DNA of 64,000 nt, from NCBI GenBank assembly GCA_014607495.2, contig CP053156.1, forward strand, positions 1,488,001 through 1,552,000, given 5' to 3'. The notes below the pieces were generated by a model. That model did not search any database, was not told where the DNA came from, and saw nothing but the letters and a program-made list of their open reading frames with translations. Source of the DNA: Carposina sasakii. Lineage: Eukaryota > Arthropoda > Insecta > Lepidoptera > Carposinidae. Position numbers and translations under genes: made by a program. The first letter of the stretch is position 1. The number at the start of each line of letters is the position of its first letter. Below, one piece after another: positions 1 through 64,000 of this stretch.

Positions 1-75
1 TGAGACATATATATTTTATAATGTTATAATATATGATTTTATTATACACTAGTGATTTATAGTGTTTTAATAATA

Positions 76-156
76 AGTGCTCGACGCTGATTGGTCAGAT
101 TATGTTTAACTATAAAAAGTGAGATTATAGTGTTTTTAAAAGTGCTCGACGCTGAT
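76..156. repeat. short direct repeat, 16 bp, two copies
   Basis: AGTGCTCGACGCTGAT occurs at 76-91 and again at 141-156, each preceded by a similar AGTGTTTT-rich stretch. This looks like a local 65-bp-offset duplication. No gene is seen in bases 1-396. Confidence 0.6.
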
Positions 157-396
157 GTTTATTACATAAGATAATTCATGTAAAATATAGAGTAGGTCAC
201 ACATTTTATTATTTGTCATCGTAGAGAACGTTAAGACCTACAAAATGATATATAAAACATATATATACCTCAAAACATATGTTAAATAATTAAGTTTAGT
301 TTTCGTAGGACGTACCATTTGAATTGTAAATGGCTTTTTGATTTCAAGTTAAAGTAACGTTTCGGTAACCCGCCTGGCCCCCAACCCCTTGTCTCC

Positions 397-643
397 GGCG
401 ACGACCGAAGTCGGAGTCCGCGACACGCGTGTTGCCGGCAATGTAGAGTTAATAATAATAATGTAGAGTTAATAATAATAAGTTAACAATAATGGCGACG
501 ACCGAAGTCGGAGTCCGCGACACGCGTGTTGCCGGCAATGTAGAGTTAATAATAATAATGTAGAGTTAATAATAATAAGTTAACAATAATGGCGACGACC
601 GAAGTCGGAGTCCGCGACACGCGTGTTGCCGGCAATGTAGAGT
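397..643. repeat. tandem array, 97-bp unit, about 2.5 copies
   Basis: The GC-rich word GGCGACGACCGAAGTCGG starts at 397, 494 and 591, giving a period of exactly 97 bp. Each unit has a GC-rich half of about 47 bp (with GCGACACGCGTGTTGCC) and an AT-rich half built of two copies of ATGTAGAGTTAATAATAATA. The copies look identical, so the expansion is recent. The third unit is cut by a SINE/LINE tail starting near 641. No coding potential is seen. Confidence 0.9.
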
Positions 644-793
644 TTGTACCACCCCTGCCGAGTTTCCGGGAGGTGGGCAGAAGCGCCTCCCGTACTGACA
701 ACTTAGTGTGGTGACTATGGGCAAAACCCCCTTGTAGCGTGCTCTGGGGGAGGCTTACGTCCAGTAGTGGACTGCAATCGGCTGAAGAAAAAG
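641..793 (+). mobile_element. SINE-like element with LINE-type 3' end, copy 1
   Basis: The sequence begins GTTTGTACCACCCCTGCC and ends in the conserved tail GGAGGCTTACGTCCAG...GACTGCAATCGGCTGAAGAA. The same body and tail recur near 33341, 49237 and 54435. It is 5'-degraded and has an internal deletion compared with the copy at 49237-49471. Confidence 0.65.
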
Positions 794-867
794 GAGTACA
801 AGACTGGAGCTGAGTTTCTCCGGTCCGCAGCCTCTATCTGCTCCGGTAGACAGGCAGATTTAGGGCC

Positions 868-1000
868 AGTGTATATAGAATAGAATAGAATACGCTTTTA
901 TTTGGTGATTACACACAGAGAGATACAATAGCAACAATGAGACTAAACAAACAGGGTAGAAATAGAGACAGCGCAAAAGTAATTAAATAATATAAAAATA
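868..1000. repeat. AGAATAGAAT-type retroelement tail
   Basis: (AGAAT)n followed by ACGCTTTTATTTGGTGATTA recalls AGAATAGAATAAGTTTATTC near 40010. Pentamer tails of this kind are common at insect non-LTR retroelement 3' ends; that class assignment is inferred. No gene is seen from 1000 to 1557. Confidence 0.4.
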
Positions 1001-1559
1001 TGTATATAGTGCAACACAAACATTCTAGCGAGGAGAACCGTGCACCTTGTCAGAAACCTGCCAGTTACATCACACGCGTGTGTAGCCGCCAAATATACTT
1101 ACCTATAGCCTTTTTTGCGGCCTAATTAGTCCTGCCTGGTCTGGCCAAGTGGCCCCCTAGAGTGTAGGTTCTGCGCCTGAGCATCGGGGGCCGCCCAATT
1201 TACGGCACTGCTTAGAGCAGGTTAGTACCTATTTACTTTTATACATTTCACCAGTATACAAGGACCAGTAAGTTACGCCATTTTAATTTGAAAGAAAATA
1301 TTGACGCCATAAATCCTCAGCTATGAAAACGGTTTTCATAATAATAGGTATCTAGATAAAAGTGAGTGCGGAATGAATTAATCTTGATCGTTAGCCATGA
1401 AGATTACCTTATCGCAACTGAATAATTTCTGAGTTTATTACTTATTAAGGCGATAAAATGTTGCGTGGTAGAGGCCACACGTTACGCACCTACCTTATGC
1501 ACTTACGGGAATCATAACATATTGACCAAGCTTACAGGCATAGACTATATGTAATGATA

Positions 1560-1937
1560 TACAGGATGTTTTTTCTACCCTTAACGAAAGGTACGTACTC
1601 TATACATCAAATAAAGTAAGTTTATGCCAAAAAAATGCTAGGCATAAAAGTAGTTTTTTTTTTTAATTTCAATTACTTGATCATGAAATTTCTAGTGTCC
1701 AGTGCTTATGCTAGTTTTTTCATAGACAGATATTAATTATTTCTCGTAAAAAAATCTTGCTACGCGCGTCTATGTGCATTTACGCAGAAAATCACAGTCT
1801 ATTTACTCAACTTTGGACCCTAATATCTTGGCAACCAGACAATTCCCAGGTATGATGCTCCCATGGAGAAAAATGATCAATATGATGAGGAGATTCCGTA
1901 GTTTTCGGGAATGTTGGCGACCAAAAATCATCCTGTA
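1560..1937 (+). mobile_element. MITE family A, copy 1 (TA target duplication)
   Basis: The 378-bp element starts TACAGGATGTTTTTT and ends AAAAATCATCCTGTA, which are inverted complements of each other. It is flanked by TA on both sides (1558-1559 and 1938-1939). The interior contains CTTAACGAAAGGTACGTACT and CTCAACTTTGGACCCTAATA, shared with copies near 14543 and 18584. TA duplication plus short TIRs point to the IS630/Tc1/mariner superfamily. No transposase is encoded. Confidence 0.8.
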
Positions 1938-1939
1938 TA

Positions 1940-2468
1940 CTACTTAGTGGATGCCCTCAACCTTTACCAGTCTCTACTCTACTAATACAAAATGACAATA
2001 TAAATCTACAGGATGTGTTTATATTCCTACATATCAAGTTTAATCTTGAGGTAGGTACCTACTTAGGTTGACTGCCATTACAATACCTACTTACTAAGTA
2101 TAAATAATCCGTGTACCTATATCGAAATAAAAAAATAGACATGGATTAAAACAACCATCATTATTCGTTAAATGAATTTTGTTCCTTCCGCTGTGAATAC
2201 AGGACCTTAGGAAGTTTTAAAACAATATAATAGCCTAGCAACGGGCAACAGCTGGTTATACCTACATAGATAAGTACCTAGTATTGACCTAGACACCTGC
2301 ACTGAAAACTTGACAATATTTTCATTACATACCAATTTCAGGGTTCAAATTAATCTATTGCGCCTTATCTTCGTAAAACAACAATGTCCATTCTAACGTG
2401 CTTTAAAATAAAAACTGTTTTGTTCTTTACATACATGAACGTTCATGTTTACATAGGTTCATATTATT
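1940..2468. other. AT-rich noncoding stretch
   Basis: I see no gene, RNA or recognisable repeat here; only short chance ORFs and TAGGTA-type words. Confidence 0.5.
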
Positions 2469-2800
2469 TACTAGTGGACGCCATGGCTCCGTCCGCGTGG
2501 ACTAAAATAAAAACAAAATGTCGAAATTGTCCGGGATAAAATCATTTTCCCGGGATAAAAGTAGCCTATATGTTACGTGGGACCTGTCACAATATATTCC
2601 TGAAAACTGCATCGAAATCGGTTAAGCCTTTTTTGAGATTAAAGTGCACAAACGCACAGACAAAAATTCCAAAAATCATCGTTTTGGGTCCTATTGCGTT
2701 GATAAAGGTCTCCTATAATATTTTTTTCTCATATATCTTCCATGTACAGACAGCGATCCGTTACATTTTTATTATATGTATAGATATAGATAAGTTATAT
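2469..2800 (+). repeat. dispersed repeat H, copy 1
   Basis: The repeat starts ACTAGTGGACGCCATGG and contains GCATCGAAATCGGTT, CACAAACGCACAGACAAA and a TATGTATAGATATAGA tail. It aligns along its length with 15030-15392. Such CTAGTGGACGCC...AAATCGGTT...CGCACAGAC sequences are abundant in lepidopteran genomes. I cannot tell whether this is a Helitron-type or LINE-derived repeat. The 104-codon ORF inside it is not a gene. Confidence 0.6.
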
Positions 2801-3211
2801 TTTGTATGGCAATTTTCCATCGGTCTAGGTAGTACTAGGCATATTTTTTATTACGAGTATCTAGTATATATTTTTGGCTTTTAATGTTATGTTTACATCA
2901 GCCATATGTCACTTCTATCATGATATGAGGGTCAAAGAAAAAACGTAGTTTGTGGCAAATGTTCTAATTATACCGAACAAATAACCACAATATATTTAAA
3001 TATATTATTTACTGTTATATCAATAAACACTGATAGCATTCACCACGCTTTAGCGATACAATCAATCAAATATTATAAAATATTCATAAAACTACTACTA
3101 TTAACACATAAATGTTTAATAATTAATCGATATTATCATATTTATAACTAGCTTTTGCATGTGATTCCACTTATAATTGATTACTCGTACAAGAGATAAT
3201 TCTGTGTACTT

Positions 3212-3560
3212 GATGATGATGATGATCTCCGACCGTATTTCGGTCAAGGCGACCAATCTCTACGGAGATTGGCCAGGAACGCAGGAGATATTATAGTGCA
3301 CAAGTGTGTGCGCAAACACAGATGCACTCTCTATTCCCTTACTCTCATAGTCCGATGGGACGGAAAGCCGACACGACCGGAGAGAGATCAGGCGCAGGAC
3401 CAACGGTTTTAAGTGCTTTCCGAGGCACGAGCTAAGTGACAATTTTGCAACATTAAAATCTGTACATTAAATAAATTCATAGGTACAGGCCCGTGACTGG
3501 GATCGAACTGACGCTTCCCGCTTGGAAGGTGCACGTTTTAACCACTGGGCTATCACCGCT
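3212..3560 (-). mobile_element. tRNA-headed SINE, copy 1
   Basis: Read on the minus strand, the element starts with a tRNA-like head carrying an A-box-like TAGCCCAGTGGTT and a B-box-like AGTTCGATCCC. A body of about 300 bp follows, and the 3' end is an (ATC)n tail, seen on the + strand as TGATGATGATGATGATCTCC. It matches 29621-29954 closely. The internal 60-codon minus ORF is not a gene. Confidence 0.8.
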
Positions 3561-3798
3561 ATCTGTGTGTGTCTATCTATGTGTGTGTGCTTATAATGGT
3601 AAACAAGGAAGATTATAACGAACTCTTAATCCAGGATTGTTTTAATCTTGAAAGCGAGATGTCGCTCTACAGTACTCAAGTTTCGCTTCCACAATGGAAA
3701 CAATCCTGCTTTAAGATTTCATGGTAACCCCCATGATATACAAAACACTTTCTTTTTTACAATTTTCATAGAACCGCTACCTATATTACGTCTACATC

Positions 3799-4068
3799 TA
3801 CAAGGTGTAACAAAAAGGGTATGTTAAGCGAAAAGCTACCTATATTAAAATAGCCCACTATACAAAACCTATACCCAAAATTTGAGAGCCGAAATCAAAT
3901 GTTTAATTTTCTAGTTAGTATGGAGAATTCCTAAACAACTCAGGAATCTTCATACAATCTTGAAAAATAAACATGTGATTTTGAGTCTCAAATTTTGGGA
4001 ATAGGTTCTTTATAATGGGCTATATTCATAGCTTTTCGCTTAACATACCCTTTTTGTTACACCCTGTA
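3799..4068. mobile_element. palindromic MITE family C, copy 1
   Basis: The left end TACAAGGTGTAACAAAAAGG continues as GTATGTTAAGCGAAAAGCT. The right end is its inverted complement, AGCTTTTCGCTTAACATACC then CTTTTTGTTACACCCTGTA. The TIRs are nearly 40 bp in a 270-bp element, so the transcript could fold into a long hairpin. A second copy lies in the third intron of the trypsin gene. Confidence 0.85.
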
Positions 4069-4158
4069 TGCATACTTTCAAAATGCTTTGTCCTGAAACG
4101 GCCCACGGCAACGGGAAAAATGCGGGTGAAGTCGTGGTCGTCCTCTATAGGTTACATA

Positions 4159-4611
4159 TACGGTGTGGGTGACAGCCAGGCAAATACTGAAATAGTACCT
4201 ACTATTGTGTTGAGTTATACGAAAGTGTTATTACTCACAGGAAATGTATTTTTGATTTGATTATCGGTAATCTTTGCTCTCCGCGCCAATTGCATCGGGC
4301 GATCCTGTGACTAATTAAATGGCTTATTGGGTATTGTGTGATACATTACTGTTTTTTGGATCACTTGTGACTCTCTATTAGGGTTGATCAGGTATTGGAA
4401 CTTTTTGAGGGCAACTTTATTTTTAAATTTGATTTTTAAACCATTGTCTAAGGCCCAATGAAACGAACTAAACTATTTTTTCCTGAAAATATGAAAAAAA
4501 ATTAGGAAAATTTAGGAATTTTTCTGCGAAAATTTTTAGTGTTTTCCGCATCAAAATCATGCTCTGAAGTCATGGTATCAATATTTGCCTGGCTGTCACA
4601 AACACCCTGTA
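4159..4611 (+). mobile_element. MITE family D, copy 1
   Basis: The left terminus TACGGTGTGGGTGACAGCC continues AGGCAAATACTGA; the right terminus is the inverted complement (TCAATATTTGCCTGGCTG then TCACAAACACCCTGTA). TA precedes the element at 157-158 of this kilobase. A copy in the opposite orientation lies at 30681-31153, sharing interior words such as TTTGATTTGATTATC and CGATCCTGTGACTA. Confidence 0.8.
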
Positions 4612-5225
4612 TGTATGATTTCATTATTATTATATGTTAGTATGTACCTAAGTATATAAATCTTATTTACATTAATAAACAAATATGACGGATTTCCGTC
4701 CATAATTAATTAAATCAAAGGTTCTAAATTATTATTGACCGATAAACGACGACCTGTCAAAACTAACAAGTATTTGTAAGTACCTGTCAATACTCATAGA
4801 GTCCGGTAAACTGCCTGATGCCAACATTGCCAACGAGTTGCTGGAAATCTGATACCCAATCTTACATACGGCCTAATTTAAGAGCTATAGCGGTTTAGGA
4901 AATATAATTTATAAGTAGGTATTCGCTTATGTCACCAACAAGTTGCATAAGAGAACACATTAGGGTATTCTAAAAAAATACTTAGGATTTTTTAGTTTGG
5001 TGCAAATACTTACTACCTTTTTATGGCCATTTAGTCAACTCAGATCGCTCCAAGCTCATTCCGACCAGACATTTTATTTTACTTTAAATTAAATATGCAT
5101 GATTATGTAGGTACAGGACACTGTCAATACATGTTAAAATAAACGGTGTATTATAGCTACAATATCTAGACAATGTCCCAAAAACATGCATACATACAAT
5201 TATCGAAAATAAGAGCTATATGTAC
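4612..5225. other. AT-rich noncoding stretch
   Basis: No gene or recognisable repeat is seen between the family D MITE and the dispersed repeat at 5226. Confidence 0.5.
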
Positions 5226-5440
5226 CTTCTCTTCCCGGGCATACTGTACAAGTCAGTGGAGGGACAAGAGGGTCTTGGTGTTTTGTAAGCGATGAGCTGA
5301 CCACCTGTCACTACTAATCCAACATGTACATCTCAACTATACTCTCAAAATTGGTCAGAAGTGGCACCATGTGGTTCTATCGGCCCTAGGTGCTCTGCCT
5401 ACCTCGTAAGGGATGAAGGCGTGGTTATATGTATGTATGT
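5226..5440 (-). repeat. dispersed repeat R, copy 1 (inverted partner of 8053-8284)
   Basis: CTTCTCTTCCCGGGCATACT...GGCGTGGTTATATGTATG is the reverse complement of the repeat at 8053-8284. It ends in a GTAT/CATA microsatellite, like the tail of a retroposed element. The class is not recognised. Confidence 0.7.
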
Positions 5441-5467
5441 AAGTACCTACATCGAAATCCCTTGATA

Positions 5468-5857
5468 TACAGGGTGTAAAATGACGACAATGTTTTTTAA
5501 TACCTCGTATTCTTTGTAAGGTTACGATCATTTTCTTCTATGGAACCAACCCTGGGAAACGACAAAAAATTTATGAAAAAATACTGTCATTTTATTGCAA
5601 TTCGTTTTATGCGCAAAGTACAAATGTACCTAAAAAACTAACGTTATAACATTTTGACATGGTATCTTTAAAAAAAATGTTTATTAACCGATTTCAGATG
5701 GATTTATGTAAAAAAAATTATAATATTAATGTAACTTTGGACCTCAATATCTTGGAAACCCGTGGTTTCCCAGAAGTGCTTCCATAGAAAAAAATGATCG
5801 TAATGTTACAAAGAATACGAGGTATTAAAGAACAAAGTTGTCTTTTTACACCCAGTA
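5468..5857. mobile_element. MITE family B, copy 1
   Basis: The 390-bp element has left end TACAGGGTGTAAAATGACGA and right end TTTTTACACCCAGTA, preceded by a TA at 466-467 of this kilobase. The interior shares TTTGGACCTCAATATCTTGG and TCCATAGAAAAAAATGATCG with family A, so A and B are related. CTCGTATTCTTTGTAA near the left is inverted as TTACAAAGAATACGAG at the right. Confidence 0.7.
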
Positions 5858-6185
5858 TGTAATTATAGAAATATATTAAGACATTCTCTCAGGCAATAAG
5901 CTAGCAACTCAGTGATCATTAATATTTGTATCCGCTATGCTAAGCGTGGCTATGAGAGTTCCTTGATCCTTTAGTTCAGAGTGCTTAGTGCCAGTTTTGA
6001 CTTAGAACCCGATCACGTAAACAGTTTAACCAATCACGTAGCGCCGTTGTTCTCACTTTTATGACATCACATTACAACGCCATAATACGATTGGTTAGCT
6101 GCTTTTCGTTAACGCGAACGAGTTCGAAGTGAAAACTTACACTAAGTAATGGCTACCTCATTTCGAGAACACAGCCGTGTGAGCT

Positions 6186-6497
6186 AATAAATACTAATAA
6201 ATTTTTGAACGCGCTAATCTCAAAAACTACTGGTCCAATTTTGAAAAATTATTTCAGTGTTTGATAGCCCATTTATCAAGGAAGGCTATGTAACAGTTAA
6301 CAAACATTTCTTTTAAAGACACCATATTAATATTCAAAAATGTTAGTTTTGTAGGTACATTTGTCAATCGAATACAATGTTTGCAATAAAAAGAGTTTTT
6401 TTTTTAATTTTTTCGTTTCCCGGGGTTGGTTCCATAGAAAAAAATTATCGTTACGTTACAAAGAATACGAGGTATTAAAATAACAACGTTGTTTAAG
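6186..6497. repeat. family B-like repeat fragment
   Basis: This stretch contains CCATAGAAAAAAATTATCG, TACAAAGAATACGAGGTATT and CAACGTTGTTT as in the right half of the element at 5468. It also holds CTGGTCCAATTTTGAAAAATTATTTCAG, a motif block often seen in lepidopteran repeats. There is no clear left terminus. Confidence 0.5.
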
Positions 6498-6500
6498 TCG

Positions 6501-8052
6501 TGGGCGGCCGCTAGTCTCTTATATCTTGCAACATACCTATTTTACTCACTGCACTGCATCGCAAAGCGGTTAGAAGTCGGCCGTCAAATCGTAGCGTCCT
6601 TCACGCTTCAATACCCGAGAGTGAAGTCTTCATGCATTAGAACGCACTTGTGGTAATAATTGTATGACTTTATGTGATTGAACTTACAACACCAATGTTT
6701 ATGCTCCTGCTTGACAATTTAATTAAGCAATCATATTGCCCAAATAAAAAAAATACATTTTATTTATTATTTCTTACCAAGTATGTATTAATAGTAATTT
6801 TCTACGCATAGTCTGTCATTCTTGAACGTGCAATCCGGGTGGTAAACCAGATTAATTCTGCTATCGGACAACAGATGGCTCTACCTACCCTAACTAAGCT
6901 ACATAAACGAATATTCGCGTTCTCCATCTCGATGAAAAGCTGAAACATTTTTGGATTTGTTTTAAGAATCTAATTTCCACGTACTTATTATACTTATTAT
7001 ATACTGGGTCATAGGAACTCAGTTTTATTAGCATTCACCGTTGGCTTCATTAATACTTTCTTTTACCTATAATGCATAAGTTAATAATTATTATCTTATT
7101 TTTGCAAACACATTGCTATTTTTTTAATAAATTGGAAACTTAGACCTAAACTAGCATCAATGCAATATAAACACAAACCTTGGACAAATCTAAAACTGTC
7201 CTGTAGGTATTAAACCAGTCATGGGCATAGGATTACTCGAGAAAATATGATCCAGTCAAAGTCTATCAAAACCCTAAGTACTTAGAATCGGCTACGATCC
7301 AGGAAGCGAGGGGTCTTTGGCTCCCAATGGAATGTGCGTAGGCGCAGGCTCACACGGCTTTCTATTGATTTAATGAACACTATCTTATCTTGCCCAATAA
7401 GCTTATTACGCCTTTCTGAGTTCGGCCCCAGTGAACCCAATTGGACGCAATTGATTCAACTCATTGGATAATGGAGCAAATTCATAACTTTGTAATCATT
7501 GTGGCTAGGATATAGTTATATACAATGGTTAGTTGGGCCCTTAGAGAACGGAAGTGGAACTATGAAAAGTTAAGTTTGAACCTTGTACACAGATACATAT
7601 ATTATGATGTGATATTTAGACACAGGTCTAAATGTTGTTAGTTATGGTACCACTGGGCTCCTTGACTTCAGGTTCGAGAATATAGGTTGGAGAAAAATCT
7701 GTCTTTTCATATGACATGGTCATAGTCATAGATCGCGGGCAGAGGCGATCTCCACATACTCGTTTATCGTTATCACATTGAGATGACTAATGTAGTAAGA
7801 TAGTTAATTCTTTGCTTTAAAAAAACTCTGTTTCTATGGATACTTCTATAAATAGAGATAGCTTACGTAACTTTTGGGGTGTTGCCTCTCAGAAAAGATC
7901 GATTAAACAAATTTTTGTATTCCAAAAATGCTGAAATAAAACTACTTATTTCTAATGCATCATTTGCGCCCGATGTAGGATTATTTATCTGTCTATTGTG
8001 TTAGTATCCTTCTATCGCATTCTGAAGCTGAAGTATCTTGAGTGTGAAGTAT
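6501..8052. other. AT-rich noncoding stretch
   Basis: No supported gene, RNA or repeat boundary is seen in these 1.5 kb. A GCGTAGGCGCAGGCTCA word near 7330 resembles one near 24413, which is too little to call. Confidence 0.5.
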
Positions 8053-8284
8053 CATACATACATACCTATACATACATACACGTAATCACGCCTTTATCCC
8101 ATACGGGGTAGGCAGAGCACCAAGGGCCGATAGGACCACATGGTGCCACTTCTGACCAATTTTGAGGGTTTAGTTGAGATGTACAAGTTCGGTTAGTAGT
8201 GACAGGTGGTCAGCCCATCGCCTACAAAACACCAAGACCCTCTTGTCCCTCTACTGACTTGTACAGTATGCCCGGGAAGAGAAG
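8053..8284 (+). repeat. dispersed repeat R, copy 2
   Basis: CATACATACATAC microsatellite followed by ACGCCTTTATCCCATACGGG, GGTGCCACTTCTGACC and GCCCGGGAAGAGAAG. It is the inverted partner of 5226-5440; the pair is about 2.6 kb apart. Confidence 0.7.
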
Positions 8285-8966
8285 CAGCTGTAGTATTATA
8301 CTTTTTTTTTTCACTCCCAGAGCAGCATAGAAGATACAGGTATCAGCCCTAAGTTAATAATAACCTGTGACAGGAGATCCTATTTAATTGATAGCACATA
8401 CATATTTGTCAACATTATTATTAGGTCTATCTATCTTAAGTTTACTTTAACTAATCTTTAACTACATTTAAATGTTTTATTCTACTAAATTAAACTAAAT
8501 TAAATCTAATTACAAACAAAATCAAATTAAAATTATTTACATACTTCTCTTGAGTATTACCTATATCTGTTCGGATTCTTTATAACGAGTATAATACGTT
8601 TTAGCATGATCATGCGGTTACGTTAGCAAAGCTTCGTGATAGCAAAACGACACTTGGCTTACCCTTAAATTAAAGTAAGTATTTTAACATGCTTCATAAA
8701 ATAAGGATTATATTAAACTCTAAGTCACATTCGAAGATATTTTTTGTTTTAACGAACTGTTAACTACCTACTTAGCGGCCATGCAAAGACATACCTTCCC
8801 CCAAACCCCTTTTATAGCGTAAAATCAAAGCAGTTAATTTTACAAGCACTAAAAATTTATGTGTACTTCTCATCCATTTATAGTGTGTTAACTGCCTGAT
8901 ATTGTAACAGTATTTATACATTTTTGCCTCGCCTTAAGATTTTCCATATCCCTTAATCAATATCAT

Positions 8967-9176
8967 TTAATAGTAATAATAATAATAAATATTTACTCAT
9001 TTCACAACACATTGACCTAATCCCACACTAAGATCCCTAAGGTCTTGTGTCGTGGGTACTAAGCAACGGTATATAAATACATAGATAAGTATAGAAACAT
9101 CCATGACTCGGAAACAAACATCGATATTCATCATATCAATGTCTGCACCTACCAGGATTCGAACCTAGTAATATCA
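8967..9176 (-). mobile_element. tRNA-related SINE-like remnant
   Basis: An (AAT)n tract is followed by a body ending in CCTACCAGGATTCGAACCTA, which on the minus strand gives a B-box-like GGTTCGAATCC. Sequences with ATCCATGACTCGGAAACAAAC plus this box are familiar from lepidopteran short retroposons. An A box is not clear, so this may be only a fragment. Confidence 0.45.
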
Positions 9177-9179
9177 GTT

Positions 9180-9990
9180 TTGTTAATTTTACGTTTAATT
9201 AAGTTACAGAAGAGCTCATAGACACCGTCATTTAACTGTGATTTATAATAAAAACAAACTAAGAATAAATTGTATAAGTGTGATATTATTATCAATGACT
9301 TAAAAAAATATCCACATTTGTTAGTATTTTAATAGTTTTATTAGGTCCACCTAAACTTAAATAGTAACCTCAACAGATTTATGTAGCTATGTGTTGTAGT
9401 GATATAATACGAGTAGTAGTAACTACCTATCCACCTATTTATGCATATTCATTTAGCCTTACCTCATTACCGGTCGATTTCCGATCATTTTAATGTTTCA
9501 ATAAATTCGCTGAGCCGAACATTTGGTTTGATTGGCGATAAAATCTCCATGTTCTACCGCACTTTGTTATTACGCCATTAATTTTGATTGTTTTCAAATT
9601 ATTGGGATAATTGTATCTTCATTCGGTATTTTAGGAAGCTAAAAATGTTGAGCATATTTTGTATCTAATATTCTGTACATAATAATACAAAAAGACCTTG
9701 GACAGATGTGTCATGTTTTTCGGGATGTTAATCTACTGATTACATATTTGTTACAACAAAGTATTATTTAAATCTTACAGTACAGCATAGCTTATATATC
9801 TACTTCATAGTAAGCAAGTAAGTACATGTAACTGATAAAATGTGGGTTTTTCTTTTCTCTCTACACATATTCGAAATGTACTTTCCAAAATTGAATAACC
9901 AGCTGTATCGTTATTTTAAAACATTTAAGTATTTACTACTTATCATTATCCAAGAGACTATCATTTCAGTTTCCATTTTGACATGAAAAG
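9180..9990. other. AT-rich upstream region of the trypsin gene
   Basis: No gene is seen. The last 100 bp before the trypsin start carry GATA motifs, listed separately. Confidence 0.5.
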
Positions 9991-10004
9991 TTAGTGAATT
10001 CCCA

Positions 10005-10043
10005 AGATAAAAATGATCTTGACATCATAGATAAAAGTTATCT
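10005..10043. promoter_or_regulatory. cluster of three GATA-factor motifs
   Basis: AGATAA occurs at 10005-10010 and 10029-10034, and its complement TTATCT at 10038-10043, ending 60 bp before the trypsin ATG at 10104. GATA factors drive midgut genes in insects (known). That this cluster acts here is inferred from its spacing. No clear TATA box with an initiator can be fixed. Confidence 0.4.
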
Positions 10044-10103
10044 TCCTAGTACTATCGATCGGTAACGCACATTCATTATTTAGACGTAGATCTGTTTGAC
10101 AAA

Positions 10104-12152
10104 ATGAAACTGTTAATATTGTTTTCATTGTTTGCTGGTGAGTTATTAGAATCAATAATCTTTCCGTGGAAACTAATTTCAAATATCATTTGATCATGAA
10201 CTTCAAGGATCTTATTTATATTTTCAGTAAGCCTAGCAGCAACATTACCAGATGAAACGTTAGAAAGCTCAGGAAGTATAGTACCAGATGAGAGCTCAAC
10301 GCGTATAGTGAATGGTTACGCAGTGGATATCAATACGATTCCTTACCAGGCAGCTTTGCGGCGTAAGGTGACGGCTGGATGGTCGCACTTCTGTGGAGCT
10401 GTCGTAATCACAATCAGATCTGCATTGACTGCTGCTCATTGTGGAGTAAAGTAAGTAGGTGTAACTAAAATGATCCGAAATTTGTTTTTTTTTTCTATTT
10501 TTGGTTTTACCTTTTTGTCCCTAAGCTGCAGAATGGATTGAGATAAAGTTCGGTATACAAACCAATAGTAACATATTCAGGGTAAAAAATAGGCTAAATT
10601 GATCTGGAAAATATTTTTACTTGCCCACTATAACCTACAAGTATGTCTATTTTTCAGTTATGAATACCAAACTTCACTATTAAAGATTGTTGTTGGAACA
10701 TCAAATCGACTCTCCGGGGGAACGTCCTATGATATTGAATCAGTGGTAATACACTATGCCTACTCTTCTCTTACTATGGCGAATGATATTGCTCTGCTTG
10801 TCACAGCTAAAAAGATGAGCTTTAGTAAAAATGTGAGCTCTATAACTTTTGCACCAAAGGGTCTGGAATTACCTGATGGTACAGAAGCATTGGTGTCAGG
10901 GTTCGGAACGACTTCTGTAAGTATTTTTCATGTAATAAGCATACTTGGTCATTGTTCTCATAGTGCCATAAGAATACTTTATACAGGGTGTAACAAAAGG
11001 GGAATGTTAAACTAAAAACCATGTAAATAGTACAGTGAAAGGAATTTCGGAGTCGAAATCACATTTTTATTATTCCAGATAGTATGGAGAATTCCTAAAC
11101 AACGCAGGAATTTTCATACAATCTTGAAAAATAAACAAGTGATTTCGAGTCTCAAATTTTGGAAATAGATTCTTATAGTGGGCTATTTACATTGCTTTTG
11201 GCTTAACATACCCTTTCTGTTACACCCTGTAGAGTTTTTCACTGTTGACTTGACTTTCGCACGCCTACTAAAAGGATATATTGGTCTGTTATAAATTATT
11301 GAGCATCCCAATTCACCTTACCTCAACGTCATTTATACAGTAAAAAACCTAGCAACTAAAATAAACAATATTAATTATGTAATTTCAAGAGTTCAATAAA
11401 ATAGAACCTCCTTCAAAAAACAGTACAAATGTTATCGTCTGCACAAAAATAGAAAATACAATGACCTCTTCAATGATTGTTTAGTCTAGGGTCATATTGA
11501 GTCATGATCACGTCATGGAGGCGCGGTGCTCACCTGCTGATTGCAGGAATTTCGAATGACTCAAGCCCTGTTCAATATCTTATTGATGTCTTATAAACAC
11601 ATAATACATTCTAATTTACTAGCCCCAGCTGCACATTGATCGAATTTTCAATAAGAGATGTGTATCCCAGGTTTAGATAGAAAGTGCATGGCGTTATGGA
11701 TGTGTTAATCTTATTTGTTTTCATCTTTTAAAATAGGTGCGTGTATATATGCACGTTTTTCCATACCATTTATAAAAAAAGGTTTAGCAGATATCCGTAA
11801 ATGCTTTTATATGAATTGCACTATATAACCTCACCTATTTTTTCAGTATGAAGGCTCAGCATCAACAGTACTTCTAGCGGCAAAAGTCAGCATAGTTTCG
11901 CAAGATATCTGCGCTCGCGCATACCAACGCATCACCACAATATACTCCGGCATGTTATGCGCTACTGCATCTGATCCACCAAGGGATGCCTGCCAGGGCG
12001 ATTCTGGAGGCCCACTAGTCGCCAACGGCATCGTCGTCGGCCTGGTCTCCTGGGGCGAAGGTTGCGCTGAAGCTTTATATCCTGGAGTCTACACAAGGGT
12101 ATCTGAGTACAGTGATTGGATACATGAACAGCTGGCAAATATAAGTTGGTGA
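10104..12152 (+). CDS. trypsin-like serine protease, four exons
   Basis: Exons are 10104-10137, 10228-10450, 10658-10916 and 11847-12152, all with GT donors (GTGAGT, GTAAGT, GTAAGT) and pyrimidine-rich CAG acceptors. Together they give 273 residues. Residues 1-16 form a signal peptide. The activation site is Arg37 before IVNG. The catalytic triad is His82 (TAAHC), Asp129 (NDIALL) and Ser225 (GDSGGP), and Asp219 in the S1 pocket predicts cleavage after Lys or Arg. VSWGEGC and YPGVYTRV complete the S1 fold. The length fits a secreted single-domain S1A protease; insect digestive trypsins look like this, but a haemolymph role is not excluded. ATG10104 is chosen because it opens the signal peptide. 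ATTAAA at 12187-12192 is a likely poly(A) signal. Intron 3 (930 bp) contains a hairpin MITE. All key residues are present, so the gene looks functional. Confidence 0.93.
10982..11231. mobile_element. palindromic MITE family C, copy 2, inside trypsin intron 3
   Basis: The left end TACAGGGTGTAACAAAAGGG and right end CCCTTTCTGTTACACCCTGTA are inverted complements, extending inward through AATGTTAA/TTAACAT. TA precedes the element at 10980-10981. It starts 65 bp after the donor of exon 3. Interior GGAGAATTCCTAAACAAC is shared with the copy at 3799-4068. Confidence 0.85.
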
Positions 12153-12192
12153 TAAAATGATCTGAAAAACAATGTTAATATTTGTTATTAAA

Positions 12193-13852
12193 TTTTAAAT
12201 ATGTTATGCAGTATTAATTCGCTAGGCTTCTGCCATAAAGTATTTGACCATAGTCACCACGCTGGTTCCTGGACCATGTTGTCACCACTAGAGGCGCTGC
12301 CCACCTCACCTCTTACGATACCCACGGGCAGACATGGTGTTAGTGCTATTTTATGCTTCATTCTATGTATCAGAATCAGGTGTACAAAAATGGACATAGA
12401 GAACATTTTATTCTACTTTTCCGGAAAACTATTCCGGTTGGGATAATTGCTATTCGCTTTATAGTGAATGTGTGTCTAATAGCATGAGTCACAGCTTATT
12501 ATCCTTTGGAATTCATGCACTGATCTACATAGTCTATCTATTTTAAAGATATTACCAGTTGATTAGTAGCTTGAATGGGTCTTGTCTTGGTATAGTTGAG
12601 CAACCTAATTTAAATACAACTGACTTTCTACTTCGATGTCACTCACGATGAGTCGGTGTCGTTGACCTCTCGTGGTTTACTGATAACTTCAATTAACATA
12701 TTATTATCATTGTTCTAGATAAAGAAACACTTGAATACTTGTGTTTTTGGAGTTTTTAATTATTTATTGTTTTGAAAAACGGTAGGTAGGTAGTCTACTT
12801 ATTATTTGTATAATATTTGGCTAGGTTATTAAGAGCTTTTATTAATAAGTTTTAAAACAGTTCCTAAGGTTTAGAAACAATCAATTTAATTCTAGAAAAG
12901 ATAAAATACAAACAGTGTATTTAACATTGGCATATTAAAGTCGAGGTTGACGATTGAAAAATTTTCGTAAGTCTCGGGCGGTTTCTCAGGCGATTATCTA
13001 GCAACTTGTCACTGATCATTTACATCTGTCCCAGCCATGCAAAACGTGACTGTGGGATCTCCGATCCTATCCTCCGATAGATATCATTTTTAGATACCAT
13101 AGCTCAAAGTAGCTACTAGCAGTACCAAATGAGGTTTTTTTTTGTTGTGGGATTTTATAGTAGGTAACGTGCTCGTAAAAGAACATACAGTTCATTTCAA
13201 ATTGGTGATATATCTATCACAACCTGAACTTTACGAGGACACGTATAGCATGTCACCACCCAATATATTGCTAGGCAAAGTCTAGTAATTTAGAAGTCTA
13301 CTGCCGCAGTAAATACCTATATTCTAGCTATCCTAATTAAATGTATAGGTAGATCGATTCTTACGCATAGTGTTTAGCGTCTTCTTTAATTCTCTCAAAT
13401 AGTCCATACATAGTCTATGTCCTTCTCCGCACTCCTAACTATATGTATGCAAAATTTCAAAAAAATTGCTTTACAGATAACAAACTTAATTTCGCATTTA
13501 CAATTGGATAGGTCATCATAGGATATATCTATTGACTATCATTTGTGGCTTTTACTGACTAGATTTTAAAGAAAATCTTTGAGAAATTTTTCCACCCGTT
13601 TTCAACCCCTGTCAACAAGGGCTGCGTTTTGATTGATTGCCTCTTTGCATCCAAAGACTCGATTATGATTAGTTGATTTTAACTTGCATAGGACACTTTT
13701 CTTTTTTACTGTGCCAAAGGTGTTATTATTCTTTGAATTAATAGCTGTTAAATTAACATTACATTATTTATCGTAAAGCTATTTATATATACATATTGTT
13801 CAACTTGTCTCATAGTGAATTTATTTCACTTGCTGCTGCTCAGAGATCAATA
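12193..13852. other. noncoding stretch downstream of the trypsin gene
   Basis: Only short unsupported ORFs occur. I see no second protease gene and no repeat I can bound. Confidence 0.5.
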
Positions 13853-14004
13853 CGCAGCTTTCATACTATAGAGGCACAACACGAAAAAAAAGGTTATTGG
13901 GAAAATGCGTTTAAGATGTTTGCGTATTGATTCTGTACCGATATATTATAAAAACTGAAAATCACAAAATTTTCGAGATGTGCCCCTATAGTGTGAAAGC
14001 TGCG
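13853..14004. mobile_element. 152-bp MITE with 25-bp inverted ends
   Basis: The left end CGCAGCTTTCATACTATAGA continues GGCAC; the right end GTGCCCCTATAGTGTGAAAG continues CTGCG. The two are inverted complements at 23 of 25 positions. The interior has no coding potential. AATA-like flanks (ATA at left, AATA at right) hint at a short target duplication but are not decisive. This family has no other copy that I noticed here. Confidence 0.7.
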
Positions 14005-14541
14005 AATATTCACGTTTAATTTTGAAATAAAAAACTAGATACATTTAGAAATTAATTTAATAACTTCACTTTAGTGATGCTATTAATTTATATTTTCCGA
14101 TGTAAATAATTTGTCCCGTAAAAAACTCATCAACGAAACGTAACAAAACAGCTAAATATCCTCTTTTTAATAAATCTGTAAAAGGTTTTTTGCTGATCTC
14201 ATGTTCCCAGGTAATATCCGATTATAGGGAAAAAATTCAGACATCATCGGACTCCGATATTGTGAGGCAGATCCGGCTGGAGAAAAACAACTCTTTCATT
14301 AGAACAGAAAATAATGGGCTTTTAGCATTTATTGAACAGATACGTACATAAAATAATTTGCTTCACGGCTTATAATTAAGTGAATGAACTACTTATTCTA
14401 TAAGATATGTCATTTAGACAATAGCGTTACGGACTATCGAGAGGTTTGTGCTTGCCCTACTGAAGATGGTTATGTCGTCGTAAGTTTGTCAATGGAATAA
14501 TATTAACTTGCCCGACACCAATTTGAAAAGTAATCGGAAAT
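14005..14541. other. AT-rich noncoding stretch
   Basis: Nothing recognisable between the 152-bp MITE and the family A MITE. Confidence 0.45.
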
Positions 14542-14542
14542 G

Positions 14543-14937
14543 TGTGTTTTTTCGTTGCCACCCTTAACGTACGAACGTAAGGGTACGTACTCTATACATC
14601 AAATAAAGTAAGTTTATGCCAAAAAAATGCTGGGAAACGATGTAAATTTTTTTGTATTTTTTTTTTAAATTAATTGATCGGTCGAAATTTATAGTGTCCA
14701 GTGTTTATGCTAGTTTTTTTATAGACAGATATTAATTATTTCACGTGAAAAAGTCTTGCTACAAGCGTCAATGTGCATTTATGGAAAAAAAAACGCAGTC
14801 TGTTTACTCAACTTTGGGCCCTAATATTTTGGAAACCAGACACTCCCCAGGTATGCTTCCATGGAGAAAAATGATCGTGATGATATGGGGAGATTCCGTA
14901 GTTTTCGGGAACGTTGACGACCAAAAATCACCCTGTA
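14543..14937 (+). mobile_element. MITE family A, copy 2
   Basis: It aligns with 1560-1937: CACCCTTAACG, GGTACGTACTCTATACATC, CAGTGTTTATGCTAG and ACTTTGGGCCCTAATATTTT. The right end AAAAATCACCCTGTA is followed by TA. The left terminus has decayed. A 14-bp duplication-like insertion (TACGAACGTAAGGG) sits near 14570. The 68-codon ORF inside is not a gene. Confidence 0.75.
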
Positions 14938-15029
14938 TAGCCAATATTTAGTAAAATTCTCTTATATCTACGCTCTAGGACAAATTAATGATGAGATTGT
15001 TTCCATCAAAAATCTCCCTCCTTATTGTA

Positions 15030-15392
15030 AACTAGTGAACGCCCGCGACTCCGTCCGCGTGGACTGTAGAAAAAACAAAATGTTGAAATTATCCGGTATA
15101 AAAATATTTTCCCTGGATGAAAAGTAGCCTTTATGTGAAGTGGGATCTGTCATAATATATTCCTGAAAACTGCATCGAAATCGGTTCAGCCGTTCCTAAG
15201 ATTAGCGTGCACAAACGCACAGACAAACCGACAACAGACAAACCGACAAACAGACAAAAATTCCAAAAAATCATTGTTTTGGGTACTATTGCGTTGATAA
15301 AGGTCTTCTATAATATTTTTTCACATATATCTTCTATGTACAGACAGCTATCCGTTACATTTTTATTATATGTATATAAATATATATAGAAG
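15030..15392 (+). repeat. dispersed repeat H, copy 2
   Basis: Same unit as 2469-2800 in the same orientation: ACTAGTGAACGCC, CTCCGTCCGCGTGGACT, GCATCGAAATCGGTTC and TTATTATATGTATATA. It contains an internal ACAGACAAACCGACA expansion missing in copy 1. The third copy sought elsewhere was not found. Confidence 0.6.
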
Positions 15393-15395
15393 ATA

Positions 15396-16097
15396 GAATA
15401 TAGATAGATGATGAACTTGAATCAAACATAGCGAAAAAGTATTGTAATCTTCGTTAAATACGGTGAAAGCATCCGACACTCGCTCGTAATCCATTTCCTC
15501 GTCCTAGACTGCCACATTGTTCTACAAGTGCTTTGTCACTAATACAAAAACCAACTCTACATTATCGGGAAGAAAGCCCACATTCACTTGCTAAGCAAAC
15601 TTCTGTGGGACCTTGTCAGTGTAAACGTTGAAATTATTTACGACACCCCCTCATTTAGTGGTGTGCCGTCCCTTTCGTTAATAAGACATTCAAATCGGTT
15701 GTCTCTGTCTATCGTCTTGTAATAAATTTTGGGGCGACTTGGAATTAACAATACCATAGTTATAATTCGCCAGCCTGTTGCGGCGCCTTTATCGGATATT
15801 TGACGACCGCTCCGCGCTGTTTTATTCATGTTCGACTGATTTGACTTTGACATTTCGCCGTAAAGTAGAATGGCTTAGCATAAGCAAATCGCACGTGCGG
15901 AATATAGCTGAATTGTAAAACATATTACACAATATCTTAATTATTCATAGCACTCTGTTTTGGTTAATTGAAAATTTTATGTTAAGATGTTGATTGGATT
16001 TATTATTTTGTGTCATCATAAATCTGGAAAACGAATGCAATTTGTTTAATTTCATGTAAGGATTTCGTATTAATATCAATTGCAGAATGAATTTATT
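15396..16097. other. noncoding stretch with unsupported short ORFs
   Basis: Two minus-strand ORFs of 71 and 72 codons lie here (15638-15853, 15945-16163). They have no recognised motif, splice support or codon pattern, so I do not call them genes. Confidence 0.4.
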
Positions 16098-16107
16098 CGA
16101 ACATCGA

Positions 16108-16305
16108 TATCGATAGAATTCATCGAAACGGCTGGGTGTCGGCACTAGACTGACGCCACTCAAATCAGGGGTGGCGATGCTCAGACGGCAATATCGTGTA
16201 CACGAGTAGGTGTCGCTCGGCTCGCCTTCGGATCAATTCTAATCCCTGTCGTCACGCCCGTGACACTTCGGCTACAAATACGTCAACTGTGGCAACTTGA
16301 CGTCA
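16108..16305. promoter_or_regulatory. candidate regulatory tract with DRE and CRE motifs
   Basis: TATCGATA (DREF-type motif) lies at 16108-16115 and a perfect CRE palindrome TGACGTCA at 16298-16305. The intervening DNA is CpG-richer than its surroundings. These motifs mark housekeeping or inducible promoters in insects (known); use here is inferred. The nearest candidate gene start downstream is at 17788. Confidence 0.3.
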
Positions 16306-16690
16306 TCCAAACATTACTGATTGCCTTTTGTTCTAATTAATTAGCTAATCAGCAACTGTTGCTTCACAGATTTTACGTAGTTGTGAGTATGCTTGTATGA
16401 AATATTTTGTTAAAACTTTATTTATGTTACTTTTCGTTTTTCAGCAGCTTTATTTATCGAATAAGTAAACGACGAAGTTACCTATAACTCACATTAGATC
16501 AATAAACGGACCAAAACAATGTAACCTTCATTGTGATCAACTTATCACTGTGTCAGTCAATCGGTGGCGTCAATATTGAATTTGATTAGCCGTTCTAACC
16601 GCCAATAAGTAAATGTAATGCTATAGTCGCCGGCCTATTACCTGGCAATTTCACAGAACAATCTTCTTCGGATCGCGTCGACAGCACACA

Positions 16691-17020
16691 ATGACGCGAT
16701 CATGTGACACACACGACTTTGCGCCCGAGAGGGACGGGGCGTTGGGCTCGTACCGCGATTTGTTTACACAGTGTAGCTTTCCCTTTCGGGCAAGAGTGTG
16801 TGCGTGACCATCTGGCGGGCGGCGGCGGTGGCAGCCCTGGCTGTATTAGTGGCGCCCCCACACCCAAACGCACCCCGTTTCGGGCTCCCGGTGGTGTGCG
16901 TGACCCAGTCGAATAAATCGGTCCTAATACACACAAACATATTGGTGGCACCGCGTGTCATTTTTACGCTTGTGTTGCCGCTACTTGGGGTTCTTTATGC
17001 GCCGATATTATTATTCTGAC
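16691..17020. other. GC-rich island with overlapping open frames on both strands
   Basis: This is a sharply GC-rich block in AT-rich DNA, open in several frames on both strands (60-83 codons). The word GTGTGCGTGACC occurs at 16798 and again near 16891. One + frame starts hydrophobic (AAAVAALAVLVAPP), like a signal peptide, but has no ATG or consensus splice signal. I read it as a GC island or unknown repeat rather than a proven exon. Confidence 0.35.
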
Positions 17021-17270
17021 GATTACGACATCCTTTATGCTTACAATAAAATAATTAATAAGGGATGAAATGCATTGTTGTTAGGCAGTTTGTGATCGGT
17101 ATCGCAGTGCTTACCTTATTTACGCTTTGATGTTAACGATGAAGTTTATTATAACATGTTTATTTGTAATGGTTGGTATTGTTAAGATATTACCACCAAT
17201 TAAGGCGCTGTTATTAGACAAAAGAGGCATTTTACTTGTCCTATACTCAGGTCCAATTTTTTTTATTTGT

Positions 17271-17385
17271 TTATTTAAATCTTTATTAAGTTTTTAGCTA
17301 ACGTAGCAACTCAATTACTTACTTTGATTTTTTTATATGTTTTTATTTAAATCTTTATTAAGTTTTTAGCTAACGAAGAAACTCA
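17271..17385. repeat. direct repeat, 43 bp, 72-bp offset
   Basis: TTATTTAAATCTTTATTAAG then TTTTTAGCTAACG...AACTCA occurs at 17271-17313 and 17343-17385, with two or three differences in the last 10 bp. Confidence 0.75.
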
Positions 17386-17440
17386 TTTAGGTACCTACTT
17401 AAAAAAATCTCGATATAATTTCGACTTAAAATTAGCTTTT

Positions 17441-17483
17441 TCACGTTCAAAAGAACGTGAATTTGACTTTAAAAAAGTCAAAT
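17441..17483. other. two adjacent perfect hairpins
   Basis: TCACGTTC-AAAA-GAACGTGA (17441-17460) is an 8-bp stem with a 4-base loop. It is followed with no gap by ATTTGACTTT-AAA-AAAGTCAAAT (17461-17483), a 10-bp stem with a 3-base loop. They lie about 250 bp before a possible initiator. The function is unknown. Confidence 0.7.
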
Positions 17484-17688
17484 GACTTGAAAACTATTGT
17501 GAATATTAACATGAAACTTGCTTAGTTGTATAGCGCTTTATCAGATCTAGTTTATGGCAAACGGACTTTTTTTGTAAATATTGTAGATAATTAACAATTA
17601 ATTATATACACATCTACAACTACGCTGTTCCACTCCGTGTACTCGCACGTCTCGGCCAGTCTCGCTCGGAGTGCCTCGGAGTCGGAAC

Positions 17689-17700
17689 ATTCAGTACGCC
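17689..17700 (+). promoter_or_regulatory. candidate initiator (ATTCAGTACG)
   Basis: A TCAGT-type initiator lies in the GC-richer tract 17630-17720, about 95 bp before the ATG at 17788. The arthropod Inr consensus is known; the assignment is inferred from motif and spacing only. Confidence 0.25.
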
Positions 17701-17787
17701 CGTGACTACTGTCAACGCTGGTTCTGTACTTGTTTTGTCGTGCGCAAATACATAATATAAAATACTACATTTGTTAAGTAAATAGAC

Positions 17788-18159
17788 ATGGGAAATCATA
17801 GTATAAGAAAAGTTAAAAAAAGAGAAAGCTTACGTAAAAAAAGAGAGCAAATAAAAAAGATGCGTGAACGAAAACGGTAAGTAAGTACCTACCTATACCT
17901 ATTAGCATAGAGGAATAAAAGACTCCTCTATGCTATTAGAGACTTATAGCTTATTTAATATTGTATTTAGTATTTAAAAATGAGATTCATTAGTAGGTAG
18001 GAATGTAATTGCGTTACGTGTCTATTTTACCATTTCTAAGACAATTTTTTTAAAGGTATTTTTTTTTAGAGCCAAAAAGGAGAATACTGGAACTACGCTA
18101 AAAGTTGATTCAAGTGCAACGACAGATACAGGAGCCAACTTTAAACTAAGTTCTGATGT
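17788..18159 (+). CDS. 5' part of an unidentified gene for a very basic protein (two exons)
   Basis: Exon 1 is 17788-17876, from ATG to donor GTAAGT, phase 2. Exon 2 is 18070-18159, after a T-rich TTTTTTTAG acceptor and before a second GTAAGT. The joined frame stays open for 59 codons. The first 30 residues are extremely basic (MGNHSIRKVKKRESLRKKRE, then more Lys/Arg). The second part is Ser/Thr-rich (TTLKVDSSATTDTGANFK). The start suggests a nuclear or nucleolar-targeted or nucleic-acid-binding N-terminus. I recognise no family. Later exons are not found; a MITE with a nested MITE fills 18584-19107. Without further exons, reading through the donor would stop at 18161. The splice signals and composition make chance less likely, but the gene is not proven. 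Confidence 0.5.
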
Positions 18160-18583
18160 GTAAGTATAAATAGAAAATAAGTAGCAATATATTTTAAATA
18201 AATATTCTCAGTATATTAATCATTTAAAATATATATAAAATAAAATGTATTTTAAATGAATCAACCAGAATACGGATGGCGATAGAATAAGGACGTCCGC
18301 GGCAGATTACGCTGGTTGCGGGGGGCGCCCCGCAGTTACGTCTACGTCACCCCCTCAAATACCTAATATTCATCTATAAGAGTGCCTTAATTTATTATTA
18401 AGTATAAATAGTTTATAGTAATAGTAAAGCAGTGGGTGGATAGGTCCAGGTTGTAGGTAATGGAAACAATATTATAAATATCGATGCGTGAAAATAAAAA
18501 AAAAACACTAGGTACTAATATATTTAAGAAAATATCTCAAATAAATACATTATGTCAAATAATTTTTTTTTTTAGTATATACA

Positions 18584-19107
18584 TACAGGTGTTTTTTTGT
18601 TGCCACCCTTAACGAATGGTACGTACTCTATACATCAAATAAAGTAAATTTATGCAAAAAAAATGCTAGGAAACGATGTAATTCTTTTTGAAAAAAAAAA
18701 CCATTTAATTACATACTTGATCGTGCGAAATTTATACGGTGTTATCATTATCACAAAAGAGCGCCTAAAGTTAGACTTGATTTAAATATGACATTTGACA
18801 GCAAAATATATGGCATCTGCCAAATTGAAAACATGTTTAGCTTATAAATATTTAAATTATTTTGTAATAACACGGATAGTGTCCAGTGTTTATGCTAGTT
18901 TTTTCATAGACAGATATTAATTATTTCTCGTGAAAAAATCTTGCTACGCGCGACTATGTGCATTTATGCAGAAAAACGCAGTCTATTTACTCAACTTTGG
19001 ACCCTAATATCTTGGGTCTGGTTCCCAGGTATGCTTCCAAGGAGAAAAATTATCGTGATGATGAGATTTCGTAGTTCGGGAACGTTGACGACCAAAAATC
19101 ACCTGTA
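18584..19107 (+). mobile_element. MITE family A, copy 3, interrupted by another MITE
   Basis: The left end TACAGGTGTTTTTTTGTTGC and right end ACCAAAAATCACCTGTA match copies 1 and 2. The total is 524 bp, of which 144 bp are a later insertion plus its TA duplication (18735-18878), leaving about 380 bp as in the other copies. The ORF at 18941-19147 is an artefact. Confidence 0.8.
18735..18876. mobile_element. 142-bp MITE family N nested in a family A MITE
   Basis: Family A copies 1 and 2 read AAATTTATAGTGTCCAG or near it at this point; here the same sequence is split by 142 bp. The insert starts TACGGTGTTAT and ends ATAACACGGA and is flanked by TA at 18733-18734 and 18877-18878. Interior ATGACATTTGACAGCAAAAT also occurs near 57655. 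Confidence 0.85.
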
Positions 19108-22100
19108 TATACTTACATCAACCACTATATTTTTTTATCAATTTTAATAAAAATGTAGCGAGTATACTAATAAAGTAATAAATATAAATAATAATAATTT
19201 TGCAGTAATTTATAAGAATTGTTGTAAATACAAAGAAAATAAAAATCCTGGGTAACTGAGTACTCAGTAATTGTGAACTAATGACAGTTATTCCGTGAAT
19301 CATCTAATGAATGAACCGCAGCATGAATAGTTTGTCCTAATAGTGCTGTCACCTATGTCTTATTCTATCGATAAAATATTGATGGAGTCAATTATTTCAT
19401 GAGGCTTTATTATTTCACAAATAGGTATCTGTAACTATACTTGTCAATTTAAAAAGAGAAGAATGAAAAACAAACCACATCTATCCAAGTTATTTAATCT
19501 ATGGTTGTATAGTTGACAGGGCGCTCAGTCAGCCCCCGTTAAACTTAACAATTACCCCGGCTGGGCTCATTGTGACTCGACCCTACCTCTCCATCTATTG
19601 TGGACACTAGTATACCACGACCACAATACCCAGGCCCCTCGAACCACTTACCACTACCCCTTTCAACACCCAGTTCTGCGCTAAAGCGGAAGGCACGGAA
19701 GATCAGGTAACGCTGGGGAATTGTATACAAATATTATTATCCAAGCTGTTCACAAATATCAATAACGTATTACCAGCCTCGGGACAGATTTAAAAAGTTA
19801 ACAGTCCAGATTTTTGAGCGTTTATGAATGACTTATTTGGCATTGATTTGAATAATTAACGGCTTTTTGGAAGTCATTGTGTTGTGTGTGCATGAATGAG
19901 CATCATTTTTGCCACAGGCATAAGCACAAACAAATAACAGGACACTCTTAGGATAAAGATATCTCTTTCTTTATAGTCGCCATAGAGATGTCTTTTATTT
20001 AGTGTTTATACTAATTATTTTTCAATTACCTGTTAGGTTCTATATCTAGAGTAATAATAATTACTTGTATATTTTATTATGAATTTTAAAACTAATTATC
20101 ACTCCAGCCAAAGAAGGACTTTAATAAAGTGACAATAACGGAACCTGTCAAGTACCATGATTTGTGACACCATCTCATTTTTAATTGTAGGTACATACAT
20201 CACTTGTAGGAGCATCTTTATGTCCATAAATTATAAATAAAAAAAGTATATCATAAACAGTATAAAAGTAAAGAACGCACATACGCTGCTCCTGTTGGCA
20301 AAAGCTATTTTGTTCAGCTTACAAAGAAGAATATGAAAGAGTAAAGAGTATTCCTGCATGTCAAGTAAAAACTCATAAAAACTTCTCAAGTCTTATCTGC
20401 TCTTTCTTACTCAGTACCCAGAAACTCTGAACTGTTTCAAGGCGTATTTACCTATGTTCAGGCATAGATAAATGAGATGTCGCTAGACAGGTTATAGCGG
20501 CGTCTCAGCTGCACAATGGAAACAATCCTGTTTTTCTCGTCTAGTTGAGGTATGGCAATGAATTATGAAGCATCGAGAGGTCAAGTAAGAAACACAACAA
20601 AGCGTGAAGCTGATAATGAACTGACATGGGATTGGACTGATCCTGACCGATGAGTGACTGATCCTGAACCATAAAATGACGAAATTGATGAAAATTTTAA
20701 TAGAGTAACCAATAACCCAACAAATACAAGCATGAAGAGAAAATTAAAATCTTGGACATGGCATTTTTCGATGATGCCATTGATTGTGAATGATTTACTT
20801 TACGAACGACTAATGTTTAACTTGAAAGAATACTATAGGGTAATAATCTGTCTAAATACTGCTGAGTGAGATTTGAATTATAAATGAAAACAAATTTATT
20901 CATCCATAAACGAGGTACCAACGTAACTAGGTACATTCCATAATCCATCTAATTCTTTGCATAGGCACACGCAACAATTTCTCTACAGATCTCACTTGTC
21001 TCTTTACGGTAGATAAATGTTTAAAGATTTATTCACGACGGTAATACAAAATCAACAAGTGTATAAATCATTTCAATTTGGATAGAGATCCTTGAACTAT
21101 AATTACTCGTATATTATTACGAGCATTACCCATGAAATACCTATGTCCTATATTGAGAAGATTTTCTTTCAGACAATAACCGAATCTAATTTACCTATGT
21201 TTGTTCCATCTTCGATCTTCAGACTTAGCAACGGGGAGGATAGAGGTCGAACAAAACCTCAAGAGGTCAAGCACCAAAACCTCATTACCAATATTATGAA
21301 ATAAATTTTACTTTGTCCAAGTTATTAATACTACACGTATGAAGATTTAGATAGAGCTACTCAATCCAAAATATTCATTTTCCAATATTGTTGAATTTTC
21401 ATACAAGTGGAGCATTATTTGGCGAGGCGAGTATAAATACAGATCTAAAGAGACAATATCTCCGGCGTTAAAAGGCCAGCCCCACTTCGGAGAGAGGGGG
21501 TGGGTCGCCACCCTCCTGCAAAATTACTACATTTGAAGGGAACAACTTTTTATGAGAATAAGCCTCTGCTATGAATCTCGAATTATAAACGAATCGGGCC
21601 GTACCACTCTTTTAATTTTATGAAGAAAAATATAATTTAGCGTGGATCTTGATACGTAGAATTTTGATTAAAACTTCATTTCGACTTTTTCAATAAATTA
21701 CTATCTGTAAGTGATATATTCTTTCCAGTTATGAGTACACTAAACATAACAAACTAAGTACCTAGATGAGTTTATTTACATACATAAATGCTATTAAAGT
21801 TTACTTTTCCGGTACGTATTAATCAACATGCGGTAACAGGTACATTCGGAATGTCAGATTGAGCCGAATGTTGTCTAATGTTACATAACGTAAGCGTGAG
21901 ATATCCCTGTGGGCGGCGGGAACGGAATGTAGGAGGAAAGTCACCGGCCTTGACACGACACTATTTGGTGCGCGTACCCGAACTGCAGAGTGGATAATCG
22001 ACACACCAACACCATTGACACATCCCAGTACATCAAGGGGAGAAGACAAGTGGTCTCTGCTCTGTGGCCGTTGATAAGCTAACGGTGAACTGTCCTGAGC

Positions 22101-25100
22101 TTTCACGCCCTCCGCGCCGGCGCTTATCTCGATACGGCAATTAAGACGCCTCGGTTTATTTTAATAGAATGCTCCATAACCACAGCCTATAGAAGCGCTA
22201 AAAGGATTTAATACGCATTAAATACTCAAAATTTTATTTGTATTGAGCACAATTTGCAGATATAAAAAACAAACAACGATTAAAAAGGATCCACGTGAAT
22301 GTGCTCGAGCGGACAATATTTTAAAACAAAATGTCACACGCTTTCCACGGGTGTCTACACCCCCACCCTTTCGGGGTGGGAAACGCGACTTGGTGGGGGT
22401 AGCTCACCCTCCTACCATTGGGGTGTCATTGTGGACTGTGGTGTCGTAACTCCGCGAACTTTTTAATTTACAATTAGGTAGCTTCCCATTTCTCTGGCCT
22501 ATTTAGCTCTCATTTTTCCGGTAGCCATGGCCGCTGTTCATAATTAAAATTTATTTATCAGATTATTCTCCTCAAATACAGCCATGGAGCTGATTAATAT
22601 TTCGTGGAGATTGTTTTATAAATAAATTATCAACTTGTTTAAGTTATATGTCAAATCGCGTTTAATTTGAGTAACCGTACATTACTTAGGTACATGATGT
22701 TTAAGTTTATCACCTAAGCCTTTTTCGTAACTATGCAAATAATTAGGTAAGAACAAATAAGTCGTTACAACAACAATTTTATTATGGAAATGTCGTCACT
22801 TTACCAGTTGTACACATCTATTACTGGAAGGAATACAGAACATAAATCCGAGAAGCACAACCTACGCAAGTAATTTAAGTGTACATAATACAGACATACA
22901 TATGTTAATACCAGATTGTAAAGTTGCTATTTAATTATACCGGCTGATGAGCAACAAAGCATTTAATTTATACTAAAATAAAGGAGCTACAAAAATATCT
23001 CGAGGGCTGGCAGTAAATACCAACGTCCAACCAAATTGAGAAACACAATAATTGAAAAATATATTAGTTTGCAATTTTGAGGGAATCACAATTACGAATA
23101 TAGTCGTATCTAATCAAATTTAGTTGGCCCTTTAGAAATGACCTAAAAAGGGCAAGAACTATGCATCGCGTTGAGACGATACGAAAGCATTGATACAAAC
23201 ATACGAATAACCAAGTATGATGATAATATTGTTCACAAGCATTGTAGGAAGGTGTAACATCTTCAGTTGGACATATTTTTAGATTTCACGAGAACGTTTT
23301 ATACGAAAGCCAAAAATAGTAAAACGAGGGCGATCACTCTTCGTCTATTAGTGAAGTCACGGTTATTTTGGGGTTTCCTATAAATTAGTAACTGCACGGG
23401 AATCGATTTATGTTCCGCATTCAGTGCTGGAATAATATAATCAATCATATTGTAAATCTAGAAAATGTAAAATAAGGCTAAGGAGTGTATTATCATCACT
23501 TAAAACCACATTAAGTAAATTGAACCTTCTAGATAGTAGCCAAGATACCAATGACCCAAGAATACTATAAGATCAGAAAACATCTAGATTTTTTTCGAAC
23601 CTACTCATAGATACTAAACCAGATTTATTCTTTATCTCAATGTAATAATTTGATATTTCGTTCCAAGCATTCACGGGTCCTTTCTTAATGAGGATTATCG
23701 AATGGCATTATTGAGAGGATAAATTAAAAAATATTGAAACTCTTTTATATACATGCTTATATACATTTACACATGGCTGTGTATCCGAAATGGAGTAGCC
23801 AGAACTGCAGGGTCATAACGGAAATCCCACAGCCATGTACTCTATAACATACCGGTGAGAGAAGTCAATGGTCATTCACAAGTTACTAGTTTATTGCCTG
23901 AGAGATTTCCCGAGTTCCTTCGGCGACTCTGACGAGTTAGTAAACTCTTTGAATACAAGAAAATTATATCGTTGAACATTTTCAGTCAATCTCGGCTGTG
24001 AATCACCTCAGTCTAGCAAAACCTCTCGTCTAGACGCCCCTACGGACCGACCGATACCCTCCACTAAATAAATTAATCCAACTTCGATTTGTCTATGATT
24101 CTATCGATAAATAAACAATATATGTATTTACTTTGTTGTTCAATTTACGGGATATTTATATTGGATCTGTAATAAAAATAAATGAAATAAAAATTATTAT
24201 TATCTAAGAAACAAATTAAGGCTGTATCAAATAAGCATTGGTACCTACAGTAAACTGATCAATAATCTATTTAAGATTTAAATTGAAAATCTAAAAATAA
24301 AAAATATATTTCATCAAAACTATGTCAACGTTTACATCAACAAGCCAAATATTCCACAAAATTATTTAAAATTAGCTACTTATCTTAAAAACGAACCAGT
24401 TCAAGCATGTGCAGGCGCAGGCTCAGGCGCGGGTACCGTTAGGCCTATCTTTGTAAAAAAAAAACCTTTACACCACTACCAACCCTATAAAAAACAGAAA
24501 AACAGAAAAGAAGACCCACAAATTAGAGAATTGGAATGTTGCACCCGTGACGTTTGAATTTCTTAGTGATAGAAATATCCAGAAGTTCAAAATGGGTGTT
24601 ATAGGTACCACAAACTACAATGGTAATTATTGTTTTGTTGATGAATGATGATATGTATAAAGGTTTATGTATCGGAAAATTGACAAGCTGAGAAAATAAT
24701 AATAAAGATAAAGGTACTTTAGTCCGATGGCAATTTCATATGCAGTCCTACCTAAGATGAGTTATACCATTTTCAGGTGAACTGGTAGGTACAGCAAAAT
24801 CTTTAAACCTATTGTTGTATATTTATTTCGAGGAAATAGAAAAGGTGGAAACCCAACTGCCTCAAATTAAAGCAAAGAAAACGAATATGTGACAAAGATG
24901 ATGCTCAATCTACGATCATAGTTTCAGTATATCATGAAATCTATACCCAATCAAGTTGTACTCTATAAAACCACATTACAACAACTAATTCAATAAATAG
25001 TAACATGAGAACGTGATCCCGAAGTGATTGAGTTGGCTTCGACTCGGGTGCATTTCTCTATAAGACAGTGTAAAAAACCCACTACCTGCCACTAAACAGC

Positions 25101-26165
25101 GGAAAGGCCCATTGCCACGTGCGGAATCATCTGCCGCTCGTTCCACAGCTTATAATAGACCCTGTTTATCTTTTTTTGTGACGAAAGGCAAAGAACACTT
25201 AGCTCTTTGTTTTGACTTATGAATGTAAGTTTTGGGTGGACTCCTAGGGTGGTAACAGCATGTTAGCTAGTGTTGCCAAAATAAAATTATGTTAAGTTGA
25301 ATGACAGACAATATCATTTGGGTCAACAGTAGCTTCGTTGATAAGTACATATTTTGTTTTTAGGTATGTTAGTTATTATAAGTTTATCATGAATACGTCA
25401 ATATTTTGTACTTACCTTAATTAAGTTAAATTATAAATTGATGTTTTTCTTTTGTAAAACAATAACGATATGAATACCTATGTTTTAGATTATTATTAAA
25501 ACGCATATTTTCAAAATAAATAATAATACTTTAAATTAAATTTGAAAGTGGTACTCAAATTAACCAATCGCGTAACACTTAATATTAGTATTGCAACTAC
25601 CGGGAATAACATTTATCTTACTTTACTTAATAAACTCAAAATATCAGCGCCTAATGCCTATGAACAATTTCTTTTAACAATAGAATTACAAAGAAAAATA
25701 TCTCGAAGCGTAGATAGTACTGAACGAAATGAGTTGCCCTTACCCTGCAAGGGTGTGGTGTGAGGCGTTCGAGATTGTTGGCTGGTCTAGGGCATTGGGA
25801 AATGGCGATTTATATTATCGATCCGTAAAGATATTGGTTAGCGGCATATCTGAGACATTATATCATGACAAGATTCGGATAGATCATTGATCTACTGAAA
25901 CCTAATAGCGATTTCTGCTCTTGTGCCTAGGTATATCATAATAATAACATTATGATAAGAAATTGAGCTAACCAAAAGGTTAGAGAAAACTCTTAAGTTG
26001 ATGGTTTTGTTATGTGTCGTAAATTAATGGTAGTTTTGTAGCATTTGAATAGGCACATTACTGTGATTTAATATCTGGACCTTATGAATTGCAACAATTC
26101 TATCTATCTACAATTTATTTACAAGTACAGGAAGGGTAGAAATTTCTATAACTAAAACTTAAAAA
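19108..26165. other. 7-kb stretch without a supported gene
   Basis: AT-rich DNA with only short ORFs. A GC-richer patch at 21470-21520 and 21880-22110 and a CCCACCC/GGGTGGG hairpin around 22362-22380 stand out. A 95-codon minus ORF (21819-22106) has no recognised motif. I see no tRNA, rRNA or bounded transposon. Confidence 0.4.
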
Positions 26166-26381
26166 CTACTTAGGGCTAGCGTGTATGGTCAACCGGTCTC
26201 CGTTATTAGGTAGCGTGCCCAAAATGCTGGTTGCGTTGCCGCGCTGGATAGCTATGCTGATTCTTTGGCCTAAGTAGCAGCCAGCATTTTGGTCACGTGT
26301 GGACTCCACGAGCCGCCCGGCCAGGTCCTTGTAGATTTGGAGCGTCGCCGGTCCCCAAGGGCCCAGGGTCTCCACTTACTT
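26166..26381 (-). pseudogene. fragment of a non-LTR-type retroelement polyprotein C-terminus
   Basis: The minus-strand frame reads ETLGPWGPATLQIYKDLAGR, then LVESTRDQNAGCYLGQRIS and AIQRGN. This LGPWGP...AGxYLxQRISxAIQRGNA pattern is one I associate with the ends of reverse-transcriptase-encoding retroelement proteins in insects, but the exact family is uncertain. The frame is about 71 codons, without an ATG at its head (the first codon is GTG after a TAA). It is GC-richer than the flanks. It is a dead fragment, not a host gene. Confidence 0.4.
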
Positions 26382-26399
26382 GATAAGAATCAGAAAGTA

Positions 26400-27290
26400 T
26401 GAGATTTAAAATTAAAACCATTCCTAGGTTTAACTTAGTACTACAACTACCTTTGCGGCGCATATAACAAGGATTAAACAAATCTTTAGTTACCTAGAAT
26501 CACATACGAGAATCACTGTAATAAAAATTTACAAGAAGTTCAATTTAAAATAAAAAGGATTTATCCTTTGTTTAGAGTCGCTAGTTCTTATATATCAGGC
26601 CACACGACGAGGAGCCCAGTTAGATGAGACTCTCCCGCTCCGCCATAAATCTTAGAACCCTCGACCGCCACCCGAAATTCTCGCCCAAAATATCTATAAA
26701 TACGAATACCTTCTTCTACCTACATATTTCAAACATTAACCAGCAAGCCCAGAGCTCAGCCAACTCAGATACTTGTAGCTACTGCTCCCAAATTATGTTT
26801 GCTATCTGAAATAATAGCTAAAATAAAATGGCCGAGTCTGCCAGGTTTGTGTTCACCTATTACACATGTATTTTATATTTATTTACGAATTTCGATAACG
26901 ATTTCAGAGAATTACATTTGTGCGTCTAGACATAACCTTATTAATAATACATGGATTAGATTTGGTACAACATTAATCTGAAATTTTATTTTAATTATGT
27001 TGACTTGACTGCGACCAAGAAAGAGATTGTGATATAATCACGACAAGCTCTGCAGAAGTATGGCACAAGAAGGATGGAGTCGAGTGGAGAAGTTGAAGGA
27101 AGATAAAATTAAATTAGTAGACCCACAGATCTGATTTACAAGAAAATATATGTTTCAGAAGGAATTGAGTTTCGACATTACAAGTAGGAAAACCAGACAA
27201 ACTTAATTACTTTCTGCATGTGTAACTTCTCTATTGTATCCTGTACCTATAGTTTGAGTGACTGCTGTTGCTATGGCTACAGTAAAGTGC
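26400..27290. other. noncoding stretch upstream of the THAP gene
   Basis: Short AT-rich ORFs only; nothing recognised. Confidence 0.45.
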
Positions 27291-27295
27291 GTCAG

Positions 27296-27320
27296 CCAAT
27301 AAAACTATGCCACGCCCGCC
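27296..27320 (+). promoter_or_regulatory. candidate CCAAT and GC-box motifs of the THAP gene
   Basis: CCAAT at 27296-27300 and CCACGCCCGCC at 27310-27320 lie about 130-150 bp before the THAP ATG. The spacing suits a proximal promoter. The transcription start itself is not visible. Confidence 0.3.
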
Positions 27321-27449
27321 GCATACAGACACAGCTACATAACACACATACAACCAAACTACGCCTAGCATGTAGTTAAACTGTTCCCGCGCGCAGAGCT
27401 GCACGTATTTTTCAAGCGACACGTTTAAGTAGAAATAATATTTATCAAA

Positions 27450-29003
27450 ATGCCCAATTGTGTAGTAAAAGGGTGCAGAAGTCAATCTTCGATAAACAAA
27501 AAGGAAGACGGGGTCACATTTCATACGTAAGTTACAATATTTAAAAAATAATAATAATGAGGTTATTTCATGGGACAATACTGCGCAGAGAGAGAGAGAT
27601 AGAGAGATAGAGACAGAGAAAGAAAGAAAGAGAGTGAGTACATATGACCTTCACACAGGCGGTTTCTATAATAATTTACCTTTAGCTCGTTCACATGCAA
27701 ATTAGCATTGTTTTACAAGTCCCAGTATCTACTTTCTAGAAGGAACTTACTCGTATTTGCTATCATAGGTACGATTACAAGCAATAAATTGAGGTAGGTA
27801 ATGTATATGCGTAACTTTTTCAACTACTGTATTGGCTCGCTTTTCATCACTTCATATTTTGTGACAATGTTTCGATAGCTATAAAAAAATATAGTAATAT
27901 TATACAAAAAAATACAGTTTGCATGAGCGCAAAACTAGCTCACCTATTTGAGCTAAGCTGAACTAAAAATACCACTTTTGGTTCATAGATCTAGGAGGTC
28001 TGTTGGACTACAACAACAACAACAAGATATATATTATATATAACACATAAAGTTAGGTAGACTTAGGATTCTAATTGGTATGATGACTATGGATAAATTT
28101 TAATAACATTTATCAGAGTTAACCATCAGAAAACATACCCATCTGTACAATTTGATTTAGTGTTCAAATGAGGTAATAATAACCATCCAAAGTTAGGTGG
28201 GCAAGTCCATTATTAAAGTGTGAGATTAATAGAACATTACAACATCACAATGACAACCTGCCTAATTTACAGCAACTTTTGTTATGTAACCATATTTATA
28301 AACGCAACATTTAATAAAGCTGTCGAGCAATAGTTCTTTAATAAGCATACTAGTAACTTAAGCATACTAGTAACTTACCTATATACCTGTATACTAGTAC
28401 CTATTTGCCGAATTCAGATTTAAAAAAATTTCGAAGTCGTGTTTTATTAATAGGTATTTAATATTCATGTTTCCACTAAATTCTATAAGTTTTTTTTTCA
28501 GATTTCCAAGGCGAGATCAAAATGTGAAAAACAAGTGGATTGAAGTTATTCGCCGGAGTCGTAATGAACCATTATGGAATCCGAAAAGCCGCACTGTAGT
28601 GTGTTCTGAGCATTTCAAAGCAGAAGACTTTTACTTCACAAAAAATGGCTTATTTCGAGTAAATAAAAATGTATATCCAAACATACTGCCTGGCGTTCCA
28701 CAGGAATTGGACCACGCTCCCGCTGTAGATCCGCTTCAAACTGCCATGCCTAACAAATTATCGAATTCAGAACCTTCATCTACATCATCTGTTTCTCAAA
28801 AAATTAAAACAGAGGAAGATCCAAGTGTCGATATCGAGGAGTATGTTACACCCAACCAATGGCATCACCCTACCGCAACATCTCCTAGCCGAACTGCTGA
28901 AGCAGGCCAAACATTTCTAGATTCAAACACCTTGAATCCTTCAGTAGCTATTAAAAATATTAAATTAGAGGAAGATGCATCTATCTACGTTGTAAGTATT
29001 TGA
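27450..29003 (+). CDS. THAP-domain zinc-finger protein, N-terminal exons
   Basis: Exon 1 is 27450-27526 (donor GTAAGT). Exon 2 starts 28502 after TTTTTTTTTCAG and reads in phase to a GTAAGT at 28992, or through it to TGA at 29001-29003. Residues 1-90 form a complete C2CH THAP domain: Cys4-x4-Cys9, Pro28, Trp38, Cys60-x2-His63 (VVCSEHF), and YPNILP as the AVPTIF-box equivalent. THAP domains bind DNA in the nucleus. The rest is acidic and Ser/Thr/Pro-rich with repeated IK(T/L)EED blocks near residues 136-145 and 185-192. The THAP domain shows no damage. After 28991 the frame breaks (next entry), so either the stop at 29003 is the true end, or an intron, indel or sequencing error lies there. Family certain; gene model uncertain. 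Confidence 0.8.
27587..27637. repeat. GA-rich microsatellite in THAP intron 1
   Basis: (GA)n, GATA-like and GAAA units run from 27587 to 27637. Confidence 0.85.
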
Positions 29004-30232
29004 TGAGTTCGATTCACCGGATATATCCGTCGAACAGCGCTGGTATCGCCCTCCTTCACCATGTTCGGAAACTACAGGAACAAACCAAACAGTATCAGAC
29101 CAGCCATCTATTTCCTTTAATAGACAACTAATTAAGTTAGAACATCAAGATACCCACCAGTCAGAAATCAAAAGATGGCCTATCGATGCCGAACCAAATG
29201 TATTGACAGATACAAACCAGCCGTCATTCGCTGATCCACCAATCAAGTCTGAAAGTGAAGATTTCCACGACCGAAAAATGTTATTTGAACCTATATCCGA
29301 TACATCATCAAAGCGACAGATCATCTCCATATTATGTGTGAACACGGCAGCATATGATCTATTATTGTCGAAAAGAAAACCAGCAGTCGACTTCCCTTTC
29401 AGTTTCTCCAGTTAATTCACCAACAGATACATCATGTCTCGAAACACGCAAGGAGTACTGGCTAACGAAAAAAGTCTTATTTGTCGAGACAAAACTAAAA
29501 AAAGTCAATAGAAAAATAAAAACCTTAAACCAGAAAATTAAACGTCTTACAGAGAGCAATAATTTATTAAAAGAAAAGCTGAGAAAATGCAAAAAGAAAA
29601 ATACGTAAGTCATTTTAAATGATGATGATCTCCGACCGTATTTCGGCCAAGGCGACCAATCTCTACAGAGATTGGCCAGGTACGCAGGAGATATTATAGT
29701 GCACAAGTGTGTGCGCAAACACAGATGCATTCTCTATTCCGTTACTCTCATAGTCCGATGGGATGGAAGCCGATACGACCGGAGAGAGATCAGGCGCAGG
29801 ACCAACGGTTTTACGTGCTTTCCGAGGCACGAGCTAAGTGACAATTTTTACATTAAAATCTGTACATGAAATAAATTCATTGACACAGTGACTGGAATCG
29901 AACTTACGCCTCCCGCTTGGAAGGTGCAAGTCTTAACCACTGGGATATCACGGCTTTTAAATACCTAAGTATTGAAACAAGCAAATCACACAAATAAATC
30001 AGTACGTGTAATATGTATATGCTTGGGTTTTATTTGTTCAAATCACAATTTGAAGTATTGATATAAATTAATCTATATTATTTTCTGAATTACATGTTTC
30101 AGTTGCGGCGGCAGCGCAAGGCGTATGAAAAATACAGTTAGTACTAAAAACATAGAGCTGGCTGAATCCAATAAAAACAAATCTATGCGAATAGAAAATA
30201 AAATATTTTTTAGTATAGGTAGGAATTTTTGA
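29004..30232 (+). pseudogene. downstream THAP coding region with broken frame
   Basis: From 28999 another frame continues the same protein style: FDSPDISVEQRWYRPPSP, then SFNRQLIKLEHQ and PPIKSESEDF, to TAA at 29415. A third frame, open from 29342, gives SVSPVNSPTD, then a lysine/leucine coiled coil (KVLFVETKLKKVNRKIKTLN, LKEKLRKC) ending at donor 29605. Exon 30103-30232 continues in phase (CGGSARRMKNTV) and stops at 30230. A C-terminal coiled coil is usual in THAP proteins. A weak intron 28992-29103 could join the first two frames, but no convincing splice joins the second and third. Thus decay, sequence error or unusual splicing. The SINE at 29621-29954 lies in the last intron. Confidence 0.55.
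29621..29954 (-). mobile_element. tRNA-headed SINE, copy 2, with 8-bp target duplication
   Basis: The 334-bp copy of the element at 3212 is flanked by TTTTAAAT at 29613-29620 and 29955-29962. On the minus strand the head has an A-box-like TATCCCAGTGGTT and a B-box-like AGTTCGATTCC. The (ATC)n tail faces the THAP exon. It begins 16 bp after the donor GT of the coiled-coil exon. Confidence 0.9.
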
Positions 30233-30680
30233 AATTTCGTTACGATTCATTAAATATAGGTGGATACATACACCTATGATTTTTTATAATACATTCTTTA
30301 ATTGGCGCTTTGCGGTGGTGGTGGCACGACCATGCGCTGCATTCGTATACTTGGTCCCTCTTACCTTCTCACTAATTGATAAATTACTTAAACATTATGA
30401 ACATAATATTTTAAGATTCAGAGACACGACATTCAAATTTAAATAGATAATTCGTGATTATCCACATGGTCACCAACAATTATGTTCATATTATCATAGT
30501 CACGTTTAACGAACGCTTTCATTTGCATTCCATTAAAAATAATTTGACAACAAATAGATCATTGGTGATCCATATATTTTGAGTCCATTTGTCTTTTGAT
30601 TAAGTTAGTTGGCCTGTATTAAATTAATTCCTATGTGCGGGTATATATTGATGAAAATCATTCAATATGTTTGTCAAGTA
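30233..30680. other. AT-rich noncoding stretch
   Basis: Nothing recognised; no clear poly(A) signal for the THAP gene could be fixed. Confidence 0.4.
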
Positions 30681-31153
30681 TACAGGGTGGAAGTGACAGC
30701 CAGGCAAATATTGATATGGCGACTTCAGACCATGATTCTGAGGTTAAACCCACTGAAAATTTTCGCAGGAAAATTCCAAAAAATTTCCGACTTTTAAAAT
30801 TTTTTTCCAGGAAAAAAATTTGTGTGGTTCGTTTAAGTAGGCCTTAGATGAGGACTAAAAACAAAATTTTAACCTATGGATGATTTTCAAAAATAAACTG
30901 GTCCAAAAAAGGTTCATAATACTGATCAACCCCAATGGAGAGTCACAAGTGATCCAAAAAACAGCAATGTATCACACAAATACCAATAAGCCCATTTAAC
31001 TAGTCACAGGATCGCCCGATGCATTTGGCGCGGAAAGCAAACATTGCGGATAATCAAATTAAAAATGCATTTCCTGCGAATATTAACACTGTCGTATAAC
31101 TGAAAACAATGGTACTTGTTCAGTATTTGCCTGACTCTCACCTACACCCTGTA
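30681..31153 (-). mobile_element. MITE family D, copy 2 (opposite orientation)
   Basis: The left end TACAGGGTGGAAGTGACAGC and right end (...CTCACCTACACCCTGTA) are inverted complements, preceded by TA at 30679-30680. The sequence is the reverse complement of 4159-4611 along its length. ORFs at 30609-30847 fall inside it and are not genes. Confidence 0.85.
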
Positions 31154-31898
31154 TTACAGCAAATTACGAGAAAAAAATACATAGCTTTGTTTTTTGTGTA
31201 TGCTGGAAGAAATCTCACGCAAAAATAAGCATGCCAATGTAAGCAACCATGTTGCTAACGTCTTAATAATATTCACTTATTTAGTGGTGAGTAAGTATGT
31301 CTAAGTGTAAATAATTTTACGGATACAATCAGAAAAATACATATAAAATTAATCTCTTGTACGTAAAATACAAAAACAATATCATCTGTAACCCAACGTA
31401 CTCGTACAGCCTTGATTCTATTTCAACGAGTACTGACACGGTTACTGCAGTGACTCAATCGACCGTCACTTTGCCCGTAAACAGATGACGAAAGTACCAT
31501 CCTTGCTGTACTCAGGCTGGTTATCTTGTAACTTTGCTTGATGTTTATTTGCTTTAGGTAGAAACGTGTTTAGTTTGAATTCCTACTTCTGTAACTAATT
31601 AGTTAATTCCGAAATGTAAGTTTATACACTTAAGGGTGTGGAAACTAGGTATGGGTGCTGGAAAAATGATATGTAAAATGGCGTCAAACTTAAACGTAAA
31701 CTTAAATTTAAGTAGGTCTACCCCTCTCTATCCTACACATAAATAGCTGAGACAGAAAGGGACAGGTAGGACAAATCTTAAGTTTAGGTTGCAATAAAAA
31801 CTAACTGGAGGGCATCCTACTTACATTAGGAGAGGTATCTTGAGGCTCGAGGACCTTATAAGACTTGAGTAAGGTGAGTTTTTTCTTAGTCTTTTCAG
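31154..31898. other. noncoding stretch
   Basis: No gene or bounded repeat. Confidence 0.4.
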
Positions 31899-31992
31899 CT
31901 TTCTAAGTGAATTGGAAGCAGATAGTAAAAGCAGCAGCGAGTATTCCCAACAAGGAAGCTTTATAATGATGGATACTTCGGGGTCAAAATAA
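31899..31992 (+). other. candidate terminal exon of unknown gene
   Basis: A pyrimidine-rich TTTTTTCTTAGTCTTTTCAG acceptor precedes an open frame LSELEADSKSSSEYSQQGSF, then IMMDTSGSK and TAA. Composition is acidic and serine-rich, unlike random AT-rich ORFs. It would need an upstream exon ending in phase 2; the last THAP exon cannot splice to it in frame at its obvious GTAGGA donor (phase 1). Not recognised. Confidence 0.25.
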
Positions 31993-33340
31993 TAAGGATA
32001 TTTCCAGTCGAAGATCTAAAAGCAAGTGCAAAAACATCAAAAGTGGTATAAATACAGATTTTAATGCGCAGTTGCTTGGAATGATTAGACAAAAATATCA
32101 GATAATTCTTACATTGTCCCTCGTGTTGTCACATCATAAGGTAAATAAACACGTGTACCTATGTATACTGGTGTCCTATTTGTTGTCGGATCTACACGTG
32201 TTATTCTCATCCGGCACAAAGTATCCAATACAACCAATGGAAAATCCCTATTTTAAAGAAGTAAATACGGAATGTAATGACTAGTCACTATACATTTACC
32301 TATGACTGGAATCTTCATTGGTCTTAACTCCAAAACATTCTGATGGACTTTTTCTATTGTGTTTGGACAAATATTGGAGAGTGGGTCAATTAGTAATTTC
32401 TACGTCATGTTAAGTAGTGTATCTATTGGCCTAATTACCTCTACATTAACGGAGTAACTTAATAACAATACATTTATATTTTGTAAGTTTAAACTTTCAT
32501 TAATACTATCTACTAAACTTTTCCGTCTAAATACAGCAGAGTCTAGACAAATGGTAGCCAGGTACTTCCCTTTACTAGCCCAGTCAAACCGCAAAAAATT
32601 TCATCTAATTACCTTGATGGAAAATAAACTAAAAGTAAAATTTATAACCTAATTAACATTTTTTAATGTTTCTATACGTAGGTAAGTATTTTTTATAAAT
32701 GTATTTACTACTAGCCGGTGGATACTTTTGGAACTCAATGGAAAATTATAAAAGTTTTGAATAATAACATAGATCCAAGCGCCAATGTCAATAGCCATCA
32801 ATGCGTGCGACTACTTTAGTCTCCAGTTATCGTAGCATCTAATACGTCATAAGACGCAAAACAGGAAAACGATCTCAAATATCTCGAGGCAATTTACTTA
32901 GCTATTGTATTTTTAACAGGAAGTTACGACGTATTTCTTATACTTAAGGTCATTACGTGGCAGCTGTTTAGTATCAAACATGCTACATAGGCACTAAATC
33001 ATTATAGACTACGTGAAAGCAAAAGATATGAATGGAAATTTGATATTTTTTTAAACTGTTATAAGATATCTGGAAAAAGCATTATTATGTTCGATTTATA
33101 ACCCACTCATAGCCGGTTGTCATTCATCAGTGATTCGCGTCAATAAATTCGTCGGCATACCATCGCATGCCTATTGTATATATGGCCAACGTATCGTAGT
33201 ACTGGAAACATATTTTCAGCGCCACAGATCTCGGAGAAGATGGAAAAGCCTTTCAGGCTACCATCATTTGTCATTCAAAGAAAAGGTTTCCGAGCTATGC
33301 AAGTATTGTATGTATGTTTTGCTGTGTGTGCCGTGTGGTA
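31993..33340. other. noncoding stretch
   Basis: Only short unsupported ORFs. Confidence 0.4.
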
Positions 33341-33557
33341 GAATAGCACCACTCTATGTCTGTCCATGGGTATCGTAAGCGGCGATTAAGGGTTTTCGGT
33401 AGGTGGGCTGCAGCGTCTTCCGCGTCGACAACATAGTCCGAAAATCACTCTGCGGTCACCAACCCGCCTGCTCATCGTGGGTGCAAAAACCCTATGGCAG
33501 TAGCCTTGTAGCGTGCCTTGGGTAGACCTACGTCTAGCAGTGAACCGCTGTGGCTGA
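33341..33557 (+). mobile_element. SINE-like element with LINE-type 3' end, copy 2
   Basis: It contains CATGGGTATCGTAAG, GTCCGAAAATCACTCTGCGG, TCACCAACCCGCCTGCTC and the tail TAGCGTGCCTTGGGTAGACC. It is degenerate relative to the copy at 49237-49471. Confidence 0.65.
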
Positions 33558-36500
33558 TGTGACTTGATGTTTTATACATTGCAAAATATTTCGCAGTTAG
33601 ATAACAGGATAAGCTCAACGATATAACGTGGATACTTCTAGGAGTCTTGGATGAAAGCGTATTTTTATTCCATTCATCCTTATCAACCGTCATCTCGTTA
33701 CTGCACTTCTATTTTATAACCTACAATCTAGGTCCTAGATGATTGTGGAATATAATCGAATATTTTAATACACTCGCCTGAAAATCTATTAGGTAGGTAA
33801 CACTGACGCTCGCAGAGAACGTTGAACACACATAAATTCACAAATCTCAAATCTGGTCCAAGAATAAATCATGTGCAAATTTGTTCCTCTCGACGTTAGA
33901 CTAGAGGCCAAAATGTTAGTTAAATTTTACAACTGTACTAAAATAGTTGCGTATTGGAATTTGGTTAGTCTCTATAACCTGGTTAATACAGTTTTAATTA
34001 TAATCACATGAAGAGTTAGTTATTTAATTAGGTAGACCGAAAGGTTGCCGATATTTATCTCTGTCAGTCACGACTTTCGTCGTTTGGAGATTTAAGTCCG
34101 AGCCGTATTGTGTATGGATAGATCGTTATGCATACGAGAAAAGCCGATCATTTTCCGGTTGTAAAAACTTATTAAGTGCTGAGTTTTTTTTACACAACTT
34201 TTTAATACTTAATTGGTTTTCACGTTAAAAATAGACAAAAATTCCATTTTTTTTTTCAATATCAAAGCATACCCAAGTTAAGCATAGAAAAGGAAACTCC
34301 ATTTGCTCAAGAACTATTTAAATATAATTAATATTACAGTGAGTGAGTAAATCATTGGTCAAAGTTTAAAGCAACTTATTTTGGAATGCACTTATAGCAA
34401 CTATTAATAGAAAACCTAATCCGTGAATACGAATACCTATACCCATTACAGACACAGCGGAAGTCTAGCCACTGCTTAGGTCATGAACCTCTAATATATG
34501 ATAACGTGAAGACGCTATTTGCAAGTATTTGCAATGCCGAATAACAATGGGCCGTCACTCCTAGTAGAGAATACGTAAGCAGATTATACTCAATGGCCTA
34601 GATAGTAAATTATGTAACTCATTTCACTCGGACTAGTTTTAAAGTTGGAACATCAATTTGATCTTGTTTCATTCTTTATTTGAAAAAAAAAATCTAATTG
34701 TTGACAATTTTTCTTCCATAACTAACATATTACCGATTGATAGTATCCCCTCAAATAACTTCAGCGGAATACACACAAAGTAAAAGCGAATATAAAATAA
34801 TTTTCCAGAAATCAAATATTTTACTTAGACAACCCCTAGTCCAAGGCGCTATTCCGTAGTAGAATGATTACAAGTTTCACCAAAACCAACTTGACATTTT
34901 CTAACTACATGTTCCACATTAAAAAATAACTTGTTGAATCTTGATAAGCAATTATTTGTTTTTACTATGTTATCCCATAAAATACCTTAAAGCACTAGAC
35001 GGAGGTGGCGCCGATCCGTTCTGCGACCTTATTACACTGTTCATCGTGCTCTGAGTACTCATGCCTCTATCTATTGATTACTGACATGATGACTACATTT
35101 TCCAGTATACGTACCTACTTACAATACATGATAACTCTTAGGTAAGTTAATTTCTAGTATATTTTAAACAGAAATTTTCTTTCCTTTTGGTAAACGTCAT
35201 TTAGTGGCTGGGAATGACCCTATTTTATGTTCAGTTAAAATAATGTAAAGTCACGCTTAGGTAAATTAATTACTAAGTTTATAAATATACGTCTACACAA
35301 TCCTCTTTGATGATGATATTTTTAAATGATATAGATGCAACATAATACGTATAAGGACTTAGGTTAACTATAAAAAATCGGTGTAATAATGCATCGATAG
35401 ACCTATTGATAACATATCGTTTTTTAATAATAAATCACTTACGTCTGTAAGTTTTAAGGTCACATCTTACCAGGCCACCTGAAAACGTCTATAAACACAG
35501 ATCTTACGCCAAAGAGACGATTTCAGATGAAACTGTCTGCCAAACTCTAATTATAAACGAAGCGGTCGCAAAAAATGTTCCACTCGAATCGAACCCGTCC
35601 AAATACGAATGTATCAAATCGTCAGCTTATTCACCAACTGGTATTCAATCACAGAATTTAGTCGGATTGACATCAAATAGCTGCAGACAGGTAAATATTT
35701 AGTACAATGAGTGTATTTGAACTGTTGCCAAATTATTGTTGGACTTCGATCGGGTAGAGACCTCCTTCTTGGAAGAGATTTATTGCAGGAATTAACCAAC
35801 TCAACAATATTATGAAAGCTCCGCGTACCAAAGTGTTTGCTACTAGCATTAATAAAATAGAGTAATTTGAAGAATCTCCAGAATTAATGGCAAGAAAAGA
35901 TTTAATGTGATGATTATAACATCAGCAATAATTTTAAAATGTTACTATTGAGATGTTGAATAATTTAAACATTCCGCCGTTGTAGTAGAGACAAATATTA
36001 ATAAAATAAAAGCTTTTGAAATTTACTAACAATGATTGTGAGACTTACACTTTGTTATGTTTAATATTTTATTTGTGAAATATTTTTCTACAGTTACAAT
36101 CAAAACCAGTGGCTATATAGATTAGGTACATAATATGGGCTAAATGCAAAGGAATAATAATTTCGCAGGATATTAAAGAAATGGACTTTGCTTAGATTTT
36201 TACCTCTGAAATTGTTGTATCGATCCTATTTCTATTCCTACTACTTAAACATTACAGCAACAGGGTTAAAAAATCCATTCTCTTCAGAGAGAACTGAACC
36301 CAACTCACAGAATAGAAAACAAATAAATGTGCTTCCAAATTTAAATAAATACGTTTAGCAGTCATCGATTTAAATTAGTGGGTTAACAATCGAGCAATTA
36401 ACGATGCACGGACGACGGCCAAGAAAGCGACAATACATTAACCTAGACTGTTCAAGGGAAAACCGTCACACAGGTTTTGCTCAATTATAGTGCAAGTCGA

Positions 36501-39500
36501 AGAATAAGATAGCCTAGAGTAAGTAGTTTGTGTAAAAAAATCGAAAAGAGACTTCAGAGAATTCGGTCAAAACAGTTACTACTTAGGATGGCCACAAAAT
36601 GAATGGAATAACTTATGGCTTTGTACACTAAAACTTAATTTAGTGTGTATTTGAAGTATGTACTTAGATAATTTTTCCTTAACACACACCTTTCTTCTCC
36701 TTCTTTCTCTCCTTCCTTATACTTAGGTATAAATGAAGCTTAATAATAATATAATACTCATACCTCTTGCATAAGCTTCTTATTTTGAAGATTTGCCCCT
36801 TTTGCACTTTTCCGTGCACGATTACTTCAGTTTATTTTTTATTTATTTTTATTTACAAAAGTTTCAGAACCTATTTCATAATTTATATCCTTCCTCTGTT
36901 CAATATCTATTTTTTCATCGAAGACACTTCCAGTATTATTTATATTGCATTTCCACGGTTGTACTGAGACAAGGCAGCAAGAAAGTGGACTTTCACTATG
37001 TAAGCCGATGCTGACTCCTTGGTCTATCACACCTCATTTAGTGCTTATGGTCCATTTTATTGAGGCGTTCGTAAACCACGACTTTATATTTACACAAGAA
37101 ACTACAATAGGGAAATTGGCACATGGCAAGCAGCCGAAGAAAAAACAATGCTACAAATTTTAATAGTATTTTTTTAAATGTGGACTATTCAAATCAAGGA
37201 TGCATGTAATATCCATATTCTATAGCGTAATTATGACACAAACAAATGAGTCGACTCTTGTTAATTAATTGTTAATTAAATATCAAATCTTAACCTATTG
37301 ATTTTGAGATAAATACTTACACTTTTAGAGGCTCGCGTTACCTATTTCATGCAAATTATCATTTACTACGGCTGCTGTATCAAAACTTTCAGTTACAATT
37401 GATACCTAAGCATTTCAACTTACATATTAGTAGGTACACGATATCATTTTCCAATTTCTTTCGTCATACCAAATAGTAAGAATACGAGTAATGTAAATAT
37501 TAATAGACATTAAATTGAATTATTTTGTTTAGTAGGTACTTAACGGTTATACTTTCATTAACTTCTCGAAACAACTCCAGATAATCTGGTTATGATAGTT
37601 AACAAACTCCTATTTCAAGATGAACTAAGACTAATTTGTCCAAAATGTGCATACTTTCAAACCAACCTAAAACGATTTATCAATAAGAGAAAACTGTAAT
37701 GAATGACAAATGGGAAATTTCATAGAAATCGTACAAAATACGGAATACAAAAGTAACATAACCGTATGACACGCTTTGCATAGCTTATAAGATCATAACG
37801 CACGCCGAAAGGTGAAAGGCGGATCACTTTCGAATTAGATCGCGCTGTATCGACAACAGAGAAACGCTGCACTGTACTTAAGAACGAAATTAGTATATTT
37901 ATTTTTTTATGTAATAAAAGTATCATCTGCTGTTGACCTCTCTTGTGCAATATAGCATAGTTTTCATTACTGTGGTAGCGCGATGAGTTTGGTTTGCTGA
38001 TATTGCTACTAGATGGTGTTACGTTCACCATCTGTAGGATCCTTATATTATTTTCTTAATGTAACTGTAGTTTTAGCAATATTTAAAACTATACAAAACT
38101 TGAAGGAATATAAATGCAGAATCTTTCTTCCAAAAACTTAAAAAAAGTAAGCTCTTCATAAGAATAGAATACGAATGAAGTCAAATTAGTAAGTAGAACC
38201 GATTGCCTAAATAATTCTTGGATAATTTGTTGTTGCCACAGATTTGTTATATTTCTGATAACAAAAGAACAAAACTGCACGTGTGTTACGTGGGGGGGGG
38301 GAGTTTAAAACCGTCGATTCAGGTTAGGTTAATAGAGTTGGTGCAATCACAAATGAAATGTTAGCTGCGACCAATCAAATACATACCTAGGTTCTATTTA
38401 GTAGGTAGATTAATAACTCGAATGAAATAATTACTAGAGTTAGCAAAGTTGGTACATACGAGTACGCAGAAACTAAGTTTAAAATAGGTCAGCAGAAACC
38501 TATGGAGGCCGATGTTATAGTCGATAATGATATGTTTATATTCAATGTCACTGGTCTTTAAGTTATTTTATCCGTAATTGTAATTACCTGGATATCTAGG
38601 TATGTACCAGGTAATTTTAGACCAAACGTATGTTCAATAGACCTAAGTCCTAGCTTTCAGAGTGAAAATTCAATTAAATTCTTAATAATTTACTTGCCAT
38701 TTAACAGTGCTTACTTCTGGATTATATTATATAGATTATATAACAAAATATTTTATACATAATATTAAGTATGTTATATAGTAGTAGGTACTTACGAGTA
38801 TATAGGCGACTTTTTATGGTAGAGAAATAAGCATTTTCTATGGATTCGTAGTTCTGTTTCATATAAGTCGGGGACGAGAAGTAGAGTTCCTAACGTAGAC
38901 AATGGATATGTTGTAGTTTCAAACGAAGCACAACAATAACTAAGTCTTACATTTGTTATGTAACAAGCAAAGTAAAGAGGGGTGCGGTCTACTAAGCATA
39001 ATACCTAGCTAGGTAACTACATTCAGACCGGATGATAGCTCTAACACGCAACAAATCGATTACAGATATACTCGTATCCATATTAAATTCGATGAAAAAC
39101 TTATATTTGCGTTTACAAGTAAGTGTATTTTATAATGCGTTTACGAGCAGCATAATGTATGTACCGAACTAGGCTAAGGTTTACCACTATCAAACTGTAT
39201 TTACCTCGGAGACGCCGGTACATAGAGAACTGCAACTAAGTTTTATTAATAACAAAAGAGGCGATAAATATTCAATTCTAAAGCCTTATCTCTTTCTATT
39301 AGCATTATTGCATTAGCTACAGAATTCGAAATATTCCTCAGTTAAAAGTCTAGCAAAGCAACCCTCACAACCTATTTAGTACTTAAACAGTTGTACTTAA
39401 AATGATGTATCCGCATTGGCAGTCTGCAAATAGTATATTATATGCATCCGGCGTCGGTCGCCTTATACACCGAAATGTCAGCCTCATCGTTAAACTATAA

Positions 39501-40009
39501 CTGAACGCTCCGTCAACTCTTAAAACAGTGTACAGATTTGTGACAAACAAATGAACAGTTCACCAAACAATATGGCATGAGATATTTTAGACTTGGAAAT
39601 GCATTAATGTAAGACTTGATAAATAGAGGTCGACAGCAAATTTAGAGCTGTAAGACACTGATATCCGATAAACATGAACCAATTGTCATAATTTTTGGTA
39701 TACAATCTTAATCGTATCTTATAGGTGATACTTACTATGTAAAGATATAATTTCTTATTGTGTGGTGTCACTTTTCGATGAACTATGAACGGCTCGGTAT
39801 TAATTAAATTTGGTACAAAATCTTTAGGTAAATGAAAGCCTATTTAGAAGCAAATAAATGACACATCCAAAGTTGTCCTAACTTCGCGACTACCATACTT
39901 CTGTGAACGACGCGTTGGCACAGCTCTTCAAAATAATCATAAATTTATTTCAAGTGGCCGGTAACTAGTTGCATATTCCCTAGGTGTAGGTATTGGTTCT
40001 TAGATCGTA
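33558..40009. other. 6.4-kb AT-rich stretch without supported genes
   Basis: Short ORFs (up to 103 codons, minus, 37720-38031) lack motifs and splice signals. A G-run of nine lies near 38292. No transposon could be bounded. If it holds genes, they are short exons I cannot recognise. Confidence 0.4.
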
Positions 40010-40080
40010 ATAGAATAGAATAAGTTTATTCACCAAGTAGCATTTGTATTTAGAGATAATGCAAAAAATATAGTTAAGTA
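40010..40080. repeat. AGAATAGAAT-type retroelement tail fragment
   Basis: TAGAATAGAATAAGTTTATT followed by CACCAAGTAGCATTTG resembles the tail at 868-925. Confidence 0.35.
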
Positions 40081-41448
40081 TATAGTATAAGAATCTACAT
40101 TTTTAAAAGTTTTAACGACTTTTGAACAATACCTTTCGCAGTTGTATAGCACATTTATGTTTAATTTTACAAATGATACTAGTATTTTCTGTTTGACACT
40201 TTAAATTCGTCTCAGCTAGACCGAACTTTCAAAATAAGGTGGTTAGATAATGTTGCCATTTATGAGATATACGATCGAGATCCCTAAGCAGTGACGTTAA
40301 AAATGTGTTAAGTAAGTATCCAATTTGTTAATTTACCTCAAAAATAACCTAGTTATGGCGTATACGAACTACGTTATTCTATTTTGAGCAATCTAGTTTC
40401 TGGTTGTGGCTTACTCCAGATCCAGAAACACCTTGCATTCCGGGTGTATTTCGTAAAATAGCGTGTGTACCTACTGTACTATGCTTTATTTTTAGTATAA
40501 AAGTCTTGTGCTTTTAAAGTAATACATCTACCTAAGGTCTTATACCTATGCATTTTGGCATTAATAATATCTATTCGTATGCACTTACCTACCTATGCTT
40601 AAATTGCATTTTTTTTTTCTTAAGTCGCCTAATATGAGTAAATATTTAATTTTTAGTGTAACATTAAAAAAAAAACAACTTATACGTGTGGTTTCCCGTC
40701 ATATATTTTTACTATATACACCCTATACATGATTTTCTTGAGACTATTCATAAAACAGATTCTTAGAATAATCCGGTTAGCATTCATGAGAAATAGGTAC
40801 TATAAATATAGATTGATTCTTAGGATCGGCACGGTGTCATCCGTAGGTACAGGTAAAATACGAGTACGTTCCACAGGCTATGCCTTCCGCTTGGTCACAC
40901 GATATATGGAGACATATAGAAGACAAAACACAATTACGTTCCGGGCGACCCCGATATCTAATCAATCAATCTATAGTATACTTGAATTTTCCATTCCGTT
41001 ACTAAACTGTTAGATTGTACATTCGAAATTTTCCTTTTTGAATAGATGGTGTGGTCGTTAGTGTAAGGAAGTATGTAGGTACTAAGAAAGGATTGAGAAA
41101 GGATTTATCAATCTATCTAGATAGGTATATCTAGTAGGTATCCAAGGGGGCAGGAAAAATGTTAATCCTAAAATTTGAACGAAGTCATGTCCCGCTAGTA
41201 TTTTTGGTTTAAAACACGCTTTTATTGTAATTTGCAGGTAGGTACTTATTGTTCGGGATTTTCAGTAGAGAAACTATATCCACCGAAGCCGCATTTCATT
41301 CGGCTTGAAGTTATACTTCCAGACAATATCTGAATTTTTATACAATTCTATCAAGCTATGGACATCTACTTGACTTGACATAATAATACATCATTTAGGG
41401 GTAGACTGGATAAGAGAAAGCATTAGAAGGCTTTTTTATTTCTTTCAT
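40081..41448. other. noncoding stretch
   Basis: A 94-codon + ORF at 40729-41013 starts at a non-ATG codon and has no recognised motif; not called. Confidence 0.35.
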
Positions 41449-41484
41449 CATCAGCCTATTACAGTCCACTGCTGGACGTAGGAG
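41449..41484 (-). mobile_element. LINE 3' tail fragment (minus)
   Basis: CATCAGCCTATTACAGTCCA then CTGCTGGACGTAGG is the reverse complement of the LINE tail at 47955-48055. Confidence 0.6.
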
Positions 41485-43660
41485 TTTTTAAGTAGATGGA
41501 GTTGATGGAAAAGATGAAAATGCACAGTGTCAAGACGCACCATAAGATTACCACTAAGCACACTGTGAAGAAGTCGAATCGAAATCGAAAAAAGACTACA
41601 TATGTTTTATATTCGTAAGAACATTTTAATATGTTCTACGTACGGCTTGTACATACCTATAAACAAACATGCTACCTACCTAACTACATTACTATGAAAA
41701 CGTACATACTGCGGTAATTTTCCACGTGACGACCGGCGCGATAGCTGCACAGTCGATTTTAATATCTTTGTTATTGGCACTGAAACTAATGAGCTATGTG
41801 TGCTGTACGAGTGTGTACGTGTATGTTGTTTTTGTTTACATTTATTTTTAGAATACATCGCAATCTGCAGGTACTACTTCTACCTAGTAACCAGAGTTTG
41901 TGCGTAATAGTTAAAAGGTAGGTAGGTATACGTAACCTTTATGATGCGTACTTTTGACATTGTAGGTAATGATAATTGTATAAGTACCTACGTATGATTA
42001 CTCTTACCTGAGAATTCGTGCATCTTACTCAAAGTTTAGTTCTATATCAGGAAAATTTTGGAAGAGAAAATATACCTCTTGCGCAGGTACCCAGGGGAGA
42101 CATAGCGAGATTCTCGCTAGAGGTTAGTAGAAAACATAGAGTCTTCTCTATTGTTAGAAATTGGTAGGACCAGGACCTATATGGTCATCATGACATTCCT
42201 CGTTCCTTTCTCCTTGTTTCATATTCCGTTTGGAGGATTCGAAAGAGATTATATTTATGTGTGTTGGTAGAGACATTACATACATCAGTAGAGTTCTGAC
42301 TAAGCAGGTCTAAAATGAAATGTAAATAATAATTATGGCGATCATGTACGGAATTGTAATTCGTAGGCCTCAGACTACCGACTCAACACGAACTTATTTA
42401 TTAAAACCAAATGATGATGGGGATAATAATAAAAAAGTAGGTACATAGAAAATTCCTTTGATCTCTTCAGGTTCTAACGAAGATAGCAACTTCTTCCAAG
42501 TCATTTTCAAAATAATTGCTCATTTCAGAAAAAAATCTTGTCCATCATCTTTCCTTAATTTCTACAAAAAAACTGTAGCTATTAATAAAATACAACATCA
42601 AAGAAGCCTCATTTGTATTATAATGTCATTGGTTATACTTCATTTTTTATATATTGCGAAATTTTTAAAGCATTTTCTGGTCTTCCTAAAAAACGTGTGT
42701 CCAACTTCCAGAGTTTTTAAACTTGAAAAAACATTAAAAGTATTTTATTTATTATCAAACAAAATTGTACCTCTCTAAAGCTGTAAAATGTGTGTAGAAT
42801 CTAAAATTCTGACACATAATTTTAGTTATAAATAAAAAATAAAACTGGTCCAAAATTACTTCATCGTGTTATTTCATTTATGACACTTATTTAGTCCGAA
42901 AAAGGTTTTTGTTAAATATAGGCAACATTTGCTGTCACTGTCCGAACCTACGACCAATCACAGGGCAGCAGCCATTTTGTTCTCGGCAAAAAAGTTGGGT
43001 GTATGGTGTGCGTCGATAAAAAACTTTATCTTTTCTTTTTGGTAAATTGGAAAAAATACGCAAGGTAAGTAAATTTAAACATTTTTAATTGTAGGAAACT
43101 TTGTAGTGCTATTCTTGCTAATTAGTCGAGTTAATTTGTTCTGTGATTTGAGGTAGTTTGTAGAAAAACTTACTTGTTCCTTTATGTCCTATGTAACATT
43201 TTTTTATGTTACGATAAAATTGGATTAAGACGTGTCCAAGAGATTTTAAAATATTATATAAATTATAATTAAACCAATAGTAAAATAAACATGTTTTTCT
43301 ATGGTCTATTCAGTGTTTTGATATGCTTGGATAACTTAAAATCCTCAAATTGGCCCTAAAATACTGTAATTTACTAATCATTTTATACCTTCGTTTTGGT
43401 TTACTGTACAAGCGCGATCGAGTAATTGCGATCTGCAGAGTTATTATGTAATATATTATTTAATATAACCCAAGTATTTTCGTCTAGTTAACAGTCTGAT
43501 ATTTCAACAAGTTTGAATATTCTCAGTTCAAAATACTTGTATACAATGTGATTTGTTAATGTGATGCAAAATAATTTTCACGTGGCGTATGCTTCAAATA
43601 GACTCTTTTACGTTAAATATGATTTTTTTAATTATTATTTTCTGAGTTATTACATGTATT
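41485..43660. other. noncoding stretch
   Basis: A 106-codon + ORF (42458-42778) starts with TTG and is AT-rich; no family is recognised. A CAGCAGCCATTTTGTTCTC word near 42965 and a donor-like CAAGGTAAGT near 43062 may be the promoter and untranslated first exon of the relic gene at 43680; this is inferred. Confidence 0.3.
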
Positions 43661-43679
43661 TTTTATTCTTTACAGAAAA

Positions 43680-43938
43680 TTGCCTTTGTCTGCGGCAGAG
43701 AGGCAAAAACGGTACCGAGACCGACTAAAATTGAATAATCCTCAAAAATGGAAAGCACTACAGGAAAAAATTTAGAAAGAGCTAAAAAATTCTATAAAAA
43801 AAATGGGGAGCTACACACAATACTGCTACCACTGTAAAATTATTTCTTATTGATCAGGAGGACATATTGAGAATAGAAAATCAAATTGAGGGTTGTAAAT
43901 TTGTGGCCGTTCCACTGGAAGATAATATAATTCATTAA
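43680..43938 (+). pseudogene. frameshifted relic of a small basic LSAAERQ-type protein
   Basis: After a TTCTTTACAG acceptor (43675) the frame reads PLSAAERQKRYRDRLKLN then NPQKWKALQEK. The codon where a start is expected is TTG rather than ATG. The frame hits TAG at 43773. One base further on, the next frame continues KNLERAKKFYKKNGELHTIL and stops; a third gives DQEDILRIENQIEGCKF...VPLEDNIIH before TAA at 43936. (P)LSAAERQxRYRxR proteins form multi-copy families in Lepidoptera as I recall; their role is not known to me. The lost start and two frame changes make this a pseudogene. Confidence 0.55.
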
Positions 43939-46900
43939 TTTTAAGCTTTATATTTGTAATGTTAAAAAAAGTCACAAATTAATTACATCATGTTAAACAT
44001 AAATCAATTGAAAGTGAATCAAAGAAGACAAATCTTAGTACATTTTTTAATTATGATGTCTATTTTTTTTTAATGCATCTAAATTTTATCTGATATTAAA
44101 GTAAATTTTAAACCTAAGGATCAGCAAAGATGGTTAAAAAGCCATCAAAATATTATAATGCTACGGTATTTGAAAGAAATTTCTGGGATCTTTTTAGTGC
44201 GATAGTGAATAATATGTATAGTTATATAAGGTCACCTATTCATACACGAAATATTTTAAGGGTATCATCTAACGGTTTAACTGTTACGGTCGAAGCCATT
44301 TCAAAAGTTTTTTTTCTAGAGCTACAAAATAAATACTGGTTTCTTATTTTTTGACTAACATTCAAACGATTTTTTTTACTTTCATTTAAGGGGTTTTCAT
44401 TAAAGGTTTTATGCAAAATATATAAAAAAAAATTGAATTATAATAATTTCGTAAAAAGAAAAACACTTAAATATTTTTTTTTTGTTGTTTTGTATCTTTA
44501 GAAATTAAGAAGCTACTGTTAAAATATTTCATGATGAATAGGCAATTATATATAAATATTAGGAAGTTAATCGTGCAGTATTATCGCGATAGAGAGAATG
44601 TTCAATTCGCATTTTAATATTATATTTTTATTTTCGATTTATGATTAACTGCCATCTTCAAATTAAACATAACCCTGACGGTTTTATTATTGTCACATGT
44701 TTATGTTCACTATGTCCAGACAGCCGCGGGGTCTACGCACTGCTATTCATGCTTAAAGAAATGTAGGAGCGCGACGGAGTCGCCGATATAAACCTAACCT
44801 GTGTCATGTGCCCTCACACAAATGCATTCCTCACGACCGTACACGCGTTTCGTTTTCGCGCGTAATCGTATCCTTTTACCGCGTGAATTTAACAGTGAAC
44901 GCGGTAACGTTCGACTCTTGTAGTACAAGCTTACTTAAATATATGGGACTAGACTACTATAGGCACTAACTGGCGTGAAAATAGTTAGCAAATCTCATTC
45001 GATGTATCAGGAGATCGTTCGCTGTTCGGACATCGGTCTCGGCATTCTGCTCGTATCGCGTCAACGTACGCTCATATTGGACTAGCTATCGGAGAGGATT
45101 ATCAGCGTTCGCTGTTCGGACAGTGGAGGGAACAGCGCGTTTCGACATGTTATATGTACCTTTTATTTTATTACCATTTGTAGCCGGTTTTAACCTGCAA
45201 CGATTAGTAAGCGTGGCTTATTTTATAGTGGCTCGCACATGATGGACTTCACTGAAGATTTTATGGGTGTAAAGTAAATCAATGTAGATGTTTAGTTTTA
45301 AATTTAGATGCATTTTGCAATCAAGTTTGTTTCTTGGGTCTGGTTTAACAGTTTTATTTGATGAAAAACATAAGGAATTCACATAGTTTATCCGGAAATA
45401 ATATGGGTGGGGTATCAAGTAACTAGCAAGAAATACAGGTGATACAAGGTGATACCAAGAGTCTTGCAGCTTGGCCTATGTGGTATGTTAAGTATGTCTG
45501 TTAAAAGTTTGTGTGATCATGTAGAGTCAGATGATCTTCATCTCGCCATCACAGCACCATAAAACAATCACTTTTATGAAAGTTCTGCAAATATTCGCCA
45601 AAAATAGGAAACAATATCGTCAAATCCCACATAACATCTTTAAAAGTTCGTTCCAAAGTTGTCAAAGGCTTTCAAGAGGAACGAACAAAAAGTGCTCTTA
45701 AAAAATGTCTGAATATTTTTTAAACGCGGCCGTGGGAGCACCGTTTGATGTGTGCCGACATGGTGCTGAGCTAAGACAATTTTTTTTATTACTACCTGCT
45801 CGCCTTTACTAAAATTAAACCTTTACATTTCTGTTGTTCATCAAAGACACCGCTTTAAATACATCGAAGTTTGAGACGCTTTCGATCGACTACCGAAGTA
45901 CCGACTGGATTTTTGCTCAAAACTTTTGCATCAATACCGGTCGATGTTTCGACGATTTTTACCAGAGATACTACAAATGTCCATCGCCAAACTAAGAGAC
46001 CCAAAAGAGGTCACTTCAATTCAAGACCTTTCCAGACTTGACATACGAGTACGCTACACTTATCTCTTAATAGTTACCAACTAACCCCTAATGTTTTATT
46101 TAAAAAACGAAAATCAACACCTATTCACCCAATTAACATATAACCCATATTCACGAAATTATAATGCGCCTTAGACAGTAATAAAAATATCGGTCAAAAG
46201 CACAATGATTTGATTTTTGTTACAGATATCGACCATAAACTTAACATATTACCAGCCCAGCGGATACATTTAGTAGCTATATTCCTGTTGGATATTTGGT
46301 ATATCGACAAATTAATTGATACAAAATTATCCAGATTCCTACCATAAAAGGGCAATGGTACCTACCTGCTCATCTTGTGTGGTCCGTGACGCGGCGATGA
46401 GGTCCCGCCAATCAAATCAGCTAGCGGCCAGTATTGAACCAACTTCTATCGATGGAAGATATGAATCGATTCAGTTTATTGCCGATTATTTTATCGATAG
46501 CTTTACGTACCGGTTGAGATGATGATGATGAGGATGTGGAATAGTTTTACGCATTTCACTTAGTCTTATCTGCAAAATGAAGACGTAGGTATATTTTAAC
46601 GTTTGTTATTCTTCTATTAATTTAATAAATATCTAGAGCTATTGTTTACTTTCTAGAAGTTACCTAATACCGGTACCGAAAGAAAATGGAATAGCCAAAG
46701 CTACCGAAGATAAAGCTTTTTAAGAATTTACAATTTATTTGACTTTGTCATTGATATTGAGTAGGACAGTTACAGGAAGCTGGAGAAAATAGCATTGAGC
46801 TTATAGATTAATATATAGCATAAATAAACAAACGAGAGTCCTAAAACATTTTTAATCACATAACTATGATAAATATTTTTTGTCCCACATATTATTACGA

Positions 46901-47954
46901 TATTATGCAATATACAAGGCTCGTTTACGATTTGAATCTATTAAAACGGATGACAGCATTCTGCAAACAATAGATATGAAGCTAGACAAATGATTACGTC
47001 CGTGATTATAGGTATATCTCGTACCTACTATATTTAACAAACATACGACTTTATCCAGTGAAACCGTCAATCTGTATGTGTATTATGTATACTTATCTGC
47101 AGATGAATTTAATTGAATTAAACAGTAGTATCTATCACTACAGGCTATTAGACGTTCGTAGAAGGAGCTACGTATTGGATTTTAATGTATTTTTATTTTA
47201 ACAATACCCTGACGAATTGACGAATCACCATAGCTCGTAGTAACCTGCCGGTTCCAATTCTGAGATTCTCTCTAATCCCTGCTGGAGTAGGAATAAAAAT
47301 TTATTTTGGTCTCTATGCAATGGTAAATGCTGATGATAATATGATAAGCTGATGATAGTAGATGAGCGTAGCGACCTTGCCTCCTCATCCTGAGTCCTCA
47401 AAACTTTTAGACTGGGTCAATATGATATGAGGCCCAAATTCCCTTTGCATTAATAACTTGTACATACTTGAAAACTTGAATATTTTAACAGACGCAAACA
47501 AGCAAAGTCGCGAAACAACTGCTAAACAAAAATACGTACTTTGTACAGCCATTCACATATATTTGCGCACGCGTTACCAATACAATACTGATTAACCAGC
47601 AGGTAGATAAGGTGGTATACTTGTAGCAGTTGCAAGTTGTACCTCATTTGAAATGCCACGCACGAGCCAGGATGTTGATAACGTGTTTGTATAGTCCTAA
47701 TATGACTTAACTTGTTACTAACATAGTTTAGTTAAGCATATTTTACACCTTATTATAGATTATTTGAATATAGCGTAGACATAAATCATAAGTTATGATT
47801 ACATCATAAACATAATTAAACAAGCATTAAACAAAATATGTTACTTAGAATGTGCAGAAAAACTGAAAAAGTTAAGGTAAGGGAAAACCCTTTTATATTC
47901 CATCTCGCTTGTTTATATGCACTGCTATGGGGGGTTGGACGTCTTCCGGCCAGA
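43939..47954. other. 4-kb noncoding stretch
   Basis: AT-rich with a CpG-richer patch at 44715-45140, in which GTTCGCTGTTCGGACA occurs twice (about 45015 and 45106). No gene is recognised; ORFs up to 74 codons are unsupported. Confidence 0.35.
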
Positions 47955-48055
47955 TGGGCGGCTGGTAGTGACTGGATTGTCAAAACGGGAGAGCGAGCCT
48001 TGTGGCGTGCTCTGAGGGAGGCCTACGTCCAGCAGTGGACTGTAATAGGTTGACG
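47955..48055 (+). mobile_element. LINE 3' end with C-terminal coding remnant
   Basis: The frame reads DWIVKTGERALWRALREAYV then QQWTVIG and TGA. The W-x-A-L-x-E-A-Y-V-Q-Q-W end is typical of insect RTE-like LINE proteins (assignment from memory, not searched). It is 5'-truncated at about 100 bp, as usual for LINE copies. Confidence 0.6.
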
Positions 48056-49236
48056 ACTGGTTTATAGTTTTATACTAAAATGCTATTCCTATTGCTAAAC
48101 GCAGTTTGTTTCACATAACAATAATGGCTTCGTCATTATTTAAGTGTAATAAAATATTGTGAACTTTGGCTTTATAGGTAACGCTAGGAAGTGTTTACAA
48201 TCAGTAACATAGTACGCTATGGAATCTAGTAGTATTAAACTGTATTATTTTATTTGCATTGTAAGAATATGTATATGTAGGTAGTCTTTATTTTTACTTT
48301 GCTGTTACAAGTACTTAAGCTTTTACTCGCCAATCCGCCTAAAACATTACCCAATTGCATCAAGAGCTTTTATAGCTAAATAATAGAGGAAGAATTACTT
48401 TTCCATACACCTACTACCATTGTACAACGCGTCCGATATTTTACGTTATTTATTATCCAAATAAATATTAAATTCATAGTAAACAGCACAGTTCTACCAC
48501 CACAAGATTATCAAAACTAAAATTCAATTTCCCCAATCAAATAGATAACATTTAATGTTAACGGCATCTTCTAAATGTCGATGAAATCCGTTATTGATTT
48601 ACAGTAAGCAAGTAAGCAATCAGCCTTGCGTCCGAGTTCTGTACGGGCGTGACCACGACGCTCAACAAATGATATCATAGCAGTAGACGATTACGTAGTA
48701 ATCATACTTCATACCACATCATCATGTTTCACTTCACTAAACACGAGAAGAACCCGCAATACTCAAGCCATTGCTGCTTTTCCACGAGTCTCATTGCACA
48801 TCTTCCATACAAAATCAGTAGTGGATCTGGTAGGTGGGCATGGGTGGCAAATCACAGCATGGTTGTGTCGAATATAGCAACTGTTATTAGAGATTCGAGG
48901 TGTAGTGATAATTGTTGTCTAAATATTTACCGTTTCGCGAGTACGTTGTACATACTCGTACAGATGGATAGGAACTAAGTAGTTTTCAGTCCAGGTAGTT
49001 AGAGATATATTAAAATTCAATAGTTAATCCATCATAAATGTAATCCAACTGAAATCTGCTTGGGAGTCTTACCCAAAAATATACACAAGCACAGGTGTAT
49101 TTGTAGTTTACCTATAGATAGAGTAGGTACTATATTTTTATGAAATGCATCTTACCCTTTGCGAAATCATCAAATTTTGATGTTAGTCGTTTTGCAACAG
49201 ATATCTGTTTACACATATTCAGATTGTATGTTTTAG
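48056..49236. other. noncoding stretch
   Basis: Nothing recognised; an 84-codon + ORF at 48724 is unsupported. Confidence 0.35.
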
Positions 49237-49471
49237 AGTTTGTACCACCCCTGCCTACCCGTGGGTATCGTACGAGGCGAATAAGGGTTTCCAAGAGGTG
49301 GGAAGCAGCGCCTCCTGTACTGACAACATAGTCCGAAAATCACACTGCGGTCACCAACCCGCCTGCCCAGCGTGGTGACTATGGGTAAAATCCCCCTGTA
49401 GCAGTAGCCTTGTGGCGTGCCCTGGGAGAGGCCTACGTCCAACAGTGGACTGCAATAGGCTAAAGAAGAAG
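49237..49471 (+). mobile_element. SINE-like element with LINE-type 3' end, copy 3 (most complete)
   Basis: AGTTTGTACCACCCCTGCCT, GGGTATCGTACGAGGCGAAT, GTCCGAAAATCACACTGCGG, GTGGTGACTATGGG and the tail GTGGCGTGCCCTGGGAGAGG to GCTAAAGAAGAAG. The last 60 bp could code ALWRALGEAYVQQWTAIG like the LINE tail at 58489, but the body upstream is noncoding. It therefore looks like a short element that shares the LINE 3' end. Confidence 0.7.
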
Positions 49472-52400
49472 AATGTTATAATATGCGTTATCCCAGACAG
49501 ATAAATCAATAAATATCACGACTGAAAATAAAATTAGATGAATCGGTGATACCAACCTGCCAGTCACTTTCATGGTTAAAGTTACATACATTATGCTTAT
49601 TTTATTACTTATATTAGGCAAGGGCAGAAGTTTGACCTCAGTCTCACCGAATGGATGTTACACGAACAGACAGACGCTTGTTTTTTAAACTATTTACAAT
49701 CAGCTAGTACGCGGTACGGTCGAGTGACATTCAAGCCGAATATTTGTAATACCTATGACTTCCTGTTAACTTTATAGGGCATTTTCGTCATACTCGTAAT
49801 GTTTCCTAATTTTTGAAGCAAAGTTCTCTAAGGTGGGCAGAGTAAACTTTAAAATTAGAATGGATGAAAACGTTGTCCCAATTTTGTTCCGGAAATTGGC
49901 CGAATGACTTCAATGTTATTTCGATAAAAAGCAAGAAAAATTAGAAGCCATCAGTTTTGTATACATTAGAAGTCACAAGTACAGGTAGAGAAGACCTCAA
50001 CACGCCTTAAAACAATAGTATCACGTGCTTATCTAGGGCAAATAAAGCAAACACGCGTGGTACTTACACTTAAGGCTGAAACTTGAAATATATTCGGTGT
50101 AAAAGGAGGGCTTTACTAAGCTTTATCAAATAAAAACGCTCAGTATGGGAACCCTGTCCATCGAAGACACATGTCTTTTCAAATGTATAAAGAGTTTTCC
50201 AAACTAATCAGAAATGTTGGTTGTACCTGTATGCAAAAATCAATATTTGAATTAGTGTAAAAAGGGGGCTAATTTTCGTAAGCATATTGTTGAATAAACA
50301 TCAAACAACAGAAGTTTCCTCTACAACGGCCAGTTAGCTACAAGTGTCGTGTGTTCACTGATCACTTTTTGAGCAAGTTTATATTCAACTATGACAAAAG
50401 TGAACCTAAATTTATATTCACCTACTGCATAACAATAATGTAGGTAATATGTAGGTATGTGATAAAGAAACAAAACTGATTTCATACGAAATAAATACAT
50501 AAATGAATAATATTTTTGCGGTCAGTACAAGGCCAATAGGTATGTTATGATGAGGTGCGATAACAAAACAAATAAGTAGGTACTTCATAAATGTCGAGCT
50601 ACTCACAAATGTATTTATCCCCACACACTTAACATAAAACTCACAACAGAAACTAACTAAATCCTGGCTTATTTTTTTAATATAACATAAGAGAAAGTAG
50701 GACTATCGCAAATACGATTAAAGGCATGTAATATACCTAATTATAGCTGCACCTCTTAATAAAATAAATAATATAAATTGCAATAGATAGGTAATTATGT
50801 AATGTTTATAAAATGATCCACTTAATCTACTCGTATGAGCCTTCTTTCACTAACGATTTGATACCAACATATCGAATGTATCGCATGGCATTAAGGCTAC
50901 GATAATCCTGCAAATCGCCAGCGTGATAGGATCCTTATTATAAGCAGTTACACAATTGCGTTACTTTTTTGAATTGGGTAATAAACGATATAAAATCATA
51001 GCTTGTTTACCGGTTGACTTGTTGGTTAGCGATTTTATTTAAATGTTCAGGTTTATACCTATTTCAGATTCTACTTCAAGTTTTGCATTTTAAAGGTGTG
51101 TTTACGACTTATGTTTTAATAAGTCCTTTAGTATCTCCTTTTCGCATTACAACTGTATAATCTCTAAAAATACTTACCTACTAATTTTTCAAGAGATTGG
51201 TTTAAGTTAATTCTGCAATACGTTAAATAACAGAAAAAGTAATACCTACCTATATACGCAAATGTAAGTAAAATCAAATCACTCTCAGGTTATGCTTAGT
51301 AGAGATTTAATCTATATTTACTGATACCACCTATGCAGGTGTACTCGTAGGTACCTTCTAGGTACCTAACATCTAAACAGAATAAAACAAAAAGGAATCT
51401 TCCATTACCCAAAAACCCGTCCCCTAAACTCCTGTCCTGCCCTTTATTTATTTACGTAGTGATGTCAAACCCGAAGGTTCCTCTTGAGGTCACCTACTTA
51501 CGGTACAACCGGTCAGGGTCGCTCAGACCTCACATCCGACGGATTTCATTAGGAATAAGAAAACTGTATAACGAGCACAATAGAAATACCATGTTTTTGA
51601 ACCTTGGCTATATTGATTGACAGTAGTTCTCTAATATTGAAGAATAATAGGATTGAACGCAAAGATGCTACAGTGGCATCATGTGATTGTAAGCACATTT
51701 TAATACCTACAGTAACGTTGAGTTACTTTAGCTTAGGTTAACTTTGGTCCAGAACATAAGAAAAACTTCCTGCTACACTACTCGTCAGCAGCAAACGATG
51801 TAGGTACTTCGCACTTCTCATCGAATATCCATATCGCCCGTAACAGGTTTTACCTTAGAACTCTTTTTTTTACCAAAATTACCCCTTAACGTTTGAGCTG
51901 TAACTTACATAGTATAAAATATAAGCTTATATTAATAGATTTCACTATCCTACCTGAGCTAGGTAAAGAAGGTAAGTAGGTAGACAACTAATAAAGTTAA
52001 TTTACGCACAATTCGTCAAAAATATGTAGAAATAAACGACACCGTCGCTACCTCAGTAGGTAGTATTAGTTTTGACAAATATGTGATATATTTATTTGAG
52101 TACGCTTAGCGTATAGTTATGCTACATTTTACTGTACAGTTATGAAGAACTTAGCATATTTATTATGTAGTTAAGTTATTCCAACATTGTTACCTATTGC
52201 AAATATGACGGACGCGACGAGGTGATATGTAAACAAAAGCTACGAACGTCACCACAAGATCTGTAGGTATGCGCAATTTACAACACATGAATAGTTTATC
52301 TTACTTCTAATTAGCTAGGTGCACTGGCGGCTCGTCCTAAGGAGCGCTTGTGCAGTGCACTCCCACCCACGAAGATTACATAGGCAATCTATATTTCTCT

Positions 52401-52904
52401 ATATTTATAATTATCTTTCAATTCTACTATGTTTATACAATAGTGTCTACGCGTTCGTCTCAAGTAAGTTGTAATCTTATGTATCGAGTGGAGCGCTAGC
52501 GATCGCGCTCCAATGTAACGACATTTGGTACGATTCCTAATACTGTATTCAATGAGTGCGAAAGAGACATACCGACATAGACGGGCGCGTGAAACAGAAG
52601 ATTTCGTATGAAAAATTAGCCTAATCTGGAGCGCCGCTCACATTAATTCGTAGAGTGCGTATGCGGCCACTAGATGTCGCTTAGTCCGAGTTAGAACGCG
52701 ATATGGTTGTCTTTAATGTGTTTCATTAGGTCATCTGAATTTTAATAAGAGTCAGAGTTAGAGCATATACTGTTCAGCGGTGAGGATAGTTTCATTCGTT
52801 AAGGGAGTGGTCACGCGCGGCGTTTCCAAACTGTAATTTTGCATGCGCTCATATAAAAAAATAAATAAATGTGAACTCTACACATGGGTCGTACTTGACG
52901 ATTT
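49472..52904. other. 3.4-kb noncoding stretch
   Basis: AT-rich with many TAGGTA/TACCTA words; no gene or bounded repeat is recognised. Bases 52320-52830 are CpG-richer but have no coding frame I can support. Confidence 0.35.
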
Positions 52905-53149
52905 GCGTACCAGGGTTTCAAAGTACGTCCATCAATTCGTACCAGGGCTAAAAACCAGGTTTCCAGATACTTTAAAGTATTTTTTAACTACGTAGGAAAT
53001 TAATCCTTAACGTGACTGTAATAAGGAACATTATAGCGAATGGACAGCGAAATACTTTAAATACTTCATTCTTTTGTGTACCATACTTGTTTTAGGAAGT
53101 TTTAATTACAGTATGTACCTATGTATGAATGTACCAAAAAAGAGTTTCA

Positions 53150-53575
53150 CAGTATACAGCACGTCCACGAGACTTCCTACTCCTGCACACTTTTGGAGGT
53201 CCATACCGGGTACAGCTCCTGCGTCGTCAGCAGAAGCGGGCACAGCACATCTATTAGACTGCCCATTTTTGCACACTTTTAAAGGTCCAAACTGGGTACA
53301 ACTCCTGCGATGTCAGCAGAAGCGGTTATAGCACATCCTTTAGACAGCCCACTTTTGGAGGTCCAATACGGGGACAGCTCCGGCGCCGTCAGCAGAAGCG
53401 AGCACAGCACATCCATTAGACTGCCCATTTTTGCACACTTTTGGAGGTCTAAATCGGGTACAGCTCCGGCGCCGTCAGCTGCAGCGGGCACAAAATTTCC
53501 ATTAGACTGTCTACTTTTGCACACTTTTGCTCCAGCGCCGCAGCTTTGGCGCTGTCAGCAGGAGGTTGCTCACGT
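53150..53575. repeat. 86-bp minisatellite, five units
   Basis: The anchor CTTTT(G/A) starts at 53190, 53276, 53352, 53438 and 53524: spacings 86, 76, 86, 86, with the short one due to a 10-bp loss of TTTTTGCACA. Each unit carries ACAGCTCC, GTCAGCAGAAGCGG and ATTAGACTGCCC. As 86 is not a multiple of three, the ORFs of 81-89 codons on both strands are by-products. The units are much GC-richer than the flanks. Confidence 0.9.
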
Positions 53576-53729
53576 ATAGTCGTGCTTCATACTATTTCGA
53601 GTCCGCTGTAGAAAGTATGTACTGTAAACAAACAACTTGTACCAAGTTGTTAATAAGGTTTTTATAGAAATATTATCATAGTTTTCTTAGACATAAAGAA
53701 CATAATCGTGCTACAAAATAAATACCTTT

Positions 53730-54260
53730 ATTAAATAAATACCTTCAAGTATTCCACGGGTTGCCGGGCGCCGATGCCTAGGTACTAAAGTATTTCAGAG
53801 ATATTGTTTCAATAAGGCTGCGTGTTATAATGCCGCTTGCAAAAAAAAAATACTTTTTTACTTTGAAAGTATTAATTTCAATTAGCGCGATTATACACCT
53901 TAATAGATATAGCCTAAGGTTTAATTTATCTCTACGAAGCATCGTTGCAAGTATGCAACGTAAATATTTTCAAAGTCTTCCAGGTATTTCGGCCCGTACC
54001 TGGTTGCAGGTGTTGCAGGGCGCCGCCGATGCCTAATAAAGTATTTTCATAGAAAAATTGTCCTTATTTCAATAAGGCTGCGTGATACGAGTATAATCCC
54101 GCTGGCAAAAAAAAATACTTTTTTACTTTGAAAGTATTTTCTTTCACATAGCGCGATTACGATTATAACTAAACACCTTAATAGATATAGCCTAAGGTTT
54201 AATTTTGGATTCAAACTATCACTTTGATACTTGCAAGGCAAATACCTTCAAAGTCTTCCA
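53730..54260. repeat. 260-bp tandem duplication, two diverged copies
   Basis: AATAAGGCTGCGTG lies at 53811 and 54071. TACTTTTTTACTTTGAAAGT, AATAGATATAGCCTAAGGTT, CAAAGTCTTCCA and GCCCGTACCTGGTT recur in the same order at about the same offset. The copies differ by small indels. Confidence 0.8.
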
Positions 54261-54302
54261 CGTATTTGGGCCCGTACCTGGTTTACGTACTTCCAAGTAA
54301 AA

Positions 54303-54322
54303 ACCTGGTTTTAAAACCAGGT
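54303..54322. other. perfect 20-bp palindrome
   Basis: ACCTGGTTTTAAAACCAGGT is fully self-complementary and marks the right edge of the composite repeat. A related half-site, AAAAACCAGGTTTCC, lies near 52957. Confidence 0.75.
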
Positions 54323-54434
54323 CGCGTAAATACGCATCATCCCTAGTGAACTCCCATCTAAAAATCTCAGTAGCCGCCACTGGGTAGGTGGATACTACTT
54401 GTTTTCCTACTTTCCGTGAGGTATCGGGAGAGTA

Positions 54435-54652
54435 TAATAGCACTAATCTATGTTTACTCTTGGCTATCGTAAGATTAAGGGTTTTCGAGAGCGCAGCGCC
54501 TTCCGTGTGAACATACTTAGTCCAAAAATATCACATCGGTGACCAACCCGCCTGCCCAGCATAGTGACTTGGGCAAAAACCTTCCTGAGGCAGTACCCTT
54601 GTGGCGTGCCTTGGGGAAGGCCTATGTACGTTCAGCAGTGGAATGCAAAAGT
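54435..54652 (+). mobile_element. SINE-like element with LINE-type 3' end, copy 4
   Basis: It contains TGGCTATCGTAAGATTAAGG, CGGTGACCAACCCGCCTGCC, GTGGCGTGCCTTGGGGAAGG and CAGCAGTGGAATGCAA. It is degenerate relative to copy 3. Confidence 0.65.
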
Positions 54653-56459
54653 GTGATGTGTGATTTCTTACCAATTTTTGTCTTGTGTCCCTTTTATTTG
54701 AGCAAAGTAGAGTCCGAGCGCGTGTTCGCGATCGCTTTATAAGTACGTAGTTAGTATGTTTTCAGTTTCTTTAAATAATATTGGAGCCAACATTTCTGGG
54801 TGACTCAGTTAACATATTGAAACACATAAAACTTAAAATCGTTTAAGCTTTCATAGATAGTACAACAGAAAACGTTATTGATAAATGAAAAATGTAGACT
54901 GAGCTTACAAACTTATTTACTGAGACTCCACCAAAAAAAACTTCAAATGTAGTAAAGCAACCAAGTTAACAACCAAATACCAAAACCGCCAAAGCTAATT
55001 CTTTCCATAAACAGCAGTCTCGTGTCAAAGACCGATAGTTTTAATTATTGGACGAAAAGGCGTTATTGACTTACAGCGTAGGTGAGATGAATACAAAGCA
55101 GGTTGACTAGTTTTAGTAGACCCATGCACGTTAGGTGTATCCTTATTATATTGTACGTAGGCAGTCGTAATGTGGAGGTCAAGATCGTTGGTGGCTGTAC
55201 CGGCGTAGGCGACTTTCGGTCACGGTCACCGCTTATGTAGTGACCAGCTTCAGGGGCGATAAAATGCCACTCACGTGTGAATTTCCTAAACAATGGGAAT
55301 ACACAGTAAAAAAGCTATTGTTGTTTGAAGGACATAATTAGTTCTCAATTTGCTGTAAGTAATGGCTTTGACATCGCGGCTATGGGAATGGATTTTAGAT
55401 ATTTAGGTAATGATACAAATTTGTTACCTACTTAGGTGTACATACATGTTTGTCATTCCTCGCGTTCTCAAGATAGTAAACATAAAAACTTATTAATCTT
55501 TCCAGAACAAAATATGAAACCAAAATGTTGTATTAAATAGAATTCATTTACTCATTATTAAGACATACCTAGTTTATTGGTCATAAAATCATACTAATGC
55601 AATCAATGTCTACTTATTCGTCAAGACACAATTAATAGTCTCTTTCCTATGCACCCAGCGTCATTTTAGTCACCAGTTGCACACATTTCAGCCTCGTGAA
55701 CACTGAGGCCCTGACGATTTTCCGGACGGCACTGTCTAGCAAGGTATTTACTAAACAATAAAAATATTGCCTATAACAAACCTACGAGTAGGTCATAAAT
55801 TGAATGATCTAAACTCATCTCTAAGCTAGATAGAAGAAATGAAAAATCGTAGAGTCGCTAATATCATTATTTAACAGGACAAGGTAGTAGATATTAGCGA
55901 TCGGTAAATCAATAATATTTTAGCTTCGTTTCATCATGCCTAATAAATATCTATATTTCATAAATTTTAATAGCTTCATTGGTTGTTACTGCACCTGGCA
56001 GGCCAAATTCCAGTGAAGAGTAGGTATTACCCAAAACTTTTAAAGCTATATTTCCTTGAATGGTGATGCAGTCGCATAGCGGATGTTACAAAACGTAATA
56101 TTCTAAAAACGAAATGACGTTCCATGTACTACCAAGAGAACATTCTAGAATGTATATTTACATTATAAATGATGTCATTTGACGCTACAGTCTAGTTAGC
56201 CAAAAAATATCATCACATGATATTTTTTACATTTAATACAGATTCTGTATCCAGTGACGTTATAATTTCATCTTAGTCTTTATCAAATAAAATCATCACT
56301 GGCGCGATTCAAGCCTCTGGTAAGCAGCTAATCGTAGAACCGCTTTATGTATTAGCATATTATTAAATGAGTATTATTCTCCATGGTATTACTAAAATAA
56401 ATTTTGCATCTAACTTCTATACATCTTCTATATCTTCTTCTTCTATCTATCTATATATA
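54653..56459. other. noncoding stretch
   Basis: No supported gene. A TCT/ATCT microsatellite abuts the gypsy-type LTR at 56425-56459. Confidence 0.4.
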
Positions 56460-56831
56460 TGTAATAATGTAATTAATTCAAAACAAAAAGTTAAGTTGTT
56501 GCTCTGTAAAGATAAATTTATTTTATGAATTTTACAACCATTTTACACAAGTTATTTTTATCAAAGATTGATACACTTATGTACTAAGAAATTTATTAAT
56601 CACTAACCTGTAAAGAGAAACAACATTAAAAGCTATTGCTTCAAAAATTATGAAATTGTTTCCTTTAAATCTACGTTAATGTTTTACTGTAAAAAAGGCC
56701 AGTCTCCATTTTGCATTTCTAGCAAAGACATAGGTCATGCAAACTGCCAACATAGATGATATAATATTTTTATGTAAAACGTCTACGCGAGTAATTCAAA
56801 TTAAATGAAGAGTACAATAGCTTCATTTACA
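56460..56831 (-). mobile_element. 3' LTR of a Ty3/gypsy-type element (minus strand)
   Basis: On the minus strand the repeat starts TGTAAATGAAGC and ends CATTATTACA, giving a TGTAA...TTACA inverted end, 372 bp long. Just before it (minus sense) is a purine tract, AGGGGGGAGA (plus-strand 56832-56843), as expected for plus-strand priming. CATAAAATAAAT inside is a possible poly(A) signal. No second LTR was found, so the element is truncated or the copy solo-like at its other end. Confidence 0.7.
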
Positions 56832-56849
56832 TCTCCCCCCTAGGGTTCC

Positions 56850-57078
56850 CTAAAATCCTACCGGTGCTGGTATAAGTTTTGTAATGTGAAGCAGATTAGA
56901 TTATTTCTGTGTCCTGTATTAATTTTATAAATTGAATAAGATATTTTATCTAAAATTTTAAAAGGTCCAATTTTTAATTGACATCTAGTTTTTTTTTCTA
57001 TTTAATCTGTTACTATTTTCCACATACACAGAGTCTCCTACTTTCAGTTCATATTCTTTTCTGTTTTTATCAAATAAT
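56850..57078 (-). pseudogene. Ty3/gypsy-type integrase C-terminus, frameshifted
   Basis: The minus strand reads EYELKVGDSVYVENSNRLN. After a slip in an A-run near 57000 it continues LKIGPFKILDKISYSIYKIN, and a third frame ends LIPAPVGF and TAG, just before the purine tract. The GDxVxV...GPFxILxKI...YxI layout is that of the gypsy-class integrase C-terminal domain, and position next to PPT and LTR agrees. The 5' part is lost where another repeat begins at about 57087. The fragment is dead. Confidence 0.7.
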
Positions 57079-57086
57079 TGTTTATT

Positions 57087-57600
57087 AACCGACTTCAAAA
57101 AAGAGAGGTTATCAATTAGTCTGTTTTTTTTATGTGTGTTACATCAGAACTCCGCCATTTATGAACCGATTTCAATTTTTTTTAATAGTTTGTCATGGTA
57201 TGCTTCCAAGTTGGTCCCATATTCACCACATCGGGATCTGATGATGGGGTCTTGGAGAAATCGAGGGCAATCCTCAAATATTGTAGGCACATGTAGTATG
57301 TATGGCTACGTTCTTATACTTTTCGTGAAATTATACGTTGCATTAAGCGGTGTCTGAAGTAAGATGGTTATAGAGGAAGAGGTAGACATGAGAATAACGA
57401 GATGACGGATACACATATAACCCCAAATGATTGGGAACATAACTGCCATATCTGAGGCGTGATGTACCGTCGCCATATCACTCTGGATCGATTCCACCTC
57501 AAGTGATCAATCATGAGAATCAGATGGTCTGCGTAGGGATATCCTCAAATATAATAGGCACGAGTACTCCGTTTTTACATTTTTATAGAAAATTTTGGTA
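57087..57600 (+). repeat. dispersed repeat beginning ACCGACTTCAAAAAAG
   Basis: ACCGACTTCAAAAAAGAGAG, TTACATCAGAACTCCGCC, GAACCGATTTCAATTTTTTT and GGGATCTGATGATGG are in the order seen in a repeat widespread in lepidopteran genomes (from memory). Its left edge truncates the gypsy-type fragment. The ORFs inside (57136, 57306) are not genes. Confidence 0.45.
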
Positions 57601-57627
57601 AATAAGTAGTTAATATTGTTGTTTTAA

Positions 57628-57739
57628 TGGTGTTATGATTAAACAGCGTTTAAAAATGACATTTGACAGCAAAATGTATGAAAGGTCTGTAAAATTTAGC
57701 CAATGTTTATCTTAAACAATTATTTTGTATTATATCCGT
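57628..57739. mobile_element. MITE family N, degenerate copy 2
   Basis: GGTGTTATGATTA at the left and ATGACATTTGACAGCAAAAT then TTATTTTGTATTATATCCG at the right align with the nested MITE at 18735-18876. The ends are eroded. Confidence 0.55.
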
Positions 57740-57775
57740 TTTATGTTAAACTATACCATCTTTTCTTACTACACG

Positions 57776-57997
57776 TCATACGCAGATAAGGGCAACTAAA
57801 TAATGAATCACAGAGTTGCGGTCTAATCTATTAGCCAACTGTTTTAGGAATTTCCAAATTGTAATTTTTCGGACAAAATTATTATCACTACTGTCATGTG
57901 TGAGGTCGATAGATTCCCATAAGGAGTAGTCTGGCAACGTGACAACTAATTTTGTTTTACACTGAGTAGCATTTTCAAACGCATTGCTTTGAAATAA
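57776..57997 (-). other. 73-codon orphan open frame without ATG at its start
   Basis: The minus frame carries TKLVVTLPDYSLWESIDL and KITIWKFLKQLANRLDRN, ending in TGA. Composition is protein-like, more so than the surrounding chance frames, but no splice sites or family are recognised. It could be a transposon fragment or an exon. Confidence 0.2.
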
Positions 57998-58488
57998 TTA
58001 ATTGTTCATATGCGGGTACGCATATGCGTAAATCGGTTCTTGCCCAGACCACCATTTGGACTTTAACCTATCCATCAACGTACAAACTAAATATGTTGGT
58101 AAAACTAATAAACAATCGAGTTAACCATTTCATTGGAAGGTAATGCAATGCGCAGGCGCAGGGCACAATTGATAGGAGTGTGACCTCATCTGCGGCGATA
58201 CGAACAATGAGTTCTCACGCACCCGCTCCCACACCGGTTACTGATTGCCACTAACGGGACTTGTATCAATCGTTAAATACTCACACTGCTGGGCAATGGT
58301 CTGTTTACCAAGGAAATTGATTTGGATCAAACGCTAAAATTAGTTAGGAATGGTAAAGGATACACACCAATGCTAAATATTGCACCGAGTCCAAGTAGAT
58401 AGCGACAGTAGGCTAGGAAGATGATGACTAAAATTTGTAAAGATTACCTATTTATTGTTGGAATTTTCGAGTGTCTTAGAGTAGGTTA
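57998..58488. other. noncoding stretch
   Basis: A GCGCAGGCGCAGG (NRF-1-like) word lies near 58151; no adjoining gene is seen. Confidence 0.35.
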
Positions 58489-58590
58489 TCGTCGTCAGCC
58501 TATTGCAGTCCACTGCTGGACGTAGGCCTCCCCCAGGGCACGCCATATGGCTCGATCTCCAGTTTTTGCCATCCAGTCACTACTGAATGT
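58489..58590 (-). mobile_element. LINE 3' end with C-terminal coding remnant (minus)
   Basis: The minus frame reads DWMAKTGDRAIWRALGEAYV then QQWTAIG and TGA, the same end as at 47955-48055. Confidence 0.65.
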
Positions 58591-58995
58591 ATGTTTAAGT
58601 CATTGAAAATTCAGTTCTAATATAGATACTATAAATACTGTGCACTTTATGCTTCGTTGGTACCTACTGTTATTAATTCTTCAGGTCTGACAGCGAAGTG
58701 ATGAGTCTACAAAGAGCCGTCTAATTCGCAAGGTTGCAGCCAGCACGCGCCACCTTGGCTCTCAATAATTTCCAATGATCTTCACGCGTTAAAACGCCAC
58801 TTCCCACGTTTTACTACCGTCATTTTATTACAGCTACTGGCCTAGCCAAATTGATTTGATTTACAGTTTTGTTCACGTTTTCACGTTAAGAAGGCATTGT
58901 TTGTACGGCTTATACCTAGTTTAAATGCTCTGAATGCTAAAGTTTATCTTCTTTTGCATAATACCTACTAAGTCTCAAATAAAACTTAAATTACT
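58591..58995. other. noncoding stretch
   Basis: Nothing recognised. Confidence 0.4.
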
Positions 58996-59271
58996 TATTA
59001 TAAAATATTAATAAGAAAATGAAAAAATTCTTCACCCGAGTGAGATTTGAACTCACGACCACTCGCAAACCGTGCTTTCGCTCTAACCAACTGAGCTATC
59101 GGGTCAATTAACTCGGACGACGAATTTTACCATCTCTTTTAATTCCTCAGCACAATGTTTAATGATGAAACGATCAACCATATCCGAGCGGATTATATTA
59201 TGGAGAAGTATCTTATCTAAGATATTATATAATATATTATAAACTATTAATAAGAAAATGAAAAAATTCTT
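58996..59271 (-). mobile_element. tRNA-like insertion between 37-bp direct repeats
   Basis: TATTATAAAATATTAATAAG...AATTCTT at 58996-59032 is repeated with one mismatch at 59235-59271. The 202 bp between carry, on the minus strand, a tRNA-like unit (about 59034-59106) at the 3' end of the insert. It has a 6/7 acceptor stem (ACCCGA/TCGGGT core), a perfect D stem (GCTC/GAGC), a perfect T stem (GTGAG/CTCAC) and loop TTCAAAT. The anticodon stem pairs at only 2 of 5 positions, so it is not a working tRNA. It is probably a SINE or tRNA-derived retroposon. Confidence 0.65.
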
Positions 59272-60520
59272 AATAAATTACTTATGCCATATTTCACCGT
59301 GTGTCTTCATAAAACAACATACCTACGAGTACTTATAGATTTTTTATCCTACGACTAGCAATTACACCTGATGGCATTGGAGGACTCGAGTCTAGACAGA
59401 CAAAGCTTACATAAATAGTGCAAGGCCCCCATCGCATACTAGCTTGTATTGACTCTGAAACACAGAATATTATTTTAGCACTTTTAACACCACTCAGTAG
59501 GTAGTTGTAAGTTGTAGGCCACTCTACTTGTCTTCTTTATCACAAACATTAGAATAAAAATTCATATAATATCAGTCTTCCGTGTTGGTAGTTAAATATA
59601 TTTCAGGATTAGTATTTTAAAATGAATTGATTACTTACAAATAAACCAGTTACATTTCGGTTGAAAGCGGGAAGTCTACCTTTTCTTAACTTAAAATCTA
59701 CAGTAGCACTTCTGCTATAAGCGTTACAAAGAAAAAGCGTAAAAATGATAAGCTAAAGGTTAATTGTAGGCGATTTTTCAACACTTCCAACACTGTGTTT
59801 CGTTGATTACACTCAAGATAATCCTTTATTAACTGCCTTAAGCCCCAGATTTACAATGAGCAAAACCACTTTTTGGAATATAAAGTAGGTATGTGTCGGC
59901 GACGAAGACATGAAACCTACCCAAATTGAATGATTCGATATTATGTACATATAGATAAGGTTGATATTTGAATAAAGAGTTTGCAATATATGTTAGGTAT
60001 AGCGCTAACATTAAGTTTGTACTAGGTAGGGTTGTTTTGTGTCTGACTTATTTCTTATCCCTTTGAGTTTTATTAGGTGTAGGTAGCTATTCTGAGCACA
60101 TTAAGAGTATTTTTAAGTAAATTGAATAATTACTTTAGTAGATATTTGCGATTCATAGTTTATTAAGATTTTGAACTTCTGCTCACAGTAGCTTCGAGAA
60201 TATTCCAATTAGAATGAATCTAATTATTTCTTATTAGAGTTCAGTTTATGCCCTTTCTAGTGATATATAACTCATGTATATAGATTGTGTAAATTAGATT
60301 TTATTAAGGGCTAAACTTAGCAAGTCGGTAAAATTTGTAAAATTTTTGACTTTTCTCCTTTGACAACTTTTTATTGTTTAAACTTAGAAAGAAGATTCTT
60401 ATATAATTAGATAGAGCTAATTAAGACCTTTTTAACAATGTATAACACATGTATGTAATGTTTATTTTGAAATAAATATAGGGCGCAAAAGAGGTCAGTC
60501 AAGGGACAAACTAGATAAAA
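59272..60520. other. noncoding stretch before the BEL/Pao-type element
   Basis: AT-rich, no gene recognised; base composition changes abruptly after about 60520. Confidence 0.45.
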
Positions 60521-60827
60521 TGTTAGAAGAAATCGTAGAGAATTTCTACCGCGTTCCAGACGGTAAGGGTGAACCGTCGACATATTTGTAAGTCGCACGG
60601 ATTTTGTGTGTTCAATCCGAGGCGAGTTCCTAAGAAGAAAAATAAGAAGAAAAGTGAAAAGGAAGCAAAATAGGAACAAGAGAAGCCACTGAAGACTGCC
60701 TGAAGACTGACCTCTTGCCCGCAGTTTGGAAGAAAAGTGTGTTTTGTCTCTCTCACTCCCGCGTACGACAACAACATACAGGGGTGCGACAGCAACATAC
60801 AGTGGGTGGGTTTGACAACAACATACA
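60521..60827 (+). mobile_element. candidate 5' LTR of the BEL/Pao-type element
   Basis: A TG...CA segment (TGTTAGAAGAAATC to AACAACATACA) of 307 bp precedes the GC-rich leader. Three ACA(A/G)CAACATACA-like units close it (about 60769-60827). GGGTGACCGGCGCG at 60831 resembles BEL primer-binding sites, which often contain TGGTGACC. An AATAAA-like AAATAAATA lies at 60471, outside. The partner LTR is beyond the window, so the boundaries are provisional. Confidence 0.3.
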
Positions 60828-61070
60828 ATAGGGTGACCGGCGCGTATTTAGTACGCGACGACGCCGCGGCTGATATCGGAGCTGCGCACACGGGTGAAGG
60901 GTGCGCGAGGCGGACGCGACCAGCGCGGGTTTGGGAGTTACGCCCCGGGCCCACCGCGTTCGTCACCCCGGGATCCTTTCCCCGGCCGGACCCGCTGAAA
61001 CGGGAGCTGGCCGCAACAGATGGTCCTTCGAGCCGGATCCTTCGGACAAGAGAAGATATCAGCGCAGAAG
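60828..61070 (+). other. GC-rich leader of the BEL/Pao-type element
   Basis: This is a sharply GC-rich tract (CGCGACGACGCCGCGGC, CGCCCCGGGCCCACCG) between the putative LTR and the first start codon. Overlapping frames of 79-147 codons on both strands are composition artefacts. It probably contains the packaging and primer region; inferred. Confidence 0.4.
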
Positions 61071-61559
61071 ATGCCGGTCACCAGATCGCAACACGGAAGG
61101 TCTTCGGCACAAGAAGAGGATAGAACATCATCAGAGATGACTTCGGGAACGACTTCTTCTGAAGCGACTTCGGGCACCACAGGAACGTCGACTATGGATT
61201 CCGCCGGGACGAAGACGACAGGCTCTGGCACGATGGCCAGTGCCGCTGGTACAGAAGAACACCCGAAGAAGAAGAGCTCTTCAGCACTCACCTTGGTTCC
61301 AGTGAAGGCACCCTCGCTCGCCAAGTCGAAGCGCTCCCGGAAGAAGGAGCTTGAGGCGCGTGAGGAACTGGCACGTCTAAAGTTAATGAAGATAGAAGCT
61401 GAAGCAAAATTGGCAGAAGCAAGACTGGCTCGTATCCAATATGAAGATGAAGAGGACGAGTCCAGATCAGAAGACGAGGAGCCTGAAGACAGAACGGCGC
61501 ACGTGCAAGAATGGGTCCGAGCGACGATGGACGTTGAAGAAAAGGAGGGGAGCCGATGA
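61071..61559 (+). CDS. BEL/Pao-type element ORF1: charged coiled-coil Gag N-terminus
   Basis: ATG61071 (MPVTRSQHGRSS) is chosen because BEL-type Gag proteins commonly begin with a TRSQ-like motif; an in-frame ATG also lies at 61020. The protein has 162 residues. A Ser/Thr/Gly-rich N-terminal half is followed by a basic stretch (LAKSKRSRKKELEAREE) and a long helix rich in Glu, Lys, Leu and Ala (about residues 85-130), probably a coiled coil for Gag assembly. It ends in acidic residues. In the BEL-type proteins I know, this region is fused to the DUF1759 domain. Here a TGA at 61557 separates it, overlapping the ATG of the next ORF as ATGA. Whether the break is natural recoding, reinitiation or an indel is open. 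Confidence 0.65.
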   Translation: MPVTRSQHGRSSAQEEDRTSSEMTSGTTSSEATSGTTGTSTMDSAGTKTTGSGTMASAAGTEEHPKKKSSSALTLVPVKAPSLAKSKRSRKKELEAREELARLKLMKIEAEAKLAEARLARIQYEDEEDESRSEDEEPEDRTAHVQEWVRATMDVEEKEGSR

Positions 61560-64000
61560 AGGAAGCTCTTCCAGCCATCGACGCGAGGCCGCACGAGTCT
61601 TCAGGGTACCGAGTCAGCGAGTTGGCTGGAGCTATCAAGATGGCGATGGAGTCCAGTCCAGTGAGAAGTCCAGCACCGCCACCCAGTTATATGCACGAGT
61701 TACCTGCCTTCGAGGGAAACAGCGCGGAATGGCTGGCCTTCAAGAGAGTATATGAAGATACTGCACCACTCTTCTCAAGCACTCAGAATATGGCGCGGCT
61801 GAGAAGAGCGCTGAAGGGGGCAGCAAGAGAGGCGATCAAGAATATTTTATATTCTGATTCTGCACCTGAAGAAATCATCGATGCGTTGCGTAGAAGATTT
61901 GGAAGACCAGATGCTTTGGTGATGCACGAACTGGAAAGAATGAAGGCATTACCGAAGATCATGGATACTGCGAGGGATGTATGCTTATTCGCCAGCATCG
62001 TCAGTAATGGGGTTGCGACGATCAAGAATCTGAAGAAGATACATTTCCTGTATTCGCCAGAGATGAAGAAGGCCATCGAAGAGAAGATGGGTCCTATCAT
62101 GAAGTTTAGATGGTACGACTTCGCCGCTGAACATGAAGACAGTGAAGAGCCGGACCTGGTGTTGATGTCCAGGTTCCTAGACCGAGAAGCTGATAGATGT
62201 GGAGCATATGCAGCACCTGAAACGCCGAGAAGATTTGGCCTGAAGCAACACTTCACGCATCAGACTACGGAGAAGCCAAGGCCGCCGGAGCAACGAGTAG
62301 AACCAACGCGGGCTGAGAAGATGGAGTGTCCAGCTTGCCGAGGGGAGCACCGGCTGTATGAATGTCGACGCTTCAAGGAGTCTTCGGTGCAAGAGAGATG
62401 GGATATTGTGAAGAAGTCCAGGCTATGCTTCAAGTGTCTGCATAGTCCTCATCGGAAGGAAACCTGCAAGAGACCTCCATGCAAGATCTGCAAGCGTCTT
62501 CATCATCAACTGCTGCACAATACAGAGAAGAGACAGCAGCAGCCGGAGAAAGAAGAAGAAGAAGACGTCCAAGAGGTCTCCAATCACGTCATGCTGCCGG
62601 TCAACACTGCGAGTACAGCAAGAGCCTTCCTGAAGATAATTCCTGTGGAGTTGTATGGTCCCAGGGGTTCGGAGAAGGTCCTGGCGCTACTGGATGAAGG
62701 GTCTACCGTATCACTGTTAGACTCAGCAGTGGCAGAGAAGATTGGAGCGTCAGGACCGGAAGAGACTTTGGCGATATCCACTGTCGGCGGGAAGACTATT
62801 ATGAAGAAGAACTCTCAAAGGCTGTCTATGGAGATACGAGGAGTTCATCAAGAGGGCAAGAAGAGATTGAACGAGGTTCGAACAATTGACAAGATGGACC
62901 TCGCGCCTCAATACGTCAAGAAGTCTAGGATAGAAGAATGCTCACATCTGAAGAAGATGGCAGACCAGCTGCACTACAATGAAGATCCACCACAGTTGTT
63001 GATTGGGCAAGACAACTGGCACCTCATCGTGTCAAGAGCCATCAGGAGGGGAAAGAAGAACCAACCCATCGCCTCCCTCACTGAGTTAGGTTGGGTACTG
63101 CATGGCACCGATGGAGGAGAGTCGAAGCCAGTGCACTTCATCAACTGTGCGCAGCTGGCTGGAGAAGAAGATGACCACATGGAGAAGATTATCAAGGAGC
63201 ATTTCAGTATTGAGTCGCTGGGGATACAGCCTCGTCGCCCGAGTATGGATATTGAAGCCAAGGCCCTGCAGACACTGGAGAAGACAAGTCGTCGCATTGA
63301 AGGAGGTCGCTTCGAAACAGGACTTCTATGGAAGACAGAAGATGAAAGGATGCCTGCTAGCTACAAATCTGCTGAGAACAGATTGAAGAATATTGAGAAG
63401 AAGCTAGACCAGGACATCGATATGAAGGAAGAATGGCCAGCACCCAGATCCTTCAAGACGAAGCCTACTGGGGAAGAAAAGAATGCAGTAGTTGCTGCAA
63501 TCGCTGGCCCGAAGATGATGACTCCTGATCCACTGAGGTTCTCCAGCTGGACAAGATTATGGAGAGCAACTGCCAGAGTTTTGCAGTTCATTGACATGTG
63601 CAGAAAGAAGAATCGAGTCCACGCTGCGAGGAAGAGAGAAAAAGACGACACCTCGTGGAAAGTCAACAGGAAGAAGAATGTCCCTGCAAGACCAGTTACC
63701 GTGAAGAAGAGCAAAGAAGTACGTCGCTTCATACCTCTAGAAGCTACGTACTTAGAGCAAGCAGAAAAGCTTCTACTACAAAGAAGCCAGAGAGATTGTT
63801 TTGAAGAGGAGATGACCTGCCTGCGAAGATCGAAACCTCTAGACAGAAGTAGTAAATTGAAGAAGTTGGATGTCATAGAAGAGAATGGTCTACTACATCT
63901 ACGAGGAAGAATCGACGCGGCACAGAACATTGATCGCAACTTCAAAAGACCAGTTGTATTGGATGGGAAGAATTACGTCACGAAGTTGCTGATCCAGCAC
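61556..64000 (+). CDS. BEL/Pao-type Gag-protease-integrase polyprotein lacking reverse transcriptase (partial)
   Basis: I find no stop in 815 codons, and the frame runs off the window. Order: DUF1759-like Gag core (from LPAFEGNSAEWLAFKRVYED, residue 49); three zinc knuckles (Cys258 CPACRGEHRLYEC, Cys291 CFKCLHSPHRKETC, Cys309 CKICKRLHHQLLH); DUF1758-like aspartic protease with LLDEGSTVSLLD (Asp380); the link to polymerase (LIGQDNW, TELGWVLHGT, GRFETGLLW at 584). At residues 620-626 the text jumps from the start of the polymerase region to EEWPAPRSFK, which normally lies after RNase H. Then follow TPDPLRFSSWTRLWRATARV and the pre-integrase part (LRGRIDAAQN, LLIQH at the edge). No YxDD or RNase H motif is present. 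It cannot replicate alone; Gag and protease look intact, integrase is not fully seen. Start is the ATG of the ATGA overlap. Confidence 0.85.
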   Translation, partial: MKEALPAIDARPHESSGYRVSELAGAIKMAMESSPVRSPAPPPSYMHELPAFEGNSAEWLAFKRVYEDTAPLFSSTQNMARLRRALKGAAREAIKNILYSDSAPEEIIDALRRRFGRPDALVMHELERMKALPKIMDTARDVCLFASIVSNGVATIKNLKKIHFLYSPEMKKAIEEKMGPIMKFRWYDFAAEHEDSEEPDLVLMSRFLDREADRCGAYAAPETPRRFGLKQHFTHQTTEKPRPPEQRVEPTRAEKMECPACRGEHRLYECRRFKESSVQERWDIVKKSRLCFKCLHSPHRKETCKRPPCKICKRLHHQLLHNTEKRQQQPEKEEEEDVQEVSNHVMLPVNTASTARAFLKIIPVELYGPRGSEKVLALLDEGSTVSLLDSAVAEKIGASGPEETLAISTVGGKTIMKKNSQRLSMEIRGVHQEGKKRLNEVRTIDKMDLAPQYVKKSRIEECSHLKKMADQLHYNEDPPQLLIGQDNWHLIVSRAIRRGKKNQPIASLTELGWVLHGTDGGESKPVHFINCAQLAGEEDDHMEKIIKEHFSIESLGIQPRRPSMDIEAKALQTLEKTSRRIEGGRFETGLLWKTEDERMPASYKSAENRLKNIEKKLDQDIDMKEEWPAPRSFKTKPTGEEKNAVVAAIAGPKMMTPDPLRFSSWTRLWRATARVLQFIDMCRKKNRVHAARKREKDDTSWKVNRKKNVPARPVTVKKSKEVRRFIPLEATYLEQAEKLLLQRSQRDCFEEEMTCLRRSKPLDRSSKLKKLDVIEENGLLHLRGRIDAAQNIDRNFKRPVVLDGKNYVTKLLIQH

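What the first reader, a model, noticed from the sequence alone, without database searches (positions are those of the whole stretch)
61556..64000. BEL/Pao-type polyprotein with a clean in-frame loss of reverse transcriptase and RNase H
Seen: one frame without stops for 815 codons from Gag through protease to the integrase-proximal region. At residues 620-626 (about 63,413-63,433) it passes from the section that normally precedes the polymerase fingers straight to EEWPAPRSFK and the TPDPLRFSSW block that normally follow RNase H. Known: Bel/Pao Pol is protease-RT-RNase H-integrase in that order. Inferred: an in-frame deletion of roughly 2 kb, with no later decay in the remaining 2.4 kb. Keeping Gag, zinc knuckles, protease and pre-integrase open without a polymerase suggests either a recent event or selection, for example a non-autonomous Gag-PR-IN family or a domesticated gene making particles.
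Basis: partly seen in the sequence, partly recalled or inferred. Interest (0 to 1): 0.88.

Follow-up and report, generated by a model that had tools for sequence, protein, structure and literature searches.

The report
RT-less jumping gene family
An LTR retrotransposon, probably of a moth or butterfly, has cleanly lost its copying enzyme but keeps its particle, protease and integrase genes, and has spread as a small family, most likely by borrowing the missing enzyme from intact siblings with which it swaps sequence; a second butterfly may have done the same thing independently.

Summary
The window holds the 5' part of a 6.37-kb BEL/Pao LTR retrotransposon (5' LTR 59,894-61,018) whose frame passes from protease to the pre-integrase region at 63,426-63,427 with no reverse transcriptase (RT) or RNase H. 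Three genome searches return the same 10 RT-less copies on 9 contigs. Nine have perfect 5-bp target duplications and LTR pairs with 0-3 mismatches per ~1.1 kb: separate, recent insertions. Seven of 10 keep one open Gag-PR-IN frame; the window copy does not, its Gag N-terminus being out of frame. At least 40 siblings match only up to the junction; seven of 10 fetched whole have one open frame with YMDD. The loss is a 1,482-bp in-frame deletion, tagged by one SNP (10 of 10 RT-less, 0 of 35 RT-bearing). Elsewhere the classes share polymorphisms and even swap LTRs, which fits co-packaging and template switching. Gene models in Epargyreus clarus suggest a second, independent RT-less family. Best reading: a semi-autonomous, trans-mobilised subfamily, not a host gene; selection on its frame is suggested, not proven.

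The parts
59889..59893 (.). 5-bp target-site duplication (left copy, GTATG; right copy follows the 3' LTR outside the window)
59894..61018 (+). 5' LTR, 1,125 bp, TG...CA; 0 mismatches and one gap column to its 3' LTR over 1,126 aligned bases
61021..61038 (+). primer binding site TGGTCCTTCGAGCCGGAT, identical in 20 of 20 copies fetched whole; assignment to tRNA-Tyr is recalled, not tested
61020..61559 (+). Gag N-terminal part (charged, coiled-coil-like by eye), in a different frame from the rest and closed by TGA; the shift was seen in this copy only (1 of 20)
61556..64000 (+). main open frame: rest of Gag, protease, pre-integrase region; runs on past the window to the 3' LTR
61709..62131 (+). 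DUF1759 (found in BEL/Pao Gag), E 5e-12
62327..62518 (+). three CCHC/CCHH-like zinc-knuckle motifs
62672..62806 (+). retroviral-type aspartyl protease core with LLDEGS (Asp_protease_2 E 8e-4, below Pfam cut-off)
63410..63410 (+). diagnostic SNP (Lys to Gln codon): in 10 of 10 RT-less and 0 of 35 RT-bearing copies examined
63426..63427 (+). deletion junction (2-bp overlap inside an imperfect 8-of-10 direct repeat); 1,482 bp with RT, connection and RNase H absent
63428..64000 (+). post-RNase H / pre-integrase region, start of integrase part

Best explanation
This is one copy of a semi-autonomous, RT-minus subfamily of a (probably lepidopteran) BEL/Pao LTR retrotransposon. SHOWN: an in-frame 1,482-bp deletion took out reverse transcriptase and RNase H and left Gag, protease and integrase in one frame; the deleted form sits at 10 places, nine of them ordinary recent LTR-retrotransposon insertions, beside at least 40 sibling left arms that stop at the junction, with RT-bearing copies about 98-99% identical to it. 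INFERRED: the deletion arose once; RT-less RNA is packaged together with RT-bearing RNA in shared particles, using the same LTRs, primer site and Gag; RT supplied in trans copies both; template switching in mixed particles exchanges nearly everything except the sequence next to the deletion. INFERRED with less certainty: the RT-less polyprotein is still made and useful to its own RNA (Gag, protease, integrase in cis), which would explain why the frame stays open in most copies.
For: Same 10 places from three query haplotypes. Same junction and linked SNP in 10 of 10 RT-less; SNP in 0 of 35 RT-bearing. Nine of 10 have perfect 5-bp duplications and LTR pairs with 0-3 mismatches of ~1,100. One 1,392-1,393-codon frame in 7 of 10 RT-less; one 1,881-1,887-codon frame with YMDD in 7 of 10 RT-bearing copies fetched whole. 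Exchange: 27 left and 15 right shared polymorphisms against one fixed difference; 29 shared and 0 fixed in LTRs. Tree of 60+60 bp at the junction has one class change in 44 copies (0 of 2000 shuffles as low); flank tree of 19 copies has 7, no better than shuffles (1567 of 2000 as low). L013 and L015 differ by 0.1% in the left internal part (0.5% in the right) but 1.5% in the LTR, while L013's LTR is 0.2% from RT-bearing L020.
Against: No expression, particle or mobilisation data. The window copy has a broken Gag N-terminus, and L017 and L018 have broken frames (many one-base indels in base runs, possibly sequence error), so an intact frame is not needed in every copy. Ectopic gene conversion between genomic copies could also mix polymorphisms. 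Selection tests mix RT-less mutations with variants acquired from RT-bearing copies: four of the 'private' RT-less variants turned up in RT-bearing L077/L078. Intact and broken copies do not differ significantly in N:S (Fisher p 0.39), and the broken copy L017 itself shows few nonsynonymous changes (5N:7S). Only 40 of 148-149 candidates were scored per search, so rarer classes may be missed.
Confidence: 0.88

Rival explanations
1. Recurrent deletion: the short imperfect repeat is a hot spot where reverse transcription repeatedly skips RT and RNase H, so RT-less copies arise anew from several RT-bearing lineages and are dead ends.
For: Three RT-less haplotypes exist near the junction; haplotype C is also present in RT-bearing L077 and L078 up to ~50 bp from the junction. 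RT-less copies are scattered among RT-bearing ones on the flank tree.
Against: All 10 share the junction and a SNP 16 bp before it that 35 of 35 RT-bearing copies examined lack. Haplotype B (4 copies, 6 linked variants) has no RT-bearing counterpart among the 30 half matches scored in its own search, so it most likely arose after the deletion. The 60+60-bp core gives one class change in 44 copies.
Confidence: 0.08
2. Passive freeloader: the RT-less polyprotein is irrelevant; the element is mobilised only through its LTRs and packaging signal, and its frame looks open merely because it is young and constantly refreshed by recombination with RT-bearing siblings. (This shares the trans-mobilisation of the best explanation and denies only its last step.)
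For: Window copy and L017 inserted recently (0 LTR mismatches) although their frames are broken. Flanks recombine freely. Intact and broken copies do not differ significantly in N:S.
Against: In the 7 intact RT-less copies, variants within ~1 kb of the junction that no RT-bearing copy examined has are 7 nonsynonymous to 9 synonymous (neutral 73% nonsynonymous, p 0.011), no weaker than RT-bearing 23:19. The four haplotype-B copies are all fully open. L017's breaks may be sequence errors.
Confidence: 0.35
3. Domesticated host gene making particles.
For: Gag-protease-integrase frame open without a polymerase.
Against: Ten dispersed copies, nine with own target duplications and almost identical LTR pairs; window copy 98-99% identical to RT-bearing copies.
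Confidence: 0.02
4. Assembly artefact or private deletion.
For: None found.
Against: Same junction at 10 places on 9 contigs.
Confidence: 0.01

Closest known systems
Mouse IAP 1-delta-1 elements (PMC6466679, passages seen)
   Same: An internal deletion gives a fused open frame; the deleted form is non-autonomous, depends on other IAPs in trans, and accounts for most new IAP insertion mutations; the fusion protein is reported there to help retrotransposition in cis.
   Different: IAP 1-delta-1 loses part of gag and pol (1.9 kb); here Gag, protease and integrase are kept and RT plus RNase H is lost (1,482 bp). Retroelement class differs (insect BEL/Pao versus mouse endogenous retrovirus).
Wheat RLG_Sabrina_SA 'semi-autonomous' Gypsy elements (PMC9744471, passages and section 17)
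   Same: Keep Gag and protease without RT; thought to rely on an autonomous partner and to contribute Gag to a cooperative complex.
   Different: Sabrina lacks integrase too and shares hardly any homology with its partner; here integrase is kept and partner and dependant are ~99% identical and recombining.
ETn/MusD in mouse (PMC6466679, passages); BARE-2/BARE-1 in barley (PMC9744471, section 17)
   Same: Non-autonomous LTR element carried by an autonomous sibling.
   Different: ETn has no coding capacity and BARE-2 has a disrupted Gag; neither is a Gag-PR-IN form.
RT-less Gag-PR-IN gene models of Epargyreus clarus (P0033-P0036)
   Same: BEL/Pao relatives with DUF1759, protease motif, H2C2 integrase and DUF5641, no YMDD; four clusters standing for 28 sequences; an RT-bearing counterpart in the same species (P0040, 6 sequences, YMDD, 92-98% identical per aligned piece).
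   Different: Different junction (more kept on both sides), 46-47% identical in the junction region: an independent loss if real. Known only as gene models, so an intron is not excluded.
BEL/Pao elements of Lepidoptera with complete Pol (e.g. P0046 Trichoplusia ni, P0052 Plutella xylostella)
   Same: Domains, length (1,873 and 1,884 aa) and homology of the parent family.
   Different: They keep RT (YMDD) and RNase H.

Membership tests
BEL/Pao LTR retrotransposon | LTRs TG...CA and 5-bp target-site duplication | tested here: met
   9 of 10 RT-less copies; of L018's 5' LTR only 385 bp aligned
BEL/Pao LTR retrotransposon | Gag DUF1759, BEL-type protease, H2C2 integrase, DUF5641 in one frame | tested here: met
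   in pieces (protease and integrase-core matches below Pfam cut-off); one frame in 7 of 10 copies
BEL/Pao LTR retrotransposon | RT and RNase H (Peptidase_A17/RVT_1) between protease and integrase | tested here: not met
   junction without them in 10 of 10 copies; present in sibling L022. It is a deletion derivative of BEL/Pao, not a complete member
BEL/Pao LTR retrotransposon | Closest relatives by sequence are BEL/Pao | tested here: met
   RT-bearing siblings 98-99% identical
Non-autonomous LTR retrotransposon mobilised in trans | Lacks an essential enzyme, yet many recent insertions | tested here: met
Non-autonomous LTR retrotransposon mobilised in trans | Potentially autonomous partner with the same LTR and primer site in the genome | tested here: met
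Non-autonomous LTR retrotransposon mobilised in trans | Partner's RT actually copies it | not testable with these tools
   inferred from recombination between classes
Semi-autonomous element (contributes own proteins) | Retained frame open and constrained | tested here: inconclusive
   7 of 10 open; N:S below neutral but confounded by recombination; Fisher test intact versus broken not significant
IAP 1-delta-1 type | Deletion of part of gag and pol giving a Gag-Pol fusion | tested here: not met
   deletion lies between protease and integrase
Domesticated retroelement gene | Single conserved locus without LTRs | tested here: not met

The most novel reading that the evidence does not exclude
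Lepidopteran BEL/Pao elements repeatedly evolve a two-part system. Because the parent encodes Gag and Pol in one frame (hence equal amounts), RT-less Gag-PR-IN copies act as Gag and integrase donors that raise the Gag:RT ratio in mixed particles. They are kept by selection, stay joined to the parent by constant template switching, and have arisen at least twice (this species and Epargyreus clarus) by different deletions with the same outcome.
Probability: 0.22. Interest if true: 0.78.

Novelty: new variant of a known kind. Interest (0 to 1): 0.6.

Why it matters
From general knowledge, non-autonomous LTR elements often lose most coding sequence or lose Gag; losing just RT and RNase H while keeping Gag, protease and integrase in one frame is an unusual division of labour, and a second lepidopteran lineage may have reached it separately. 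Here partner and dependant are so similar and young that co-packaging, template switching and the benefit of supplying one's own Gag can be tested with ordinary RNA, proteomic and population data. The copies also give a natural measure of how close to a deletion recombination between retrotransposon genomes reaches (within about 50 bp).

Tried and rejected
Rejected: private deletion or assembly artefact; domesticated gene; repeated deletion as main source. An early reading of mine, that no exchange occurs within about 235 bp left of the junction, was an ascertainment artefact: the RT-bearing copies had been picked by similarity to the window's last 165 bp. A query with haplotype C found L077 and L078, which share that haplotype to about -50; the claim was narrowed. 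The low diversity of RT-bearing copies near the junction and the core counts are biased the same way and not used. I first took the ATGA overlap of the two window frames as possible recoding; 19 of 19 other copies show no shift there, so it is a private frameshift. L017 as proof that a broken copy moves was dropped: 18 indels, 13 of them one-base changes in base runs, against 12 private substitutions suggest sequence error. RT-less or RT-truncated gene models of Mythimna, Hyposmocoma, Parnassius, Heliothis and Euphydryas are leads only; the first protein search also favours short models by its length limit. Led nowhere: PDB sequence search (0 matches) and ARAGORN scan (0). A pattern census of the diagnostic SNP in RT-bearing copies and a search with an RT segment did not complete.

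Rows dropped before counts: alignment columns with a gap or non-base in any row; L021 has no right arm within its stretch, so right-hand counts use 9 of 10 or 34 of 35 RT-bearing copies, and the 19- and 44-copy trees leave it out; N:S uses the 7 intact RT-less and 7 intact RT-bearing copies of 10 and 10; skips variants near gaps; one search uses the 7 intact RT-less copies and skips gapped cells.

Literature: searches (titles and abstract starts of the rows listed only, a part of the hits in 32, 33, 47, 79 and 113) showed no report of an RT-less BEL/Pao family. Papers opened: PMC9744471 (passages, section 17), PMC6466679, PMC3442997, PMC3087523, PMC3286476 (passages only).
Full report
WHAT IS THERE. 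The window lies in an unnamed 399-Mb, 31-contig genome. The element begins at 59,894 with a 1,125-bp LTR, preceded by the target duplication GTATG, and carries an 18-base primer binding site at 61,021 that is the same in 20 of 20 copies fetched whole (assignment to tRNA-Tyr is recalled). The main frame, open from 61,556, encodes DUF1759 (Gag), zinc-knuckle-like motifs, a DEGS protease and the pre-integrase region. At 63,426-63,427 it jumps over RT and RNase H. Outside the window the same frame runs on into the 3' LTR. The whole element is about 6,369 bp with a matching right target duplication.

THE WINDOW COPY IS NOT FULLY INTACT. The N-terminal part of Gag (61,020-61,559) is in another frame and ends at TGA. 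Database relatives such as P0010 and P0016 have both parts in one protein, and 19 of 19 other copies fetched whole show no shift at that spot. Intact copies exist.

A FAMILY, NOT AN ACCIDENT. Searching the genome with 301 bp around the junction gave 10 full-length matches and 30 that stop at the junction, 40 of 149 candidates being scored. Queries from two other RT-less haplotypes returned the same 10 and added 5 and 5 new half matches, so at least 40 sibling left arms exist (40 of 148 scored each). The 10 RT-less copies lie on 9 contigs. I examined 35 of the 40 siblings, 10 as 10-kb stretches and 25 as short pieces; in 34 of 35 the right arm lies at the distance expected if RT and RNase H are present, about 1.49 kb; L021 has none within its stretch. 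Nine of 10 RT-less copies have perfect 5-bp duplications, all different, and LTR pairs with 0, 0, 1, 1, 0, 1, 3, 1 and 0 mismatches over about 1,100 bases; of the tenth (L018) only 385 bp of the 5' LTR aligned, with 18 mismatches of 377. The nine are separate and very recent insertions.

FRAMES. Seven of 10 RT-less copies have one open frame of 1,392-1,393 codons, stop to stop. L009 (the window copy), L017 and L018 do not. Of 10 RT-bearing copies fetched whole, seven have one open frame of 1,881-1,887 codons with YMDD. The stretch that L022 keeps and RT-less copies lack matches Peptidase_A17 and RVT_1. Both forms encode Gag and Pol in a single frame. The difference is 1,482 bp, 494 codons. The break lies in an imperfect direct repeat (8 of 10 bases, read), with 2 bp that cannot be assigned to either side, which fits strand transfer during reverse transcription (inference).

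ONE ORIGIN, FREE EXCHANGE. All 10 RT-less copies share the junction and a SNP at 63,410; 35 of 35 RT-bearing copies examined lack the SNP. It is the only fixed difference in gap-free columns of 2.4 kb to the left and 1.7 kb to the right, while 27 and 15 polymorphisms are shared by both classes (10 against 10 copies, 9 on the right). LTRs share 29 and differ at none. A tree of 60 bp on either side of the junction needs 1 class change in 44 copies (0 of 2000 label shuffles reach it). With 235 bp plus the right ~290 bp there are 2 changes (0 of 2000); the stretch 236-695 bp away has 6 changes in 45 copies against 9.2 in shuffles (6 of 2000), so some linkage persists there. The tree of the remaining internal sequence of 19 copies has 7 changes, no different from shuffles (mean 6.6; 1567 of 2000 as low). 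L013 and L015 are 0.1% apart in the left internal region (0.5% in the right) but 1.5% in the LTR, and L013's LTR is 0.2% from RT-bearing L020. The simplest account is one deletion, then repeated template switching with RT-bearing genomes in shared particles. Gene conversion between genomic copies is not excluded, but would have to be fast, since copies with nearly identical LTR pairs are already mosaic.

CORRECTION MADE ON THE WAY. RT-bearing copies were first chosen by similarity to the window, which hid haplotypes. The haplotype C query revealed two RT-bearing copies (L077, L078) carrying it to about -50 bp, with the RT-bearing letter at the SNP. Exchange therefore reaches to about 50 bp of the junction. 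Haplotype B (L013-L016) has no RT-bearing counterpart among the 30 half matches scored in its own search, so it most likely arose inside the RT-less lineage; all four of its copies are open.

IS THE FRAME UNDER SELECTION? Private variants in the 7 intact RT-less frames are 25 nonsynonymous to 33 synonymous; neutral expectation is 73% nonsynonymous, p about 1e-6. The 7 intact RT-bearing copies give 18:13 (p 0.046). Pairwise omega is 0.25 within RT-less, 0.35 within RT-bearing and 0.30 between. Some of these variants come from RT-bearing copies by exchange. Limited to about 1 kb around the junction and to variants absent from all RT-bearing copies examined there (35, or 34 on the right), RT-less gives 7:9 (p 0.011) and RT-bearing 23:19 (p 0.007). 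Against this: singletons of the old broken copy L018 are 33:16, not different from neutral, but those of the broken copy L017 are 5:7, and broken and intact copies do not differ significantly (Fisher p 0.39). So selection in cis is suggested, not proven.

ELSEWHERE. A search with residues 540-760 of the window frame found four clusters (28 sequences) of Epargyreus clarus gene models, 1,223-1,422 aa, that cover the junction region at 99-100% without YMDD. An RT-bearing counterpart in that species (P0040, 6 sequences, YMDD) shows that more is kept on both sides of that junction than here. This would be an independent loss with the same result, but gene models alone cannot rule out an intron.

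VERDICT. What it works like: a trans-mobilised, semi-autonomous retrotransposon, closest in logic to mouse IAP 1-delta-1 and wheat Sabrina_SA. What it is: a deletion derivative of a probably lepidopteran BEL/Pao family that fails the RT criterion of full membership. Nine of the 10 copies are young; dating in years would need a mutation rate that I did not establish here.

Noticed in passing
P0033-P0036, P0040 (Epargyreus clarus): A second RT-less Gag-PR-IN BEL/Pao family (28 gene-model sequences in four clusters) beside an RT-bearing counterpart (6 sequences), with a different junction.
   Followed up: partly
L017 (G000:C31) and L018 (G000:C7): Indel-rich RT-less copies (18 and 38 indels against L010), many of them one base in base runs; L017 has an LTR pair without mismatches. 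Either local sequence error or fast indel decay.
   Followed up: partly
L018, right arm: Right internal part is 3.1-3.7% from every other copy compared while its left part is only 0.8-1.6% away; an older or recombinant right half, unexplained.
   Followed up: no
window 28398-29003 (+): Open frame of 201 codons with a THAP domain (E 2e-10), perhaps an exon of a THAP-family gene or a transposase.
   Followed up: no
window 59032-59105 (-): tRNA match (Rfam RF00005, 41.6 bits) not called by ARAGORN with the bacterial code; perhaps a tRNA gene, pseudogene or tRNA-derived SINE.
   Followed up: no
L009 7550-8145 (just 3' of the element, outside the window): Array of ~128-bp tandem repeats, about 4.6 copies.
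   Followed up: no
window 60766-60808: Two tandem ~21-bp units (CGACAACAACATACAGTGGGTG) inside the LTR, present in both LTRs.
   Followed up: no
P0037 (Heliothis virescens), P0014 (Hyposmocoma), P0001/P0007 (Mythimna): Further BEL/Pao gene models that skip all or part of RT at other junctions; could be deletions or invented introns.
   Followed up: no
RT-less and RT-bearing copies, LTRs: LTRs of about 1,127 and about 1,102 bp occur in both classes, sorting independently of the RT deletion.
   Followed up: partly
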